A stretch of 64,000 nt of DNA from Ruegeria lacuscaerulensis (lineage in GTDB: Bacteria; Pseudomonadota; Alphaproteobacteria; Rhodobacterales; Rhodobacteraceae): the NCBI RefSeq assembly GCF_013033355.1, contig NZ_WQDY01000001.1, forward strand, positions 558,001 through 622,000, read 5' to 3'. The notes beneath the pieces were generated by a model. It saw only the letters and a list, made by a program, of their open reading frames with translations, had not been told where the DNA came from and made no database searches. A program made the translations under genes and the position numbers. Of the stretch, positions 1 through 64,000 are shown one piece after another. Each line of letters starts with the position of its first letter. The stretch's first letter is position 1.

Positions 1-181
1 AATATATCATGTCGATCCGTTCGCCAGTGCGACCGGAATACATTCGGATGCGCCGAATGTCACCGCCGCCGCGAAGGAATCCTGCAGCGTTGGAATATGT
101 CGGTGCCGCAACCACTGCTGTCGCCGCAAATGCGCCCAATAGGGCCCGCCGGGTCATGCCCGAGGAACTGCTCGTCGTCAT
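1..181 (-). CDS. DUF882 (YcbK/MepK-like) peptidase, N-terminal part only
   Basis: Only the first 60 codons are in the window; the gene runs off the left edge. The start is an ATG read at 181-179 on the minus strand. Residues 10-30 form a Tat-type signal, with twin arginine followed by Ala-Leu-Leu-Gly and then an Ala-rich stretch, so export is expected. The mature start contains Arg-Met-Tyr-Ser-Gly-Arg-Thr-Gly-Glu, which I recognise as the opening of DUF882 proteins. These are zinc peptidases related to E. coli MepK/YcbK, which cuts 3-3 peptidoglycan cross-links. It is divergent from an L,D-transpeptidase that makes such links, which supports the call. The catalytic residues lie outside the window and cannot be checked. 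Confidence 0.75.
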   Translation of the reverse strand, partial: MTTSSSSGMTRRALLGAFAATAVVAAPTYSNAAGFLRGGGDIRRIRMYSGRTGERIDMIY

Positions 182-537
182 TTTGTGTTTCGTCCCGTAC
201 TGTTCCTGCCTGCACACGATGTTACGCGCGCGTTCTTAATTTTTTCCCATCCCAGATGGCGAATTTATGACACAGTCGCGGAAGAGCGCCAAGAAGTCTT
301 TCATATTCATCTTTTCAAGGGGGAATTTTCGGCAGTTTTTTGCGCAGATGACGCTTTTCTGTTTAAACTTAGGGCAGGTTACTTCGGTTTTTGGGTGTCC
401 GATGCAAACGCGCATCACGCGGATAAAGAAGCGTCAAATTGAGGTATTTGTGAATGGACATAAGGTTATGAGGAAAACCATATTGTCTGAACGCGTCCAA
501 TGCGACGCATAAGTCATTGTTTAGTCAAGGTCATCCC
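182..537. other. Divergent intergenic region, no gene seen
   Basis: This 356-base spacer separates the leftward DUF882 gene from the rightward L,D-transpeptidase. Short open frames cross it in several frames, but none has a convincing ribosome site or recognisable protein. It should hold both promoters; I could not fix a convincing -35/-10 pair by eye. Confidence 0.4.
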
Positions 538-2139
538 ATGCGAACGTTTTTTCGTGCTTATACCGGTTTTGTAGTCGCGGCTTGTGTGACCGCATCTGTC
601 AGCTTTGCGCATGCAGAACGTGCGCCTGCGACCAGCTTTCAAATGGCCGTTGCCGAGTTTGCACCTGCGGGATCTGGTATTGCGGACTTCTACCGAGAAA
701 CCGGGTTCGCGCCAATCTGGACAGGGACGTCGAAAGAACACCAAGCACGCCGCGCGCATTTAATGCGGGCATTGACTTCGGTACATTTACACGGGTTGCC
801 GGAAGACAAATATGGCGCGCAGGGCCTTGTGGCCAAAATGGAAAATGCTCGTTCTCTGCGCGAAATCGGCGCAATCGAGATCTCGTTGACCCGTGCTTTT
901 GTTCGCTATGCAAATGACATGTACTCGGGGGCGTTGCGCCCTTCCGAAATTGACGACGGTCTGGTGCGTAAAGTCCAGAGAAGATCAACCAAAGATCATT
1001 TGCGCGGCGTCATTGCTGGCGGTGCGTCCTATATAGACGGTTTGCCGCCCCAGACTGCGCAATACCGCGCATTGATGAAGCAAAAGCTAGCCCTGCAGAC
1101 ATTGGTGGATCAGGGCGGATGGGGCGCTGGTGTGCCCATCGACAAGTTGGAATTCGGTGACACCGGGCCAAACGTCATCAAGCTGCGCAATCGGCTGATC
1201 ACGATGGGATATATGAAACCGTCGGCAAGCCCCAAGTTTGACAAAGAACTACTTGCAGCAGTGAAGGCTTTCCAAACCGCGCATGGTCTCGCATCGGATG
1301 GGGTGGCCGGGCAGGGCACGATCACCGAGTTGAACCGAAGCGCGTCAGACCGTCTGAAATCCGTATATGTTGCGCTCGAACGCGAACGCTGGTTGCCCCG
1401 CGAGCGGGGAGAGCGTCATATTCTGGTAAATCAGGCGGATTTTTCCGCCAAAATTGTGGATGATGGGCTGGTAACCTTTGAAACCCGCGCTGTTATTGGC
1501 AAAAATGTTCACGATCGTCGGAGCCCGGAATTCTCGGATAAGATGGAGCATATGGTGATCAACCCCAGCTGGTATGTGCCGCGCTCGATCATCACCAAGG
1601 AATATTTACCGCAACTGCAATCCAACCCGAATGCAGTTAATCATATCCACATTACAGATCGCAGTGGTCGTCAGGTCGATCGTGGAGCAGTTGATTTTTC
1701 GCAATACACGGCACGGAATTTCCCGTTCGCGATGCGTCAACCCCCCAGCCAAAGCAATGCGTTGGGGTTGGTGAAGTTCATGTTCCCCAACCAGTACAAC
1801 ATCTACCTTCATGATACGCCGCAGAAAAGCCTGTTTGCCCGGGAAACGCGCGCGTACTCGCATGGGTGCATCCGGCTGGCCCAACCGTTCGAGTTTGCCT
1901 ATGCGTTGCTGGCCAAGCAGGAAGAAGATCCCAAAGCATTTTTTCAACGTGTTTTGTCCACCGGTAAGGAAACAACCGTTCCGCTCAAACAGCACGTGCC
2001 GGTTCATTTGATTTACCGGACGGCCTATATCGGCCCGAAAGGGGATGTGCAGTATCGCCGTGACGTTTACGGCCGCGATCAGAAAATCTGGGAGGCTCTG
2101 CAGAAAGCAGGGGTAGCCCTGCCGGACGTTCAGGGGTAA
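538..2139 (+). CDS. L,D-transpeptidase, YcbB/LdtD type
   Basis: A 533-residue exported enzyme that forms 3-3 cross-links between meso-diaminopimelate residues in periplasmic peptidoglycan. Residues 1-26 are a signal peptide ending near Ala-His-Ala. The middle contains a peptidoglycan-binding domain 1 (about residues 200-270, with Leu-Arg-Asn-Arg-Leu and Val-Lys-Ala-Phe-Gln). The C-terminal half is a YkuD catalytic domain with the motif Ser-His-Gly-Cys-Ile-Arg-Leu; the nucleophile is Cys444. The length fits the large YcbB class rather than the short ErfK class. The frame also opens with a TTG at 517, but the ATG at 538 starts the signal peptide and has an AAGG about 8 bases upstream. It diverges from a DUF882 gene and precedes lpxD by 33 bases. 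Confidence 0.9.
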   Translation: MRTFFRAYTGFVVAACVTASVSFAHAERAPATSFQMAVAEFAPAGSGIADFYRETGFAPIWTGTSKEHQARRAHLMRALTSVHLHGLPEDKYGAQGLVAKMENARSLREIGAIEISLTRAFVRYANDMYSGALRPSEIDDGLVRKVQRRSTKDHLRGVIAGGASYIDGLPPQTAQYRALMKQKLALQTLVDQGGWGAGVPIDKLEFGDTGPNVIKLRNRLITMGYMKPSASPKFDKELLAAVKAFQTAHGLASDGVAGQGTITELNRSASDRLKSVYVALERERWLPRERGERHILVNQADFSAKIVDDGLVTFETRAVIGKNVHDRRSPEFSDKMEHMVINPSWYVPRSIITKEYLPQLQSNPNAVNHIHITDRSGRQVDRGAVDFSQYTARNFPFAMRQPPSQSNALGLVKFMFPNQYNIYLHDTPQKSLFARETRAYSHGCIRLAQPFEFAYALLAKQEEDPKAFFQRVLSTGKETTVPLKQHVPVHLIYRTAYIGPKGDVQYRRDVYGRDQKIWEALQKAGVALPDVQG

Positions 2140-2172
2140 TCACCGGGTTATCCTTAATCCGGGGAACCCGAC

Positions 2173-3264
2173 ATGCACTATACCATCCAGCAGATTTCCG
2201 ACGCTTTGAGCGCGACCTGCGAGGGCGACACATCGCTGACGATCCAACGCGCCGCGGAACCCGCAGATGCGGGCCCCAATGATCTGGCAATGGCAATGTC
2301 ACCCAAATATGCCGAGGCACTTGGTGGCGGAGCGGCCCGTTCGGCGGTGTTGTGGGAAGGGGCCGATTGGCAGGCTTTGGGATTGTCCGCCGCGATCTTT
2401 GTTCCACGCCCTCGTATGGCCATGGCTGGTATTACTGCGATGTTGGATCGCGGGCAGGGGATTGAACCGGGCATTCACCCCTCAGCCGTTGTCGACCCGT
2501 CGGCAGAGCTAGGGGAAGATGTATCGGTTGGCCCTCTCGCAGTGATCGGAGCGCGTGCGAAGATCGGCGATGGTTCAGTGATTGGCAGCCATTGCGTCGT
2601 TGGTATGGACGCTGTTCTTGGCAAAAACGCCTTGCTGCGCGAGATGGTCAGCATAGGGGCCCGTGCTGTCATTGGGGACCGTTTTATCGCGCAACCAGGC
2701 GCACGGATTGGCGGGGACGGGTTCAGCTTTGTGACCCCCGAGGTCTCGGACGTCGAAAACGTACGCAAGACTATGGGCGACAAGGGCGATGCGCGCGCGC
2801 AAAGCTGGCTGCGCATCCACTCGCTTGGTGCCGTCGAGATTGGGGATGATGTCGAGGTCGGAGCGAATTGCACCGTGGACAATGGCACAATCCGGAACAC
2901 TCGGATCGGCGATGGCTCAAAACTGGATAACCTTGTGCATGTCGGCCACAATACGCGGGTTGGTCGCGATTGCCTTCTGTGCGGTCAGACCGGCGTATCT
3001 GGATCGGTTGATATTGGAAATAATGTTGTTCTGGGCGGTCAGACCGGCGTTGCCGACAACATATTTATCGGTGACGGGGTGATTTCGGGCGGCGGTACAA
3101 AAATCTTGTCCAACGTACCAGCAGGCCGTGTGATCATGGGGTATCCGGGTATCAAGATGGAAACTCATACGGACGTATACAAAGCTCAACGGCGTTTGCC
3201 GCGCATGGCGCGTGACGTCGAGGCGCTTAAAAAGGCTGTTTTCAAACAGTCGCCGAGCGATTAA
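2173..3264 (+). CDS. lpxD: UDP-3-O-acylglucosamine N-acyltransferase
   Basis: LpxD transfers a hydroxyacyl chain from acyl-ACP to the 2-amino group of UDP-3-O-acylglucosamine, the third step of lipid A synthesis, in the cytoplasm. The 363-residue protein has the LpxD N-terminal domain (about 1-100) followed by a long left-handed beta helix of hexapeptide repeats (about 105-320). The Val-Gly-His-Asn segment near residue 260 fits the catalytic histidine region. The C-terminal helix is also present. An ATG at 2173 follows a GGGGAA ribosome site. The other early lipid A genes (lpxA, fabZ) are not beside it; instead an ACP and a ketoacyl synthase follow directly, probably in one transcript. Confidence 0.9.
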   Translation: MHYTIQQISDALSATCEGDTSLTIQRAAEPADAGPNDLAMAMSPKYAEALGGGAARSAVLWEGADWQALGLSAAIFVPRPRMAMAGITAMLDRGQGIEPGIHPSAVVDPSAELGEDVSVGPLAVIGARAKIGDGSVIGSHCVVGMDAVLGKNALLREMVSIGARAVIGDRFIAQPGARIGGDGFSFVTPEVSDVENVRKTMGDKGDARAQSWLRIHSLGAVEIGDDVEVGANCTVDNGTIRNTRIGDGSKLDNLVHVGHNTRVGRDCLLCGQTGVSGSVDIGNNVVLGGQTGVADNIFIGDGVISGGGTKILSNVPAGRVIMGYPGIKMETHTDVYKAQRRLPRMARDVEALKKAVFKQSPSD

Positions 3265-3296
3265 ATCATCCTCAATGTGATAATCAGAGGATCGAC

Positions 3297-3554
3297 ATGA
3301 GCATCACCGACCGCGTCATCGCCATCATCGCCGAGCAGGCCGTGCTGGAACCTTCGGATGTGACGCCCGATAGTACGCTCGAGGATCTGGGAATCGACAG
3401 CCTTGGACTGGTCGAGAGCATTTTCGCCATCGAGGAAGAGTTTGACATCTCGGTCCCGTTCAATGCGAACGAACCGTCGGCCAGCGATTTTGACATCTCG
3501 AACGTGGCGGCAATCATTGCGGGCATTGAAAAACTCGTGTCGGAAAAGGTCTGA
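3297..3554 (+). CDS. Acyl carrier protein, specialised copy
   Basis: An 85-residue acidic acyl carrier protein. The phosphopantetheine attachment serine is Ser35 in Leu-Gly-Ile-Asp-Ser-Leu-Gly. It differs from housekeeping AcpP in having an extended C-terminal half (Asn-Ala-Asn-Glu-Pro region). It sits between lpxD and a KAS-II type synthase, 9 bases before the latter. The setting recalls the AcpXL system that loads very-long or unusual acyl chains onto lipid A in rhizobia, but only an ACP and one synthase are present here. The exact acyl product is unknown, so I give no symbol. Confidence 0.85.
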   Translation: MSITDRVIAIIAEQAVLEPSDVTPDSTLEDLGIDSLGLVESIFAIEEEFDISVPFNANEPSASDFDISNVAAIIAGIEKLVSEKV

Positions 3555-3563
3555 CACAGGATC

Positions 3564-4772
3564 ATGAAACGCGTTGTTATTACTGGGGCCGGAACGATCA
3601 ACTCGTTGGGCCATTCCGTTCCCGCGACGCTTGAGGCGATGCGCGAAGGGCGTTGCGGCATTTCGGACCTCGAGTTTCGTGACGTCGAACGGCTGGCCAT
3701 CAAAATTGGCGGTCAAGTCCGCGGGTTCGAAGCCGAGGGCCGTTTTAACCGTCAACAAATGAGCCTGTATGACAGGTTCACGCAGTTCACTCTGACCGCT
3801 GCGAAAGAGGCGATCGAACAGTCTGGCATCGAGTTCCACGGCGACTTGGCCGCGCGTTCGGGCGTTGTTCTGGGAACCGCTGGGGGCGGTGTATCGACTT
3901 GGGATGACAATTACCGCTCGGTCTATGAGGATGGTAAGAACCGGGTTCATCCATTCGTCGTGCCCAAGTTGATGAACAACGCGGCAGCCAGCCATGTTTC
4001 GATGGAGTATAACCTTAAGGGGCCCAGCTTTACCGTATCGACAGCCTGTGCATCGTCCAACCATGCCATGGCGTTGGCGTTTCAGATGGTCCGCAGCGGA
4101 GCGGCCCCGGCAATGTTTACCGGTGGCGCGGAATCCATGCTGTGCTTTGGCGGGGTCAAGGCATGGGAAGGGCTGCGGGTGATGTCCAAAGATGCCTGCC
4201 GTCCTTTTAGTGCCAATCGCAACGGAATGGTCCAAGGCGAAGGCGCGGGCGTCTTTGTCTTTGAAGAATACGAACACGCACGTGCGCGCGGCGCTGACAT
4301 CCTGTGCGAAGTGGTCGGTTTTGCCATGACCTCGGATGCGGCCGATATCGTCATGCCCAGCAAACAAGGGGCTGCACGTGCGATTTCGGGTGCTTTGTCT
4401 GATGCGGGTATCAATGCGGATCAGGTGGGATATATCAACGCCCACGGCACCGGAACGGCGGCCAATGACAAAACAGAATGCGCGGCGGTTGCGGATGTGT
4501 TCGGTCCACATGCGGATGATCTGATGATCTCATCCACCAAGTCCATGCATGGCCATTTGATCGGCGGAACCGGTGCGGTTGAGTTGTTGGCCTGTATAAT
4601 GGCGCTGCGCGACGGCGTCATTGCTCCGACTATTGGCTACGAAGAACCCGATCCTGAATGCGCACTGGACGTAGTCCCAAACGAGGCGAGAGAATCTAAG
4701 GTTGATGTCGCGCTCAGCAATGCGTTTGCATTCGGCGGTCTGAACGCTGTGCTGGCATTGAAGCAGGTCTAA
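3564..4772 (+). CDS. Beta-ketoacyl-ACP synthase, KAS II (FabF) family
   Basis: A 402-residue condensing enzyme that extends an acyl-ACP by two carbons from malonyl-ACP. The thiolase fold is complete, with the active-site Cys in Ser-Thr-Ala-Cys-Ala-Ser-Ser. The two catalytic histidines are in Asn-Ala-His-Gly-Thr-Gly-Thr and Met-His-Gly-His-Leu-Ile-Gly-Gly. It is the third gene of an lpxD-acp-KAS run and is followed by a strong terminator. Absence of fabD, fabG or the main acpP nearby argues against the housekeeping FabF and for a role in making a special acyl chain, possibly for lipid A. That substrate assignment is inference from position. Confidence 0.85.
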   Translation: MKRVVITGAGTINSLGHSVPATLEAMREGRCGISDLEFRDVERLAIKIGGQVRGFEAEGRFNRQQMSLYDRFTQFTLTAAKEAIEQSGIEFHGDLAARSGVVLGTAGGGVSTWDDNYRSVYEDGKNRVHPFVVPKLMNNAAASHVSMEYNLKGPSFTVSTACASSNHAMALAFQMVRSGAAPAMFTGGAESMLCFGGVKAWEGLRVMSKDACRPFSANRNGMVQGEGAGVFVFEEYEHARARGADILCEVVGFAMTSDAADIVMPSKQGAARAISGALSDAGINADQVGYINAHGTGTAANDKTECAAVADVFGPHADDLMISSTKSMHGHLIGGTGAVELLACIMALRDGVIAPTIGYEEPDPECALDVVPNEARESKVDVALSNAFAFGGLNAVLALKQV

Positions 4773-4786
4773 GGCCCTAAACATTC

Positions 4787-4819
4787 GAGGCGGCTGATCT
4801 GAAAAGCCGCCTCTTTTTT
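4787..4819 (+). terminator. Intrinsic terminator after the lpxD-acp-KAS operon
   Basis: A perfect 9-base stem (GAGGCGGCT with AGCCGCCTC) with a 9-base loop is followed by six T residues at 4814-4819. It lies 15 bases past the synthase stop codon and points rightward. Confidence 0.85.
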
Positions 4820-4829
4820 GTATCGGGTA

Positions 4830-5426
4830 TCAATTCTGCTGCGCTTGCAGTCCGTCAAATCCGGCAGTGAACCCGGCCAGAGAAACTTCTAGTTCCAACA
4901 ACTGCGTCGGCGCTACCACAGATACCAGCGAGAGCACGGCCTTGCTTCCGGCTTTCATCGCGTCGACATCGCCTTGCGTGAACCCTAGCTGCGCCAGACA
5001 ACCCACAGGGTTGCAGTGGTGGTAATTATAGCGGCGGCCTGGGGCACCATCTATTGATAGCGCAATCTGCGCCTGCAGAAGAACTTCCAGAGGGACAAGA
5101 ACGGTTGCGCCGGCAATCGCGGCGGAACCTTCGGGCAGTTTGGTGACCGTGATATCCGCAATGGGCTGCCCTTCTTGACCATTCAGAACCTGACGCATCA
5201 AGCAGGGATCGTCTCCGTTTTCTGTCTTCAGGCAAGTGATATCCCAGTCGCCGGATTGTTCCTTGACATATTGCTCGCCCACGCGCGGGCCGGCTTCGCC
5301 CAGGTCCAGATCGCTTCCGACCTGCGTTTGTGGCGTTTCGCTGTCTTGCGCGGCTTCCTGTGCAAAAGTAGCACCGCACCAGAGCGCGGTCGCAAGCAAG
5401 CTATAAGATAGAGTGTTCTTGATCAT
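4830..5426 (-). CDS. Invasion-associated locus B (IalB) family protein
   Basis: A 198-residue exported protein. Residues 1-22 are a signal peptide (Thr-Phe-Ala-Gln cleavage region). A Glu/Gln/Asp-rich linker follows, then the IalB domain from about residue 58 to 190. Its hallmarks are Gly-Asp-Trp, Val-Leu-Val-Pro-Leu-Glu-Val-Leu-Leu, a His-His-Cys-Asn-Pro-Val-Gly-Cys segment with two cysteines, and the final Gly-Phe-Thr-Ala-Gly-Phe-Asp. IalB was named for a Bartonella invasion gene, but the family is common in free-living alphaproteobacteria, where its function is not settled. It converges on the lpxD operon. Confidence 0.85.
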   Translation of the reverse strand: MIKNTLSYSLLATALWCGATFAQEAAQDSETPQTQVGSDLDLGEAGPRVGEQYVKEQSGDWDITCLKTENGDDPCLMRQVLNGQEGQPIADITVTKLPEGSAAIAGATVLVPLEVLLQAQIALSIDGAPGRRYNYHHCNPVGCLAQLGFTQGDVDAMKAGSKAVLSLVSVVAPTQLLELEVSLAGFTAGFDGLQAQQN

Positions 5427-5569
5427 GAATGCCTCGGTCAGGTGATTGATCTTTTTTTCTCGTCTAGCATCCCTGATCGGCAGTGTCAGTCGCTAAGGTG
5501 GGCCAAGCCGATAATCTGGTCGGATTTTTGCCGGTTTATACGATATCGTGAAACCAGCACCAGATGTAG

Positions 5570-5597
5570 AAAGGGAGCCGGTGGAGCGGCTCCCTTT
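5570..5597. repeat. GC-rich hairpin in the ialB upstream region
   Basis: AAAGGGAGCC pairs perfectly with GGCTCCCTTT across an 8-base loop. Neither strand has a good T tract after it, so it could be a weak terminator, an mRNA structure or a protein site. It lies about 145 bases upstream of the leftward ialB start. Confidence 0.45.
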
Positions 5598-5713
5598 CAT
5601 AGAATTTTCTCCCCGTCGGACTGGCCGACTTAGTTATGCGCAGACGTTACGAAAGGGGAGCGCAACGGTCAACTGCTAACCTGAAATTTTAATCTCAAAA
5701 GCGTGATTTGTCC

Positions 5714-5811
5714 AAAAAAGCCGCGCCATAAGGCGCGGCCAGTCGACAGGGAGGAGGATTGCCACCCACGCGCTTAAACGCGAAGGCAGCGATTAGACTA
5801 TCGCAGGCAAA
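5714..5811 (-). ncRNA. Candidate trans-acting small RNA with a CCTCCTCCC motif
   Basis: This is a transcript of about 98 nucleotides predicted from signals alone. Reading leftward there is a plausible promoter, a small hairpin (GCGAT with ATCGC, 5789-5804) and a second hairpin (CGCG with CGCG, 5769-5782). Next comes the single-stranded motif CCTCCTCCC (5749-5757). The end is an intrinsic terminator with a perfect 8-base stem GCCGCGCC/GGCGCGGC (5720-5739) and six T residues (5719-5714). The motif is complementary to Shine-Dalgarno sequences. It matches the conserved motif of the CcsR or Cuckoo RNAs of Rhodobacter and the related alpha-r14 RNAs, which regulate mRNAs in trans. No protein frame fits. 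The 5' end is a guess within a few bases. Confidence 0.6.
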
Positions 5812-5818
5812 TGTTAAA

Positions 5819-5846
5819 TTTGTATGGTGAGGACAGATCGGTGCAA
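5819..5846 (-). promoter_or_regulatory. Sigma-70 type promoter for the candidate small RNA
   Basis: Read on the minus strand there is TTGCAC at 5846-5841, a 16-base spacer, and TACAAA at 5824-5819. This places a start near 5811, just before the first hairpin of the candidate RNA. It lies within the spacer before the divergent DUF853 gene. Confidence 0.45.
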
Positions 5847-5863
5847 ATCAAGGCTGAAAATCT

Positions 5864-7405
5864 ATGGAAAACAGTATCTTCTTGGGCGGTGGTGGTGAGG
5901 ATTATGGGCAGCCGCAGGCCCTTGCATTGAAATACGCCAACCGGCACGGCCTGATCGCCGGAGCAACAGGAACTGGCAAAACAGTGACATTGCAGATTTT
6001 GGCCGAGGGGTTCTCGCAAGCCGGCGTTCCCGTTTTCCTATCCGACGTCAAAGGGGATTTGTCCGGGTTGGCCAAGGCGGGAAGCGAAACTCATAAACTT
6101 CACCAGGCTTTTCAGGAACGCGCCGAGCGTATTGGGTTTACGGATTACGTCTACGGTGCTTGCCCGGTTACCTTTTGGGATTTGTTCGGCGAGCAGGGCC
6201 ACCCGGTCCGTACAACAGTGACCGAAATGGGCCCGCTGCTTTTGTCCCGCCTGATGGATCTGAGTGAGGCGCAGGAAGGCATTCTGAATATAGCTTTCCG
6301 AGTGGCAGACGATGAAGGAATGCCCCTTTTGGACCTGAAGGACCTGCAGTCGTTGCTGGTTTGGATCGGCGAGAACCGATCGCAACTGTCACTTCGGTTC
6401 GGAAATGTCTCGACGGCATCGATCGGAGCTATTCAGCGGCGCCTCTTGGTGCTTGAAAATCAGGGCGGGACCAACCTGTTCGGAGAACCAGCGCTCGAGC
6501 TGGCGGATTTAATGCGCACCGACGAACAGGGGCAGGGGATGGTGAACATTCTGGCGTCGGACAAGCTGATGGGGTCGCCCCGCCTTTATGCGACATTCCT
6601 TCTGTGGCTGCTCAGCGAGTTGTTCGAGGAACTGCCCGAAGTCGGCGACCCCGAAAAGCCCAAACTGGTGTTCTTTTTCGACGAAGCGCATCTGCTGTTT
6701 GAAGACGCGCCAAAGATCCTTGTCGACAAGGTCGAGCAAGTCGCACGCCTGATCAGATCCAAAGGTGTGGGAGTGTATTTCATCTCGCAGAACCCTGCTG
6801 ACATCCCCGAGGATATTCTTGGGCAGCTTGGAAACCGCGTTCAACATGCGCTGCGTGCGTTCACTGCACGGGATCGGAAAAATCTGCGTCTGGCCGCCGA
6901 GACATATCGAGAAAACCCCGCCTTCGACACCGAGGCAGCAATTCGTGAAGTCGGCGTCGGCGAAGCTGTCACCTCGATGCTGCAAAAAAAGGGTGTGCCC
7001 GGAATTGTCGAGCGCACGCTGATCCGCCCGCCAGGGACTCACCTTGGACCCATCACCTCAGCCGAACGGCAAGCGGTCATTGATGCTTCGCCCATGCAAC
7101 AGAAATACCGTGACTTGAAGGACCGAAAGTCGGCGTTCGAGATTTTGCAGTCACGGGCCGATGCCGCTGCTCAGGCGGCTCAACAGGCCGAGGAAGAGAT
7201 CGAAACCAAGTCCGTAGCCGAACGAGAGTTCGCAACAGCCCGCAGATATTCAGGCAGTCGTGTCGGACGCTCCTCTTCCCGAGTATCGCGCAAGAAAGAC
7301 ACGTTCGCGACCGCCATGAGTGAAGCTGTCATCAAAGAGCTGAAAGGAACCACTGGCCGGCGTATTGTCCGCGGAATTCTTGGGGGTTTATTCAAAAGCA
7401 GGTAA
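5864..7405 (+). CDS. HerA/DUF853-family ATPase (YjgR-like)
   Basis: A 513-residue P-loop ATPase of the HerA/FtsK group. Walker A is Gly-Ala-Thr-Gly-Thr-Gly-Lys-Thr near residue 35, followed soon by Ser-Asp-Val-Lys-Gly-Asp-Leu. Walker B is Leu-Val-Phe-Phe-Phe-Asp-Glu-Ala-His near residue 270. The C terminus has an Ala/Gln/Glu-rich coiled-coil-like stretch (about 425-450) and a basic Ser/Arg-rich tail. YjgR-type proteins are widespread and their cellular role is undefined; DNA translocation is suggested only by the fold. It stands alone, between the small RNA candidate and a convergent lipoprotein gene. Confidence 0.85.
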   Translation: MENSIFLGGGGEDYGQPQALALKYANRHGLIAGATGTGKTVTLQILAEGFSQAGVPVFLSDVKGDLSGLAKAGSETHKLHQAFQERAERIGFTDYVYGACPVTFWDLFGEQGHPVRTTVTEMGPLLLSRLMDLSEAQEGILNIAFRVADDEGMPLLDLKDLQSLLVWIGENRSQLSLRFGNVSTASIGAIQRRLLVLENQGGTNLFGEPALELADLMRTDEQGQGMVNILASDKLMGSPRLYATFLLWLLSELFEELPEVGDPEKPKLVFFFDEAHLLFEDAPKILVDKVEQVARLIRSKGVGVYFISQNPADIPEDILGQLGNRVQHALRAFTARDRKNLRLAAETYRENPAFDTEAAIREVGVGEAVTSMLQKKGVPGIVERTLIRPPGTHLGPITSAERQAVIDASPMQQKYRDLKDRKSAFEILQSRADAAAQAAQQAEEEIETKSVAEREFATARRYSGSRVGRSSSRVSRKKDTFATAMSEAVIKELKGTTGRRIVRGILGGLFKSR

Positions 7406-7406
7406 A

Positions 7407-7433
7407 GCCGGGAAAACAGGCTGCTTTCCCGGC
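7407..7433. terminator. Hairpin between convergent genes
   Basis: A perfect 9-base stem, GCCGGGAAA with TTTCCCGGC, lies in the 35-base gap between the DUF853 stop and the convergent lipoprotein stop. T tracts are poor on both strands, so it may end transcription from both sides only partly. Confidence 0.5.
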
Positions 7434-7440
7434 CAAAAGA

Positions 7441-7695
7441 TCAACCTTTCAGGCGGCGCTGGCCCTCCTGCTTGCAATAGGCATCGGCCTGAGGAACCGT
7501 CAGCTTGGTCGCAGGGAAATCAATGGCCCGGTCCCAGATCACGCGATCCTGGCGGTAAAGCTGACAGGTGATTTCACCTTCTGGCGTCTGGATTTTCACC
7601 GGGGTGGTTTCAAAGTCTTCGGGGCTTGGAACACACCCTGTCAGCCCAGCGATCAGCGTCAGAAAAAGGATTGGTTTGGCTAGTGTCATAATCAT
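7441..7695 (-). CDS. Small lipoprotein, unknown function
   Basis: An 84-residue protein with a type II signal. The hydrophobic segment is followed by Leu-Thr-Gly-Cys, giving Cys21 as the lipidated residue. The mature part is about 64 residues, charged, with two further cysteines. I do not recognise a named family. The ATG at 7695 is preferred over that at 7689 because AAAGAG sits 5 bases before it. It is monocistronic as far as can be seen and converges on the DUF853 gene. Confidence 0.65.
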   Translation of the reverse strand: MIMTLAKPILFLTLIAGLTGCVPSPEDFETTPVKIQTPEGEITCQLYRQDRVIWDRAIDFPATKLTVPQADAYCKQEGQRRLKG

Positions 7696-7826
7696 GTGAA
7701 CTCTTTATTGTGAGTGTTTGGTCGCAGTCTCAAGCGGTTTGTCTAAATTCCGGTAAACACCGGAAATTTTCCTGGGGCCGCATGGTGTGTAACGTGCTCT
7801 AGACGGGAGAGGCGGGTAAATCAAGA

Positions 7827-7852
7827 AATCACGCCCGAAATCGGGCGTGATT
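7827..7852 (-). terminator. Terminator of the branched-chain amino acid transporter operon
   Basis: An 11-base perfect stem, AATCACGCCCG with CGGGCGTGATT, closes a 4-base loop 25 bases after the livM stop. Read leftward it is followed by TTTCTTGATTT, a moderate T-rich tract. Confidence 0.65.
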
Positions 7853-7876
7853 GTAGTGCCTCTCAAGATGAAGTGA

Positions 7877-9190
7877 TCATTTTTCCGGAATGAGGCCACG
7901 GGGGCTGAACCTGAGAACGATCAGCAATATCAGCCCCATAGTGAACAGGCGCATATGCGCGGCACTTTCGATCAAGTGGGCTTTCAGCGCACTTCCTTCT
8001 GGCATTCCGGACGTGATCAGGTTCATCAGCCAAAGACCAATGGGTTCCACCTGAACCCACAGGAACCAGATCAAGAACGCGCCCAAAACCGCTCCGAAAT
8101 TGTTACCCGAACCGCCGACGATCACCATGACCCACACAAGAAAGGTAAAACGCAGCGGGTTGTAGGTGCCCGGTGTCAGCTGCCCGTCCAGGGTGGTCAT
8201 CATTGCGCCAGCGATGCCACAGATTGCAGAGCCAAGAACAAAGATTTGCAGGTGCCGGCGCGTGACGTCCTTGCCCATCGCTTCGGCCGCGACTTCATTG
8301 TCGCGAATGGCGCGCATCATGCGGCCCCATGGGCTTTTCAGCGCCATCTGCGCCATCCATAGCAGCACTAGCAGCACTATGGTGAACAGCAGCGAATAGC
8401 CCAGCTTGACCGAAAGCGTCGAGGCAGTAACGGGATCAAGACCCAGCCATTCGGCGCGAGCGATGAAACCGGGATCTGCTTGCAATTCGACCTCATATCC
8501 CACCACAGGTGCCGGGCGCGGAATGCCGTAGACATTCTTGACGCCGCGGGCCAGCCAATCCTCGTTTTTCATGACGGCGATGACGATTTCGGCAATCCCC
8601 AAGGTCGCGATGGCGAGATAGTCGGATCGCAACCCCAGTGCAGTTTTTCCGATCAACCAGGCTGCCCCGGCTGCCAGAAGACCGCCAGCAGGCCACGCGA
8701 TCAGGACCGGCAGGTTCAAGCCGCCGATGTTACCCGCTACGGCCGGGTCGATCGCCTCGATCGCTGCGACATTGGGGTCAAATACCGCGCGGTAGATAAA
8801 AAACCCGACAATGAGTATGGCCACAATCGTCAGTGTCTGAACCCGACCTTTTGGTAATTTCCGGGCGGTCACGACGGCCGCAACCACGGTCGCGGCACCC
8901 AGCACCAGCGACAGTATGACCCCATACCCACCTGCGACCCACGCACCGGGTGTCGGTGGTGTCGAGACCAGAACAACCGCCAACCCGCCCAAGGCCACAA
9001 ACCCCATGACGCCGACGTTGAAAAGACCGGCAAATCCCCATTGCAGGTTTACCCCGATCGCCATGATGGCCGAGATCAGCCCCATGTTCAGGATCAATAT
9101 GGCTGAGTTCCAGCTTTGCGTGAAACCGGACAGCAGGATCAGGCTGGCAACGGCCACAAAAAGCAGCGTGTTTTTAACGGGCTCGGTCAT
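7877..9190 (-). CDS. livM: Branched-chain amino acid ABC transporter permease LivM
   Basis: A 437-residue polytopic inner-membrane permease, with about ten hydrophobic segments and the LivM conserved region near Arg-Ser-Asp-Tyr-Leu-Ala-Ile-Ala-Thr-Leu-Gly. It pairs with LivH to form the membrane channel for leucine, isoleucine, valine or a related substrate. The start overlaps the livH stop by four bases (ATGA), so translation is probably coupled. It is the last gene of the operon and is followed by a terminator hairpin. It is somewhat longer than typical LivM, with extra hydrophobic N-terminal segments; the exact substrate is not determined. Confidence 0.88.
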   Translation of the reverse strand: MTEPVKNTLLFVAVASLILLSGFTQSWNSAILILNMGLISAIMAIGVNLQWGFAGLFNVGVMGFVALGGLAVVLVSTPPTPGAWVAGGYGVILSLVLGAATVVAAVVTARKLPKGRVQTLTIVAILIVGFFIYRAVFDPNVAAIEAIDPAVAGNIGGLNLPVLIAWPAGGLLAAGAAWLIGKTALGLRSDYLAIATLGIAEIVIAVMKNEDWLARGVKNVYGIPRPAPVVGYEVELQADPGFIARAEWLGLDPVTASTLSVKLGYSLLFTIVLLVLLWMAQMALKSPWGRMMRAIRDNEVAAEAMGKDVTRRHLQIFVLGSAICGIAGAMMTTLDGQLTPGTYNPLRFTFLVWVMVIVGGSGNNFGAVLGAFLIWFLWVQVEPIGLWLMNLITSGMPEGSALKAHLIESAAHMRLFTMGLILLIVLRFSPRGLIPEK

Positions 9191-10197
9191 ACCGCTTTCC
9201 CCTTGAATAGGCCCGTGGGCTTAAACAGAAGCACGATCAGCAGAATGGCAAAGCTGACGGCAAATTTGTAATCGGTGGACAGGAACTGGACCAATCCAGA
9301 AGGCTCCAGACTTTCCGGAGCCAGATAGGTCAGCACCTTTTTCCACGCATAGGTGATGGTCACCTCGGAAAACGCGATGATGAATCCACCCGCGATGGCG
9401 CCCAGTGGATTGCCCAAGCCACCCACGATGGCCGAGGCAAAGATCGGCAGCAGAAGCTGGAAATAGACGAAGGGCTTGAAGCTTTTGTCGAGGCCATAGA
9501 GCACACCTGCAGTGGTCGCCAGCGCGGCAACGATGATCCATGTGATCATCACCACACGCTCGGGGTTGATGCCGGACAGCAGGGCCAGGTCTTCGTTATC
9601 CGAATAGGCACGCATCGACTTGCCGGTGCGGGTTTTGTTCAGGAACCAGAACAGCAGCACCACAGCGACAACGGCCACAACCACAGTAATGCCCTGAGAG
9701 GTCTTGATCGCAAGCCCCTCACGCAGGCCGGTCATCGCTTTGAAGTCACGCGCCGAGACGATGAACCGTGCGCCGTCCGAAAAGCGTTGATCATCCGGGC
9801 CGATGATGAATCGCACAATGCCGTTCATGATGAACATCACGCCCATCGACACGATCACCAGAATGACCGGTTTGGCCTTTTGTTCTCGGTAGAACCTGTA
9901 AACCAGCCGGTCGGTGACCAGCACCAGAACGATGCAGCCGAGAATGGCAAAGGGCAGGGCCAGCAAAGCGGTCGGAAGCGGCCCGAAACTGACCCCGGCG
10001 GCCTGTAGACCCCACGTGACCAGAACCGCAATCATCGCGCCAAAGGCCATCGTATCGCCATGAGCAAAGTTCGAGAACCGCAGGATGCCGTAGATCAGCG
10101 TCACCCCCAAAGCGCCCAGTGCCAACTGGCTGCCATAGGCGATTGCGGGAACAAGAACGAAGTTGGAGAGCGCCACAAGGGCGTTGAGGAAGTCCAT
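9187..10197 (-). CDS. livH: Branched-chain amino acid ABC transporter permease LivH
   Basis: A 336-residue polytopic permease of the LivH family, with the typical Gly-Val-Thr-Leu-Ile-Tyr-Gly-Ile-Leu-Arg-Phe-Ser-Asn-Phe-Ala-His-Gly-Asp segment near residue 30. The frame extends six codons further upstream, but the ATG at 10197 is chosen. It overlaps the stop of the preceding small gene by one base in a TAATG arrangement, a standard coupling signal, and starts the first membrane segment. It partners LivM, LivF, LivG and the binding protein encoded upstream. Confidence 0.88.
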   Translation of the reverse strand: MDFLNALVALSNFVLVPAIAYGSQLALGALGVTLIYGILRFSNFAHGDTMAFGAMIAVLVTWGLQAAGVSFGPLPTALLALPFAILGCIVLVLVTDRLVYRFYREQKAKPVILVIVSMGVMFIMNGIVRFIIGPDDQRFSDGARFIVSARDFKAMTGLREGLAIKTSQGITVVVAVVAVVLLFWFLNKTRTGKSMRAYSDNEDLALLSGINPERVVMITWIIVAALATTAGVLYGLDKSFKPFVYFQLLLPIFASAIVGGLGNPLGAIAGGFIIAFSEVTITYAWKKVLTYLAPESLEPSGLVQFLSTDYKFAVSFAILLIVLLFKPTGLFKGKAV

Positions 10198-10631
10198 TAA
10201 AACTCCTGCTCGCATTTGCCTGAGAATGCGCGTCGTCCGTTGCTAGCTTTCGTATAGTCGGCATAGCGCAGCGGTTGGGTTAGAAACGTCACTGAGAGTT
10301 CGGTGGTCGAAGTCTTTGTCACATACATATACTCGTGTTTATCACCTTCGACCCGGAACGCTGTCAGAAAGTCGTTTTGTGAAGTGGCGGTCCACTCTTG
10401 CCCATCGGACAAGCGAATTTTGGACGTGATCTCGCCTGCTTTGGCGATCCTATCGACTGAAAAATCTCCGAAGCTACTTTTTATACGCTCGGGAGGTGTG
10501 CCCAATAGTTCAAGCGTGAACTCATCGCCCTCACAGTTCTCCACGTTTGTGCAGATTTCTTGCAGTATGCAGGGGGCTGCCCATGCTGAACTGCAAAAAG
10601 AGATAAATGCGACAATCAATACGGTTCTCAC
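10197..10631 (-). CDS. Small secreted protein inserted between livF and livH
   Basis: A 144-residue protein of no family I recognise. It starts with GTG at 10631, one base after the livF stop, and ends in a one-base overlap with the livH start, so it is embedded in the operon. Residues 1-17 form a signal peptide ending in Ala-Trp-Ala-Ala. The mature protein starts Pro-Cys-Ile-Leu-Gln and has three more cysteines (two early, one near the end in Gly-Lys-Cys-Glu), suggesting disulfides in the periplasm. The rest is polar with short beta-like stretches. ABC transporter operons of this type normally lack such a gene. A role in transport is only suggested by position. Confidence 0.7.
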   Translation of the reverse strand: MRTVLIVAFISFCSSAWAAPCILQEICTNVENCEGDEFTLELLGTPPERIKSSFGDFSVDRIAKAGEITSKIRLSDGQEWTATSQNDFLTAFRVEGDKHEYMYVTKTSTTELSVTFLTQPLRYADYTKASNGRRAFSGKCEQEF

Positions 10632-10632
10632 C

Positions 10633-11463
10633 TCACCCCCCCAAGAAGCTCTTACGCACTTCGGGATCGGCCAGCAATTCCTTGCCCGTGCCGGTATAGG
10701 CGTTCCGCCCCTGAACCAGCACATATCCCTTATCCGCGATCTCCAGCGCCTGACGGGCGTTCTGTTCGACCATCAGGATCGGCAGCCCGGTACGCGAGAC
10801 CTCGATGATCCGGTCAAACAGCTCATCCATAACAATGGGCGAGACACCAGCGGTCGGTTCGTCCAGCATCAGCACCTTAGGTTGTGTCATCAGCGCGCGG
10901 CCCACGGCGACCTGTTGGCGTTGACCGCCCGACAGCTCTCCCGCCGCTTGGTTGCGCTTGTCGCGCAGGATGGGGAAGAGGTCATAGACCTGTTCCATCG
11001 TTCCCGAAATATCGTCGCGGCGGATGAAAGCGCCCATCTCAAGGTTTTCTTCTACCGTCATCGACGTGAAGATGTTCGAGGTCTGCGGCACAAAGCCCAT
11101 CCCGCGCATCACCCTATCTTGTGGGCTGAGGTTGGTGATGTCCTCACCGTCCAGCCGAACCGCGCCCGAGCGCACGTCCAGCATGCCGAACACGGCTTTC
11201 ATCGCGGTGGATTTGCCCGCGCCATTGGGGCCGACGATTACCGCAATCTCACCCTTTTCCACGGCGATGGTGCAGTCGTGCAGGATGTCTGGACCCTTGC
11301 CATACCCGCCAGTCATGGTGTCGCCGATCAGGAAGGGGCCGCCTTCGACCTTGTGCGTCTCACCGCTTGTGCGATGGGCGGGGGTCATGGTGCCGACACC
11401 ATGCGTATTGGTGATCGAGGCGTCCTTGTTGCCCTTGTCGTCCTGGTAGGGGTTGTCGCTCAT
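10633..11463 (-). CDS. livF: Branched-chain amino acid ABC transporter ATP-binding protein LivF
   Basis: A 276-residue ABC ATPase. Walker A is Gly-Pro-Asn-Gly-Ala-Gly-Lys-Ser, the signature is Leu-Ser-Gly-Gly-Gln-Arg-Gln, and Walker B ends Leu-Met-Leu-Asp-Glu-Pro. It carries the LivF C-terminal pattern with Val-Glu-Gln-Asn-Ala. About 35 extra polar N-terminal residues precede the usual start, and the ATG at 11463 overlaps the livG stop by four bases. Together with LivG it powers the LivHM permease at the cytoplasmic face. Confidence 0.88.
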   Translation of the reverse strand: MSDNPYQDDKGNKDASITNTHGVGTMTPAHRTSGETHKVEGGPFLIGDTMTGGYGKGPDILHDCTIAVEKGEIAVIVGPNGAGKSTAMKAVFGMLDVRSGAVRLDGEDITNLSPQDRVMRGMGFVPQTSNIFTSMTVEENLEMGAFIRRDDISGTMEQVYDLFPILRDKRNQAAGELSGGQRQQVAVGRALMTQPKVLMLDEPTAGVSPIVMDELFDRIIEVSRTGLPILMVEQNARQALEIADKGYVLVQGRNAYTGTGKELLADPEVRKSFLGG

Positions 11464-12248
11464 GCGCCCGCCTCCAGCTTGTCTTTGTTCTTGAGGCCGG
11501 TGCCCAGATAAGCTTCGATCACCTGCTCATTGGCCTTGATCTGATCCAGAGTGCCTTCGGCCAGCACCTTGCCCTCGGCCATACAGATGACCGGGTCGCA
11601 GATCTTGCCGATGAAATCCATGTCATGCTCGATGACCACGAAGGTATAGCCGCGTTCCTTGTTCAGGCGCAGGATCGTGTCGGCGATGGTCATCAGCAGG
11701 GTGCGGTTAACGCCCGCGCCAACTTCGTCCAGAAACACGATCTTGGCGTCGACCATCATGGTGCGGCCCAGTTCCAGCAGTTTCTTCTGCCCGCCCGAGA
11801 CCTGACCGGCCTTGTGATCGGCCAGATGTTCGATGGTCAGGAATTCCAGCACCTCATCGGCCTTGGCCTTCAAAGCGCGTTCTTCATCGGCGATACGCTT
11901 ACGGCCGAACCACGTGTTCCAAAGCGATTCACCCGATTGCGCCCCCGGAACCATCATCAGATTCTCGCGGCAGGACATCGAATAGAATTCATGCGCAATC
12001 TGGAAGGTGCGCAGCAGGCCCTTGTGAAACAGCTCATGCGGGGGCAGGCCGGTGATATCCTCACCATCCATATGGACCTTCCCGCTGGTCGGCGGCAGAA
12101 CGCCCGCGATCACGTTGAACAGAGTGGTTTTTCCGGCCCCGTTCGGTCCGATCAGACCGGTGATCGAGCCCTTTTGGATTTCCAGCGATGCCCCGTCCAC
12201 CGCATGAAACCCGCCGAAATGCTTGTGCACGTCTTCGACGACGATCAT
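11460..12248 (-). CDS. livG: Branched-chain amino acid ABC transporter ATP-binding protein LivG
   Basis: A 262-residue ABC ATPase with Walker A Gly-Pro-Asn-Gly-Ala-Gly-Lys-Thr, signature Val-Ser-Gly-Gly-Gln-Lys-Lys-Leu, Walker B Ile-Val-Phe-Leu-Asp-Glu, and the typical LivG His-Asp-Met motif near the end. In many LivG proteins Walker B reads Asp-Glu-Pro; here the residue after Glu is Val (Asp-Glu-Val-Gly-Ala-Gly), a small departure. It follows the binding-protein gene after a hairpin-containing spacer and overlaps livF. Confidence 0.87.
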   Translation of the reverse strand: MIVVEDVHKHFGGFHAVDGASLEIQKGSITGLIGPNGAGKTTLFNVIAGVLPPTSGKVHMDGEDITGLPPHELFHKGLLRTFQIAHEFYSMSCRENLMMVPGAQSGESLWNTWFGRKRIADEERALKAKADEVLEFLTIEHLADHKAGQVSGGQKKLLELGRTMMVDAKIVFLDEVGAGVNRTLLMTIADTILRLNKERGYTFVVIEHDMDFIGKICDPVICMAEGKVLAEGTLDQIKANEQVIEAYLGTGLKNKDKLEAGA

Positions 12249-12323
12249 CTTATCCCCTAGCCGCCGTTTTCCGGCGTTGTTGCCACATCCCTGTACGAAT
12301 GGTGCGGGCTTTTGTCATTGAAA

Positions 12324-12348
12324 CAGCCCGGACACAAGGCCCGGGCTG
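12324..12348. terminator. Hairpin between the binding-protein gene and livG
   Basis: CAGCCCGG pairs with CCGGGCTG across 9 bases in the 127-base spacer. Leftward, in the operon direction, the following tract is only TTTCAATG. Partial termination or protection of the upstream mRNA end would give more binding protein than membrane components, as is common for such operons. Confidence 0.55.
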
Positions 12349-12375
12349 CTTGTTTTTATGACTTATACGTGTCGA

Positions 12376-13557
12376 TCAACGGAAGTTAACGGTCTTGTTC
12401 TCGCCGTCGGTCACTTCGATCTCGCGGTACGAGCCTGCGCTTTCACCGGGGCCGATCAGCTCAACGCCGGACGCGCCGACATAGTCGATGTCCTGACCTG
12501 CGGCCAGCAGTTCCAGACCCTTGGCCAGCTCACCGGGATAGATTTTTTCGCCCGGCGCATTGGCGACATCCATGATTTTCGCACCGTAGTCAGCGGGGTT
12601 GGTGGATCCGGCCGCCTGCATCGCCAGCATGAACAGCGCAGCCGCGTCATAGCTTTCCGGCGAATAAGGCGACGAACCGTCGAAACCTGCAGCTTCGGCC
12701 ATGGCAAAGTACTTCTCAGCACCTTCACCACCCGAACCGGCGATCTGACCGAACGAGCCGTTCAGGTCGGGGCCAACATTGTTGGGCAGCGAGTCACCGA
12801 TCATGCCGCCGGGCAGACCGAATGTGTCAAACGCACCGCTGTCCAGCGCCGACTGGATGATGCCCAGACCACCTTGGTCGAGATAACCGGCGACAACCAG
12901 AATGTCGCCACCGGCCGAGGCCAGAGCGCCCACTTCGGCCGAGTAGTCGGCTTTCCCGTCTTCGTGTGCGGCAACGATGGTCACTTCGCCACCTGACGCC
13001 TCAAACGAGGACTGGATCGCGTCTGCCAAACCCTTGCCGTAGTCGTTGTTGGTGTAGGTCAAAGCAATCGAGCTGATGCCACGGTCATTCAGGATGTCCG
13101 CCATCACCTGACCTTCACGCGCGTCCGACGGGGCGGTGCGGAAGAACAGGCCGTTGTCTTCCATGGTCGACAGGCCGGGCGAGGTCGCCGACGGCGAAAT
13201 CATCACCATGCCGTTCGGGATCGCGACGTTCTGTAGGATCGCACCGGTCACGCCCGAGCAATCGCCGCCAATGATGCCAGCAACGCCATCCGCAATCATG
13301 CGTTCCCCGTTCGAGGTGGCCAAACCATTGTCGATACAGCCAGTGTCTGCACGCGACGCGGTTACTTTGGTGCCATCCAGCAGCTTGCCGGATTCAGTGA
13401 CCTCGGCCATCGCCATCTCGGCACCCGATCCCATGGCCGGGGCCAGCGATTCAATCGGGCCGGTGAAGCCAAACAGAACGCCCAGCGAAATGTCTTCGGC
13501 TAGTGCCGGACCAGCCAGCAGAGCGGATGCTGCAGTTGCAGTAAGCAGCTTTTTCAT
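12376..13557 (-). CDS. Branched-chain amino acid ABC transporter substrate-binding protein
   Basis: A 393-residue periplasmic binding protein of the LivJ/LivK family (type I periplasmic fold). The ATG at 13557 begins a classic signal peptide (Met-Lys-Lys start, Ala-Leu-Ala cleavage near residue 20). The frame extends further upstream but without a signal-like start. The mature protein opens with Ile-Ser-Leu-Gly-Val-Leu-Phe-Gly-Phe-Thr-Gly-Pro, the usual ligand-pocket start. It is the first gene of the operon and diverges from a sugar dehydrogenase gene. The substrate could be branched-chain amino acids, other amides or small ligands used by this family. Confidence 0.87.
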   Translation of the reverse strand: MKKLLTATAASALLAGPALAEDISLGVLFGFTGPIESLAPAMGSGAEMAMAEVTESGKLLDGTKVTASRADTGCIDNGLATSNGERMIADGVAGIIGGDCSGVTGAILQNVAIPNGMVMISPSATSPGLSTMEDNGLFFRTAPSDAREGQVMADILNDRGISSIALTYTNNDYGKGLADAIQSSFEASGGEVTIVAAHEDGKADYSAEVGALASAGGDILVVAGYLDQGGLGIIQSALDSGAFDTFGLPGGMIGDSLPNNVGPDLNGSFGQIAGSGGEGAEKYFAMAEAAGFDGSSPYSPESYDAAALFMLAMQAAGSTNPADYGAKIMDVANAPGEKIYPGELAKGLELLAAGQDIDYVGASGVELIGPGESAGSYREIEVTDGENKTVNFR

Positions 13558-13707
13558 ATGGTTACTCCCTATTGTGAACGTATTCGTTCTGGTCACGACC
13601 CTAGGCAAGCTGTTCGGAAAAGAAAAGTCCTAACGAAAACGTGTTTTTGTCGAGAGGAAACCTATTTGTTTTCTTAGTGCTAACACAGCGGTTCCAAGGT
13701 GAAAAAC

Positions 13708-14808
13708 ATGACGGTTCGGGTATTTGCGATTCTTGTTTTTATGTTCGGCACGGGTTCCGCTTTGGCGGATACGCTGAAAACCTCCGCCGGGAATGTTCAG
13801 GTAGACACGATGGTCGAGGACCTGGATACGCCATGGGCCATCGGTATTCTGCCCAACGGCGCATTTCTCGTGACCGAACGGGATGGTGAGTTGTTGTATG
13901 TCGCAGAAGGAAAAGCCAACCCTGTGCGCGGCGTTCCGAAAGTGGTTGCGAACGGGCAGGGTGGGTTGCTTGATGTCACGATACCAAAGGATTTCGACCA
14001 GAGCCGTGAAATTTTCCTGACATTTTCAAAGTCACAGCGGGGTGGTGCTGGCACTGCAATTGCCGTGGCTCGTTTGTCGGAAAGTGGAGATCGTTTGACG
14101 AACCTGCGGGCGATTTTTGAGGCGCTGCCCGGAGGCTCGGGCGGTCGCCATTTCGGCTCGCGGGTGGTCGAAGCGACGGACGGGACACTGTTCGTCACAA
14201 TCGGAGATCGCGGTGATCGTCCTCAGGCGCAAGACAGGACGAACCATATTGGTACGGTGGTCCGCATCAATCGCGACGGCTCTGTCCCCGCAGATAACCC
14301 GTTCGTGGGCCAAGCCGATATTCGGCCCGAGATTTGGTCCTATGGGCACCGAAATCCACAAGGTGCGGGGCTGGACGCCCAAGGCCAGCTTTGGACATCG
14401 GAACATGGTGCGCGAGGAGGCGACGAAGTGAACTTGATCCGCCCCGGCTTAAACTATGGATGGCCCGTGATTTCATACGGAAAGCACTATTCCGGACAAA
14501 GTATTGGCGAAGGTACCGCCAAGGACGGAATGGAGCAGCCGCGTCACTATTGGGATCCGTCCATCGCTCCGTCCGGCTTGTTGGTCTATTCGGGAAAACT
14601 GTGGCCGCAATGGGCAGGGGATATTTTCGTTGGATCGCTCAAATTCAACTACATCGCCCGACTATCGGGTGCCCCCCTGAAAGAAGTCGAACAGATCAAA
14701 GGCCCCGAAACGGAACGCGTTCGGGATATCGTCGAAGCACCGGACGGAACGATCTGGTTCATTTCCGTGGGACAAGGAGCGGTTTTCCGGCTTTCACCTG
14801 ACACATAA
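13708..14808 (+). CDS. PQQ-dependent soluble sugar dehydrogenase (YliI/GSDH family)
   Basis: A 366-residue exported beta-propeller enzyme that oxidises aldose sugars with PQQ in the periplasm. A signal peptide (about residues 1-20, Ala-Leu-Ala) is followed by Asp-Thr-Pro-Trp-Ala. Family landmarks are Gly-Asp-Arg-Gly-Asp, Gly-His-Arg-Asn-Pro-Gln-Gly, and Glu-His-Gly-Ala-Arg-Gly-Gly-Asp-Glu with Asn-Tyr-Gly-Trp-Pro. The GTG at 13699 is open in frame, but the ATG at 13708 has AAGG about 8 bases upstream and is preferred. No PQQ synthesis genes are nearby. It may share a divergent promoter region with the transporter operon. Confidence 0.87.
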   Translation: MTVRVFAILVFMFGTGSALADTLKTSAGNVQVDTMVEDLDTPWAIGILPNGAFLVTERDGELLYVAEGKANPVRGVPKVVANGQGGLLDVTIPKDFDQSREIFLTFSKSQRGGAGTAIAVARLSESGDRLTNLRAIFEALPGGSGGRHFGSRVVEATDGTLFVTIGDRGDRPQAQDRTNHIGTVVRINRDGSVPADNPFVGQADIRPEIWSYGHRNPQGAGLDAQGQLWTSEHGARGGDEVNLIRPGLNYGWPVISYGKHYSGQSIGEGTAKDGMEQPRHYWDPSIAPSGLLVYSGKLWPQWAGDIFVGSLKFNYIARLSGAPLKEVEQIKGPETERVRDIVEAPDGTIWFISVGQGAVFRLSPDT

Positions 14809-14888
14809 GGTGCTGGCCTCTATGCTTGACTGTTGACCCTGAACCAGGCTTGTTTTGGGGCATCAGGGTCATATCAGGGTGCTGTCCA

Positions 14889-15416
14889 TTGCGCGACTTC
14901 TCGATAGAAATGTGTGACGACCTGCCAGATCACGAGGAGCTGAACGGAATCCTGTCCCAGTACTATGCGTTGATCGTTCAACGCATGACGGCTATGGGGT
15001 TTGAAATAGACCCGGCTGCTCCGAAAAGCGCATTGGCAGAGTTTTGGGCGCGGTCGGATGACTATCTAGCGCCGAACGGGTGCCTGGTTCTGGCGAAAGA
15101 CCGCACAGGTCAGATCATAGGATGCGGCATGATGAAACGTCTGGATCAGGAAACTGGTGAATTGAAACGGGTGTTCGTGACCGAAACTGCACGCGGCACC
15201 GGTGCAGGGCGAGCCTTGATTCGAGCGCGAGAGGACGCGGCGCGTTCCTTGGGACTAAAGCGCCTGGTGGCCGACACGCTTACACCGAATATCGAGATGC
15301 GGAACCTCTATCCGAAATTGGGATTTTTAGAGCTTTCCGAACCCATCGAGACGACCACCTATCTGGATCAGCCCATGCTGAGGCCGCATCTACACTACTT
15401 TGCTAAGACCCTGTAA
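14889..15416 (+). CDS. GNAT-family N-acetyltransferase
   Basis: About 175 residues of a GNAT domain. The acetyl-CoA binding motif A is visible as Val-Phe-Val-Thr-Glu-Thr-Ala-Arg-Gly-Thr-Gly-Ala-Gly-Arg-Ala-Leu, and motif B as Asn-Leu-Tyr-Pro-Lys-Leu-Gly-Phe. The start is uncertain. A TTG at 14889 includes the likely first beta strand and follows AGGGTG, while the first ATG at 14910 would trim it. The acceptor substrate is unknown. It converges closely on the GlxA-type regulator gene. Confidence 0.75.
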   Translation: MRDFSIEMCDDLPDHEELNGILSQYYALIVQRMTAMGFEIDPAAPKSALAEFWARSDDYLAPNGCLVLAKDRTGQIIGCGMMKRLDQETGELKRVFVTETARGTGAGRALIRAREDAARSLGLKRLVADTLTPNIEMRNLYPKLGFLELSEPIETTTYLDQPMLRPHLHYFAKTL

Positions 15417-15422
15417 GCCCGG

Positions 15423-16427
15423 TCAGACGGAAAGCCGCCCGGCTTGGGCTCCGCGTTCGCGGTAAGGCGTAGTGTTGTAATGCGCACGATAGCATTTCGA
15501 GAAATGGCTGGGTGAGGCAAAGCCACAGGCCAGGGCCACGTTGATCACGCTCATATCCGTTTGCATCAGCAAATTGCGCGCCTTGTGCAGGCGCAGCTCC
15601 ATGTAATACCGTTTGGGCGACCTGCTTAGATAGCGGCGGAACAGGCGTTCCAACTGACGGGTCGACATACCCACGTCTTTGGCCAGAATCGAGGGCGAGA
15701 TCGGCTCTTCGATGTTCTTTTCCATCATCAGGATAACTTGGCTAAGCTTTGGATGCCGAACGCCGATCCGGGTAGGTGTGGACAGACGCTGAGTGTCCTG
15801 ATCGGTACGGATCGAGGAATAGATCATTTGATCGGCGACGGCATTGGCAAGATCTTCACCGTAGTCATCGGCAATAATCTTCAGCATCAGATCAATCGAC
15901 GACGTCCCGCCCGCCGTTGTCATCCGGTTGCCATCAATTTGGAAAACAGACTTGGTCAGCTCAACCTCATCAAATTCCTCAACAAAGCTGTCTGCGTTTT
16001 CCCAGTGAATGGTTGCGCGTTTACCGTCCAGCAAACCAGCTTTGGCCAGCGTGTAGGCAGCTGTGCACAACCCCCCGATCTTGAGGCCACGCCGTGCTTC
16101 ACGCCGCACCCAGTTCAGAACCTTTTTGGTTGTCGCGGCCTGCACGTCGACGCCACCGCAAATCATCACAACGTCATCGCGCTGCAACTCATTCAGGTCG
16201 GTGTCCAACTTAAACTCGGTCCCGGCCGAGCATTTGACAGTCTCGCCGCCTTCGCCCGCGAAGGTCCAGGAATACAGATCTTTGTCAGCCATCCGGTTCG
16301 CGATACGCAAACTGTCCAACGCCGAAGCGAATGACAAAAGCGAAAACTTGTCCAGCAGGACAAATACGAAATTCCGGGGGTTGGCCGCAGTGTCTTGCAC
16401 CGTGACAACTTGGCGTTGCTCTTGCAT
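15423..16427 (-). CDS. GlxA-family transcriptional regulator (DJ-1/PfpI plus AraC domains)
   Basis: A 334-residue regulator. Residues about 15-185 are a DJ-1/PfpI-like domain, with the Gly-Leu-Cys-Thr-Ala-Ala-Tyr nucleophile-elbow-like segment, and about 230-325 are two AraC helix-turn-helix motifs. This architecture includes GbdR and CdhR, which sense glycine betaine and carnitine in pseudomonads, and close relatives are common in roseobacters. No matching catabolic genes lie next to it, so the ligand is open. It diverges from the DAHP synthase gene. Confidence 0.85.
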   Translation of the reverse strand: MQEQRQVVTVQDTAANPRNFVFVLLDKFSLLSFASALDSLRIANRMADKDLYSWTFAGEGGETVKCSAGTEFKLDTDLNELQRDDVVMICGGVDVQAATTKKVLNWVRREARRGLKIGGLCTAAYTLAKAGLLDGKRATIHWENADSFVEEFDEVELTKSVFQIDGNRMTTAGGTSSIDLMLKIIADDYGEDLANAVADQMIYSSIRTDQDTQRLSTPTRIGVRHPKLSQVILMMEKNIEEPISPSILAKDVGMSTRQLERLFRRYLSRSPKRYYMELRLHKARNLLMQTDMSVINVALACGFASPSHFSKCYRAHYNTTPYRERGAQAGRLSV

Positions 16428-16596
16428 GGCGAGGTGTCCTTGATTCGGCGCCTGATGACGTTGCGTCTGGCGACAGATGTGACAGCCACCATGATCAAAG
16501 GTTGTTTAGGTCGTCAAGGGGCGCAAATCGGATATGGTCACTCTGCAATGCATTTTGTATAGAGACGACCTGAATACTTCAGCGGAGATCAAAGCT

Positions 16597-17967
16597 ATGA
16601 CCGAGTGGCAAAAATCGAACTGGCGCAACAAGCCCCGGGTTCAGATGCCAGACTATACCGACGCGGCCGCGCTGGCCAAGGTCGAGGCCCAGCTTGCACA
16701 GTATCCCCCGCTGGTTTTTGCGGGCGAGGCGCGACGCCTAAAACAGCAACTGGGTGCCGCTGGCCGCGGCGAGGCATTCCTGCTGCAGGGCGGGGATTGT
16801 GCTGAAAGCTTTGAACAATTCAGCGCGGATGCGATCCGTGACACCTTCAAAGTAATGCTGCAGATGGCCATGGTTCTGACCTATGGCGCCAAGGTGCCAG
16901 TGGTCAAAGTGGGCCGCATGGCGGGTCAATTCGCCAAACCGCGCAGCGCGCCGACCGAGGTGATTGATGGCGTGGAGCTGCCCAGCTACCGTGGTGACAT
17001 CATCAACGAGTTGGCCTTTACGCCCGAAGCCCGTATTCCGAATCCATCCAAAATGCTGCAAGCCTACACTCAGGCGGCCGCCACGTTGAACCTGTTACGG
17101 GCATTTTCGACCGGTGGTTTCGCCGATATGAGCCGCGTCCATTCCTGGACGCTGGGCTTTACCGACGATCAGGACGTTCAGAAATACTCGGAAATCGCAG
17201 ACCGCATTCAGGATTCGATCGACTTCATGGATGCTGCCGGGATCAATGCCGATACCACGCATGAATTCTCGACTGTCGAGTTCTACACCAGCCACGAAGG
17301 GCTGCTGCTGGAATACGAAGAGGCGCTGACCCGTCTGGATTCGACATCCGGCAACTGGCTGGCCGGCTCGGGTCACATGATCTGGATCGGCGACCGTACC
17401 CGTCAGCCCGACGGTGCGCATGTGGAATTCTGCAGGGGCGTACAGAACCCGATCGGTCTGAAATGCGGTCCGACCACGACCGCCGAAGACCTCAAGGTTT
17501 TGATGGCCAAACTGAACCCCGAAAATGAAGAGGGCCGCCTGACCCTGATCGCACGCTTCGGTGCCGGTAAAGCGGGTGAGCATCTGCCGCGTCTGGTCAA
17601 AGCAGTCAAGGAAGAGGGCGCCCAGGTCACTTGGGTCTGCGACCCGATGCATGGCAACACGACCAAGTCGGCCACGGGATACAAGACCCGTCCGTTCGAT
17701 TCGGTCCTTCGTGAGGTACGCGACTTCTTTGGCGTCCATCAGGCGGAAGACACGATCCCCGGTGGCGTGCATTTCGAGATGACTGGTCTGGACGTCACCG
17801 AATGTACCGGAGGTATTCGCGCCGTTACGGAAGAGGATCTCTCGGATCGTTACCATACTGCTTGCGATCCACGCCTGAATGCGTCGCAGTCGCTTGAACT
17901 GGCATTCCTTGTCGCGGAAGAGCTTACGTCATTGCGGCGCAATCGGACCAAACGCGAAGCCGGTTAA
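16597..17967 (+). CDS. Class II 3-deoxy-D-arabino-heptulosonate 7-phosphate synthase
   Basis: A 456-residue enzyme that condenses phosphoenolpyruvate and erythrose 4-phosphate, the first step of the shikimate pathway. It is the plant-like class II type, shown by Gly-Gly-Asp-Cys-Ala-Glu near residue 65, Arg-Ala-Phe-Ser-Thr-Gly-Gly-Phe-Ala, [11 protein letters not shown] and Asp-Pro-Met-His-Gly-Asn-Thr. The frame runs 21 codons further upstream. The ATG at 16597 is chosen for its GGAG site and the family's usual start. It stands alone; a hairpin with some T residues follows. Confidence 0.93.
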
Positions 17968-18001
17968 CGGGGCGCGGATATTCCAAACGAATGAAAGCAA
18001 G

Positions 18002-18036
18002 GCGTCAAATGACTTTTGTTGTTTGACGCATTATTT
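18002..18036 (+). terminator. Probable terminator after the DAHP synthase gene
   Basis: GCGTCAAA pairs perfectly with TTTGACGC across a 12-base loop and is followed by ATTATTT. It starts 35 bases past the stop. The T tract is modest. Confidence 0.55.
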
Positions 18037-18087
18037 GCAGAACCTTGAACCAATATCCGATCCTCGCACGCTGTTGCGTATGGACAG

Positions 18088-18113
18088 AGCGCCCTAACGC
18101 AAGGTCGGGCGCT
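18088..18113. repeat. Second hairpin before the PAS-protein gene end
   Basis: AGCGCCC pairs with GGGCGCT across 12 bases, between two convergent genes. It lacks a T tract on the plus strand and may serve the leftward gene. Confidence 0.35.
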
Positions 18114-18184
18114 ACTGGAAAACCGGTCAGATCCTCCAACTTCCTTTTTCCGAAGGCGCCAACTCGGACCAGACGCCAACTCCG

Positions 18185-18805
18185 TTAGTCGTCACGCGAA
18201 ACGACCAATCGTAAATGCGAACCGGGACGGCTGAATTCTGCGGTGTCTTCCGCAAAACCTGCCGGTTCCGGCGCTGGACGCTTGCTGGGGGCCTGAAATT
18301 CGGACACAGGGCGGAGCTTGCGATCGCGCACGCCAAACCGACGTGGTGTGGGGCCTGTTGGGCCGTCGCTGACCATAACGCCTAACACCCGGCTGATGTC
18401 GCCGAGATCGCTTTTCAGCGGCAAGAGTATCATCCGCGCCTCCAGCCGAAGACGACCCAGCGCTCCGGTCGACATCAGACCCAGCTCGGCAATCGCGGGG
18501 CCGCCAAAGACCTGTTCCAGTGTATCGGTGACCTGTTCACGCGCTTCTGCTTCGAAGAACGCGGTCAGAGGCATTCCACGCACCTCCATACCCGCAAGTT
18601 TGTTCAGATGACTGCCCGCCAGTCGGAAACGTGCCAAGCCGGGCGCGATGCGTTCAAGGACAAAGGTATATTCCAGTATGCTCTCAAGCCCGCGCGGGTC
18701 GATTTGCGCGCGCATAGGAACACTGTCGCCGGTCAGCAGCGCTGTCCAATATGCCTCGGCCTGCCGGATGGGCGATAGGCTGCGCCCACTGTCGAATCGA
18801 TCCAT
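18185..18805 (-). CDS. PAS-domain protein (PAS_5 family)
   Basis: A 206-residue soluble protein. Residues about 10-145 resemble the PAS_5 family of alphaproteobacteria: an N-terminal Tyr-Trp-Thr-Ala-Leu, an Arg-Gly-Leu-Glu-Ser-Ile-Leu-Glu segment, and Arg-Phe-Arg-Leu-Ala-Gly-Ser-His-Leu-Asn near residue 60. The C-terminal 60 residues are basic and Pro-rich, probably disordered. There is no kinase, cyclase or DNA-binding domain, so it may act by protein contact. Caulobacter and rhizobial relatives include cell-cycle-linked proteins, but a role here is not shown. A CtrA-like site lies 180 bases upstream. Confidence 0.75.
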   Translation of the reverse strand: MDRFDSGRSLSPIRQAEAYWTALLTGDSVPMRAQIDPRGLESILEYTFVLERIAPGLARFRLAGSHLNKLAGMEVRGMPLTAFFEAEAREQVTDTLEQVFGGPAIAELGLMSTGALGRLRLEARMILLPLKSDLGDISRVLGVMVSDGPTGPTPRRFGVRDRKLRPVSEFQAPSKRPAPEPAGFAEDTAEFSRPGSHLRLVVSRDD

Positions 18806-18983
18806 AGCGACGATCTTTCCAAAACTTGACCCGGATCCGTTCCCGAAAAAGGTTTTTATTTCATCACCCTAGCATCAATCGACCACGATTTTCATAAAAT
18901 GCCAGATACCGGGGGCATCACTGACTGACCAGTCCTGACGGTGATCAAATTGACACGGGTTGAGTCAATTTTGGACTAATTCT

Positions 18984-18999
18984 TTAATGAATGGTTAAC
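18984..18999. promoter_or_regulatory. Candidate CtrA binding site
   Basis: The spacer between the divergent PAS gene and yicC contains TTAA, seven bases, then TTAAC. This is an exact match to the full CtrA consensus TTAA-N7-TTAAC. It is 180 bases from the PAS-protein start and 104 bases before yicC. The same window encodes ChpT, which feeds phosphate to CtrA. Confidence 0.5.
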
Positions 19000-19102
19000 T
19001 TGTCGGCTTTGCCGTCAAACTCAGCAAACTCTTGCTCTGAAGCGGCCAATGCCATTAGGTGCGCCAGGCAGGCAAACGCAGGCGTAGACAGAAGGAACCG
19101 GC

Positions 19103-19993
19103 ATGATCAGATCCATGACCGCATTTGCATCGGGTAAAGGCGCGTTGGGCCCGCATAGCTGGACGTGGGAACTGCGCAGCGTCAACGGCAAGGGTCTTGA
19201 TCTGCGATTGCGGATGCCGGACTGGCTAAGCGGACTTGAAGCCGCCTTACGGGCAGAGCTGTCAAAATCGTTGAGCCGGGGAAACGTAACCCTTTCTCTG
19301 CGGCTGTCTAAAGACGAAACCGCACCTGATCTGATGCTGAACGAAACCGCAATGTCTGCGGTGCTGGATGCTTTGGTGCGAACTCAGCAATTGGCGTCGG
19401 CACGTGATGTGACACTTGCCCCATCTTCAGCGGCCGAGTTGCTATCGCTCAAAGGTATGTTGGATGCAGGCAGTGATATTGACGACCCCGCGCCTCTGGT
19501 CGCACACTTGGTGGTCGAGTTTAAGGACGTCCTGAGCGATTTCATCCAAATGCGGGAAAGCGAAGGTCAGGCATTGTTTCGGGTCTTGGGTGGACAGCTG
19601 GACCAAGTTGCCAGTTTGACCGACCAGGCCGCAGATCTTGCTGAGCAGCGCAAAGACAAAATGGCAGAGGCCCTGCGCGAAAACCTGTCGCGGGTTTTGG
19701 ACAACGCGCAGGGGGTCGAACCCGACCGGGTCGCGCAAGAACTGGCGTTACTCGCTGTCAAAGCCGACATCACCGAAGAGGTCGACCGCCTAAAGGCCCA
19801 TGTAAGTGCAGCTCGGGACCTATTGGCGCAGGACGTGGCAGTCGGGCGCAAGCTGGATTTCCTGATGCAAGAGTTCAACCGCGAGGCCAATACATTGTGT
19901 TCTAAGGCGCAAAGCGCTGATCTGACGTCGGTGGGGCTTGAGTTGAAGGCCGTAATAGATCAGATGCGCGAGCAAGTGCAGAACGTGGAATAA
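19103..19993 (+). CDS. YicC-family endoribonuclease
   Basis: A 296-residue protein of the YicC family. The conserved start Met-Ile-Arg-Ser-Met-Thr-Ala-Phe-Ala and Trp-Glu-Leu-Arg-Ser-Val-Asn are present. The C-terminal DUF1732 region contains Thr-Glu-Glu-Val-Asp-Arg-Leu-Lys-Ala-His and Phe-Leu-Met-Gln-Glu-Phe-Asn-Arg-Glu. E. coli YicC is reported to act in RNA decay. It is 15 bases upstream of gmk, an order conserved in many bacteria. Confidence 0.9.
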   Translation: MIRSMTAFASGKGALGPHSWTWELRSVNGKGLDLRLRMPDWLSGLEAALRAELSKSLSRGNVTLSLRLSKDETAPDLMLNETAMSAVLDALVRTQQLASARDVTLAPSSAAELLSLKGMLDAGSDIDDPAPLVAHLVVEFKDVLSDFIQMRESEGQALFRVLGGQLDQVASLTDQAADLAEQRKDKMAEALRENLSRVLDNAQGVEPDRVAQELALLAVKADITEEVDRLKAHVSAARDLLAQDVAVGRKLDFLMQEFNREANTLCSKAQSADLTSVGLELKAVIDQMREQVQNVE

Positions 19994-20008
19994 CGACAGG
20001 AGCCCCAA

Positions 20009-20650
20009 ATGGCGGATCGACGCGGCCTTCTCATCATTCTGTCCTCGCCTTCAGGGGCAGGGAAATCGACGCTGGCCAAAAGGTTGATGCAATGGGATTC
20101 GGATCTGAAATTCTCGGTATCGGCCACCACTCGCGCACCACGACCGGGCGAGGAACACGGCCGCGAGTATTATTTCCTTTCGGAGGATGCGTTCAAACAG
20201 CAGGTTGCCGACGGACAAATGCTGGAACACGCGCATGTCTTTGGTAATTTCTATGGCTCACCCGCCGGTCCGGTGCGTGAGTCGATCGAATCCGGCAAGG
20301 ATGTTCTCTTCGACGTAGACTGGCAGGGCGAAGTACAGATCCGAAACTCGGATTTGGGCAAGCACGCGCTTTCAATATTCATTCTTCCGCCCTCGATCCC
20401 GGAACTGCGCCGCCGACTTGAGACGCGCGGGCAGGACAGCGACGACGTGATTTCAAAACGGATGTTGAAAAGCTGGGACGAGATCAGCCACTGGGGCTAT
20501 TACGACTACGTATTGGTAAATGATGATTTAGACTCAACTGAGGAAAAGCTGAAAACCATCGTCAGCGCCGAGCGGATGCGCCGCATCCAGCAACCCAACC
20601 TTCAGAACCACGTTCGCAACCTGCAAAATGAATTTGAGGAACAATCATGA
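20009..20650 (+). CDS. gmk: Guanylate kinase
   Basis: A 213-residue cytoplasmic enzyme that phosphorylates GMP to GDP with ATP. The P loop is Ser-Pro-Ser-Gly-Ala-Gly-Lys-Ser-Thr near residue 14. The GMP-binding region follows with [11 protein letters not shown] and Phe-Gly-Asn-Phe-Tyr-Gly-Ser. The length is typical. It overlaps the next gene by four bases, making a yicC-gmk-carbonic anhydrase unit. Confidence 0.95.
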
Positions 20651-21168
20651 CCATCTACGCCTTGGGGGATCACGCACCGCAGCTTCATCAGGATACGTGG
20701 GTCGCACCTGACGCAAATCTGATCGGGAAAGTGGTGTTGGAAGAGGGTGCCTCGGTTTGGTTTTGCAGCACACTGCGTGCCGATCACGAGGAAATCCGTG
20801 TAGGCGAGGGCAGTAACGTTCAGGAAAACTGCGTCATGCATGTCGACCCGGGTTTTCCGCTGACCATTGGCAAGAACTGTACGATTGGTCACAAGGTCAT
20901 GCTGCACGGCTGTTCGATTGGCGAAAACTCCTTGATCGGAATGGGAGCCATTATTTTGAACGGGGCCAAAATCGGCAAGAACTGCCTGATCGGAGCCGGA
21001 GCCCTGATCACTGAAGGTAAGGAAATCCCCGACAACTCGTTAGTCATGGGATCGCCGGGTAAGGTCATTCGTCAGTTGGATGACGCGGCCGCGCAGAAAC
21101 TGACGCTCAGTGCGTTGCACTACCAAAGCAATATGCGCAAATTCCGGGACACCATGAAACCGGCCTGA
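20647..21168 (+). CDS. Gamma-class carbonic anhydrase family protein
   Basis: A 173-residue left-handed beta-helix protein of the YrdA/CaiE/gamma carbonic anhydrase group. Zinc-binding histidines are in Val-Met-His-Val-Asp and in [10 protein letters not shown]. Hexapeptide repeats run from about residue 20 to 140, followed by a C-terminal helix. Many family members have weak or unproven CO2 hydration activity, so the catalytic role is not certain. The start overlaps the gmk stop (ATGA). Confidence 0.88.
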
Positions 21169-21190
21169 TTGCCTGCAAGAGTTGACGTCC

Positions 21191-22237
21191 ATGTCCGAAA
21201 ACCTTCTTGCCGAATTCGTATCGGCCATTCCCATGCCTGCTTTGCTGGTCGATCAGACCGAGCGGATCATTGCTGCGAACACGGACGCCACGACGATGTT
21301 GGGCAAAAACATCGAGACCCGCCACTTCGCGACGATCCTGCGGCAACCGCAGGTTATCGACGCCATGGAACAGAGCTTGCGTTCGAAAGGCACCACCAGA
21401 ACCCGACATCTGGCAAATGACGGGGCGCAGGATACAACCTTCGAAGTTGAATGCCGGTATATGAATGGGGTGGGGGCCGTCTCGGCCGGGGCGGTTCTGG
21501 CGACGTTTCAAGACGTGACACATCTGGAACAGGCCAGCCAGATGCGACGAGACTTTGTCGCCAATGTCAGCCACGAGCTGCGCACGCCGCTAACGGCTTT
21601 GATGGGGTTCATCGAAACGCTACGCGGACCCGCACGCGATGATGTCGCCGCCCGGGACAGGTTTCTGCAGATCATGACCGACGAGGCCAGCCGTATGAAC
21701 CGTCTGGTCGACGACTTACTTTCACTGAACCGCGTGGAAAGTGAAGAACGGGTGCGCCCGAAAGAGCAGTTGGAACTGATCGGGCTGTTGCAATCCATTA
21801 TCAATTCCTTGCGCCCCCTAGCAGAGGACGCGGGCGTCGAGCTGGTTCTCAGCGAAACGCACGGGCCTGTGTCGATAGTTGGTGACAGCGATCAATTACG
21901 GCAGGTTTTTACCAACCTGATTGAAAACGGAATAAAGTATGGCGGCAGTGGTGGGCGTGTAGACGTTCATGCAACGGCCTCGGACCGGGATACGGCGATG
22001 CGGGGACCCGCAGTGCGGGTTCAGGTGATAGACAAAGGGCCGGGCATTGATCCCGTTCACCTGCCGCGCCTGACAGAACGATTCTATCGCGCGGACAGTC
22101 ACAGGTCGCGGCAACTTGGTGGAACAGGGCTGGGGCTGGCAATTGTGAAACACATCGTGAATCGCCACCGCGGGCGGCTTAGGGTCGAAAGCGACTTGGG
22201 TAAAGGCTCTGTTTTTACTGTCATTCTGCCCCGATGA
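21191..22237 (+). CDS. phoR: Phosphate regulon sensor histidine kinase
   Basis: A 348-residue kinase. It has a PAS-like N-terminal domain (about 1-110), HisKA with the H box Val-Ser-His128-Glu-Leu-Arg-Thr-Pro-Leu, and a HATPase domain with Asn-Leu-Ile-Glu-Asn-Gly-Ile-Lys-Tyr and Gly-Thr-Gly-Leu-Gly-Leu-Ala-Ile. There is no clear membrane segment, so it may depend on the Pst proteins and PhoU for its signal. A TTG at 21182 is open in frame, but the ATG at 21191 is preferred. Assigned as PhoR because the pst operon and phoB follow. Confidence 0.88.
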   Translation: MSENLLAEFVSAIPMPALLVDQTERIIAANTDATTMLGKNIETRHFATILRQPQVIDAMEQSLRSKGTTRTRHLANDGAQDTTFEVECRYMNGVGAVSAGAVLATFQDVTHLEQASQMRRDFVANVSHELRTPLTALMGFIETLRGPARDDVAARDRFLQIMTDEASRMNRLVDDLLSLNRVESEERVRPKEQLELIGLLQSIINSLRPLAEDAGVELVLSETHGPVSIVGDSDQLRQVFTNLIENGIKYGGSGGRVDVHATASDRDTAMRGPAVRVQVIDKGPGIDPVHLPRLTERFYRADSHRSRQLGGTGLGLAIVKHIVNRHRGRLRVESDLGKGSVFTVILPR

Positions 22238-22322
22238 CATCAAGTTCATGATACCCCTGAAAGTCTGACCAGGTTGTCTGCTTTCTTTACATTTACGCAG
22301 GGTCACGTTGAAACAAATTCAG

Positions 22323-22355
22323 TTGTCATAAAACCGTTACAAACTTGTCACAAAA
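22323..22355 (+). promoter_or_regulatory. Pho box, three repeats
   Basis: Three adjoining 11-base units resemble the PhoB site: TTGTCATAAAA, CCGTTACAAAC and TTGTCACAAAA. The block lies 80 bases before the pstS start, inside the phoR-pstS spacer. PhoB, encoded at the end of the same cluster, should bind it when phosphate is scarce. Confidence 0.8.
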
Positions 22356-22434
22356 GGCTTACGCGCGGCTTCTAGGGGTTCGCCCAAGATCATCATGGGG
22401 GTGATCATTTGTTATCTTTCTCAAGGAGACTGAG

Positions 22435-23475
22435 ATGTCCTTTGTAAAACTGTCGGCTTCTGCTCTGGCGATTGCTGCCGTTTCGGCCACTACTGCTGCT
22501 GCACGTGATCAAGTTCAGGTTGCCGGTTCCTCGACCGTTCTGCCTTACGCCTCGATCGTTGCCGAAGCCTTCGGTGAAAACTTTGACTTCCCGACACCGG
22601 TTGTTGAATCGGGCGGTTCCTCGGCTGGCCTCAAGCGCTTCTGCGAAGGTGTTGGCGAAAACACCATCGACGTGGCCAACGCATCGCGCGCCATCCGCGA
22701 AAAAGAGATCAAAGCCTGCGCCGAAAACGGCGTGACCGACATCATCGAAGTTCAGATCGGTTATGACGGCATCGTTTTCGCATCCGACATCAACGGCAAC
22801 TCTTTCGAGTTCACGCCGGAAGACTGGTACAAAGCACTGGCCGCGAAAATCGTCGTAGACGGTGAAGTTGTCGACAACCCCAACAAGACCTGGGCCGACG
22901 TAAACCCGGACTTCCCGGCGCAGCCGATCGCAACCTTCATCCCCGGCACCAAGCACGGCACCCGTGAAGTGTTCGAAGACAAGGTCATCCTGGCAGGTTG
23001 TGAGCACCTGGGCGATTTCGAAGTGTTCAAGGCAGCAGCCGGCGACGACAAGAAAGCAGCCGAAAAACAGTGCATCGCGATCCGCACCGACGGCGTGTCG
23101 GTCGACATTGACGGCGACTACACTGAAACTCTGGCACGTATCGACAGCAACAAAGACGGCATCGGCGTCTTTGGTCTGGCGTTCTACGAGAACAATACCG
23201 ACAAGCTTCAGGTTGCGACCATGTCCGGCATCGTGCCTTCGACCGAGTCGATCGCAACCGGCGAATACCCTGTGTCGCGTCCGCTGTTCTTCTACGTCAA
23301 GAAAGCCCATATCGGCGTGATCCCTGGCCTGAAAGAGTATGCTGAGTTCTTCGTCGCAGACGAGATCGCTGGCCCCGACGGCCCGCTGGCCGAATACGGT
23401 CTGGTTTCGGATCCCGAGCTGGTAAAAGTTCAGGAAGCTGTTGCGAACGAAACAGTTCTGGGCGGCGGCTCCTAA
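22435..23475 (+). CDS. pstS: Phosphate ABC transporter substrate-binding protein
   Basis: A 346-residue periplasmic phosphate-binding protein. A signal peptide ends near Ala-Ala-Ala-Arg at residue 23. The mature part has Gly-Ser-Ser-Thr-Val and the Glu-Ser-Gly-Gly-Ser-Ser-Ala-Gly phosphate-contact region typical of the PstS2-like group. The ribosome site is AAGGAG. A Pho box precedes the gene and a strong terminator follows, so most transcripts probably stop here and the membrane genes receive read-through. Confidence 0.92.
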   Translation: MSFVKLSASALAIAAVSATTAAARDQVQVAGSSTVLPYASIVAEAFGENFDFPTPVVESGGSSAGLKRFCEGVGENTIDVANASRAIREKEIKACAENGVTDIIEVQIGYDGIVFASDINGNSFEFTPEDWYKALAAKIVVDGEVVDNPNKTWADVNPDFPAQPIATFIPGTKHGTREVFEDKVILAGCEHLGDFEVFKAAAGDDKKAAEKQCIAIRTDGVSVDIDGDYTETLARIDSNKDGIGVFGLAFYENNTDKLQVATMSGIVPSTESIATGEYPVSRPLFFYVKKAHIGVIPGLKEYAEFFVADEIAGPDGPLAEYGLVSDPELVKVQEAVANETVLGGGS

Positions 23476-23489
23476 GCCTTTAACACTGT

Positions 23490-23524
23490 AGAACCGGGGC
23501 GTTTCGCGCGCCCCGGTTCTTTTT
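23490..23524 (+). terminator. Terminator between pstS and pstC
   Basis: A perfect 12-base stem, AGAACCGGGGCG with CGCCCCGGTTCT, with a 7-base loop and a run of T residues at 23520-23524. It likely sets a high ratio of binding protein to permease. Confidence 0.85.
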
Positions 23525-23556
23525 GACTCCACCACTGCCATCCCCACGGAGTTCCC

Positions 23557-25029
23557 ATGGCATTATCCTGGCTGTTGATCATCCTGCTTGCACTGGCAGT
23601 GATCGGATTTTTCACGGGCCGGTCCCGTGCTTTGGCTAGTGCCGGAGGGGATGCGCGTGATCTGCACTCACTGCCGTCCTACTATGGCTACAATGTCGCG
23701 CTGACGGCGCTGGTCCCTGCCATCGGGGTACTGATTGTCTGGTTGCTGGCGCAACCTGTTTTCGTGAACAGCACCGTGACGGGCATGATCCCCGATAGCG
23801 CGATACCCGAAGGGTCCGACCGGGGCCTGATCATGAGCGAAGTCCGCCGGGTGGCGGATGGTCTTGAGGGCGCGGTGGCCGCCGGCGCCTTAACGCAGGC
23901 GCAGGCTCAAGACGCAAATGCTGACATCGCGCAGCTGACCCAGACGCTGAAAGACGCAGGGCAGGTGCTGACGCAGGATATCACGCAACCCATTCTGGTT
24001 GCTGCACAAACCTATCGCAGCATGACCGGAACCGGTTCGGTGGCAATGCAGGTGATCGTGCTCGCGGTCGCACTGTTGGGCGCGGCCTTTGCCTATATCC
24101 GTACCCACAAGGAATTCCGCGCGCGTAACGTGGTAGAACAGGGTGTTCTGGCGCTGCTGCTGTTGGCTGCATCCATCGCGATCCTGACGACCGTGGGCAT
24201 CGTTCTGTCGATGCTGTTCGAGACGATGAACTTCTTCCAGCTGCATTCGTGGAAGGATTTCTTCTTCGGCAGTACCTGGGCCCCGAACTTCCGAGGGGGC
24301 TCGGAACTATCAATCCTACCGCTGTTGTGGGGCACGCTTTACATCTCATTGATTGCGCTTCTGGTGGCTGTGCCAATCGGCCTGTTCGCAGCGATCTACC
24401 TGTCCGAATACGCATCGGGCGCAACCCGCTCGATTGCCAAACCGTTACTGGAGATCCTCGCCGGTATTCCAACCATCGTTTACGGTCTGTTTGCCCTGCT
24501 GACGGTTGGCCCCGCGTTAGTGTCAATGTTCGGCGAAGGCGGTGCATTCGGAGTAGGCTGGATGGCCAGTTCCAACGCGGTTCTGACGGCGGGTCTGGTG
24601 ATGGGCATCATGCTGATCCCGTTCGTGTCATCGCTGTCCGATGACATTATCAACGCTGTACCCCAGTCGATGCGCGACGGTTCGTTAGGCCTTGGCGCGA
24701 CGCATTCCGAAACCGTCCGTCAGGTGGTTCTGCCGGCCGCACTGCCGGGGATCGTGGGTGCGATCCTGCTGGCCGCCAGCCGCGCTATCGGTGAGACGAT
24801 GATCGTTGTGATGGCCGCCGGTGCAATCGCCAAATTCTCGGGCAACCCGTTCGAGGCGATGACCACGATCACAACCCGGATCGTCAGCCAGCTGACCGGC
24901 GATACCGACTTTGCCAGCCCCGAAACGTTGGTGGCGTTCGCGCTGGGTCTGACCTTGTTCATCATCACGCTGGGGCTGAACATCTTCGCCCTTTACATCG
25001 TGCGCAAATACCGGGAGCAGTACGAATGA
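23557..25029 (+). CDS. pstC: Phosphate ABC transporter permease PstC, long form
   Basis: A 490-residue inner-membrane permease. An N-terminal membrane segment (1-20) and a second near residue 50 bracket a long loop predicted to be exported (about 75-150, rich in Ala/Gln/Asp). A canonical PstC core follows (about 240-490) with the Glu-Thr-Met-Ile-Val-Val-Met-Ala-Ala-Gly loop. The extra N-terminal region is usual in alphaproteobacteria and absent from E. coli PstC. It overlaps pstA by four bases. Confidence 0.92.
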   Translation: MALSWLLIILLALAVIGFFTGRSRALASAGGDARDLHSLPSYYGYNVALTALVPAIGVLIVWLLAQPVFVNSTVTGMIPDSAIPEGSDRGLIMSEVRRVADGLEGAVAAGALTQAQAQDANADIAQLTQTLKDAGQVLTQDITQPILVAAQTYRSMTGTGSVAMQVIVLAVALLGAAFAYIRTHKEFRARNVVEQGVLALLLLAASIAILTTVGIVLSMLFETMNFFQLHSWKDFFFGSTWAPNFRGGSELSILPLLWGTLYISLIALLVAVPIGLFAAIYLSEYASGATRSIAKPLLEILAGIPTIVYGLFALLTVGPALVSMFGEGGAFGVGWMASSNAVLTAGLVMGIMLIPFVSSLSDDIINAVPQSMRDGSLGLGATHSETVRQVVLPAALPGIVGAILLAASRAIGETMIVVMAAGAIAKFSGNPFEAMTTITTRIVSQLTGDTDFASPETLVAFALGLTLFIITLGLNIFALYIVRKYREQYE

Positions 25030-26387
25030 CCGATATTTCCCAAACCCTCGGCTCAGCACCTGCGGCACCTTCCAAACATGGATCGCTGTTCGAAAAGGAT
25101 GCCCGTACCAAAAAACGCAATGCGGCTGAATCCCGGTTTAAGATGTATGGGATTGCTGCCATCGGTATCGGCCTGCTGATGCTGATCGTGCTGGTTACAA
25201 ACATTGTGACCGCGGGCACCGGAGCGTTCCAGCAGTCTTTCCTTGAGCTGAATGTCGAGCTGAAAGAAGACAAGCTGGACAAGAAGGGCAACCGCAATAT
25301 CGAGGATATCAAGAAGGTCTCGACCTTTGGTTACGCGCCGCTGATCGCGGCTGCTGTGGAAGCTGAGGTGCAAAACCTGGGCATCCAGACCGACCTGACC
25401 CCCAAAGAAATGGGCGGCATCCTGTCCAAAGCAGCGCAGGCCGAGCTGCGGAACTATGTGATCGCCAACCCCGATGAAATCGGCAAAACCGTCAGCTTCC
25501 GCTTTCTGGTCAACAGCCGCGTCGATGGCTACATGAAGGGCCGTGTGACCCGCGGGTCCATCGCCAATGACAAGAGTATCACGGTGGCCCAGCTGGATTT
25601 CGTCGATCAACTGCGGGACGCGGGTGTTTTGTACAAAGCGTTCAATCCAGATTTCATCTTCGGCTCTGATGCCTCTGACCAACGGCCCGAGGCCGCGGGG
25701 ATCGGTGTGTCGATGCTGGGATCGCTGTTCATGATGTTCGTCGTGTTGGCGCTGGCTTTGCCGATTGGGGTGGCCGCCTCGATCTATCTTGAGGAGTTTG
25801 CGCCGCAGAACCGGCTGACAGATATCATCGAGGTAAACATCTCGAACCTGGCCGCTGTACCTTCGATCGTGTTCGGTATTCTGGGTCTTGCTGTCTTCAT
25901 CAACTACATGCACCTGCCGACCTCGGCGCCGCTGGTTGGCGGTTTGGTGCTGACTTTGATGACTCTGCCGACGATCATCATCTCGACCCGAGCGTCGCTC
26001 AAGGCGGTTCCGCCGTCTATCCGGGATGCAGCGCTTGGGGTAGGGGCCTCGAAAATGCAGGCGGTGTTCCACCATGTTCTGCCACTGGCCGCGCCCGGTA
26101 TCCTGACCGGGACCATTATCGGTCTGGCGCAGGCGCTTGGCGAAACCGCGCCGCTGCTGCTGATCGGGATGGTGGGCTTTATCGCCTCGAACCCGCCCGA
26201 CGGGCTGGTGGCGGGCTTCCTGTCTCCGAACTCGGCCATGCCTGCACAAATCTACGAATGGTCCAAACGCGCCGACCCGGCCTTTTACGAACGCGCGTGG
26301 GGGGGCATCATCATTCTGTTGATCTTCCTTGTGACAATGAACACCATCGCGGTCATCCTGCGCCGCCGCTTTGAACGCCGCTGGTAA
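25026..26387 (+). CDS. pstA: Phosphate ABC transporter permease PstA with DUF3333 domain
   Basis: A 453-residue permease. Residues about 25-210 are a membrane-anchored DUF3333-type extension, and residues about 235-450 are the PstA transmembrane core with [10 protein letters not shown]. The partner PstC is encoded just upstream with an ATGA overlap, and pstB follows by 10 bases. A long frame is open antisense to this gene but shows no protein-like features. Confidence 0.92.
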
Positions 26388-26397
26388 GGGGCTTATT

Positions 26398-27195
26398 ATG
26401 AACGACATGACACGAGTGGAGAGAGCCGTGGACTCCAAAGCCATTAAAATCGCCGCGAACAAGGTTCAGGTCTATTACGGCGACACCCACGCCATCAAGG
26501 ACGTGGATGTTCAGATCGAAGACAAGACCGTGACCGCATTCATCGGCCCCTCGGGCTGCGGCAAGTCCACCTTCCTGCGCTGCCTGAACCGGATGAACGA
26601 CACGATCGACATCTGCCGGGTCGAGGGCGATATCCTGCTGGATGGCGAGGATATCTATGACAAGCGCGTCGACCCGGTGCAGCTGCGCGCCAAGGTGGGC
26701 ATGGTGTTCCAGAAGCCGAACCCATTCCCAAAGTCGATCTATGACAACGTGGCCTATGGCCCCCGCATTCACGGCCTTGCCAAGAACAAGGCGGAACTGG
26801 ATGAGATCGTTGAGAAATCCCTGCGTCGCGGTGCGATCTGGGATGAGGTCAAGGATCGTCTGGACGCCCCCGGAACCGGCCTGTCAGGCGGTCAGCAGCA
26901 GCGCCTATGTATTGCCCGCGCCGTCGCGACCGAGCCTGAGGTTCTGCTGATGGACGAGCCGTGCTCGGCCCTGGACCCGATTGCAACTGCGCAGGTTGAG
27001 GAACTGATCGACGAACTGCGCTCGCGCTATTCGGTGGTGATCGTGACCCACTCGATGCAGCAGGCCGCGCGGGTCAGCCAGAAAACTGCATTCTTCCACC
27101 TCGGCAACCTCGTCGAGTTCGGCGAGACGGGGCAAATCTTCACCAACCCCGAAGATCCCCGCACCGAAAGCTATATCACCGGCCGGATCGGCTGA
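26398..27195 (+). CDS. pstB: Phosphate ABC transporter ATP-binding protein
   Basis: A 265-residue ABC ATPase with Walker A Gly-Pro-Ser-Gly-Cys-Gly-Lys-Ser-Thr, signature Leu-Ser-Gly-Gly-Gln-Gln-Gln-Arg, and Walker B [10 protein letters not shown], which is the PstB-specific form. The frame opens nine codons earlier inside pstA. The ATG at 26398, with AAGGGG just upstream, is chosen. Confidence 0.94.
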
Positions 27196-27211
27196 GGACA
27201 GGTATCAGACC

Positions 27212-27922
27212 ATGAGCGAACAACATATTGCATCCGCATTCGACCGCGACCTCGAGGCGATTCAGGCTCATATCATGAAGATGGGCGGGCTGGTCGAGGC
27301 CGCCATCATGAGCGCCGCGAGATCACTGGAGACCCGAGACGAAGAATTGGCCCACGAAGTCCGGCAGGGCGACAAGGCCATCGACGCGTTGGAAGAGTTG
27401 ATTGACGAGGAAACCGCGCGTCTGATCGCGCTGCGAGCGCCGACTGCGAGCGACTTGCGTCTGGTCCTTTCTGTCTTGAAAGTGTCCGGTAACCTTGAAC
27501 GCATCGGTGATTATTCCAAGAATATCGCCAAACGGACGACGGTTCTGGTCAATGCGGGCGAGATCAACGGCAGCGCCGCCGCCCTGCGCCGCATGGCGCG
27601 CGAAGTCGAGCGGATGCTTCGCGACGCTTTGGACGCTTATATCCAGCGCGACGCGGAACTGGCGACCGACGTTATTAACCGCGACGAAGAAGTGGACCAG
27701 ATGTATAACGGGTTATTCCGGGAATTTCTGACATTCATGGCGGAAGACCCGCGCAACATCTCGTCCTGTATGCACCTGCATTTCATCGCAAAGAACATCG
27801 AACGCATGGGTGATCATGTCACCGCGATCGCGGAGCAAGTTGTCTATCTGGTGACCGGCGAACGCCCGACCGAGGCCCGCCCAAAGGCGGACACGACGTC
27901 CCAAATCCCGCAGGAGATCTGA
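27212..27922 (+). CDS. phoU: Phosphate signalling protein PhoU
   Basis: A 236-residue all-helical cytoplasmic protein with two PhoU repeats (about 15-105 and 120-210). The metal-binding type motifs include Glu-Arg-Ile-Gly-Asp-Tyr and Glu-Arg-Met-Gly-Asp-His. PhoU links the Pst transporter to PhoR and restrains the regulon when phosphate is ample. It sits 16 bases after pstB and 3 bases before phoB. Confidence 0.94.
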   Translation: MSEQHIASAFDRDLEAIQAHIMKMGGLVEAAIMSAARSLETRDEELAHEVRQGDKAIDALEELIDEETARLIALRAPTASDLRLVLSVLKVSGNLERIGDYSKNIAKRTTVLVNAGEINGSAAALRRMAREVERMLRDALDAYIQRDAELATDVINRDEEVDQMYNGLFREFLTFMAEDPRNISSCMHLHFIAKNIERMGDHVTAIAEQVVYLVTGERPTEARPKADTTSQIPQEI

Positions 27923-27925
27923 TCC

Positions 27926-28615
27926 ATGTCTGCAGATCAGCCTACAGTTCTGGTCGTTGAGGATGAGCCGGCACAGCGTGAAGTGCTGGCCTATAACCTC
28001 GAGGCAGAAGGGTTCCGCGTCTCCAAGGCCGCCAGCGGTGACGAAGCCATGCTGCTGGTGGATGAAGACAGCCCGGATATCATCGTGTTGGACTGGATGA
28101 TGCCCAACCTGAGCGGGATCGAAGTCTGCCGCCGCCTCAAATCGCGCCCTGACACACGTTCAATTCCGATCATCATGTTGTCGGCCCGCACGGAAGAGGT
28201 CGACAAGGTTCGTGGTCTGGAAACCGGTGCGGATGACTATGTGGTCAAGCCGTACTCGGTGGTCGAACTGATGGCCCGTGTGCGCACGCAATTACGCCGT
28301 GTGCGCCCGGCGACTGTTGGCATTCGGCTAGAGTTTGACGATATCATCCTGGACTCGGAAACGCATAAAGTCAGTCGCAACAGCAAGCCGCTGAAACTTG
28401 GCCCAACCGAGTTCCGGCTACTGAGCACGTTCATGGAAAAACCCGGCCGTGTCTGGAGCCGCGAACAACTGCTCGACCGGGTGTGGGGACGCGACATCTA
28501 TGTCGATACACGCACCGTGGACGTGCATATCGGTCGCCTGCGAAAGGCTTTGACCCAGCATGGCGGTGCAGACCCAGTCAGAACTGTTCGGGGCGCAGGT
28601 TACGCGTTGGGGTAG
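27926..28615 (+). CDS. phoB: Phosphate regulon response regulator
   Basis: A 229-residue OmpR-type regulator. The receiver domain (about 5-120) carries the phosphorylated Asp56 in Val-Leu-Asp-Trp-Met-Met-Pro. The winged-helix DNA-binding domain (about 130-228) has Gly-Pro-Thr-Glu-Phe-Arg-Leu-Leu and Val-Arg-Gly-Ala-Gly-Tyr. It is the last gene of the cluster, separated from its kinase phoR by the pst genes. Being in the same operon as its target provides positive feedback. Confidence 0.94.
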   Translation: MSADQPTVLVVEDEPAQREVLAYNLEAEGFRVSKAASGDEAMLLVDEDSPDIIVLDWMMPNLSGIEVCRRLKSRPDTRSIPIIMLSARTEEVDKVRGLETGADDYVVKPYSVVELMARVRTQLRRVRPATVGIRLEFDDIILDSETHKVSRNSKPLKLGPTEFRLLSTFMEKPGRVWSREQLLDRVWGRDIYVDTRTVDVHIGRLRKALTQHGGADPVRTVRGAGYALG

Positions 28616-28628
28616 GGCGCATGTTACC

Positions 28629-28647
28629 TTATGAGTTTTTCTCATAA
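28629..28647. repeat. AT-rich inverted repeat after phoB
   Basis: TTATGAG and CTCATAA flank five T residues, 13 bases past the phoB stop and 79 bases before the acyl-CoA dehydrogenase start. It is too weak for a confident terminator and may instead be an operator for the next gene. Confidence 0.35.
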
Positions 28648-28725
28648 AGTATTGCCAAACTCTTTCTGTCTTTTACCTGTCGGTAAAGCTAGGTTGCGTC
28701 AAACCTGACAGAGCGGAGATGGACC

Positions 28726-29955
28726 ATGAATGCCCCCGATACCAAACCGACCCTGCGCGCCAAGGATGCTCCGGACATGGGCCGGTTTGCTTGGGACGAT
28801 CCGTTCCGGCTGACAGATCAGCTTACAGAAGATGAACGCATGATCGAGGCCAGCGCGCGGGCCTACGCGCAGGAAAAGCTGCAACCACGCGTCACCGAGG
28901 CGTTTCAGAATGAAGAAACGGACCCTGAAATCTTCCGCGAAATGGGCCAGATGGGCCTGCTGGGAACGACGATCCCCGAGGAATACGGCGGGCTAGGGGG
29001 CGGGTATGTCTCATACGGCCTTGTCGCGCGCGAGGTCGAGCGTGTCGACTCGGGTTATCGTTCCATGATGTCGGTCCAAAGCTCGCTGGTTATGTACCCG
29101 ATCTATGCCTATGGCAGCGAAGAGCAGCGCCGCAAATACCTTCCGAAACTGGCCAGCGGCGAATGGATCGGCTGTTTTGGCCTGACTGAGCCTGATGCGG
29201 GTTCGGATCCGGCCGGTATGAAGACCCGCGCCGAGAAAACTGATGGTGGCTACCGTTTGACCGGCAGCAAAATGTGGATATCGAACGCGCCCATTGCGGA
29301 TGTTTTCGTAATCTGGGCCAAGTCCGACGCCCATGATGGGAAAATCCGTGGATTTGTCCTGGACAAGGGGCTGAAGGGTCTGAGCGCGCCGAAGATACAG
29401 AACAAACTAAGTCTACGCGCCTCGATCACCGGAGAAATCGTTCTGGACGGCGTTGAGGTGGATGAGACAGCACTGTTGCCGCATGTTCAGGGCCTAAAAG
29501 GTCCGTTTGGTTGCCTGAATCGCGCACGCTATGGCATCAGCTGGGGTGTGATGGGGGCTGCTGAATGCTGCTGGCACGCTGCGCGTCAATATGGGTTGGA
29601 TCGCAAGCAATTCGACAAACCTTTGGCCCAGACACAATTGTTCCAGCGCAAACTGGCCGACATGCAAACTGAAATTGCGCTTGGGCTTCAAGGCAGTCTG
29701 CGGGTCGGGCGTCTTATGGACCAAGCCGAAGCTGCGCCTGAAATGATCTCGCTCGTCAAGCGCAACAACTGCGGTAAAGCTTTGGACATCGCACGGTTGG
29801 CGCGGGACATGCATGGCGGCAACGGAATATCGCTCGAATTCCAAGTGATCCGGCATATGGTGAACCTCGAAACCGTAAACACTTATGAAGGCACCCATGA
29901 CGTCCACGCGTTGATCCTTGGGCGCGCACAAACGGGCCTGCAAGCCTTCTACTAA
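28726..29955 (+). CDS. Glutaryl-CoA dehydrogenase type acyl-CoA dehydrogenase
   Basis: A 409-residue flavoprotein that oxidises glutaryl-CoA and decarboxylates it to crotonyl-CoA in lysine and tryptophan breakdown. The acyl-CoA dehydrogenase folds are complete. The call to this subgroup rests on Arg-Ala-Arg-Tyr-Gly-Ile-Ser-Trp-Gly and the catalytic-glutamate region [12 protein letters not shown], both typical of GcdH. The start at 28726 follows a GGAG site. It appears to be monocistronic. Confidence 0.87.
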
Positions 29956-29968
29956 ATGTCGCGTAATT

Positions 29969-30027
29969 GGTATTATGGTAATTTAGCGCATGGAATGAAA
30001 TGCAACTTTCCATTCTTTACCAATACC
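29969..30027. repeat. Long imperfect inverted repeat
   Basis: GGTATT-AT-GGTAA (29969-29981) can pair with TTACCAATACC (30017-30027) with a 2-base bulge. Inside, TGGAA (29991-29995) pairs with TTCCA (30008-30012). There is no T tract. It fills the gap between the acyl-CoA dehydrogenase and SDR genes and may be a weak terminator or a leader structure. Confidence 0.4.
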
Positions 30028-30066
30028 ATAGGATCACGAATTGAACCCGTGGCTCTGGAGTGATTC

Positions 30067-30834
30067 ATGAAACTGAATGACAAAACCGTCGTTATAACAG
30101 GTGCAGCCGGAGGTATCGGCGAAGGTCTCGCCCGTCGATTTGCTGCCGAAGGTGCGACAGTTGTTTGCTCGGATCTCGATCACGCCGGTGCTGCGGACAT
30201 TGCAAATGAGATTGGTGGCCACGCATTTCACTGCGACGTATCCAGTGAAGGCAGCGTCAGAGACTTAATCAATACCGTCGAAGAAGACATTGGGCCCATT
30301 GATCTTTTCTGCGCGAATGCCGGTATTTTGACGTTAGGAGGTCTGGATGTTCCCGACGAGGACTGGGACAGGATCTGGAAGATCAATGTCATGTCTCATG
30401 TTTGGACCGCGCGCCATCTGGTGCCGCGCATGGTGTCGCGTGGCGGCGGCTACATCCTTACGACTGCGTCTGCAGCCGGATTGTTGAATCAGCCCGGCGC
30501 AGCGCCATACGGCGTCACCAAACACGCCGCCGTTGGTTTCGCCGAATGGCTGTCTTTGACATATGGTCACAAAGGATTGCGCGTGTCTGTCTTGTGTCCT
30601 CAGGCCGTCCGATCCGATATGACCAAAGGTCATGAGACCTCGGTAGCCTCAATCGATGGCATGCTTGAACCGGAAGATGTTGCTGATGCGTGCGTCAAAG
30701 GCATAGAGGCCGAGCAATTTCTGATCCTTCCGCATCCTCAGGTGTTGGAGTACATCCGACACAAAGCCGGAGACTATGAGCGCTGGCTTGGCGGAATGCG
30801 GAAGTTAAACCAAGTGTTTATCGAGAACAACTAA
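30067..30834 (+). CDS. Short-chain dehydrogenase/reductase
   Basis: A 255-residue SDR. The nucleotide-binding motif is Thr-Gly-Ala-Ala-Gly-Gly-Ile-Gly (about residues 12-19), Asn-Ala-Gly follows near residue 90, and the catalytic Tyr-Gly-Val-Thr-Lys is near residue 158. The Asp at the end of beta 2 (Ser-Asp-Leu-Asp) suggests NAD(H). The substrate cannot be told from sequence. It ends tail to tail with tesB, overlapping by four bases. Confidence 0.85.
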   Translation: MKLNDKTVVITGAAGGIGEGLARRFAAEGATVVCSDLDHAGAADIANEIGGHAFHCDVSSEGSVRDLINTVEEDIGPIDLFCANAGILTLGGLDVPDEDWDRIWKINVMSHVWTARHLVPRMVSRGGGYILTTASAAGLLNQPGAAPYGVTKHAAVGFAEWLSLTYGHKGLRVSVLCPQAVRSDMTKGHETSVASIDGMLEPEDVADACVKGIEAEQFLILPHPQVLEYIRHKAGDYERWLGGMRKLNQVFIENN

Positions 30835-31700
30835 ACTGTCCTCTTGGCTTTGCGCATCAAACCTTCTTGCGCAACCGAAGCGACCAGTGTGCCATCTTGA
30901 GAATAGATTGATCCACGGTTGAAGTTGCGCCCTCGCCCGGTCCAAGGCGAATCCATCGCATAGAGATGCCAGTTCTCAAAATGAACAGGTGCATGGAACC
31001 AAAGCGCGTGGTCCAGGCTGGCACCATTCACTTCGCCGGTGAACCAGCTTAACCCATGGGGGCGCATCCCCGAGCTCATCAGATACATATCCGACGCATA
31101 AGTCAGAAGGAGTTGTTGTGTGATTTGATCTGCTTGTGCTGCGGCATTCATCCGAAACCATACCTGATTTCGATCGTCGGACTTTTCCGGCGCAAAAGGA
31201 TTTAAATGGCTTGCCTCACGAACTTCGATCGGACGCTCTCGCAATAACTCACCCTGCAGTTTTTCAGGAACAAGATCGACATACTTGTTCCTCAGATCAG
31301 TGCGCGCTGGATAATTTTCAGGCGCCTCCATCGTAGGCATTGGGTGGTGATGATCCCAACCTTCATCAACGATATGAAACGAAGCAGACATGTTCAGAAT
31401 CTGTTTGCCATGCTGTATGGCGACCACGCGACGGGTTGTGAACGAACCTCCATCTCGGGCGCGATCCACTTGATAAATCACGGGAATGCTTGGATCACCC
31501 GGCCTTATGAAATAAGCATGAAGCGAATGGCATAGCCGATCATCGACGGTCCTGTACGCTGCGGCAAGGGCCTGCGATACGACCTGCCCGCCAAAGATCC
31601 GTTTAGGCGTTTCACCGCCGGAACCGGTGCCGCGATACAAGTCAACCTCCAGCCTTTCGACATTCAACAGGTCCAGCAGAACGCGTTCGGCTTCGGTCAT
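30831..31700 (-). CDS. tesB: Acyl-CoA thioesterase II
   Basis: A 289-residue double hot-dog thioesterase that hydrolyses acyl-CoA to the free acid. It shows the TesB pattern: Ile-Phe-Gly-Gly-Gln-Val near residue 36, His-Ser-Leu-His-Ala-Tyr-Phe-Ile-Arg-Pro-Gly, and a C-terminal Arg-Gly-Arg-Asn-Phe-Asn-Arg-Gly followed by a Ser-Val-Ala-Gln-Glu-Gly ending. Length matches E. coli TesB. It fits the fatty-acid and acyl-CoA setting around it. Confidence 0.9.
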   Translation of the reverse strand: MTEAERVLLDLLNVERLEVDLYRGTGSGGETPKRIFGGQVVSQALAAAYRTVDDRLCHSLHAYFIRPGDPSIPVIYQVDRARDGGSFTTRRVVAIQHGKQILNMSASFHIVDEGWDHHHPMPTMEAPENYPARTDLRNKYVDLVPEKLQGELLRERPIEVREASHLNPFAPEKSDDRNQVWFRMNAAAQADQITQQLLLTYASDMYLMSSGMRPHGLSWFTGEVNGASLDHALWFHAPVHFENWHLYAMDSPWTGRGRNFNRGSIYSQDGTLVASVAQEGLMRKAKRTV

Positions 31701-31749
31701 GACAGCTCTCCGTTAGGGTCGTGTGAGACAGGTATCAGCGCTGTTCCGA

Positions 31750-32979
31750 TCAATCAATCATTGCCCCTAGGACAAGCGCCTTGAGCTCAGCGCGTGACGG
31801 ATAAGAGCTGGATGGCGAAAGCTGAGTAAAGAACACGGCAGTGAGGTCATTGCGCCGATCCAACCAGAAGAATGTCGAGGCCATACCACCCCAACTGAAA
31901 TCTCCGACCGAGCCCGGAGTGCGTGTGCGGCCAGGGTTCATAACTACTGCTCCGCCCAGACCGAACCCGGTTCCCTCCATCGGCTGTTCGGCGAAACTCT
32001 GTGGACCCATCGATGCAATGTCACCCGGTAAGTGATTGACCATCATGAAGTCTACAGTTTTTGGCCCCAGCAGACGCCGCCCGTTCAGGCTGCCTCGGTT
32101 TCTGAGCATGTCCGCAAATTTTGCGTAATCGTCAATCGTTCCGACCAGACCTCCTCCGCCCGAGAATGTGGTGGTTCGTTCAAACGGCGATGCGCCCGGT
32201 TCGTCCACCAGTCGCAGAGTATCCGTGCTTTCTTTGGCGGCGTTCAGCGCCATGGCGTCGCCGGAAAGAGGTGTGTAGAGCGACGCAAACCTGTCCCCTG
32301 CCCCTTTGGGAACCTTGAATCCCGTCTCGGTCATTCCCAACGGGTCGAATATTTGAGCCTGGAAGAACTTGTCCAGCGGTTGGCCAGATACGATTTCGAC
32401 GACGCGGCCCAAAACGTCTATCCCGACTGAATATTCCCAACGGGAGCCCGGGTGAAACGCGAGCGGCAGCGTCGCCAATTCACGTACCCGGTCCTTAAGG
32501 AGGCCTTGGTCGGCTGAAAAGATGAGATCCATCTCGTTCATCGCTGCGGGAAGGACACCAGGGTTGAACGGATAGCTTAGACCGCTGGTATGGGTCAAAA
32601 GATGATGCAGTGTCGGGGGTTGCGTATCCTCGGTTTGATCCAGACGTTCGGCAGCGGGGATCAGCGCCTGAACATTCCGAAATTCGGGAATAAAATCTGA
32701 CACTTGCGCATCTAAGTGGATCAACCCTTGTTCGACCAACATCATAATAGCGACCGATGTAATGGGTTTTGTCATCGAATAAATGCGAGCGATCGAATCT
32801 CTTTCGAATGGCAGGTTTTGCTCTTTGCTGCGGTGTCCGGCAGCATGGAACAGAACCTCGTCTTGCCCTTGGCGCAAGAGAAACGAGCTCCCGGCATATT
32901 TCCGATCATCCACATAGCGCTGCATCCAAATCCGGATACGATCCAATCGATCGGCGTCAAAGCCAGGCGGACAAATCAT
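31750..32979 (-). CDS. Beta-lactamase-fold serine hydrolase
   Basis: A 409-residue protein of the class C beta-lactamase and EstB esterase family. The active-site motif is Ser68-Met-Thr-Lys71. A Tyr-Ser-Val near residue 185 takes the place of Tyr-Xaa-Asn. No signal peptide is seen, so it is likely cytoplasmic and an esterase or peptidase rather than a resistance enzyme. It is 49 bases upstream of tesB on the same strand and may be co-transcribed with it. Confidence 0.82.
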   Translation of the reverse strand: MICPPGFDADRLDRIRIWMQRYVDDRKYAGSSFLLRQGQDEVLFHAAGHRSKEQNLPFERDSIARIYSMTKPITSVAIMMLVEQGLIHLDAQVSDFIPEFRNVQALIPAAERLDQTEDTQPPTLHHLLTHTSGLSYPFNPGVLPAAMNEMDLIFSADQGLLKDRVRELATLPLAFHPGSRWEYSVGIDVLGRVVEIVSGQPLDKFFQAQIFDPLGMTETGFKVPKGAGDRFASLYTPLSGDAMALNAAKESTDTLRLVDEPGASPFERTTTFSGGGGLVGTIDDYAKFADMLRNRGSLNGRRLLGPKTVDFMMVNHLPGDIASMGPQSFAEQPMEGTGFGLGGAVVMNPGRTRTPGSVGDFSWGGMASTFFWLDRRNDLTAVFFTQLSPSSSYPSRAELKALVLGAMID

Positions 32980-33165
32980 GGGCGCACAGTCTCCTGAAAT
33001 ACACGTGCCTTACACTGCGCAAGGACGCCCAAAATGAACAGAGGAATTCAAGCAAACCCATTTAGACTGGGCTGAATACTGCGGCGAGATGGTAAGCTCG
33101 TCACACAACAGATTCGTTTTTGTGGTGAGTGCTTTTTCAACGATTACCGATCGGGAGTGAGAAAA

Positions 33166-33762
33166 GTGACACAAACCATAGAATTCGTTTACGACTTTTG
33201 CAGTCCAAATGCCTATCTGGCACACAAGGTTCTCCCTGAACTGGCGAACCGCCACGATGTTTCAGTGACCAACGTCCCGGTTTTGCTAAGCACAATATTC
33301 AAGGCCACCAACAATCAGGGCCCGTTTCAAGCCTATTCCGAAAACAGACAAAAAACAGCATATCTGACGCATGACCTGCATCGTTTTGCCAGGCGCCGAG
33401 GCCTGAGCTTTCACATGAGCCCACATTTTCCAGTCAATACCAAATTCGCCATGCGCGGCGCGATCTATGCCTCCGGAAAATCATGGGAAGACAGATACAT
33501 AAAATCTGTCTTTGATGCAATTTGGGTGCATGGGCAAAAAGTTGATGAGATCAATGTACTAACCGAAATCCTGCAAGAGAACGACTTGCCTGTCCGCAAA
33601 CTGCGCGAAGCCATCAGCAGTCCGGATGTGAAACAGCAGCTGAAGGATCAAACCAAAGCTGCTGTCAGGCGCGGAGTGTTCGGGGTGCCGACCCTCTTCA
33701 GCGGGCCCGAGATGTTTTTCGGCAAGAACAGTTTGGGGAACCTCGAGCTGGAGCTTGGATAG
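33166..33762 (+). CDS. 2-hydroxychromene-2-carboxylate isomerase family protein (DsbA-like fold)
   Basis: A 198-residue kappa-class GST/DsbA-fold protein. The opening Glu-Phe-Val-Tyr-Asp-Phe-Cys-Ser-Pro-Asn-Ala-Tyr-Leu-Ala is the family's glutathione-binding start, and Gly-Val-Phe-Gly-Val-Pro-Thr is the cis-proline segment near residue 175. Relatives isomerise an intermediate of naphthalene degradation, but many act on unknown substrates. A GTG at 33166 with GGAG upstream is favoured over the GTG at 33157. Confidence 0.8.
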   Translation: MTQTIEFVYDFCSPNAYLAHKVLPELANRHDVSVTNVPVLLSTIFKATNNQGPFQAYSENRQKTAYLTHDLHRFARRRGLSFHMSPHFPVNTKFAMRGAIYASGKSWEDRYIKSVFDAIWVHGQKVDEINVLTEILQENDLPVRKLREAISSPDVKQQLKDQTKAAVRRGVFGVPTLFSGPEMFFGKNSLGNLELELG

Positions 33763-33781
33763 GGCCAGCATTTGAAAATCG

Positions 33782-34810
33782 TTAGGACGCCTTCATCGCC
33801 ATCAATCCATATTGCGCGAACATCGGAACATAAGATCCTAATTTCATGGCACGTTTCGGATCAGAGGCATTACCGTCTAGAGCACGTTTGTAAACGCCCT
33901 GCAAAATACCGGCCATGCGGAAGAAGTTGAAAGCCAGATAAAACCCAAAATTGTCGATGGCCGGAAGCCCTCGGCGCTCACAGTACTCTGCGATAAACTG
34001 ATGGTCCGATGGGATACCAAGGCTTTCTCGATCTAATCCTGCCAATCCCCGACCTTCTTTTCCTGGCGGCATTTGCCACTGCATTATGACAGCGGCCAGG
34101 TCTGCGTAAGGATGTCCGATTGTCGATAGCTCCCAATCAAGAACACCTATACAACGCGTTCCGTCACGCTCGAACAACATGTTGTCGATCCTGTAGTCGC
34201 CATGAACCAATGTCCGTTGCCCGTCATCCGCAGGCAACGACGTTTCAAGAGAGGCAATCAGCCTGTCCATCTCATCGATCCGGTCGGTTTCCGAGGCTCG
34301 GTACTGCTTGGTCCACCGCGCTATCTGCCGTTCAAAGTAGTTTCCAGGAGGCCCGTAGTCAGACAGACCGACCGCGTCGATATCGACCATATGCAGTTCG
34401 GCCAACACACGGTTCATTTCGGCGAAAACCCCTGTTCGAGTCTCATTGCTTTCGCCGTCCATGGTGGGCTCGAGAAAGCCGCGCCCTTGAAGACGTTCCA
34501 TCACGTAGAATTCTGAACCAATAACGCCGTCGTCTTCGCACAGCAGGTACATCGCAGGAACAGGGACGTTGGTGTTTGCCAACGCGCGTTGAACACGAAA
34601 CTCGCGGTCGACAGCATGCGCCGATTTCAGCAACGTACCGGGCGGTTTACGGCGCAGCACATAAGTCTTCGCAGGCGTACGCAATTCGAAGGTGGGATTG
34701 GATTGCCCGACATCGAACTTGGTGGCTTGCAGCGGGCCTTGATACCCTTCCAAATGTGCGCTGAGATACCGGTCGACGGCATCAAGGTCCAATGTCGAAC
34801 TATTCGCCAT
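33782..34810 (-). CDS. Aminoglycoside phosphotransferase-fold kinase (ACAD10/11-like)
   Basis: A 342-residue APH-family kinase. Motifs include Val-Leu-Arg-Arg-Lys-Pro-Pro-Gly (nucleotide lysine), the catalytic loop Leu-Val-His-Gly-Asp-Tyr-Arg-Ile-Asp-Asn, and the metal-binding Leu-Asp-Trp-Glu-Leu-Ser. This subgroup is found fused to or beside acyl-CoA dehydrogenases. Homologues phosphorylate 4-hydroxyacyl-CoAs in animals and in Pseudomonas levulinate catabolism. The ATG at 34810 follows GGAGGG. It is 22 bases downstream of an SDR gene, likely in one operon. Antibiotic resistance is unlikely. Confidence 0.83.
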   Translation of the reverse strand: MANSSTLDLDAVDRYLSAHLEGYQGPLQATKFDVGQSNPTFELRTPAKTYVLRRKPPGTLLKSAHAVDREFRVQRALANTNVPVPAMYLLCEDDGVIGSEFYVMERLQGRGFLEPTMDGESNETRTGVFAEMNRVLAELHMVDIDAVGLSDYGPPGNYFERQIARWTKQYRASETDRIDEMDRLIASLETSLPADDGQRTLVHGDYRIDNMLFERDGTRCIGVLDWELSTIGHPYADLAAVIMQWQMPPGKEGRGLAGLDRESLGIPSDHQFIAEYCERRGLPAIDNFGFYLAFNFFRMAGILQGVYKRALDGNASDPKRAMKLGSYVPMFAQYGLMAMKAS

Positions 34811-34832
34811 TTCAGCTCCCTCCAATGCGATC

Positions 34833-35651
34833 TTAAAGCGCTTCGGCGAAAATGTTTCCGGCGGTCACAACATTGATTCCACCAGAGACAGGAATGACCG
34901 CGCCCGTTACATAACTCCCTCCCCGGCCGCACAGGAACAGCATGCATCCTGCGATATCGTCTTCGCTGCCGACGCGGCCAAGTGGAACCGTTTTACCCAC
35001 CCTGTCCCGTGTATCTGTGTCGGCCGTTGCAAAGGCGGTCATCCGCGACACAAAAGGACCAGGAGCCAGCGCGTTGACGGTCACGTGATACGGCGACAGT
35101 TCCTTTGCCATGATCTTGGTCAGATGCAATACAGCCGCTTTCGAAGCCGAATAGCTGTATGCGCCATCGCCCATTGGCACCTCACCCATCACCGAGCCCA
35201 CATTGACCACGCGGGCCGGGTCCTCGGGGGTTCCGGACTTCATCAAAATTGGCAACAGTTTTTGGGTCAGATCAAAGATACCCGCAACGTTGACCGACAT
35301 GACTTTGTCCCATGCCTCATAGGGAAATTGTCCCATCGGCGCACCCCAAGATACACCGGCATTATTCATAAGGATATCAAGTCGGTCCGTCCGCTTTTGA
35401 ACCTCGGACGCCAACGCTTCGATGCCTTCCTTTGTCCCAACGTCCCCACCGAACCCTTCGGCGGTTCCCGGCGCGTCCAGAGCGTTTAGTTCCGCGGCGA
35501 CGGCTTCACACGCGTCAGCCTTGCGCGAGGCAATTAGAACCCGCGCACCGGCCCGAACCAATGCCTCTGCAGCCATGCGTCCAATTCCGGTGGCGCCCCC
35601 GGTCACAAATGCTGTCTTTCCATGCAAGGAAAATAGGGTTTCGGGCGTCAT
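34833..35651 (-). CDS. Short-chain dehydrogenase/reductase paired with the APH-fold kinase
   Basis: A 272-residue SDR with Thr-Gly-Gly-Ala-Thr-Gly-Ile-Gly near residue 14, Asn-Asn-Ala-Gly-Val near residue 92, and Tyr-Ser-Ala-Ser-Lys near residue 168. Ala-Ser-Arg-Lys after the second strand suggests NADP(H). The ATG at 35651 has GAGGAG 7 bases upstream, so the frame's earlier start is not used. It is the first gene of a two-gene operon with the kinase and diverges from a quinone oxidoreductase gene. The substrate is unknown; a hydroxyacyl-CoA is a guess from context. Confidence 0.84.
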   Translation of the reverse strand: MTPETLFSLHGKTAFVTGGATGIGRMAAEALVRAGARVLIASRKADACEAVAAELNALDAPGTAEGFGGDVGTKEGIEALASEVQKRTDRLDILMNNAGVSWGAPMGQFPYEAWDKVMSVNVAGIFDLTQKLLPILMKSGTPEDPARVVNVGSVMGEVPMGDGAYSYSASKAAVLHLTKIMAKELSPYHVTVNALAPGPFVSRMTAFATADTDTRDRVGKTVPLGRVGSEDDIAGCMLFLCGRGGSYVTGAVIPVSGGINVVTAGNIFAEAL

Positions 35652-35789
35652 AGTGTGCTCCTCGATCATTTATTTGGCGCAATCGCATGCTGTTGATCGA
35701 CCGAGGGTTGCACCTCGTCGGTTTCTTGACAACACCCGCTGCTGCGCCAAACTTCCTCCTGAATCAATAACAAGGACAATAGGGCCAAC

Positions 35790-36785
35790 ATGCAAGCTTT
35801 ACTCAGCGTCGCCCCGGGTGGACCGGAAACTTTGGAACTCACCACCCTGCCCGATCCGGAACCGGGAAAAGGCGAGTTGCTGATTGGTGTTAAGGCCGCT
35901 GGGGTCAATTACCCCGACACTCTGATGATCCGAGACCTGTACCAGATCAAGCCCCCCAGACCCTTTGCACCCGGTGGCGAAATTGCAGGTAAGGTTCTGG
36001 CCATTGGTGAGGATGTCGCGGGTTACGAGGTCGGGGACCGTGTTCTTGCTTTGACCGGCCATGGGGGATTCGCGACTCATATGACGATCAAGGCGTCGAC
36101 AGCGGTTAAGTTTCCGCAGTCGATGCCGTTCGAGGATGCCGCTTGTTTCATATTTACCTACGGCACCTCTTACCATGCATTGAAAGACCGGGCGCACCTG
36201 CGGGCAGATGAAACCGTTTTGGTCCTGGGCGCAGCGGGCGGCGTTGGGACAGCTGCGATTGAATTGTCAAAGGCACAGGGTGCGCGGGTGATTGCGGCTG
36301 TATCTTCGCAAGAAAAAGCCGAATTCTGCCGTAAAATTGGCGCAGATGAGGTGATCGTCTACGACCATCAGATGGACCGCGATGCACAGAAAGCCTTTTC
36401 GGGTGAAATCAAGGCAATGGCCGGACCTTTGGGTGTGGACGTGGTCTATGACGCGGTCGGAGGCGACTATGCCGAACCTGCACTGCGCAGTATGGCGTGG
36501 AATGGTCGATACCTTGTAGTCGGGTTTCCCGCCGGAATTCCCAAGATACCCCTCAACCTGCCGCTTCTTAAAGGGTGCCAAATTGTCGGTGTTTTCTGGG
36601 GGGCATCCGTGTTCCGGGATCCAGCGGGTCACACGCAAAACATCAACGATTTGTTCAGGTTGTATGGCGAAGGCAAGATCAAACCGCAAATCAGCGCCAC
36701 TTTCCCACTGGAACAAGCGCAAGACGCGCTGGTGAAGCTGGCAGATCGGTCCGTGCTGGGTAAAGTCGTCGTGTCGATGCCCTGA
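35790..36785 (+). CDS. NADPH:quinone oxidoreductase family protein (MDR superfamily)
   Basis: A 331-residue medium-chain reductase without the zinc ligands of alcohol dehydrogenases. It has an N-terminal GroES-like domain and a Rossmann domain with Leu-Gly-Ala-Ala-Gly-Gly-Val-Gly-Thr-Ala near residue 150. Val-Asn-Tyr-Pro-Asp near residue 38 is characteristic of the QOR group. It may reduce quinones or enones with NADPH. It diverges from the SDR-kinase pair. Confidence 0.87.
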   Translation: MQALLSVAPGGPETLELTTLPDPEPGKGELLIGVKAAGVNYPDTLMIRDLYQIKPPRPFAPGGEIAGKVLAIGEDVAGYEVGDRVLALTGHGGFATHMTIKASTAVKFPQSMPFEDAACFIFTYGTSYHALKDRAHLRADETVLVLGAAGGVGTAAIELSKAQGARVIAAVSSQEKAEFCRKIGADEVIVYDHQMDRDAQKAFSGEIKAMAGPLGVDVVYDAVGGDYAEPALRSMAWNGRYLVVGFPAGIPKIPLNLPLLKGCQIVGVFWGASVFRDPAGHTQNINDLFRLYGEGKIKPQISATFPLEQAQDALVKLADRSVLGKVVVSMP

Positions 36786-36827
36786 AACTTCCACATCAGA
36801 GGCGGTCTACGTTGTTTAGAAACACAC

Positions 36828-36854
36828 CTGCTCGCGCGATAAGTGCGCGGGCAG
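36828..36854. repeat. Ten-pair hairpin before aroQ
   Basis: CTGCTCGCGC pairs with GCGCGGGCAG (one G-U pair) around a 7-base loop, 42 bases after the quinone oxidoreductase stop. No T tract follows, so it may end the upstream transcript inefficiently or shape the aroQ leader. Confidence 0.45.
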
Positions 36855-36909
36855 TAGACTCGGGCACCCCTTCGTGTTTAAGAAACTCATAAATGGGAAC
36901 AGTGAGACG

Positions 36910-37359
36910 ATGCACAAAGCTCTGATTTTGAACGGCCCAAACTTGAATTTGCTGGGGACGCGCCAGCCCGAGGTTTATGGTAGCACCACTTTAAAAATGG
37001 TTGAGGAATTGTGCTTTAACCATGGAAAAAAAATAGGAATTGACGTTTCGACCTTGCAGTCAAATCATGAGGGCGAATTGATCGACGCGATCCATGCGGC
37101 GAAAGGTGTCCAGAACGGGATTATTCTGAACGCTGGAGCTTATACGCATACTTCTATTGCTCTGATGGACGCGATTTCTTCTGTCGACCTGCCGGTGGTT
37201 GAGGTTCATCTGTCAAACATTCATGCGCGAGAGCAATTCCGACACAAATCCTATATCTCAAAGGTTGCGTTGGGTCAGATTTGCGGCTTTGGAACGCGAA
37301 GCTACGTATTGGCACTGGACGCACTGGTGGGCTATCTGGACGGCGAGGTTGGCGCATGA
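36910..37359 (+). CDS. aroQ: Type II 3-dehydroquinate dehydratase
   Basis: A 149-residue enzyme that dehydrates 3-dehydroquinate to 3-dehydroshikimate. Family features are Leu-Asn-Gly-Pro-Asn-Leu-Asn-Leu-Leu-Gly, the catalytic Tyr in Pro-Glu-Val-Tyr-Gly, Gln-Ser-Asn-His-Glu-Gly, Asn-Ala-Gly-Ala-Tyr-Thr-His-Thr-Ser, and Glu-Val-His-Leu-Ser-Asn-Ile-His. The ATG at 36910 begins the conserved domain, and a longer frame upstream is not used. The stop overlaps the luxR start by four bases. That pairing suggests a role other than housekeeping shikimate synthesis. Confidence 0.92.
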   Translation: MHKALILNGPNLNLLGTRQPEVYGSTTLKMVEELCFNHGKKIGIDVSTLQSNHEGELIDAIHAAKGVQNGIILNAGAYTHTSIALMDAISSVDLPVVEVHLSNIHAREQFRHKSYISKVALGQICGFGTRSYVLALDALVGYLDGEVGA

Positions 37360-38111
37360 AGCTGGACGCCTATTTGCACTTTCTCAGCTATGTCAAATCG
37401 CTTGAGGAGCTTTGGGATGCCCATTGCCGTCAGATGGCCGGATATGGGTTTGATCGCCTGCTATACGGCTTTACGCGCTACAAAACGGAAACTTCCCTGG
37501 GTGACCCCGAGGACTTCACGATCCTGACGAACCATGGCAAGGACTACTTGGATGGGTTCCTGCGAGATGGGCTTTATTTCAATGCCCCTATGTTGAAATG
37601 GGCGCTTGAGAACGAAGGCGCTGCAAGCTGGCAAATGACGCAGGACATGCTTTTGGATGGCACCCTATCGCCGCAAGAACGGAAAGTGGTCGAGTTCAAT
37701 CGGTCGTTGGGGGTCGTTGCCGGCTATACGGTCAGCTTCAACTCGGTTTCTTTTAGATCGAAAGGTGCGATCTCGCTTTCTGCCTCTGGCGGCCGGTCAC
37801 AACAAGAAGTCGATGCGATCTGGGCTGAACATGGCGATGACATTCTTCTCATGAATAACGTGGCGCATCTGAAAATTCTTACGCTGCCCTACAATGCTCC
37901 GAATCGAGCGTTGACCAATCGCCAACGTGAAGCGCTGGAATGGGTTGGGGATGGTAAGACCACGCAAGATATCGCCCTGTTGATGGGCCTAACCGCAGCG
38001 ACAGTCGAAAAGCATTTGAGGCTAGCCCGAGAATCGCTGTCGGTTGAAACCACCGCTCAGGCTGTACTGAAGGCGTCATTGCAGAATCAGATGTTCAAAA
38101 TAGAGGCATAA
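37356..38111 (+). CDS. LuxR-family regulator with autoinducer-binding-like domain
   Basis: A 251-residue regulator. Residues about 20-165 match the autoinducer-binding domain and about 185-245 the LuxR helix-turn-helix (Leu-Thr-Asn-Arg-Gln-Arg-Glu-Ala-Leu, then Ala-Ala-Thr-Val-Glu-Lys-His-Leu). In the ligand pocket, the usual Trp-X3-Tyr and Asp-Pro pairs of AHL receptors appear replaced (Gly-Phe-Leu-Arg-Asp-Gly and Asn-Ala-Pro). The bound signal may therefore not be a standard acyl-homoserine lactone. No luxI gene is in the window, so it looks like a solo receptor. It is translationally coupled to aroQ. Confidence 0.83.
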   Translation: MKLDAYLHFLSYVKSLEELWDAHCRQMAGYGFDRLLYGFTRYKTETSLGDPEDFTILTNHGKDYLDGFLRDGLYFNAPMLKWALENEGAASWQMTQDMLLDGTLSPQERKVVEFNRSLGVVAGYTVSFNSVSFRSKGAISLSASGGRSQQEVDAIWAEHGDDILLMNNVAHLKILTLPYNAPNRALTNRQREALEWVGDGKTTQDIALLMGLTAATVEKHLRLARESLSVETTAQAVLKASLQNQMFKIEA

Positions 38112-38141
38112 CACCAGGAATTTGACGCTAATTTGCATCAA

Positions 38142-38156
38142 CTTACCTTAGGTAAG
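38142..38156. promoter_or_regulatory. Perfect 15-base dyad downstream of luxR
   Basis: CTTACCT and AGGTAAG flank a single T, 31 bases after the luxR stop. It could be a lux-box-like operator or a short RNA hairpin. No confident gene follows on this strand before the convergent tsf terminator. Confidence 0.35.
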
Positions 38157-38409
38157 GAAAACATGACTTTCCGAATCCGGGTCTACAGTTGCAAAATGAG
38201 ATCGTTCCGTGAGTGGTGGCTTTAGCCTGGGAACATTTGGTTGGATCTTTGTAATTTCAGGGCTCTCCAACCTCTCTGGCACAGGGGCGTCTATTCGTCC
38301 ACGTACCTTTGCCGGAAACACTGGGGGGCCTCGACCATCCCCATCATGCGGGGCCCCCCAACCCTATCCTTAAATTCCAGGCGCTGCGGCGTCTTTTTTA
38401 TTGCCAAAC
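38157..38409. other. Intergenic stretch between luxR and tsf, no gene seen
   Basis: The 373-base gap between luxR and tsf has short frames only. One 20-codon frame from 38163 has a good ribosome site and ends Glu-Trp-Trp-Leu, but nothing supports its use. A GC-rich inverted repeat (38319-38361) has a long loop and no T tract. The tsf terminator lies just beyond. Confidence 0.4.
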
Positions 38410-38441
38410 GAAAAAACCGGCCACGCTATGCGTGACCGGTT
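38410..38441 (-). terminator. Terminator of the rpsB-tsf operon
   Basis: Read leftward, a 12-pair stem (AACCGGTCACGC with GCGTGGCCGGTT, one G-T pair) with a 3-base loop is followed by six T residues. It lies 44 bases past the tsf stop. Confidence 0.85.
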
Positions 38442-38484
38442 CCGATAAGGTGCCGAACCCCCGTAAGGGTTCCGACAAAACATC

Positions 38485-39360
38485 TTAGCCTTGCGCGGCT
38501 TTGGCAACTTCGGCTGCGAAGTCTTCTTTCTCGACCACGATACCTTCGCCAACTTCCAGACGGATAAAGCCGGTGATGGTTGCGCCTGCTTCTTTGGCCG
38601 CAGCTTCAACGGTCAGGTCAGGGTTCACAACGAATGACTGGTTCAGCAGAGTTGATTCAGCCACGAATTTCTTCATACGGCCTTCGATCATCTTCTCGAT
38701 CACCTGCTCCGGTTTGCCGGATTCGCGGGCGATGTCCATCTGAACCTGCTTTTCTTTCTCGACAACAGCTGGATCCATGTCCGCCTCGGACAGAGCTGCC
38801 GGGTTCACAGCTGCGATGTGCATCGCAACCTGCTTGCCGATCGCTTCGTCGCCACCGGTCAGAGCGACCAGAACGCCGATTTTGCCCATGCCGTTGGTAG
38901 CTGCGTTGTGGACGTAAGACACAACAGTGTCACCCGACAGTTTCGCCATGCGGCGCACCGACATGTTCTCGCCGATGGTGGCGATCTTGTCGGTCAGAGT
39001 GTCGGCAACGGATTTGCCACCCAGGTCAGCCGCCAGCAGAGCGTCAACATCTGCAACGCCTTCGGCTGCAAATGCGATCTTGCCGACCATTTCCTGGAAC
39101 TCAGCGTTTTTCGCAACGAAGTCGGTTTCCGAGTTCACCTCGACAGCAACACCGTTGCCACCGTTGACGTGAACAGCAACCAGACCTTCGGCGGCAGTAC
39201 GACCGGATTTCTTGGCCGCCTTGGCTAGACCTTTGGTACGCAGCCAGTCAACGGCCTCGTCCATGTTGCCGCCGGTTTCGGTCAGCGCTTTTTTCGCGTC
39301 CATCATGCCTGCGCCTGTGCTGTCGCGCAGTTCTTTAACCATTGCTGCTGTGATTGCCAT
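38485..39360 (-). CDS. tsf: Translation elongation factor Ts
   Basis: A 291-residue nucleotide exchange factor for EF-Tu. The N-terminal UBA-like domain contains [19 protein letters not shown], and the core has the conserved Thr-Asp-Phe-Val-Ala-Lys-Asn. It follows rpsB in the usual order. Confidence 0.96.
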
Positions 39361-39389
39361 CTTTCGGCTCTCCTCAAATCAAACGGAAT

Positions 39390-39412
39390 TGGGGCAGGTC
39401 TACCCTGCCCCA
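39390..39412. terminator. Intercistronic hairpin between rpsB and tsf
   Basis: TGGGGCAGG pairs perfectly with CCTGCCCCA across 5 bases in the 76-base rpsB-tsf gap. It lacks a proper T tract leftward, so it probably attenuates or stabilises rather than stops transcription. Confidence 0.55.
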
Positions 39413-39436
39413 TATGTCATTTACGTGACGGGCAGC

Positions 39437-40228
39437 TTACGCTTCGGCAGGTGTTTCTGCTTCCGCGGGGGCTTCTTCGGCGACTACTTCTTCAACCGGT
39501 GCTTCTTCGAATGCACCCAGGTCCACGCCAGCAGCACCCATCTGAGCGGTCATGCCGTCCAGAGCCGCGCGTGCGGCCAGGTCGCAGTACAGACCGATGG
39601 CGCGGGCTGCGTCGTCGTTGCCGGGGATGATGTAGTCAACACCGTCGGGCGAGCAGTTGGTGTCGACAACAGCCACAACCGGGATACCCAGCTTGTTGGC
39701 TTCGGCGATGGCCAGTGCTTCTTTTTTGACGTCGATGACGAACAGCAGGTCAGGAACGCCGCCCATCTCGCGGATACCGCCCAGCGAAGCCTGCAGCTTC
39801 TGCTGGTCACGCTCCATGCCCAGACGCTCTTTCTTGGTCAGGCCTTCTGCGCCGGCTTCCATTGCTTCGTCGATCTGGTTCAGACGGTTGATCGACTGAG
39901 AAACGGTTTTCCAGTTGGTCAGCGTACCGCCCAGCCAGCGGTGGTTCATGTAGTACTGAGCTGACTTTTCAGCTGCTTCGGCGATCGGGCCAGCGGCCTG
40001 ACGCTTGGTACCAACGAACAGAACGCGGCCACCTTTTGCAACGGTGTCACGAACCGCCTGCAGCGCCTGATCCAGCATCGGAACGGTCTGGGTCAGGTCC
40101 ATGATGTGGATGCCATTGCGCGAGCCGTAGATGAACGGGCCCATGCGGGGATTCCAACGCTGTGTCTGGTGACCAAAGTGAACGCCAGCTTCCAGCAGCT
40201 GACGCATGGTGAACTCGGGAAGAGCCAT
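39437..40228 (-). CDS. rpsB: 30S ribosomal protein S2
   Basis: A 263-residue S2 protein. The start at 40228 gives [20 protein letters not shown], the standard S2 opening, and Arg-Trp-Asn-Pro-Arg-Met follows. The C terminus has an Ala/Glu-rich acidic tail (about 240-263), common in alphaproteobacteria. A longer frame upstream is not used. Confidence 0.95.
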
Positions 40229-40323
40229 GCTATTTTCCTTTTCCGGTTTACGCCTTGGCGGGGGTGAAAGAAGCGGATGCTCCAACCGGCGGGCCTGATG
40301 AGGATGTCTCCCTCCAAAAGGCC

Positions 40324-40344
40324 CAAACCCCGCCTGCGGGTTTG
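40324..40344. terminator. Hairpin upstream of rpsB
   Basis: CAAACCC pairs with GGGTTTG around 7 bases, 96 bases before the rpsB start and 52 bases after the olsA-like stop (leftward). The following leftward tract GGCCTTTT is weak. It may end the olsBA transcript or belong to an rpsB leader. Confidence 0.4.
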
Positions 40345-40395
40345 AATGGCGCGCGTATACGGCAGGTTTTGGTGCAGTGCAAGAGGCTTTCGCCC

Positions 40396-41232
40396 CTATT
40401 TTTCAAGCCGCGCCAAGCTATGGGCATGACGGACGGCTTCCTCGCAATGAGCAGCCAACGCTTTGCGGTTTTCAAAATCGCTGACCTTGGCGGGTATGTG
40501 GTAGATCAACTCGACCCAACCTTGTCGACGGGCGCCCAGCGTTTTCAGCAGATGCGGGCCAAAATCCATATCTCCCCACCAGCCATAGAACCTGTTGGGT
40601 TGCCCAACGGGCGCATGATAGATCACGGAAACGGGCTGCACATACATGAATTCGCGCAGTTCATCGGTAAAGAACGCTGCAAAGAGTGTTGTTTTAAAGG
40701 GCAAAACCCTGATTCCATCGGTCGAGGTGCCTTCCGGAAAAAACACCAACTTATGACCTGCGGACAAGCGTTCCTGAAACAACAAGGTTTGCTCGCGCGC
40801 CTTTTTACGGTTGCGTTCGATGAAGACCGTACCCGTGGCCCGGGCAAGCCAGCCGATACCGGGCCATTTCGCCACTTCGGCTTTTGAGACGAAATAGACC
40901 CTTTTGCGGGCGTTAAGCGCGAAAATATCCAACCACGAGGAGTGATTGGCCACCACTGCACCGCGTTGGGTCATCAACTCTCCGGAACTGCGGAACCCCA
41001 TTCCTAGAATGCGAAAAGCGTTGCGACATACAAACTGTGTGATGAAGGGCGTGACGGGGCGGCGGACACCGTAAATCGGTCGTTCGATCAGCCGCAGGAT
41101 CAGTAGAACAATCAGACCGCCGAAGACTAACATCGCCAGTGGCAGACCACGCAAGATGACCAGAATCCAGCCGATCAGGCCCAGCTCAATGGGATCAGGC
41201 GCGTCTTCGCTGTGCCAGGATGCGTCGCTCAA
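40396..41232 (-). CDS. olsA: 1-acylglycerol-3-phosphate-type acyltransferase, probable OlsA
   Basis: A 278-residue PlsC-family membrane acyltransferase. A hydrophobic segment (about 20-48) precedes the catalytic Asn-His-Ser-Ser-Trp-Leu-Asp motif (His-X4-Asp) near residue 96, and Phe-Pro-Glu-Gly-Thr-Ser-Thr-Asp-Gly follows near residue 165. It is 3 bases after an OlsB-like gene. In that pairing OlsA adds the second acyl chain to lyso-ornithine lipid. Alternatively it could be a second PlsC for phospholipids. Confidence 0.82.
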
Positions 41233-41235
41233 GGG

Positions 41236-41991
41236 TTATGCTCCGGTATAGATGCGCCGTTGGCGCTCGTTCATACGCGCTGTGTCCAGGATCAGGCACA
41301 CGTCCGTTGTGTTGAAGGCATGGTCGATGAAAGCGCCCTCGCCCACGAACCCGCCCAGCCGAAGATAGGCTTTGATCAGCGCTGGAACCTGCACCATGGC
41401 TGCACGGCGATCCAGCGCATCCACGTCCACCAAGTCCATCGGCTGAAACACATCGGGTTGCGCCCGCACCCTCAGGTCTGGCGGCGCGAGGTGGTTGTGA
41501 TGCAACATCGACAGAGGCTGCTCCAGCGCCTGAACATCAGTGCCATGAAAGCTGGCGACGCCGAACAGAACTTCAATCTGGCGCGCGTTCACATAGGCGG
41601 CCAGACCGTTCCACAGATGATACATTGCCGTGCCGCCGCGATAGTCAGGGTGGAGGCAGGATCGCCCCAATTCCAACAGCTTGAGACCGCTGTCTTTAAG
41701 GACGCTGACATCATATTCGTCTTCGGAATAAAACTGACCCAGATCTGCTGCACGTTCACCCGGTAACAGTCTGTAAACACCAACAGTTTCGCCCGTCTGG
41801 TCGTCGATGGCGAGCATATGGTCGAAATACGGATCAAACCGGTCCTGTTCCAGCCCTGCGTCGTGATCAACCATCTCTCCGCCACCACCCAGTTCGCGAA
41901 CGAAGACGTCATAGCGCAGCCGCTGCGCGGCACGTAGTTCGGCCTCGGTCTCGGCGAGTTTGACGGTGAAGGATGGGCCTGTACCCGACAT
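41236..41991 (-). CDS. olsB: L-ornithine N-acyltransferase, OlsB-type
   Basis: A 251-residue acyl-ACP-dependent N-acyltransferase of the OlsB/autoinducer-synthase-like GNAT fold. The N-terminal Ala-Gln-Arg-Leu-Arg-Tyr-Asp-Val-Phe and the central Leu-Glu-Leu-Gly-Arg-Ser-Cys-Leu-His-Pro-Asp-Tyr-Arg are characteristic. It makes lyso-ornithine lipid, a phosphate-free membrane lipid. No Pho box is visible in its upstream region despite the phosphate regulon elsewhere in the window. Confidence 0.87.
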   Translation of the reverse strand: MSGTGPSFTVKLAETEAELRAAQRLRYDVFVRELGGGGEMVDHDAGLEQDRFDPYFDHMLAIDDQTGETVGVYRLLPGERAADLGQFYSEDEYDVSVLKDSGLKLLELGRSCLHPDYRGGTAMYHLWNGLAAYVNARQIEVLFGVASFHGTDVQALEQPLSMLHHNHLAPPDLRVRAQPDVFQPMDLVDVDALDRRAAMVQVPALIKAYLRLGGFVGEGAFIDHAFNTTDVCLILDTARMNERQRRIYTGA

Positions 41992-42017
41992 CAGAACGTC
42001 CCTGTGGTTTCAGGGCT

Positions 42018-42032
42018 GATACCGCAGGTATC
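42018..42032. promoter_or_regulatory. Perfect inverted repeat before olsB
   Basis: GATACC and GGTATC flank GCA, 27 bases upstream of the olsB start. It may be an operator or an mRNA leader hairpin. Confidence 0.35.
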
Positions 42033-42068
42033 GGGGGAATGGCAACCAAGCGCGCGACCGACTGCGCG

Positions 42069-42084
42069 TTAACCTTTCCTAAAC
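42069..42084 (-). promoter_or_regulatory. Near-match to a CtrA site before olsB
   Basis: Read on the minus strand there is TTTA, seven bases, then TTAAC, one base off the CtrA consensus. It lies about 80 bases upstream of olsB, downstream of DUF3553 and close to chpT. Weak on its own. Confidence 0.25.
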
Positions 42085-42089
42085 CAGTT

Positions 42090-42272
42090 TCACGGATCAA
42101 AGACGGGCATCAGGGCGATGCGCGATCCGTCAATCACCACTTTCCCCTGCTCGCGGAAGTTCACGGTGATTTTGCCACCGATATTGGACTGCACTTGTCC
42201 AACGCCCCAATCGGGGAAATCGGGGTGGCGGACAAACATGCCCGGTGCGAGAATGGCATTGAGGTCTGACAT
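42090..42272 (-). CDS. DUF3553 small protein
   Basis: A 60-residue protein starting Met-Ser-Asp-Leu-Asn-Ala-Ile-Leu. It has the DUF3553 pattern of Val-Arg-His-Pro, Trp-Gly-Val-Gly-Gln-Val-Gln-Ser, Lys-Ile-Thr-Val-Asn-Phe and a final Gly-Lys-Val-Val-Ile. The fold is a small beta barrel like the CarD/UvrD C-terminal tail. The ATG at 42272 has GGAG 7 bases upstream; longer frames are not used. It diverges from chpT by 43 bases. Function unknown. Confidence 0.8.
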   Translation of the reverse strand: MSDLNAILAPGMFVRHPDFPDWGVGQVQSNIGGKITVNFREQGKVVIDGSRIALMPVFDP

Positions 42273-42315
42273 GACTGGGCTCCGGGTCCGGCGGCAGATA
42301 CAGCAGGAGGTACGC

Positions 42316-42912
42316 ATGAGCGCTACAGACGTCAACCTGGCCGAGCTGATCGGCTCGCGCATCTGTCACGACCTGATCAGCCCTATTGGCGCGATTACCA
42401 ACGGGCTTGAACTGCTGGAAATGGTTGGCGGCACCCAAGGCCCCGAGATGGAGCTGATCTCGGGCAGTGTCGGCAGCGCTGGCGCGCGGATCAGATTCTT
42501 TCGCGTGGCCTTTGGGTCCGCAGGGGATCAACCCTTGGGGCGGACTGAAGTCAGCGATTTGCTGAAAGATGTAGAACGAGCCGGACGTTTGCGGGTGAAC
42601 TGGAACCTCACCGAAGCCGTGCCGCGCAATCAGGTCAAATTGGCGTTTCTGGCATTGATGTGCTGTGAAAGCGCAATGCCGTTCGGCGGCGAAGTCTCCA
42701 TTCGCAATGATTTAGACCGCTGGTCCGTCACGGGTATCGCGGACAAATTGAACATCGACAACGACTTATGGAATAACCTGCCCCGCGGGCGGCTTGCCAA
42801 CAAGGTCACGCCTGCCCACGTTCAGTTCGCCTTGCTCCCCGATACCGCGACTTCTATGGGACGGCGGGTTGCGGTGGATACAACCTCAACCCGCGTTGAG
42901 ATACGGTTCTAG
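42316..42912 (+). CDS. chpT: Histidine phosphotransferase ChpT
   Basis: A 198-residue phosphotransferase that relays phosphate from CckA to CtrA and CpdR in alphaproteobacteria. The phosphorylated residue is His18 in [11 protein letters not shown]. Asn-Gly-Leu-Glu-Leu-Leu-Glu follows in the dimerisation helices. The degenerate HATPase-like C-terminal half (about 85-198) is present. AGGAGG precedes the ATG at 42316. In roseobacters this relay controls motility and gene transfer agent genes. It ends tail to tail with proA, overlapping by four bases. Confidence 0.93.
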
Positions 42913-44171
42913 GTCCGAATAGTCCCGTTTCCGCGGACCAGATACTGAAAACTGGTCAACTGAGCAGCGCCCACAGGTCCGCGCGCATGCATCTTGCCGG
43001 TGGCGATACCGATCTCAGCGCCCATGCCAAACTCTCCACCATCGGCAAATTGCGTCGAGGCGTTGTGCATCAGAATTGCACTGTCGAGACGTTCGAAGAA
43101 CCGCGCAGCGGCCTCTGCATCTTCGGTCATGATACAATCTGTATGGTCAGAGCCGTACTGCCGGATATGCGCAATAGCCGCGTCAATATCGGCAACAGGT
43201 TTGGCGGCGATGATAGTGTCGAGAAACTCTTTTCCCCAATCGTCGGCCGACGCTGCAATCGTTCCGTTCATCTCCAAACCGCTCTCGGCATGGACTTCGA
43301 CACCAGAAGTCAACAAAGCTTGGATGACGTCCCGGCCCAAAGTTTCAGCAACGTCCTGATGGATCAGCAGGCATTCGGCTGCTCCACAGATCCCCGTCCG
43401 GCGGGTTTTGGCGTTCAGAACGACCTCGATTGTTTTGGCGGGGTCGGCAGCTTTGTCGATATAAATATGCACGATGCCTTCCAGATGCGCGAACACGGGC
43501 ACTCGCGCCTCACGCTGGACAAGGCCCACCAACCCTTTACCACCGCGCGGGACGATCACGTCGACATAGTCGGTCATCGTCAGCAGTTCCTGAACGGCTG
43601 CTCGGTCGCGTGTGGGCACCAACTGGATCGCGTCTTCGGGCAGGTTGGCAGCCTTCAGACCCTCGACCAGACAGGCATGGATCGCGCTTGAGGAATGGAA
43701 GCTTTCCGAACCGCCACGCAGGATCACCGCATTGCCCGATTTCAAGCAAAGCGCACCCGCATCCGCTGTCACATTCGGGCGGCTTTCATAAATGACGCCG
43801 ATCACGCCCAGAGGCGTCCGCACGCGCTGGATATGCAGACCTGACGGCATGTCCCATTCGGTCAGAACCTCACCCACCGGATCAGCCTGATCGGCAACGG
43901 TGCGCAGACCATCGACCATGCCCTGAATTCGGGCTTCGTCCAGCATCAGGCGATCCATCATCGCCGGGCTCAGACCCTTGTCGCGCCCGAACTCCAGGTC
44001 TTTCGCGTTGGCCTCAATGATCTCGGCGCGTCGCGTCCAGACCGCATCGGCAGCGGCAATCAGGGCCGCGTGTTTACGCTCGGCACTGGCAAAGCCCAGT
44101 TCGGCCGAGGCCGCTTTGGCGCGCACACCCAAATCAGTCATCAGGGCGGGAATGCTGTCGAAATCCTTCAT
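42909..44171 (-). CDS. proA: Gamma-glutamyl phosphate reductase
   Basis: A 420-residue NADPH-dependent enzyme of the aldehyde dehydrogenase fold that reduces glutamyl-5-phosphate in proline synthesis. The catalytic Cys is in Thr-Gly-Ile-Cys-Gly-Ala-Ala-Glu. [16 protein letters not shown] is also typical. It lies 19 bases after proB in a long operon that starts at rplU. Confidence 0.95.
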
Positions 44172-44190
44172 CTTACATGCCTTTCTTTAA

Positions 44191-46328
<2,138 letters not shown>

Positions 46329-46356
46329 CTACTGCAAAGGCCCCATCGGCCACAAG

Positions 46357-46893
46357 TCACAGTTTCTTTGTATATGTCCAGGTGGGCACGTTCGCATCGC
46401 GCGCCACCGAATAGTTTTCGGCATCGCCAAGATATTCAAACCCGCAATGGGTCAATACCCGGGCCGAGGCCGGATTGTCCTGAAACACGCTGGCGAACAT
46501 ATTGGCGTTCTCCAACGGGTTTGCATTGACCAACGCCTCAACCGCCAGCGAGGCCACACCAGTGTTCCAGTAGATCGGCGCGACCCAATACCCAACCTCG
46601 GACTGGTTGCGATCCAGCCGAGTCAACGAAATCAGGCCAATCAGCTCTGGTCCATCATCTTTGGTGGCATCCAAGGCCCAAACGTCTTCGTCCCGCTCCT
46701 CGGACATGGCGCGAGTAACGAACGCTTCGGTCGAGCCAGGCGGCAATGGATGTGGAATAGCCGTGGTCATCCGCGCCACACGTTCGTCGCCTGCATAGTG
46801 TTCAATGAGACCCATATCCGAACGACGCAAAGGGCGTAGATCGAACCGCTCGGTTTCGATCACCGGCTGGTTTATTATTGTCTCAAACTTCAT
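46357..46893 (-). CDS. GNAT-family N-acetyltransferase (RimJ-like)
   Basis: A 178-residue GNAT of the Acetyltransf_3 type, with Glu-Thr-Glu-Arg-Phe-Asp-Leu-Arg-Pro-Leu near residue 12, Val-Gly-Tyr-Trp-Val-Ala-Pro, and Asn-Pro-Ala-Ser-Ala-Arg-Val-Leu. Relatives acetylate protein N termini or amino compounds. The ATG at 46893 overlaps the stop of a small membrane-protein gene (ATGA), so the frame's longer upstream extension is not used. Confidence 0.82.
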   Translation of the reverse strand: MKFETIINQPVIETERFDLRPLRRSDMGLIEHYAGDERVARMTTAIPHPLPPGSTEAFVTRAMSEERDEDVWALDATKDDGPELIGLISLTRLDRNQSEVGYWVAPIYWNTGVASLAVEALVNANPLENANMFASVFQDNPASARVLTHCGFEYLGDAENYSVARDANVPTWTYTKKL

Positions 46894-47057
46894 GAGTGCG
46901 GTCCTCCTCCGAACAACACGTAAATTACGGACGCAACAGTGAAACCAATTAACGTCCACATCAGATATTTGCGGCCCAGACGATCTTCAACCGCATGGGC
47001 AATGCGTCCCTGAAACAGGGGCGGTATTGTGCTTGCTGCGTGTGTCATCGGGCTCAT
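46890..47057 (-). CDS. 55-residue single-pass membrane protein
   Basis: A short gene translated by hand. The protein begins Met-Ser-Pro-Met-Thr-His-Ala-Ala. Its middle is Gly-Arg-Ile-Ala-His-Ala-Val-Glu-Asp-Arg-Leu-Gly-Arg-Lys. The membrane span (about residues 32-50) starts at Tyr-Leu-Met-Trp-Thr-Leu-Ile-Gly-Phe. The tail is Gly-Gly-Gly-Pro-His-Ser. The TGA shares bases with the GNAT ATG, evidence that it is real. The start could also be the ATG at 47048. It resembles nothing I can name; it sits between rpmA and obgE. Confidence 0.65.
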   Translation of the reverse strand: MSPMTHAASTIPPLFQGRIAHAVEDRLGRKYLMWTLIGFTVASVIYVLFGGGPHS

Positions 47058-47085
47058 AGGTCAAAACTGTGTTAAAAACGAGAAA

Positions 47086-47112
47086 GGGGACCGGCATTTT
47101 CTGCCGGTCCCC
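47086..47112 (-). terminator. Hairpin after rpmA
   Basis: GGGGACCGGCA pairs perfectly with TGCCGGTCCCC around 5 bases. Leftward it is followed by TTTCTCGTTTTT. Read-through must supply the downstream genes unless they have their own promoter before 47057. Confidence 0.7.
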
Positions 47113-47142
47113 CATTTATTTCTAAACCTTTAGGGTTTCGGC

Positions 47143-47412
47143 TTACTCTGCGGCCTCCGCCACTGGCAGGACCGAAATAAAGGTGCGGTTCTTGAGTCCC
47201 TTGTGGAACTTCACGGCGCCATCAACAGTTGCATAGATGGTGTGATCTTTACCCATGCCCACGCCTTCGCCCGGCCAGAACTTGGTGCCGCGCTGACGTA
47301 CGATGATGTTGCCTGCGATGGCCGCCTGGCCACCATAGAGTTTCACGCCAAGGCGGCGACCAGCTGAGTCGCGACCGTTACGGGAGGAACCGCCAGCTTT
47401 TTTATGTGCCAT
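47143..47412 (-). CDS. rpmA: 50S ribosomal protein L27
   Basis: An 89-residue protein with the L27 start [16 protein letters not shown] and Gly-Thr-Lys-Phe-Trp-Pro-Gly. The conserved N-terminal tail reaches the peptidyl transferase centre. It lies 11 bases after rplU. Confidence 0.96.
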
Positions 47413-47423
47413 TCTCTCTCTCC

Positions 47424-48035
47424 TTAGCCTTGAGCCAGCTCTTTGGCTTGCTCAACCCATTCGGGCTTCACTTTGATGGTGTCGATAGCAGCAATCTGCT
47501 CGTCCGACAAGGCGGCCAGAGCGGCAAAGCTCTCGATACCTGCGTCGTTCAGCTTTTTGGCAGCGGCGGGGCCGACACCGTTCAGCTTGGTCAGATCGTC
47601 AGCAGCAGCAGCGGCGGGTGCTTCTGCCTTGGCAGCAGCTTTCTTGGCAGGCTTTGCAGCAGGTGCCGCTTCGCCAGCCGGTGCAGAACCGGTTGCCGCT
47701 TTGATGCCCGACTTGTCAGCGCCCGACGCCAGGATGTCGGTGATTTTGACCAGAGTCAGCTTCTGACGGTGGCCAACGGTACGCTTCGAGCTGTGCTTAC
47801 GACGGCGTTTGACGAATTTGATGACCTTGTCACCTTTGATCTGTTCGATCACTTCGGCCTGTACGCCTGCGCCTTCAACGAAAGGTGCGCCAACAACCGG
47901 AGCGTCGCCGCCCAGCATCAGAACATCGTTGAATTGAACTTTTTCACCTGCGTCGGCAGCCAGCTTTTCAACGCGGAGCACATCGCCCGCCTGAACCTTG
48001 TACTGCTTGCCGCCAGTCTTGAGGACCGCAAACAT
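47424..48035 (-). CDS. rplU: 50S ribosomal protein L21 with long C-terminal extension
   Basis: A 203-residue protein, about twice the usual L21. Residues 1-105 are L21 ([12 protein letters not shown], Arg-Arg-Arg-Lys-His). An Ala/Pro/Lys linker (about 115-143) leads to a helix-hairpin-helix-like segment ([15 protein letters not shown], about 147-161) and a final helical region to residue 203. I recall similar extensions in other Rhodobacterales. The start at 48035 is set by the L21 domain; a longer upstream frame is ignored. The extension's function is unknown. Confidence 0.93.
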
Positions 48036-48244
48036 GCGTCTTTCCTTTTCCAACCCGCGTTCTGTGGTCCCCGATCGGGGGTTTCTGGCCTTCGCCACCT
48101 CGAACAGCGCGCCCTTTTCGGGCTGTGTGACGACCCTAGGGACAGGCCCGATGGGTCAATAATAACGAGACCCGGCGCGGAGTAACCGGCCGGGATGCGC
48201 GCTTATTTCCGGAATGCTCGTGAAAGTCAACAGCAAAAGCCCGC

Positions 48245-49045
48245 TTATAGTTCCGAAGCCGTCAACGCATGTGAAACTGCCTGACCAAGTCGGTAATAGA
48301 TGTTGTCATACATTTGGTCAAAGCTATCAAAGAAAGCCTTGTTTATCGCGCGCCCCGTCTCGGTACGCGAAAAGGCGATGTTTTCTCGCATCTGCCCATC
48401 CTCTAACGGCTGATAGGCCATCAACAAAAACGAATACAACCATGTTTCCGTATCTTGAGTGATGGCGTCCTTTTCGGTTAGCAGTTGGGCCAATATTTCC
48501 TGATCATCCGCGCCGACATCCTCGTTCAGCCCTCGAAAGAATTGGAAATCTGCACTGATGGCGCTGTGGACGTTTTTTGCAATCAGATCGTTAACCTCGA
48601 TGTATTCGTCAATAAGGCGGTAAAGAGACACATCGTGATCGCCCGTCAAAAAGCTGTCCTTGGCCATCTCCAGGATGGTCTCGTCGCCAATCGCCTCGCG
48701 CGCCGAATTCTCAAGGGAAACAAGCGTCTGGCCAAGGTCACTTTCATAGAAAACGATTGCGCGATCCAGTTGACCTTCAGTCAGCGCCTCTTGGAAAACA
48801 TCGCTGATCTGATCGTGCATCCATTCCGCATCGTAAATGACGTCCAGTTGCGCCGAAAAATATGACCCACCGGAATTGCCCAGAAGCGTTTCGTTTAACT
48901 CCTTGGCCTGTTCGCGCCCTTCACTTCGAAGAATGTCGATTACCTGTTCAAGGCGTATGGCATCCATCAGACGGTTCACTTTTTCCGAGGCCGACCCAAT
49001 TGTCGCCCACAGCGTGATCACCAAGAAAAGGACACCCACTCGCAT
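48245..49045 (-). CDS. DUF2059 domain protein, second of a pair
   Basis: A 266-residue exported helical protein. A signal peptide (about 1-19) precedes two related helical regions. Phe-Tyr-Glu-Ser-Asp-Leu-Gly-Gln near residue 103 is the DUF2059 hallmark. No enzymatic motif is visible. The start shares one base with the stop of the upstream paralogue (TGATG), so the pair is translated together. Function unknown. Confidence 0.78.
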   Translation of the reverse strand: MRVGVLFLVITLWATIGSASEKVNRLMDAIRLEQVIDILRSEGREQAKELNETLLGNSGGSYFSAQLDVIYDAEWMHDQISDVFQEALTEGQLDRAIVFYESDLGQTLVSLENSAREAIGDETILEMAKDSFLTGDHDVSLYRLIDEYIEVNDLIAKNVHSAISADFQFFRGLNEDVGADDQEILAQLLTEKDAITQDTETWLYSFLLMAYQPLEDGQMRENIAFSRTETGRAINKAFFDSFDQMYDNIYYRLGQAVSHALTASEL

Positions 49046-49887
49046 CAGATATCCTGAGCCGGATGCAGATCCGCCATACGTGCTGCAAGATCTTCGAATT
49101 TCATGGCCATGATTTCATACTGAATGGCGTTCAGAAGTTCATAAACCTCCTGCATCAGGGGTTCCTCAAGCGCGTCTGAGTACGCGATGATATCCGCATC
49201 CGAGAAATCCTGGTACGTATAAGCCGCGCCTGCCAGAGCAGACAATTGCAGCGACTGACGCATCCCGGCTTCGTTCTGGCGCATCAACAGTCTTAGGTCG
49301 TCTGCTCCCATCTGTAGGTCAATAACACCCGAAGCGCTTGCTGCGAGAAGGAACCGCAGCTGGATTTCTTGAATGGCACGCAGGGCTGTTCCACTAGAAT
49401 CAACGGCTGCGTTCATCCGCTTCAGCTCTTCCACCCGCATCGAGCCCTCACGGATCAGGTCTGACACGATCTGCTGACCCTCAAGCTGTTTGGCGTCTTC
49501 ATCTTCAATCAGATGCGACGCGTTTTCGGCCTCGACCAGTCTTTGACCCAGATCGGACGCATAAAACTCGACTGCATGATTCAGAGCGTCATCACTAAGT
49601 GTCTGCTCTAGAATTGAAACGGCGGTTTCATGCATCTCTTGGACGTCAAACACATCTTCGGTCAGTCGGGCCCAATCCGAACCGAATCCGTCCGGGTCAA
49701 TCCCCAGCATTTCCGGCGCTGATGCCGAGGCCAGCGCGATACTTTCCAACGCGACGTCAAAGCCGGTTGTTGCCAGAAATGCCTCTATCCTGTCCCGCTC
49801 GGCAGCGAGCGATGAAACCGGAAAGGCGAATAGCGTTGCGACCAACAAACAAAAGGGCAGAAAGGCGGTGCGATAGATATATGTCAT
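49045..49887 (-). CDS. DUF2059 domain protein, first of a pair
   Basis: A 280-residue exported protein with a signal peptide (about 1-28, Ser-Leu-Ala-Ala). Phe-Tyr-Ala-Ser-Asp-Leu-Gly-Gln-Arg near residue 112 is the DUF2059 motif, shared with the next gene. The two proteins have the same domain order but differ widely in sequence, suggesting an old duplication. Function unknown. It diverges from tRNA-Ser. Confidence 0.78.
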   Translation of the reverse strand: MTYIYRTAFLPFCLLVATLFAFPVSSLAAERDRIEAFLATTGFDVALESIALASASAPEMLGIDPDGFGSDWARLTEDVFDVQEMHETAVSILEQTLSDDALNHAVEFYASDLGQRLVEAENASHLIEDEDAKQLEGQQIVSDLIREGSMRVEELKRMNAAVDSSGTALRAIQEIQLRFLLAASASGVIDLQMGADDLRLLMRQNEAGMRQSLQLSALAGAAYTYQDFSDADIIAYSDALEEPLMQEVYELLNAIQYEIMAMKFEDLAARMADLHPAQDI

Positions 49888-50010
49888 GACACAGAGCCTA
49901 GGTGTTTTACGCCGTCAGGCAATGGAAAATCCCTTCTTAGTGAATTTCGGGAATTTTCTGCTTGCACCCCTGCCCGTTCCTCACTAAATCCCCCCCTCAC
50001 AGACCCCCGC

Positions 50011-50100
50011 GGAGAGGTGCCGGAGTGGTCGAACGGGGCGGTCTCGAAAACCGTTGTGGGTGCAAGCCCACCCAGGGTTCGAATCCCTGTCTCTCCGCCA
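50011..50100 (+). tRNA. tRNA-Ser (anticodon CGA)
   Basis: The acceptor stem (GGAGAGG with CCTCTCC as read from the 3' side), long class II variable arm, T loop with GTTCGAAT and an encoded CCA end (50098-50100) are all present. The anticodon CGA at 50045-50047 reads UCG. The acceptor pairs are intact, so the gene should be functional. It marks the left edge of the xylose region and is a likely integration site. Confidence 0.95.
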
Positions 50101-50650
50101 CTATCCCAACGCAGAAAGCGGAAAACAACGCATTTCTGGGCGTGATGAGATTTCCGTTGTTGCGATAGTTTGGATCAAAGCCGTCATACTGATAGGCTTT
50201 TTGAACTTTGTTAAAGCCAACTGTTTTCCTTTTGAAGCCTACTACGGCGATTTTGCTCTATTCTCACACTTAGTCGGACAACCAAAAGATACCCTGCGTC
50301 CGCAAGACAACTTTTGAGTTTTGCGGTTTTTGTCGACTTCAACAGACTCATTGTCGCCATCAGCTTGCACCCGGGCGATTTACACAAGTGTGAGGCAAGG
50401 CAGGAAACAGCACTCTATGTTAAGCACCCTTGCTGAAATTCCGCAGGAACATGTCAGACTAAATCAATTGAGAAAGATGCCAAAACACAGTCGAGACTGA
50501 GGAATTCCCGCCTATCGATCGTGGCTCCTGAGCGCGATCAGTCGGCTCAGCCATGAACAGCGAGGGCACTGACCTTACCAACCTGCATTTCTTGACTGCC
50601 GGAATGGGCGTAAGGCAACTATTGCAACTTGGTCCCGCCGCCTACTTTTT

Positions 50651-50666
50651 AAAACACGCGTGTTTT
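50651..50666. repeat. Perfect 16-base palindrome
   Basis: AAAACACG is followed directly by its complement CGTGTTTT. There is no loop, so it suits a protein dimer site better than an RNA hairpin. It lies in the gene-poor stretch after tRNA-Ser. Confidence 0.45.
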
Positions 50667-50883
50667 TCGACGCATCAAGCCAGCAGGTCGCTGCGTCTGG
50701 ACGAAAACGAATAGTAAAACCTGTGCAGCCTGTTGCGTTGACAAATAAACTACTGCTTAGGTTGGCGGGTACTGGCCATCTGCGCCGTCCAGTGCAGCTT
50801 TAAAACCTCCGTCCTGCGTTAGGCAGGCCATTAGCGCTGATCCACTTAAGCGCACTATAACAGCACGTGATCCTTTCGGCTTA

Positions 50884-50906
50884 AAGTGATCTGATTGCAA
50901 TCACTT
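50884..50906 (-). terminator. Possible terminator of the xylFHGA operon
   Basis: AAGTGAT pairs with ATCACTT across 9 bases, 84 bases after the xylA stop (leftward). The following leftward sequence has only a short T stretch, so this is weak. Confidence 0.35.
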
Positions 50907-50989
50907 AGTCATGCGTGATGACTACAAAAGCCTCTGCTCAGTTCACTCCAAGTTCTTTTGACAATACTTCAGCTGATATTTTTCCTCGG

Positions 50990-52297
50990 TCAAACAAACC
51001 TGTTCACATAGTTTTCCAGAATTTCCTGACGCCCAGATCGTGGTTCCGGGTTGATATTGTCCTGTAAAACTCGCGCAGAGATGTCCTCGAGACTACTGTT
51101 CAGCATAGACGCCGCTTCCGGAGCGTTCCAACCGGAATACCGTTCAGACAGCGCATCCTCCAGACCGCCATCTTCAATCATAGCAGCCGCGGCTTTCAAG
51201 CCTCTTGCACAGATGTCCATTCCGCCGATGTGTGCTGCAACAAGATCTTTTGCATCGAGCGACTGGCGACGTACTTTAGCGTCAAAGTTGGTGCCACCAG
51301 TTGTAAAACCTCCGGCTTTCAGAATGTAGTAATATGCCAAAGCAACCTCTGGCGTGTTGTTAGGAAATTGATCTGTGTCCCACCCTGACTGATAGTCGTT
51401 TCGGTTCATATCAATCGAACCCAGCATCCCCTCGGCAGCAGCAACTGCTATTTCATGCTCGAAACTATGGCCGGCGAGGATCGCGTGTCCCTGCTCAAGG
51501 TTCAACTTCACTTCGCTTTCCAAACCGTATTTCCTGAGGAATCCAACACAGGTCGCGGCGTCGTAGTCGTATTGGTGCTTGGACGGCTCCTGAGGTTTGG
51601 GCTCTACAAGGATGGTGCCCTTGAAGCCGATTTTGTGTTTGTACTCTACGACCATGTTCAAGAACCGGCCCATATGGTCCAGTTCAGTATTCAGGTCCGT
51701 GTTTAGCAGAGTTTCATAGCCTTCACGCCCGCCCCACAGAACATAGTTTTCGCCACCAAGCTTGTGGGTCGCATCCAAGCACGACTTTACCGTTGCTGCC
51801 GCAAAAGCAAAAACATCCGGATCGGGGTTGGTGCTCGCGCCTGACATCCATCGACGATGGCTAAACATGTTGGCGGTACCCCAAAGGAGCTTGGTGCTGG
51901 ACGTTTGCATTTTTTCACCGATGTAATCGGTGATTTCTTCCAGAGTTTTCAAGTTATCGGCAAAATTGCCCTGCTCGGGCCGAATGTCAGCGTCGTGCCA
52001 GCAGAAAAAGGGCTGACCCAGCAGCTCGAACATTTCAAAAGCAATGTCCGCCTTTAATCGGGCCCGTCCCATGTCGTCCTGAGGATGCCACGGGCGTTCG
52101 AATGTAGGTCCGCCAAAGGGGTCTCCACCCTCCCACGCGAAGGAGTGCCACCAGGCGACCGCGAACCGTAGATGGTCTTCCAGGCGTTTTCCCATGACAA
52201 CTTCGTCGGGATTGTAGTGGCGAAAGGCCATGGGGTTGTCGCTGTCTACGCCTTCAAACCGGATCTCTTCGATCCCTTCAAAAAATCCGCTTGGCAT
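50990..52297 (-). CDS. xylA: D-xylose isomerase
   Basis: A 435-residue TIM-barrel enzyme converting D-xylose to D-xylulose. Characteristic segments are Trp-His-Ser-Phe-Ala near residue 50, Phe-Cys-Trp-His-Asp-Ala-Asp-Ile near residue 98, Val-Glu-Pro-Lys-Pro-Gln-Glu-Pro (metal ligand Glu) and Asp-Met-Asn-Arg-Asn-Asp-Tyr-Gln near residue 296. Length fits the class II isomerases. It is the last gene of xylF-xylH-xylG-xylA, 9 bases after the ATPase gene. Confidence 0.95.
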
Positions 52298-52306
52298 ATC
52301 TGCCCC

Positions 52307-53113
52307 CTATTCCGCTTTTTGTTCTGGCTGCTTACCGAGAATGATCATCGACAACAAATCGTCATCTGTTACGTCTGCAATATCGACAGTCCCAACCAAT
52401 TTTCCGTTCTTCATGACCGAAGCGCGATCGCATAGCTCCATTACAGCATGCACGTCGTGATCAATCAGGAAGATGCCGATGCCTTGCGCCTTTAACTGGT
52501 GGATCAGGTCGGCCACCATTTTTGTCTCATGCGGCCCCAGCGCCGCTGTCGGCTCGTCCATAATCAGAATACGAGCGTTGAAATAGACGGCCCGGGCAAT
52601 CGCGACCGACTGTCTTTGACCACCCGACAGCGCAGAGACAGGGTCATTGAACTTCTGAAAGTTCGGATTGAGCTGCGCCATGATCTTTCGGCATTCGGCC
52701 TCCATGGCGGCATCGTTGACCAAACCCAATGGCGTCGTCATCTCGCGTCCCAGGAAAAGGTTTGATGTCGCGTCCAGATTGTCCGCCAGGGCAAGCGTCT
52801 GGTAGATGGTCTCAATATTGTTCGCGCGGGCGTCACGGGGGTTGCCAATCTCGACTGGCTTGCCATCGATCAGAATCTCGCCGTGATCCATTTGATATGC
52901 GCCGGACAGAACCTTGATCAACGTCGATTTTCCAGCCCCGTTGTGCCCAAGCAGACCGACTACTTCACCCGGATAGAGATCGACCGACACGTGGTCGACA
53001 GCCTTGATCCCACCGAACGAGATCGAAATGTCTCGCATTTCGACCAATGGCGCTGCGCCGGAGCCGCGCCCAGATTTTGAGGGTGTTTTCTGCGTGCCTT
53101 GATCTTGCATCAC
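52307..53113 (-). CDS. xylG: Xylose-type ABC transporter ATP-binding protein, single domain
   Basis: A 268-residue ABC ATPase with Walker A Gly-His-Asn-Gly-Ala-Gly-Lys-Ser, signature Leu-Ser-Gly-Gly-Gln-Arg-Gln and Walker B [10 protein letters not shown]. E. coli XylG is a fused double ATPase of about 510 residues; this one has a single domain, like FrcA-type proteins, and presumably acts as a homodimer. It overlaps the permease stop by four bases. The symbol reflects its place in the cluster. Confidence 0.86.
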
Positions 53114-54408
53114 TTGGCCCCCAATCGTTTGCGATAGACGATGTCGATATAGACGGCCAACACAAGAACGCTGCCGACCACAATATTCTGAAACGGCGCG
53201 TCCACGCCAACCATGGCCATACCAGATTGGAGCGCTTGCATGATCAATGCACCAAGGATGGCGCCGTAGATCGTCCCGATGCCACCGGACAACGCGGTAC
53301 CACCAATTACAGCGGCAGCAATAACCCGTAATTCATCCAGCGTGCCAATGTCGTTTGAATGGTTCGCGAGGCGTGCAGAAGCAACCACCGCAGAAACGGC
53401 GCATAGGAAACCCATCAGTGCAAAAATCTTCACGGTCAGCAGCCGCGTATTGATGCCGGAAAGCTCTGCCGCATCCGGGTTTCCACCGGTGGCAAAGATG
53501 TAGCGTCCAAACCGGGTTTTCCGCGCCACAATTGTCAGGGTTACGGCTACGATGATCAATATGAGGACAGAAATCGGTATACCGTATCCGACGACCAGCC
53601 CCTCTGGCATTGTCTCTCCGCGCGCTTCGAACATACGTTGCAACCGACGCGTCGGAATAGCGTAGCTGTTTACGATGTAAACGTACCCAAGGATGGCAAT
53701 TGCGATTATCCCGGCCAGAGTGGCCTCTGCCCAAACGGGTTTGACAGGAAAACCATGTGCCGCCTTTGCACGACGACTGCTCCACAAAGCCCAGATCGCG
53801 ATTGCGGTGGCGAACAAGCCGAACAGCCAGCTTGTCGTCGTGCCTAAAGTGCCGTTCGTCCCGCCAAACATCAGGAACGTACTATCCAGAGGGCCAATCG
53901 TCTGGCCGCTGGTCAAATACCACGCCACGTTTCGCCAAACCAGAAACCCGCCAAGCGTAACGATGAAGGCTGGTATCGTCAGATACCCAACCATCCAGCC
54001 ATGAAACGCACCAATCAGCGTGCCGACAAACAGCCCGACGACAATGGTGATCGCCCAGGTTGCAGGGTTGTTCAAACCCATCCCTAGTACTTGCGGCAAA
54101 AGCTCGGTTTGCGTCATTGCCATCACGGCTGACGTCGTTGCAAGCAGCGCTCCAACGGACAAGTCGATGTGTCGCGTGACAATGATGAACACCATCCCGC
54201 ACGCCATTATGGCCACCGAAACCGTCTGAATGGACAGATTGAACAGGTTCCTAGGCGTAAGGAACCGTCCATCCGTAAAGATGTTGAACCCTATGCACAG
54301 GATGACAAACGCGCCGATCATTCCCAAAAGCCGCATATCCAGTTCCAACTGCTGGAACAGGCTGGGTTTTGCTTTTTCCGGTATCGGCTGAGACGAAGTT
54401 TCGGTCAT
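53110..54408 (-). CDS. xylH: Xylose-type ABC transporter permease
   Basis: A 432-residue polytopic permease of the RbsC/XylH family, with about eleven hydrophobic segments. The permease motif [20 protein letters not shown] is near residue 360. The length matches XylH rather than the shorter ribose permeases. It follows the binding-protein gene by 60 bases. Confidence 0.87.
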
Positions 54409-54433
54409 TTCCGATCTTTCATATTCAGCAATG

Positions 54434-54460
54434 GTCCCCGGCCCAGACAGGGCCAGGGAC
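54434..54460. repeat. Hairpin between xylF and xylH
   Basis: GTCCC-C-GGCCC pairs with GGGCC-A-GGGAC (one mismatch) around five bases in the 60-base gap. It has no T tract leftward. It probably protects the xylF mRNA end, keeping binding-protein output high. Confidence 0.5.
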
Positions 54461-54468
54461 TTTGAAGT

Positions 54469-55488
54469 TTAGTTACAAGGGGCAGGTCCGTTTTCGACAC
54501 CCTGGCACAAATCCTCCAATGGGATCCATCCGGCGTCCACAACAACAGACAGGTTGTCCTTCGTGATAGGTACAGGTGCAAGGAAGACCGAGTTCATCTG
54601 GGTACCGCCAGGCGACGTCCAACTGGCCGCGCCCTCCACGTCGGCGGGACTTGTTCCCCCACTCAGCGCGACTGCGATTTCACCTGCTGCCTTACCAAGT
54701 TCGCGGGCATCCTTCCAAACGGAAACGGTCTGAGTTCCCAGCGCGACACGGTTCAATGCTGCATGATCGCCGTCCTGACCGGACACCGGGATGCCTTCCA
54801 TGCCCTGCGCAGTCAAAGCTGCCACAACGCCACCTGCAGTACCATCATTTGATGCCACGACAGCATCCACATTGTTTTCATTGGCGGTTAGGATCTGTTC
54901 CATATTTCGCTGTGCGTTCGCGGGCAACCAGCCGTCCGTGTAGGCTTCACCAACGATAACAATGTCGCCACTGTCAACGGCAGCCCCGATGATTTCTTGC
55001 TGACCACCCCTTAGAAAATCAGCGTTGGGATCAGTAGGAGAGCCCTTGATCATCACGTAATTACCCTTGGGCATGGCTTCAAAAACAGCTCGGGCCTGCA
55101 TTCTGCCGACTTCCACGTTGTCGAAGGTTAGATAGAATGCACGGTCGTCTTCAATCAGGCGGTCATAGGCAATGACCGGGATACCTTCGTCGGCCGCAGC
55201 TTGAACAGCCGGTCCGATTGCCTGCGCGTCCTGCGCCAAAATGATAAGCGCGTCCACGCCTTGCGCAATCAGACTTTCAATATCTGACAACTGCTTTGCG
55301 GAAGACGATTGCGCGTCTGCCGAAATGTACTCGGCGCCGCCTGCTTCAAGCGCGGACTTGATGGCCGCTTCGTCCGTCTTCCAGCGTTCTTCCTGAAAGT
55401 TCGACCAACTCACACCGACCACTGGCTCTGCGAATGCGGTCGAAGCCAACAGCGTGGCCACAGCAGAGAAGCTGAGAATTCTTTTCAT
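54469..55488 (-). CDS. xylF: D-xylose ABC transporter substrate-binding protein
   Basis: A 339-residue periplasmic binding protein of the ribose/xylose class. A signal peptide (about 1-20, Ala-Phe-Ala) precedes [13 protein letters not shown], the XylF-type sugar-contact start. Ala-Tyr-Asp-Arg-Leu-Ile near residue 107 and Ser-Asn-Asp-Gly-Thr-Ala-Gly near residue 213 fit the same group. It is the first gene of the leftward operon and diverges from the ROK regulator. Confidence 0.92.
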
Positions 55489-55639
55489 GTTTTCCTCCCA
55501 TTTGCCGAGCCATCGTGTTTCGATTCGCGGCTCTCACGAAATTGAATACCATATTTAATTCAGCGGGTAAAATATTTACTCTGTTAGGGCGGGCGGAATC
55601 CAAATAGACTGAGTTAAGAACCAGATTCGCGAGACCAAG
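55489..55639. promoter_or_regulatory. Divergent xylF/xylR control region
   Basis: This 151-base AT-rich spacer must hold both promoters. Two dyads are visible: TGAAT and ATTCA separated by 10 bases (55543-55562), and GTAAA and TTTAC separated by 3 bases (55567-55579). They are candidates for the ROK repressor or a sigma factor overlap. The short arms make each tentative. Confidence 0.4.
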
Positions 55640-56857
55640 ATGCTGAAAAGCAAAGCTTCTCAAAATGCCGCGGACCAGCGGAACATCACCCGACTTCGGG
55701 TGCTGGAACATATCCGGACAGAAGGCTCGATTTCACGGATCGATATCGCCAGCGCTTTGCAAACCAGCCCGGCGACAGTTACAGCAGCGACAGCCGATCT
55801 CATTTCGGCAGGATTGATCAAAGAGATCGAAACCGAACACCAATCCAAGTCTGCCAAAAGGGGGCGACCCAGAGTTTTACTTCAGTTGGATGGCGGATCT
55901 TATCTTATTGCGGGCCTTAAAGTCGCGCGCCACATGATCTCGGTCATCCTTGCAGATTTCGAAGGAAACGAGGTTACGTCATACAAATATCCGCTGGATG
56001 ACGTCCGGATGACGCCAGGCGCATTCGTAGCAACCATTCGCACGGCCTTAGATCTAGCCTGTGCACAGATCAACGCGACCCTGAACTCCCTGTCCGGAGT
56101 GTCAATCGGGATTGCCGGTCTCGTAGACGCTGAACGGAACTTTGTACACTGGTCCTCATCCCTTACCGAGAGAAACGTCGACTTCAGCCAGTTTCTGGAA
56201 ACAGAATTGCCCTGCCCTGCCTTTATAGAAAACGATGCCAACCTGGTGGCAAAGGCGGAACAACTTTTCGGGTTGGGCAAGGGTCTTAAGAATTTTTTGG
56301 TCGTGACGATCGAACACGGCGTAGGGCTTGGAATTGTGCTGGACGGCAAGCTGTATCGCGGGGAAAGAGGCTGCGGAGCAGAGTTTGGCCACACCAAAGT
56401 TCAACTGGACGGCGCGCTTTGCCAATGCGGCCAGCGAGGGTGCCTTGAAGCCTATGTCGGCGACTATGCATTGATCCGGGAAGCAACCGTTGCCGATCAA
56501 GGCACTGGAACGGAAACGGTTGCAGAGATCCACAAAAACGCGCGATCCGGAGACGAAAGAGCGAAGTCCGTTCTGACCCGCGCGGGCCAGATGTTTGGTC
56601 TGGGGATATCCAACCTGATCAACCTGTTTGACCCTGAATGCATTATCCTGTCCGGGACTCAAATGGATTTGGAGCACCTGTATTCGGACGAGGTGATGGC
56701 CCGAATCCGCAGTGGCGTCGTGAATGTCGACACCCTCTTGCCGGAAATCAAAGCGCATCACTGGGGCGATCTTATGTGGGCTAAGGGTGCTGCGGCGTAC
56801 GGGATTGAGCAGGTCTCGATCCTTAAGGTAAAAGAGTTGGCAACAAATGCGCCCTGA
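55640..56857 (+). CDS. xylR: ROK-family xylose regulator
   Basis: A 405-residue repressor. The N-terminal winged helix (about 12-70) includes Ile-Ser-Arg-Ile-Asp-Ile-Ala-Ser-Ala-Leu. The ROK sugar-kinase-like domain (about 85-395) has Val-Ser-Ile-Gly-Ile-Ala-Gly-Leu-Val and the zinc motif Cys-Gln-Cys-Gly-Gln-Arg-Gly-Cys-Leu-Glu. It probably binds xylose and releases operators in the divergent spacer and before xylB. It overlaps the next gene by 11 bases. Confidence 0.87.
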   Translation: MLKSKASQNAADQRNITRLRVLEHIRTEGSISRIDIASALQTSPATVTAATADLISAGLIKEIETEHQSKSAKRGRPRVLLQLDGGSYLIAGLKVARHMISVILADFEGNEVTSYKYPLDDVRMTPGAFVATIRTALDLACAQINATLNSLSGVSIGIAGLVDAERNFVHWSSSLTERNVDFSQFLETELPCPAFIENDANLVAKAEQLFGLGKGLKNFLVVTIEHGVGLGIVLDGKLYRGERGCGAEFGHTKVQLDGALCQCGQRGCLEAYVGDYALIREATVADQGTGTETVAEIHKNARSGDERAKSVLTRAGQMFGLGISNLINLFDPECIILSGTQMDLEHLYSDEVMARIRSGVVNVDTLLPEIKAHHWGDLMWAKGAAAYGIEQVSILKVKELATNAP

Positions 56858-58358
56858 GCTTTTTATCCTGCTCGCGTTTGCATCTGCGGCCAGTGCAGAA
56901 AGTCGCGCTCCTCAGTTCCAAAAGATTGACATAGGTTCTCATATCTATGACGGCGGCTGGGAACATTTTGTGGGCGGCGGGGTCGCCGTTTTCGATTGTG
57001 ACGGCGATGGGCTGCCCGAACTCTTTGCCGCGGGCGGCACCAACACATCCAAACTGTTCAGAAACACATCGCGTGAAGGCATATCGTTTCAAGCCGACAC
57101 CCCCGAGCCGCTTGCCATAACCGGCGTAACTGGGGCTTACCCGCTGGATATCGACAGTGATGGAATTCTGGATCTGGCCGTTTTGCGCGTGGGCCCCGAT
57201 TTGCTTTTGAAGGGTGAGCCTGATTGCAAGTTCCGCCGCTTCAGCACCCTGGGCTTCCAATCGGAGGATCATTGGACAACCGGATTCTCTGCCACATGGG
57301 AAGCCAATCAGACCCTGCCAACACTGGCCTTCGGAACTTATGTTGATCGTCGCAATCCCGACGGCCCATTTGAAACTTGCGGACCCACGGTCATATTCCG
57401 GCCAACTGGTGACAGCTACCGGCCACCGGAACACCTTGAACCAGGCTATTGCGCGCTTTCTATTCTGTTTTCTGACTGGTCGCGCACCGGGCAAGCGGAT
57501 CTGCGCGTCAGCAACGATCGCCATTACTATGTGCGCGGCGGCCAAGAGCAGTTATGGGCAATGGAGGAAACACCAAGCCTTTATTCTAAAGAAGACGGAT
57601 GGTTGCCATACTCGATCTGGGGGATGGGCATCGCTTCGCGGGATCTGACAGGAGATGGCTTTCCCGAAGTTTACCTGACTTCGATGGGCGATCAGAAGTT
57701 GCAGATTTTCGATCCCAAAGCCGGTGGTCCGACCTGGCGAGACGCCACCTTCGGCAAAGGCACGACCGCTCACAGGCCGCACACGGGAGGCGACGGCCGC
57801 CCATCGACCGGATGGCATGCACAATTTGGGGACGTCAACAACGACGGACTGGACGATATCTTCGTCGCCAAGGGAAATGTCGAGCAGATGCCAGATGCGG
57901 CTTTGGATGACCCCAACAACCTGCTTTTACAAAAGGAAAATGGTCAATTTCTAGAAGCTTCTGTCGAGGCTGGCATTGCCTCTGTGGCCAAGTCTCGCGG
58001 TGCGTCTTTGGCTGACATCAATAATGACGGTTGGCTGGATCTGGTGGTGGTTAACCGAGGCTCGGAACTTGAGGTCTACCAAAACCAGCCTAACACCGAG
58101 AATTGGGTGATGCTGGACATTTCTCAAAACAAGTCAAATCGCTTCGCGGTCGGCAGCTTTATCGAGGCCAAGACTGCGTCAGGTATGGAAACCCGAGAAA
58201 TCACAATCGGTGGAGGGCATGCAAGCGGCATTGCAGGGCTGCATCATTTTGGGCTGGGGGATGCGGAAGCAATAGAAGTTCGCGTAATTTGGCCAGATGG
58301 TGAAAAAGGAGCATGGAAGGAATATCAATCGAACCAAATCATTCGCATTGAGCGCTGA
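56847..58358 (+). CDS. Secreted FG-GAP/VCBS repeat protein with UnbV (ASPIC) C-terminal domain
   Basis: A 503-residue exported protein. A signal peptide (about 1-17, Ala-Ser-Ala) leads to beta-propeller repeats. Calcium-type Asp loops recur: Asp-Cys-Asp-Gly-Asp-Gly, Asp-Ile-Asp-Ser-Asp-Gly, Asp-Leu-Thr-Gly-Asp-Gly, Asp-Val-Asn-Asn-Asp-Gly and Asp-Ile-Asn-Asn-Asp-Gly. The last 80 residues match the ASPIC/UnbV domain (Gly-Gly-Gly-His-Ala-Ser-Gly, Val-Ile-Trp-Pro-Asp-Gly). The family is CRTAC1-like and its biochemical role is not settled. It is translationally coupled to xylR, odd for a secreted protein, and its stop abuts that of the dihaem peroxidase gene. Confidence 0.85.
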   Translation: MRPELFILLAFASAASAESRAPQFQKIDIGSHIYDGGWEHFVGGGVAVFDCDGDGLPELFAAGGTNTSKLFRNTSREGISFQADTPEPLAITGVTGAYPLDIDSDGILDLAVLRVGPDLLLKGEPDCKFRRFSTLGFQSEDHWTTGFSATWEANQTLPTLAFGTYVDRRNPDGPFETCGPTVIFRPTGDSYRPPEHLEPGYCALSILFSDWSRTGQADLRVSNDRHYYVRGGQEQLWAMEETPSLYSKEDGWLPYSIWGMGIASRDLTGDGFPEVYLTSMGDQKLQIFDPKAGGPTWRDATFGKGTTAHRPHTGGDGRPSTGWHAQFGDVNNDGLDDIFVAKGNVEQMPDAALDDPNNLLLQKENGQFLEASVEAGIASVAKSRGASLADINNDGWLDLVVVNRGSELEVYQNQPNTENWVMLDISQNKSNRFAVGSFIEAKTASGMETREITIGGGHASGIAGLHHFGLGDAEAIEVRVIWPDGEKGAWKEYQSNQIIRIER

Positions 58359-59660
58359 TCATTGATCGACTGGCAGTCCACTTGGAACATGATCCGGAAC
58401 TCCAAGGCGCTCTGCGGGATCTTCCAAGCTGCCCAAAAAGCTCAGAAGTGCGCTGATCTCCTGATCCGTCAAACTTATCCTCGGCAGATCGCTGCTTCTG
58501 GCAATCGCATCCAAATTCTCTGGGTTCAACAATGACCGTTGATCCTGCGCACCAGGAAAATAAGGTAGTTTCGCCATTTCCAACGTGTACGACCGCAGTG
58601 AAGCCTCTGGGTTGAGATGATGGCGCACGATATCTTCAAGCCGTGCATAGGCGCCGTTGTGCCCATATGGTGCCGTCAGCGTTACATTGCGCAACGAGGG
58701 CGTGCGAAACGCAAACGCGTCCTCTGCGTCACCAGTCACGCGCAGGCGTCCATCATCTCGGGTATGGCTTTCAAATCGCGCTGCTTTTCCCGGTCCGATC
58801 TGCGGCAGCGCAATCGAGTGAAATTTATGGTCTGTTTGGAACCAGCCCGAATGACAGGTACTGCACCCTGCTTTCCCGTAAAACAACTGCATGCCGCGCT
58901 GTGCCTCTTCTGGCAATGCTGCTTCTCCCCGCATCGCAAGGTCAAACGGGCTGTTGTCGGCGCGCCATTCGAACGCAATGAAATCTGCAATTACATTCGC
59001 AATAGCCGAGAACGTTATCGCGTCCCCAGGAGCGGTTAAAGAAAAACGGTGTTCATATTCTGGGATGGCCGCGACGCGAGCTGCAATCAGATCCCACGCC
59101 CCCCCTTCCTGAGTAAGCATCCCTAGACGTACAGCCTGACTGACATCATTCTCGGAATAGTGGCCTGCCATCTCATCGGGCGAAAGCACTGGAAACATTG
59201 CCTGAGCTGCCAAAGCTGAATTGAAACCTGACCGCATGTGCGTGCCCAGCGGCGTCCTGATACCGTTCTCGCGCGTCGGATCAGTTTCAAGGCGCCCGTC
59301 ATGAAAGAAGGTTGTGAATTCGGTTGCACCAAGGTTCCAAAGCCCCGGCGAATTGCGCGGAATGCGTTGCTCCGGCGGGTTGTCCGTGTCAATTTTGCGC
59401 CCTGCCCCCAAACCCGAACCCCCTTCTCCGATCCCAAGCGAGAGCCCATCTGACGTGCCAAGCTTGGGGTGGTGACAAGTTGCGCAGCTGATGTTCCTGT
59501 TTCCGGATAAGATCGGGTCATAGAAAAGCAGCCGTCCAAGTTGGACATTAGCCAGGTCAGATTCAACAAATTCTGGGTTCGGACCGAGGTTCTGAGACGT
59601 TGCGGTCGTGATGGACGCATTCACCACGCCGAAAGCAATAATCGGTGCAGCAAACCTCAT
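58359..59660 (-). CDS. Dihaem cytochrome c peroxidase/MauG family protein
   Basis: A 433-residue periplasmic dihaem protein. A signal peptide (about 1-23) is followed by two haem c sites, Cys59-Ala-Thr-Cys62-His63 and Cys266-Ser-Thr-Cys269-His270. A Tyr-Gly-His-Asn-Gly segment near residue 345 is typical of the group. The family includes peroxidases and MauG, which oxidises protein residues. No mau genes are near, so MauG activity is only one option. The start overlaps the epimerase stop by four bases, placing it in the xylB operon. Confidence 0.87.
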   Translation of the reverse strand: MRFAAPIIAFGVVNASITTATSQNLGPNPEFVESDLANVQLGRLLFYDPILSGNRNISCATCHHPKLGTSDGLSLGIGEGGSGLGAGRKIDTDNPPEQRIPRNSPGLWNLGATEFTTFFHDGRLETDPTRENGIRTPLGTHMRSGFNSALAAQAMFPVLSPDEMAGHYSENDVSQAVRLGMLTQEGGAWDLIAARVAAIPEYEHRFSLTAPGDAITFSAIANVIADFIAFEWRADNSPFDLAMRGEAALPEEAQRGMQLFYGKAGCSTCHSGWFQTDHKFHSIALPQIGPGKAARFESHTRDDGRLRVTGDAEDAFAFRTPSLRNVTLTAPYGHNGAYARLEDIVRHHLNPEASLRSYTLEMAKLPYFPGAQDQRSLLNPENLDAIARSSDLPRISLTDQEISALLSFLGSLEDPAERLGVPDHVPSGLPVDQ

Positions 59661-60610
59661 GTGCCACCCTCGGAAATTTCCAAAATCAAGGTCTGCTCGT
59701 AAGGGGTTTCAGGCGCGTAAATGATCGACGGGAATTCGGGGATGTTAGGCGCATTGGGATAACCTGACGGCTCGATGCACACACCGGCGCTTTTGTGAAA
59801 GGGTTTCTTCAGGTGAGCGCCAGAGTAAATCTGCGCCCCTGCCTGGTCTGACCAGACAGACAACTTCAAACCGTTAGGTGCAGTAAGGTCAGCGACCGGA
59901 AACTCATTATCTCGTGTGCAGTCAAAGACGAAATAGTTGTCCAAGTCCGTCAAAGCGGCACCGATCGCTTTCGGCACAGTGAATTGCATCTCACCCTCAC
60001 TTGCATCCTCAAATTTGCCAGAGGGGATTCCGCGATTGTCAACTTGAAGATAGCGGCTTGAGGTCAGCCGCAGACAATGCTCGGCAATGCCCGCCGCTCC
60101 ACCCAGGCAGTAGTAGTTGTGCTGCGCTATACTTATGGGTGTCGGCCGATCCGGTTGCGCCGAAATGGAATAGGTCAAACGCGGGTAGTCCAGCCTTACC
60201 CGCACTTCAAATTTGATTTCTCCAGGAAACCCGCCGGAACCCTCTGGGGAAGTGAGGCGCAATATGGCCTCGTTTACTGTTATCCTCTCTAGAGCCCAAT
60301 TCTGATGCGATAGCCCTGCGCGCCCACCATGCAAAGAATTTTGACCGTCGTTCGCGTCAAGCTCATAACGAACGTTTCCCATGTCAAAATGCGCTTGTCC
60401 GATCCGATTGGCGACACGCCCGACGATTGCGCCCAGATAATTTTTGTCGGCGACATAGTCCTGCGGGTTCTCGTATCCAAGGATCATTGGCAAACCCTTG
60501 TACCACCAGCTTTGAGTTATGGCTCCGTAGCTGAGCAGCGACACTCGCATATCGCCATCACTCAGAACGACCCTGTCGATCTGCGGAGATATGTCCCGTC
60601 TTGTGTTCAT
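59657..60610 (-). CDS. Aldose 1-epimerase (mutarotase)
   Basis: A 317-residue GalM-family protein that interconverts alpha and beta anomers of aldoses. It has Gly-Arg-Val-Ala-Asn-Arg-Ile near residue 64 and Asn-Ser-Leu-His-Gly-Gly near residue 92. Ala-Gln-His-Asn-Tyr-Tyr near residue 165 carries the catalytic His, and Cys-Ile-Glu-Pro-Ser-Gly-Tyr-Pro-Asn-Ala-Pro near the end carries the Glu. The ATG at 60610 overlaps the xylB stop by four bases; a much longer frame upstream is not used. It likely serves xylose isomerase, which takes one anomer. Confidence 0.88.
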   Translation of the reverse strand: MNTRRDISPQIDRVVLSDGDMRVSLLSYGAITQSWWYKGLPMILGYENPQDYVADKNYLGAIVGRVANRIGQAHFDMGNVRYELDANDGQNSLHGGRAGLSHQNWALERITVNEAILRLTSPEGSGGFPGEIKFEVRVRLDYPRLTYSISAQPDRPTPISIAQHNYYCLGGAAGIAEHCLRLTSSRYLQVDNRGIPSGKFEDASEGEMQFTVPKAIGAALTDLDNYFVFDCTRDNEFPVADLTAPNGLKLSVWSDQAGAQIYSGAHLKKPFHKSAGVCIEPSGYPNAPNIPEFPSIIYAPETPYEQTLILEISEGGT

Positions 60611-62064
60611 CGTTTGGCAAAAGGTGCTAAAGCCGAATAATATTGCCGGTAGCGTTGGTACTCGGTTTCGAAAGCATCGACCAAGTCCTGACGAGGTTCG
60701 ATGACCCTGTCGATTTTGGGAGACGTCATTATAGTGCCCGGGGGTGCGCCAGTGACCGAGCACATTGCCAGACGGGCGGCGCCGATGGCGGCTCCGAACT
60801 CACTGCCCTGCGGCAAGGCTAGGGGCGTATTGAGCACAGTGGCCAGACTTTTCAACCAATAATGAGATCGCGCACCGCCGCCAACGGCCAAAAGGCTCGT
60901 TGGTTTTGTTCCGGTACTCTTGAGGGCCTCTAGACAGTCCCGCATTGCAAACGCGACGCCTTCCATGACTGCCCGCGTCAAATCGGTGGCCTCCGAGGAA
61001 ATATCCACACCCAGAAACGCACCACGGATTGTACTGTCATTGTGCGGCGTCCGCTCACCTGAAAGATAAGGCAGAAACGTGATCTCTGATGGGCCATCCA
61101 GATCAGCAGGCAGCGCAGCGACCAAGTCACCAACGGACTGGCCAAGGTTGCGAGAGAGCCAGTTCAAACTATTTGTCGCAGACAGGATAACACCCATCTG
61201 AATCCACCTGTCAGGGACAGAATGGCAAAAACAGTGTACAGCTGTTTCTGGCGCTGGAGCATACTTGTCCCTGGACACCAGCAGCACACCCGAGGTTCCG
61301 AGAGACAAAAAGCCAGTTCCGTCGCTGATACTGCCTATCCCACAGGCAGCAGCGGCATTGTCCCCTGCTCCGCCAGCAATCACGACTTGTCCAGACACCC
61401 CCCATTCTTGCCGCAACTCGGACCGCAACTCTCCGCCCGGATCACTGCCTTCGACCAATCGGGGCATTTGTTCGATGTTCATGTGGCTTTGTTCCAGGGC
61501 AGTTTCCGACCATCGCCGTGCACCTACGTCCAGCCATGAAGTCCCCGCACTGTCAGACATGTCACTGACGTAATCTCCTGTCAGCCAGAGCCGCAAGTAG
61601 TCTTTCGGTAGCAGAACTTTGGCAATTTTGACGAACAGGTCAGGTTCATTTGCACGAATCCATTCCAACTTGGGCGCCGTAAAACCCGGAAAAACGATAT
61701 TGCCTGAACTGGCACGCATACCGGGTGATTGATCAAGAATCTCTGCTTCTCTCGAAGCCCTTGTGTCGTTCCAAAGAATGCACGGCCGCAACACGTTGCC
61801 ATTGGCATCCAGAAGGGTCGCACCATGCATGTGTCCGCTCAAACCAATGCCACGCAGCGCGGAAAACGACGTTCCGTGTGCTTCACGAAGCTGAAGGACA
61901 ACTTCTTTGCAAGCCTCTATCCAGTCCGAGGGCGACTGTTCGGACCAACCAGGCTTTGGGCAAGACGTGAGAATTCTAGACTCGGCACTACCTTCAACGA
62001 TACCCGCGTCGTTGACAAGAATTCCCCTAAGACCGGATGTTCCCAAGTCCAGACCGAGATACAT
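60607..62064 (-). CDS. xylB: Xylulokinase
   Basis: A 485-residue FGGY carbohydrate kinase that phosphorylates D-xylulose. Key segments are Gly-Leu-Asp-Leu-Gly-Thr-Ser-Gly near the start, Gly-Leu-Ser-Gly-His-Met-His-Gly near residue 77, and Tyr-Leu-Ser-Gly-Glu-Arg-Thr-Pro-His near residue 330. The ATG at 62064 begins the kinase domain; the ATG at 62079 is five codons earlier and lies only 5 bases from an operator-like palindrome. It heads the xylB-epimerase-peroxidase operon. Confidence 0.92.
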   Translation of the reverse strand: MYLGLDLGTSGLRGILVNDAGIVEGSAESRILTSCPKPGWSEQSPSDWIEACKEVVLQLREAHGTSFSALRGIGLSGHMHGATLLDANGNVLRPCILWNDTRASREAEILDQSPGMRASSGNIVFPGFTAPKLEWIRANEPDLFVKIAKVLLPKDYLRLWLTGDYVSDMSDSAGTSWLDVGARRWSETALEQSHMNIEQMPRLVEGSDPGGELRSELRQEWGVSGQVVIAGGAGDNAAAACGIGSISDGTGFLSLGTSGVLLVSRDKYAPAPETAVHCFCHSVPDRWIQMGVILSATNSLNWLSRNLGQSVGDLVAALPADLDGPSEITFLPYLSGERTPHNDSTIRGAFLGVDISSEATDLTRAVMEGVAFAMRDCLEALKSTGTKPTSLLAVGGGARSHYWLKSLATVLNTPLALPQGSEFGAAIGAARLAMCSVTGAPPGTIMTSPKIDRVIEPRQDLVDAFETEYQRYRQYYSALAPFAKR

Positions 62065-62084
62065 TTTCAAACCACCCATATTTT

Positions 62085-62101
62085 ATTTTAGTTACTAAAA
62101 T
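62085..62101. promoter_or_regulatory. Operator-like palindrome before xylB
   Basis: ATTTTAGT and ACTAAAAT flank a single T, 20 bases before the xylB start, a position suited to a repressor. Firmicute ROK XylR sites also contain TTAG and CTAA half-sites, so this is a good candidate for the xylose regulator. Confidence 0.55.
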
Positions 62102-62282
62102 TATTTTACGGAAAGATATTGTCAATAAAAGTTTCAAGCAATTTGGTTTCCAGTGCGTTAAACCTTCGCCACTACGGACTTTAGAACATAGCGTGACGCA
62201 GTTTCCTGAGCCCAACCTGCCTATGTTACCGCCACTAATACCGTTTTTTTGATGCAAGAACGTCTGATTTGATTTCGAAAAG

Positions 62283-62343
62283 GGTCTCGAAAACCGTCAT
62301 GTGTGCAAGTCCCAACACGGTTCGAGCCGCCATCTGTCCGCCA
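62283..62343 (+). pseudogene. Decayed 3' fragment of tRNA-Ser
   Basis: These 61 bases align without gaps to 50040-50100, from the anticodon stem to the CCA end of the intact tRNA-Ser(CGA). By my count 47 of 61 match, including a perfect first run of 15. The acceptor 5' half is missing and the T arm no longer pairs well, so it is not functional. Same-strand orientation fits an attachment-site duplication left by integration. Confidence 0.75.
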
Positions 62344-62521
62344 TGCTTCGTACAATCGCTAGGACGCGAGGCAACTTTGCGGCACTTTCTTGCCACGCGC
62401 TGACAAGCAATGGGCGTAGCATGGCTCATTTTTCTAAATTGCTGCCGTGCTTAAGGTTTTCCCCTTAAATTCCTCTTAGCGTTTTCACATCTCATTCTTA
62501 TTCATAAATCAGGAGACTACT

Positions 62522-62980
62522 ATGTCACGTACTCTTGTTCTCGGCGTTCTCGTCGCTGGTATTGGTGCCGGTATTTACTATTATCTCACACAACCCGAGC
62601 CCACGCCGGCCGAACAGTTGCAATCCGCGGCTCAGGACGCAGGTGATGCGGTCAGCGACGCTGTTGAATCCGTTGCAGAACAGGCTGCAAACGCGTCCGA
62701 CCAGGTCGAGCAATCCGCGACCGACTTGGCAAATCAGGCGTCCGAAGATGTCGCCGCCTTGGCCAGTCAAGGTCAGGATCTTTTGAACAGCTGGATCGAG
62801 GACGGCACGTTGGCCGTTCAGAACTTTGACTATGACAAAATGGTCGCATCGGTGAAGGACAGCGCACTGACCAATGATCTGAAAACTCGCGCGATAGCCA
62901 TTCTGGATGAAATCAAGGCTTCTCCCGAAGTGTTTGCCGCCAAGCTCGAGGAACTGAGGGCACTTCTTACCCAACAGTGA
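62522..62980 (+). CDS. Membrane-anchored helical protein, unknown function
   Basis: A 152-residue protein. Residues 4-22 form one membrane segment (rich in Val, Gly and Ile, then Tyr-Tyr-Tyr). A long Ala/Asp/Glu/Gln-rich stretch (about 30-85) looks coiled-coil or disordered, and the end is a short amphipathic region. The ATG has a clear AGGAG site upstream. I do not recognise the family; similar Ala-rich anchored proteins are common in Rhodobacterales. It lies just outside the tRNA remnant. Confidence 0.7.
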   Translation: MSRTLVLGVLVAGIGAGIYYYLTQPEPTPAEQLQSAAQDAGDAVSDAVESVAEQAANASDQVEQSATDLANQASEDVAALASQGQDLLNSWIEDGTLAVQNFDYDKMVASVKDSALTNDLKTRAIAILDEIKASPEVFAAKLEELRALLTQQ

Positions 62981-63102
62981 TCACGGCCGCCGAAGGCGCA
63001 GAGTTTGCCTGTAAATCACGGTTTCAGGCAGACCTCCTGTAACGTCACCAAGCAGCAAAGTTGACGTTTCGATAACCGTTTGCTTGGCTACTCAAACTTG
63101 GT

Positions 63103-63144
63103 GCCGCCCCTTTTCGATGCAATCTGCCGAGTACAAGGGGCGGC
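63103..63144. repeat. Widely spaced inverted repeat before the quinone oxidoreductase gene
   Basis: GCCGCCCCTT and AAGGGGCGGC are perfect 10-base arms separated by 22 bases, ending 23 bases before the next start codon. It may be a leader hairpin or a two-site operator. Confidence 0.45.
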
Positions 63145-63167
63145 CCTATAAAAGTGCAGGATAGATC

Positions 63168-64000
63168 ATGACCACCCTTCCCTCGACCATGTACGCGGTT
63201 GTTCAAACCCAAGATGGCTATTCCGAAACGGCTACCGGTCCGACCATTAATGACGCCGCTGACTGGCTGGCAACAGCAGAGATGCAAGTTCCTGTGCCAG
63301 GCCCCGGAGAGGTTCTTATCAAATTGCGCGCGGCTTCTGTTAATCCGTCGGATATTCACTTCATCAAGGGTGAATACGGCCAGCCCCGCGTTCAAGGCAC
63401 AGCCGCCGGGTTCGAGGGCTGCGGCGACGTAGTTGCAACGGGAGCAGGGGCTGAAGCCCTGCAAGGACAGCGCGTGGCTTTTGTGGCCGCGCAGGCGGGG
63501 GCATGGGCCGAGTACATCACGACACCAGCGATGATGTGTATACCACTGCGCCCCGACATCTCGGACGAGGACGGCTCGGCGCAGATCGTGAACCCCATGA
63601 CCGCAATGGCGATGATAGATATCGCGCGAAATGCAGGAGATGCCTTTATCGTTTCCGCCGCGACCAGCCAGTTGGGCAAACTGATGTGCAGTCTGGGCCG
63701 AGACCTGGGGTTGAAGCCCATCGCGCTTGTCCGCCGCGACAATGCGATTGCACTCTTGAAAGACCTGGGCGCACATGAGGTTCTGGTCACGTCCGACCCC
63801 GAGATGCGACGAAACTGGTCGCGCTTAGCCACGCCCTGAAGCCTCGTGTATTTCTGGATGCCGTGGCCGATCAGATATCAGAACAGGTCTTTTGCGCCAT
63901 GCCCAACGGCGCGCGCTGGGTGTGTTACGGCAAGCTCAGCTCGGATCTGCCCAAGCTGACACAGATGGGTCAACTGATCTTTATGGGCAAGCGGATCGAG
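63168..64000 (+). pseudogene. Quinone oxidoreductase-like MDR gene with a frameshift, cut by the window end
   Basis: From an ATG at 63168 with AGGA upstream, the protein reads as a zinc-free MDR enzyme: Val-Pro-Gly-Pro-Gly-Glu-Val-Leu-Ile-Lys near residue 43, then a Rossmann part (Val-Ser-Ala-Ala-Thr-Ser-Gln-Leu-Gly). The frame stops at 63839. In another frame, family-like sequence continues from about 63803 to the window end (Ala-Leu-Lys-Pro-Arg-Val-Phe-Leu-Asp-Ala-Val-Ala-Asp). One base seems to be missing near 63791-63803. This may be a true mutation or a sequencing error. The 3' end lies beyond the window. Confidence 0.7.

Follow-up and report, generated by a model that had tools for sequence, protein, structure and literature searches.

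Why should an exported propeller protein and a dihaem peroxidase-like protein be encoded among genes for xylose uptake and use? The question is raised by a 64,000-nucleotide stretch of Ruegeria lacuscaerulensis DNA (the window), for which an earlier note had suggested an undescribed periplasmic step. That description fits the open-access literature searched, in which we found no account of the propeller-peroxidase pair; to our knowledge, the xylose pathway is usually described without such a propeller, and we know of no function assigned to bacterial CRTAC1-type proteins. The locus comprises:

50990..52297, minus strand: xylA, xylose isomerase (NCBIfam TIGR02630, 665 bits, cut-off 533)
52307..53113, minus strand: xylG-type ATPase, 268 aa, one ABC domain (ORF and Pfam)
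53110..54408, minus strand: xylH-type permease (ORF and Pfam)
54469..55488, minus strand: xylF, periplasmic sugar-binding protein (NCBIfam TIGR02634, 472 bits, cut-off 390)
55555..55574, no strand: operator-like palindrome within the promoter region of xylF/xylR (15.0 bits; region in the motif training set)
55640..56857, plus strand: ROK-family regulator (xylR-like), preceding the propeller gene (ORF and Pfam)
56847..58358, plus strand: secreted CRTAC1-type propeller (FG-GAP repeats and UnbV/ASPIC cap), 503 aa, ATG start (ORF, Pfam, model and fold match)
58359..59660, minus strand: dihaem CCP_MauG-family peroxidase-like protein (CCP), 433 aa, ATG start, two CxxCH motifs (ORF, Pfam and model)
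59657..60763, minus strand: aldose 1-epimerase (ORF and Pfam; likely real start ATG 60610, by eye)
60607..62079, minus strand: xylB, xylulokinase, leading the gene row whose last member is the CCP (NCBIfam TIGR01312, 529 bits, cut-off 380)
62084..62103, no strand: operator-like palindrome upstream of xylB-epimerase-CCP (20.0 bits; outside the training set; top match of motif 0 in the window)

Gene overlaps and an operator-like site at both rows

ORF coordinates bear out the arrangement described in the earlier note: the propeller start (56847) overlaps the end of the ROK/xylR ORF (56857) by 11 bases, the CCP gene overlaps the end of the epimerase ORF (59657) by a 4-base ATGA, and the propeller and CCP genes converge with abutting 3' ends (58358/58359). 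Counted by eye, ATG 60610 is the probable start of the epimerase, which would then share an ATGA overlap with the xylB stop as well. By eye, propeller and CCP alike carry N-terminal signal-like sequences, in keeping with the export proposed for both.

The palindrome motif was learned from xylF/xylR promoter regions, the window's own among them, and it recurs upstream of xylB-epimerase-CCP, an untrained region. Within the window, the top two matches of motif 4 lie at 55553 and 62081, the next scoring 10.9, and the second-best match of motif 0 lies elsewhere, at 38397 (16.5 bits). The site stands upstream of 26 of the 32 rows running from xylB to CCP and in 45% of all 66 delimited CCP rows, including 2 of the 18 rows scored as 'CCP alone', whose limits are unreliable owing to overlong ORFs. 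Such sites at the two rows are as expected of co-regulation, and at the level of sequence they support regulation of the pair together with the xyl genes.

The pair is conserved with the xylose genes

The family sample comprised 394 genomes, about one per genus; the genera are related, so that Fisher values on these counts overstate independence. With 17 weak propeller rows excluded from the 2x2 counts, 191 genomes held both the propeller and XylF, five the propeller only, 14 XylF only and 184 neither. The propeller, found in 196 of the 394 genomes (about half, relatives of Ruegeria and Phaeobacter among them, marine bacteria of Roseobacter type), goes with the xylose-binding protein. In four of the five propeller genomes without XylF (G027, G202, G259 and G319) the propeller gene sits close to the end of a contig or right at it, together with xylA and xylB in G259 and beside a piece of xylF in G027; in the other (G042), a 34% propeller adjoins xylB. 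The CCP was counted at a cut-off of 1e-130, which was chosen after the E-values were known and lies in a series without a sharp gap, and 68 genomes with a weaker CCP (seven with XylF, eight with the propeller) were counted as being without it. On this count the propeller is present in 154 of the 158 genomes with the close CCP, which is on another contig in some genomes (G317, G137 and G241), and the 205 XylF genomes contain the propeller in 191 cases and the CCP in 153.

Gene order tells a similar story. We inspected 100 loci of other family genomes, chosen among the propeller matches listed (to about 2e-151) with most contig-end rows skipped, a choice in which weak matches are under-represented. 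XylF was present in 87 of these stretches, CCP in 76 and both in 73; the CCP gene was convergent and downstream in 74, at a gap of less than 250 bases in 70 of them. The best 80 named loci, which as the closest matches favour the window's own type, had XylF in 80 and CCP in 76. The earlier note had called for a co-occurrence search across genomes and had named the lack of a conserved neighbourhood as the outcome that would speak against it; the neighbourhood proved conserved, and the note's placing of the two genes at the xylose locus is borne out. Chance adjacency of propeller, CCP and xyl genes was set aside given these loci and the 394-genome co-occurrence.

The pair is not confined to xylose loci. 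On plasmid pSC52_1 the propeller-peroxidase pair lies outside a xylose locus, among genes for an Fe-alcohol dehydrogenase, an aldehyde dehydrogenase, glutamine synthetase and a TRAP transporter, and the pair is therefore not strictly a xylose device; the idea of a xylose-only device was set aside. In R. pomeroyi, a mutant links xylFGH to glucose and xylose, and the xylose transporter was missed by a pooled library and found by arrayed mutants (PMC10130141).

Sequence and fold of the two proteins

The propeller matches Pfam FG-GAP_3 (6.9e-26) and UnbV_ASPIC (6e-12), both above the curated cut-offs, and its orthologues are labelled 'CRTAC1 family protein' in annotated plasmid records. The top fold match of its AlphaFold2 model (pLDDT 89.7) is mouse CRTAC1 (9etn; Z 38.5, rmsd 2.7, 442 aligned), followed by the propeller of aldos-2-ulose dehydratase (Z 29.2, rmsd 4.0, 367 aligned), level with that of LGI1, ordinary propellers scoring Z 24-26.

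The CCP matches Pfam CCP_MauG (PF03150, 2.3e-34, above the curated cut-off) and, with CxxCH motifs at 59 and 266, belongs to the PF03150 superfamily. Its structural model, built without haem (pLDDT 84.0), matches MbnH (6e1c), bCcp and MauG at tied scores (Z 26.0 to 25.1), with MbnH best by profile. The catalytic Gln153/Glu163 are kept in 77 of 77 rows. The distal His of the switch loop (SIGHG) of classical bacterial CcP is absent from all 77, which have Glu/Asp79 opposite the GHG His when compared with 4aal and 2c1u, and on alignment the classical Met ligand of the second haem and the inter-haem Trp are absent as well: the second-haem ligand position is His348 in 76 of 77 and the Trp position is His120 in 72 of 77, the Trp match being a weak local alignment (2c1u). 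Nor is the Tyr294 ligand of MauG matched, residues 214-348 aligning to 149-294 of 3l4m with His348 as the end point of the range. The protein scored below the cut-offs of the MauG model TIGR03791 (123 bits, cut-off 444), the MbnH model TIGR04039 (120 bits, cut-off 363) and the His-Xaa-Ser MauG-like model TIGR03981 (271 bits, cut-off 340), the last being the top scorer among NCBIfam models. Its gene lies beside xyl genes and not in a mau cluster, and no His-Xaa-Ser gene appeared among the neighbours named by the Pfam and NCBIfam searches. The window's genome also encodes a 47% CCP paralogue (contig C35 of G000), the 4.3-kb surroundings of which were listed as ORFs by eye; this paralogue was put aside, the genome's one propeller match being the window's own.

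The peroxidase partner is exchangeable

Among the 196 propeller genomes, 154 have the CCP, 28 have a vanadium-haloperoxidase-like gene and none has both. In three of the 14 genomes with neither, the gene immediately preceding the propeller on its upstream side encodes a DHOR dihaem protein (the DHOR search within the family was limited to these 14), an arrangement that recurs outside the family in three of nine genomes. The haloperoxidase-like partner has a PAP2 domain (5.9e-12 and 4.4e-9 in two proteins) and, by eye, the vanadate-binding motifs K-x6-RP, PSGH and SRxxxGxH; it is clearly related (2.8e-67) to 4cit, the vanadium-dependent haloperoxidase of Zobellia. Each of the three partners is found inside xylose loci, and the peroxidase partner of the propeller is thus exchangeable, a feature that is new here. 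These swaps in different lineages point to an unrecognised peroxide-dependent step beside sugar uptake.

In the remaining 11 genomes, no CCP, haloperoxidase or DHOR partner was found at the cut-offs used; in three the propeller is at a contig end, two others are incomplete and six have no such excuse, and five of the 11 have a weaker CCP match somewhere in the genome (1e-100 to 1e-118). Nine of the 11 propeller loci still adjoin xyl genes, indicating that the propeller can persist in the locus without a visible peroxidase. Likewise, no peroxidase adjoins the propeller on the megaplasmid of Ruegeria sp. TM1040.

In a propeller tree built by a quick method, one branch (98) splits off the haloperoxidase group and another (100) sets apart the 77 CCP rows together with 11 unlinked rows. 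Twelve positions distinguish CCP-linked from haloperoxidase-linked propellers, seven in B-C loops and none in the calcium A-B loops, with loop classes defined after the positions were known and faces assigned from DSSP and FG-GAP motif positions.

A proposed peroxide-consuming unit and its alternatives

We propose that a propeller-docked peroxidase forms one periplasmic two-protein unit of the aldose (xylose/glucose) uptake regulon and carries out a peroxide-consuming reaction, a reading to which we give an even chance of being right. The propeller is the constant part. We infer that the peroxidase would dock on one propeller rim and, with hydrogen peroxide, oxidise a substrate that the propeller either presents or gives rise to; this may be a molecule derived from sugar or else the propeller protein. 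Because three peroxidase types can fill the partner slot, what counts is most likely that peroxide is consumed, rather than a MauG-specific reaction. Several findings speak against this reading: the 11 propeller genomes with no partner at the cut-offs used, the lack of an adjoining peroxidase in TM1040, the pair on pSC52_1, the haloperoxidase loci without XylF in the stretch (10 of 13) and the modest share of CCP rows with the operator-like site.

Alternatively, the propeller itself would be an enzyme that converts sugar and in doing so generates hydrogen peroxide, or else a toxic oxidised sugar, for which the peroxidase would be the sink. We judge this unlikely, though it ranks first among the alternatives. 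Service by three peroxidase types is as expected of a sink, and a peroxide-making propeller would suit the closeness of the fold to the sugar-active aldos-2-ulose dehydratase propeller, the linkage to an aldose transporter and the 9 of 11 loci at xyl genes without a visible peroxidase. Against it, we know of no oxidase in this fold, no cofactor site was identified in the propeller, and 11 genomes have no sink at the cut-offs used.

The earlier note had raised oxidation of the partner by the peroxidase. A MauG/MbnH-type maturation, in which the dihaem enzyme oxidises propeller Trp or Tyr to build a cofactor or cross-link, would draw on the family and fold of the CCP and on propeller residues Trp143, 252, 258 and 323 and Tyr165 and 227, which are invariant in 14 of 14 rows and at least 96% conserved in a second alignment. 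However, the same aromatics are invariant with a CCP partner (8 rows) and with a haloperoxidase partner (6 rows), and in another clade the replacement comes from a non-haem vanadium-haloperoxidase family. The CCP moreover has His348 where MauG has residue 294, and it lacks the inter-haem Trp, although BthA lacks this too. In MauG and BthA, Tyr-to-His at this ligand is reported to abolish the bis-Fe(IV) feature, with peroxide reduction by BthA retained (PMC6405878). MauG-style oxidation of propeller residues is weakened accordingly, and we consider it rather improbable.

Lower still we rank a role in which, under plentiful sugar, the peroxidase would either shield the periplasm or attack halides or algal phenolics, the propeller being no more than an anchor or adhesin. 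Life on algae is common among these bacteria, and the replacement is a relative of the 4cit haloperoxidase; yet the best-kept companion of XylF is the propeller (191/205), not the CCP (153/205). A neighbourhood inherited without functional tie is very improbable: gene order can persist by vertical inheritance, but the sets persist unlinked (XylF is absent from the 19-kb stretch in 10 of 13 haloperoxidase loci and present in 30 of 30 haloperoxidase genomes) and CCP and haloperoxidase co-occur in none of the 196 propeller genomes.

Returning to the propeller-docked, peroxide-consuming unit, the natural exchange of peroxidases amounts to a ready-made experiment, which tells what property the propeller needs and predicts the docking face, with residues 173, 175, 226, 229, 281 and 283 expected at the interface. 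A bacterial CRTAC1-type protein thereby gains a partner and a sugar context, in hosts that are genetically tractable. More tentatively, one might picture a peroxide-driven aldose machine with the CRTAC1 propeller as working core, an interchangeable oxidising module (haem CCP/DHOR or vanadium) and a docking rim rewritten at each exchange; this would be a new two-component, sugar-linked oxidoreductase, its association possibly reaching relatives of hydrazine synthase.

Comparison with known systems

The propeller has its domains and fold in common with CRTAC1/ASPIC-UnbV FG-GAP propellers; the solved relative is a mouse protein, whereas ours is bacterial, lies in a sugar locus and has a peroxidase partner. 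The replacement haloperoxidase is related to 4cit but paired with a propeller in XylF genomes.

MbnH with MbnP, like the window pair, joins a dihaem CCP_MauG enzyme to a dedicated partner protein. From MauG, MbnH and BthA the window pair differs in that the partner is a CRTAC1 propeller, that His occupies the position of the MauG Tyr ligand and that the dihaem enzyme is replaceable by a haloperoxidase-like or DHOR protein. MauG with preMADH and BthA with its phosphatase neighbour are likewise pairs of such an enzyme and an exported protein dedicated to it, be it a neighbour or a substrate (PMC6405878).

Hydrazine synthase gamma resembles the window CCP more weakly in fold (Z 13.4, rmsd 4.0, 228 aligned). 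According to a study of this enzyme and its non-anammox homologues (PMC12758564), the second haem of gamma is bis-His and the place of the CCP/MauG Trp is taken by His, and the homologues, unlike the window CCP, have Trp there. The same study places a CRTAC1-family gene among the homologue genes of clades I-II and, for clade III, genes for substrate-binding proteins, and describes, as in the window pair, a seven-bladed propeller together with a CCP-like dihaem protein (PMC12758564).

Layout and conservation of the pair

The xylose locus of this Ruegeria-like genome carries xylA, xylG, xylH and xylF on the minus strand and a xylR-like ROK regulator gene followed by the propeller gene on the plus strand, beyond which the dihaem peroxidase (CCP), an aldose epimerase and xylB return to the minus strand, with xylB transcribed first and CCP last.

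50990-62079, both strands, xylose locus
52307-53113, minus, xylG-type ATPase of 268 aa with a single ABC domain, against about 500 in named XylG models
56847-58358, plus, propeller, a secreted CRTAC1-type FG-GAP/UnbV protein, 503 aa
58359-59660, minus, CCP, a CCP_MauG-family peroxidase-like protein, 433 aa
62522-62980, 152-aa ORF adjoining the xylB promoter, without a Pfam match

The window ORFs agree with the earlier note in its 11-base overlap of the propeller gene with xylR, its ATGA overlap of CCP with the epimerase and its abutting propeller and CCP 3' ends. The genome has no other propeller match, and the nearest named propeller (84%) is that of Ruegeria sp. THAF57. The same genome carries a CCP paralogue that is 47% identical (G000 C35:207329-208600).

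We surveyed 394 Rhodobacteraceae genomes, about one per genus, and detected the propeller in 213 (E <= 1e-10), CCP in 226 (1e-80) and the xylose-binding protein XylF in 205 (1e-60). With 17 weak propeller rows left out, propeller and XylF were both present in 191 genomes and both absent from 184, with 5 holding only the propeller and 14 only XylF (Fisher 2e-87, a value that ignores the relatedness of the genomes). At a CCP cut of 1e-130, 154 of the 158 CCP genomes had the propeller and 153 had XylF. Gene content in 100 loci chosen by hand was XylF 87, ROK 84, CCP 76, XylB 72, XylA 69 and epimerase 31; the ROK and propeller ORFs overlapped in 68 of 70 measured loci, a count based on first possible starts that overstates overlaps. 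The best 80 named loci, which as nearest matches to the window are biased to its type, held XylF in 80, ROK in 77, CCP in 76 and a haloperoxidase in 0. Annotated records of Phaeobacter inhibens (pPGA2_239) and Roseinatronobacter have a similar gene order, and that of Ruegeria sp. TM1040 reads xylGHF-ROK-CRTAC1 without an adjoining peroxidase. Phaeobacter accounts for 59 of the 74 plasmid records matching the propeller; among the matches listed, those covering the full length are on replicons roughly 205-291 kb in size.

Exchange of the peroxidase partner

A vanadium-haloperoxidase-like gene ends at the propeller start in 13 of the 24 loci without a nearby CCP and is found in 0 of the 76 CCP loci; two of the encoded proteins match Pfam PAP2, and the one compared with 4cit matches it at 2.8e-67. 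This haloperoxidase-like type occurs in 30 of the 394 family genomes (1e-40), every one with XylF (30/30). Across 196 propeller genomes the partner was CCP in 154 and haloperoxidase in 28, with both in 0 and neither in 14 (Fisher 8e-24). Within these 14 we sought DHOR (PF06537, a dihaem 'putative peroxidase'), which in three lies in the xyl locus directly upstream of the propeller, with ROK on its other side; therefore, 185 of the 196 genomes carry one of three peroxidase types. The propeller still sits among xyl genes in 9 of the remaining 11. On a tree of 114 propellers built by a quick method, the haloperoxidase group forms one side of a branch (98 by this method), the CCP rows plus 11 unlinked rows form one side of a branch (100), and DHOR requires three changes, so partner exchange took few events, each new partner again having a peroxidase annotation or peroxidase relatives. 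The propeller-peroxidase pair is conserved and strongly tied to XylF, and its peroxidase type is exchangeable. We found no description of the pair in the open-access papers searched.

Operator-like sites and sugar context

Training on 72 xylF/xylR intergenic regions yielded a 20-base palindrome with its top window score (20.0 bits) at 62084, in a held-out region just upstream of xylB-epimerase-CCP, followed by 38397-38416 (16.5 bits), away from the xylose locus, and the xylF/xylR site (15.0 bits), which was part of the training set. In related genomes it reached at least 10 bits in 26 of 32 rows running from xylB to CCP (21 of 32 with a second motif version), in 2 of 18 rows delimited as CCP alone and in 45% of all 66 CCP rows, as against 12% of 167 other intergenic stretches and 0% of shuffles. 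By sequence, then, operator-like sites lie at xylF/xylR and upstream of xylB-epimerase-CCP. In PMC10130141 an arrayed mutant showed that XylFGH of R. pomeroyi (SPO0861-0863) serves both glucose and xylose.

Propellers beyond the family and off the xylose locus

In the wider class the propeller was found in 14 of 385 genomes, 9 of them outside the family. DHOR overlaps or touches the propeller start in three of the nine (L232 and L238 at xyl loci, L236 not), two have the propeller at xyl genes with no peroxidase visible (L234 and L240, the latter on a contig of just 4.3 kb), in three it adjoins genes identified by eye as Liv-type ABC transporters (L233, L235, L237), and one (L239) has neither. 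A CRTAC1-CCP pair on a Rhodobacteraceae plasmid (CP049029.1 245228-260649) is distant from xyl genes, its neighbours being Fe-alcohol dehydrogenase, aldehyde dehydrogenase, glutamine synthetase and a TRAP transporter. Four inspected plasmids of other phyla carry CRTAC1- or VCBS-type genes near glycoside hydrolase or TonB/SusD genes, and once among them such a gene shares a row with a haloperoxidase: a Hymenobacter plasmid (NZ_CP095063.1) has TonB, SusD, VCBS-repeat and vanadium haloperoxidase genes in a single row.

A candidate docking face

The propeller fold ranks closest to CRTAC1 (Z 38.5), ahead of LGI1 and the sugar-active aldos-2-ulose dehydratase (about 29) and ordinary propellers (24-26). 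CCP-linked and haloperoxidase-linked propellers differ at 12 positions (41, 148, 166, 171, 173, 175, 179, 200, 226, 229, 281, 283). Loop classes were drawn from the strands of the predicted model and the calcium motifs of the FG-GAP repeats once the 12 positions had been identified. Under these post hoc classes, B-C loops account for 7 of the 12 (p 2e-4), B-C and D-A loops combined for 9 (p 0.005) and calcium loops for 0. On the model, these positions may form a docking site for the peroxidase; clade history by itself could produce some of the differences. We infer that propeller and peroxidase are in direct contact and that peroxide is consumed.

Peroxidase chemistry and known systems

Gln153 and Glu163, which we take to be the peroxide-cleaving pair, are invariant across 77 CCPs, and Glu or Asp takes the place of the switch-loop His found in classical CcP. 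By alignment, the inter-haem Trp position is His120 in 72 of the 77 and the second-haem ligand position is His348 in 76. PMC6405878 also names the Glu of the pair for BthA, and reports that Tyr-to-His at the second-haem ligand of BthA and MauG abolishes the bis-Fe(IV) feature, with peroxide reduction kept in BthA. From the kept Gln/Glu pair, His120 and His348, together with these substitutions and with hydrazine synthase gamma, the CCP is read, on sequence grounds, more as a peroxide-reducing enzyme than as a MauG-like protein oxidiser. According to PMC12758564, hydrazine synthase gamma resembles the window-type CCP in having His at the inter-haem Trp position, together with a bis-His second haem, whereas the hydrazine synthase homologues, which have a CRTAC1 gene among their genes, differ from it in retaining Trp.
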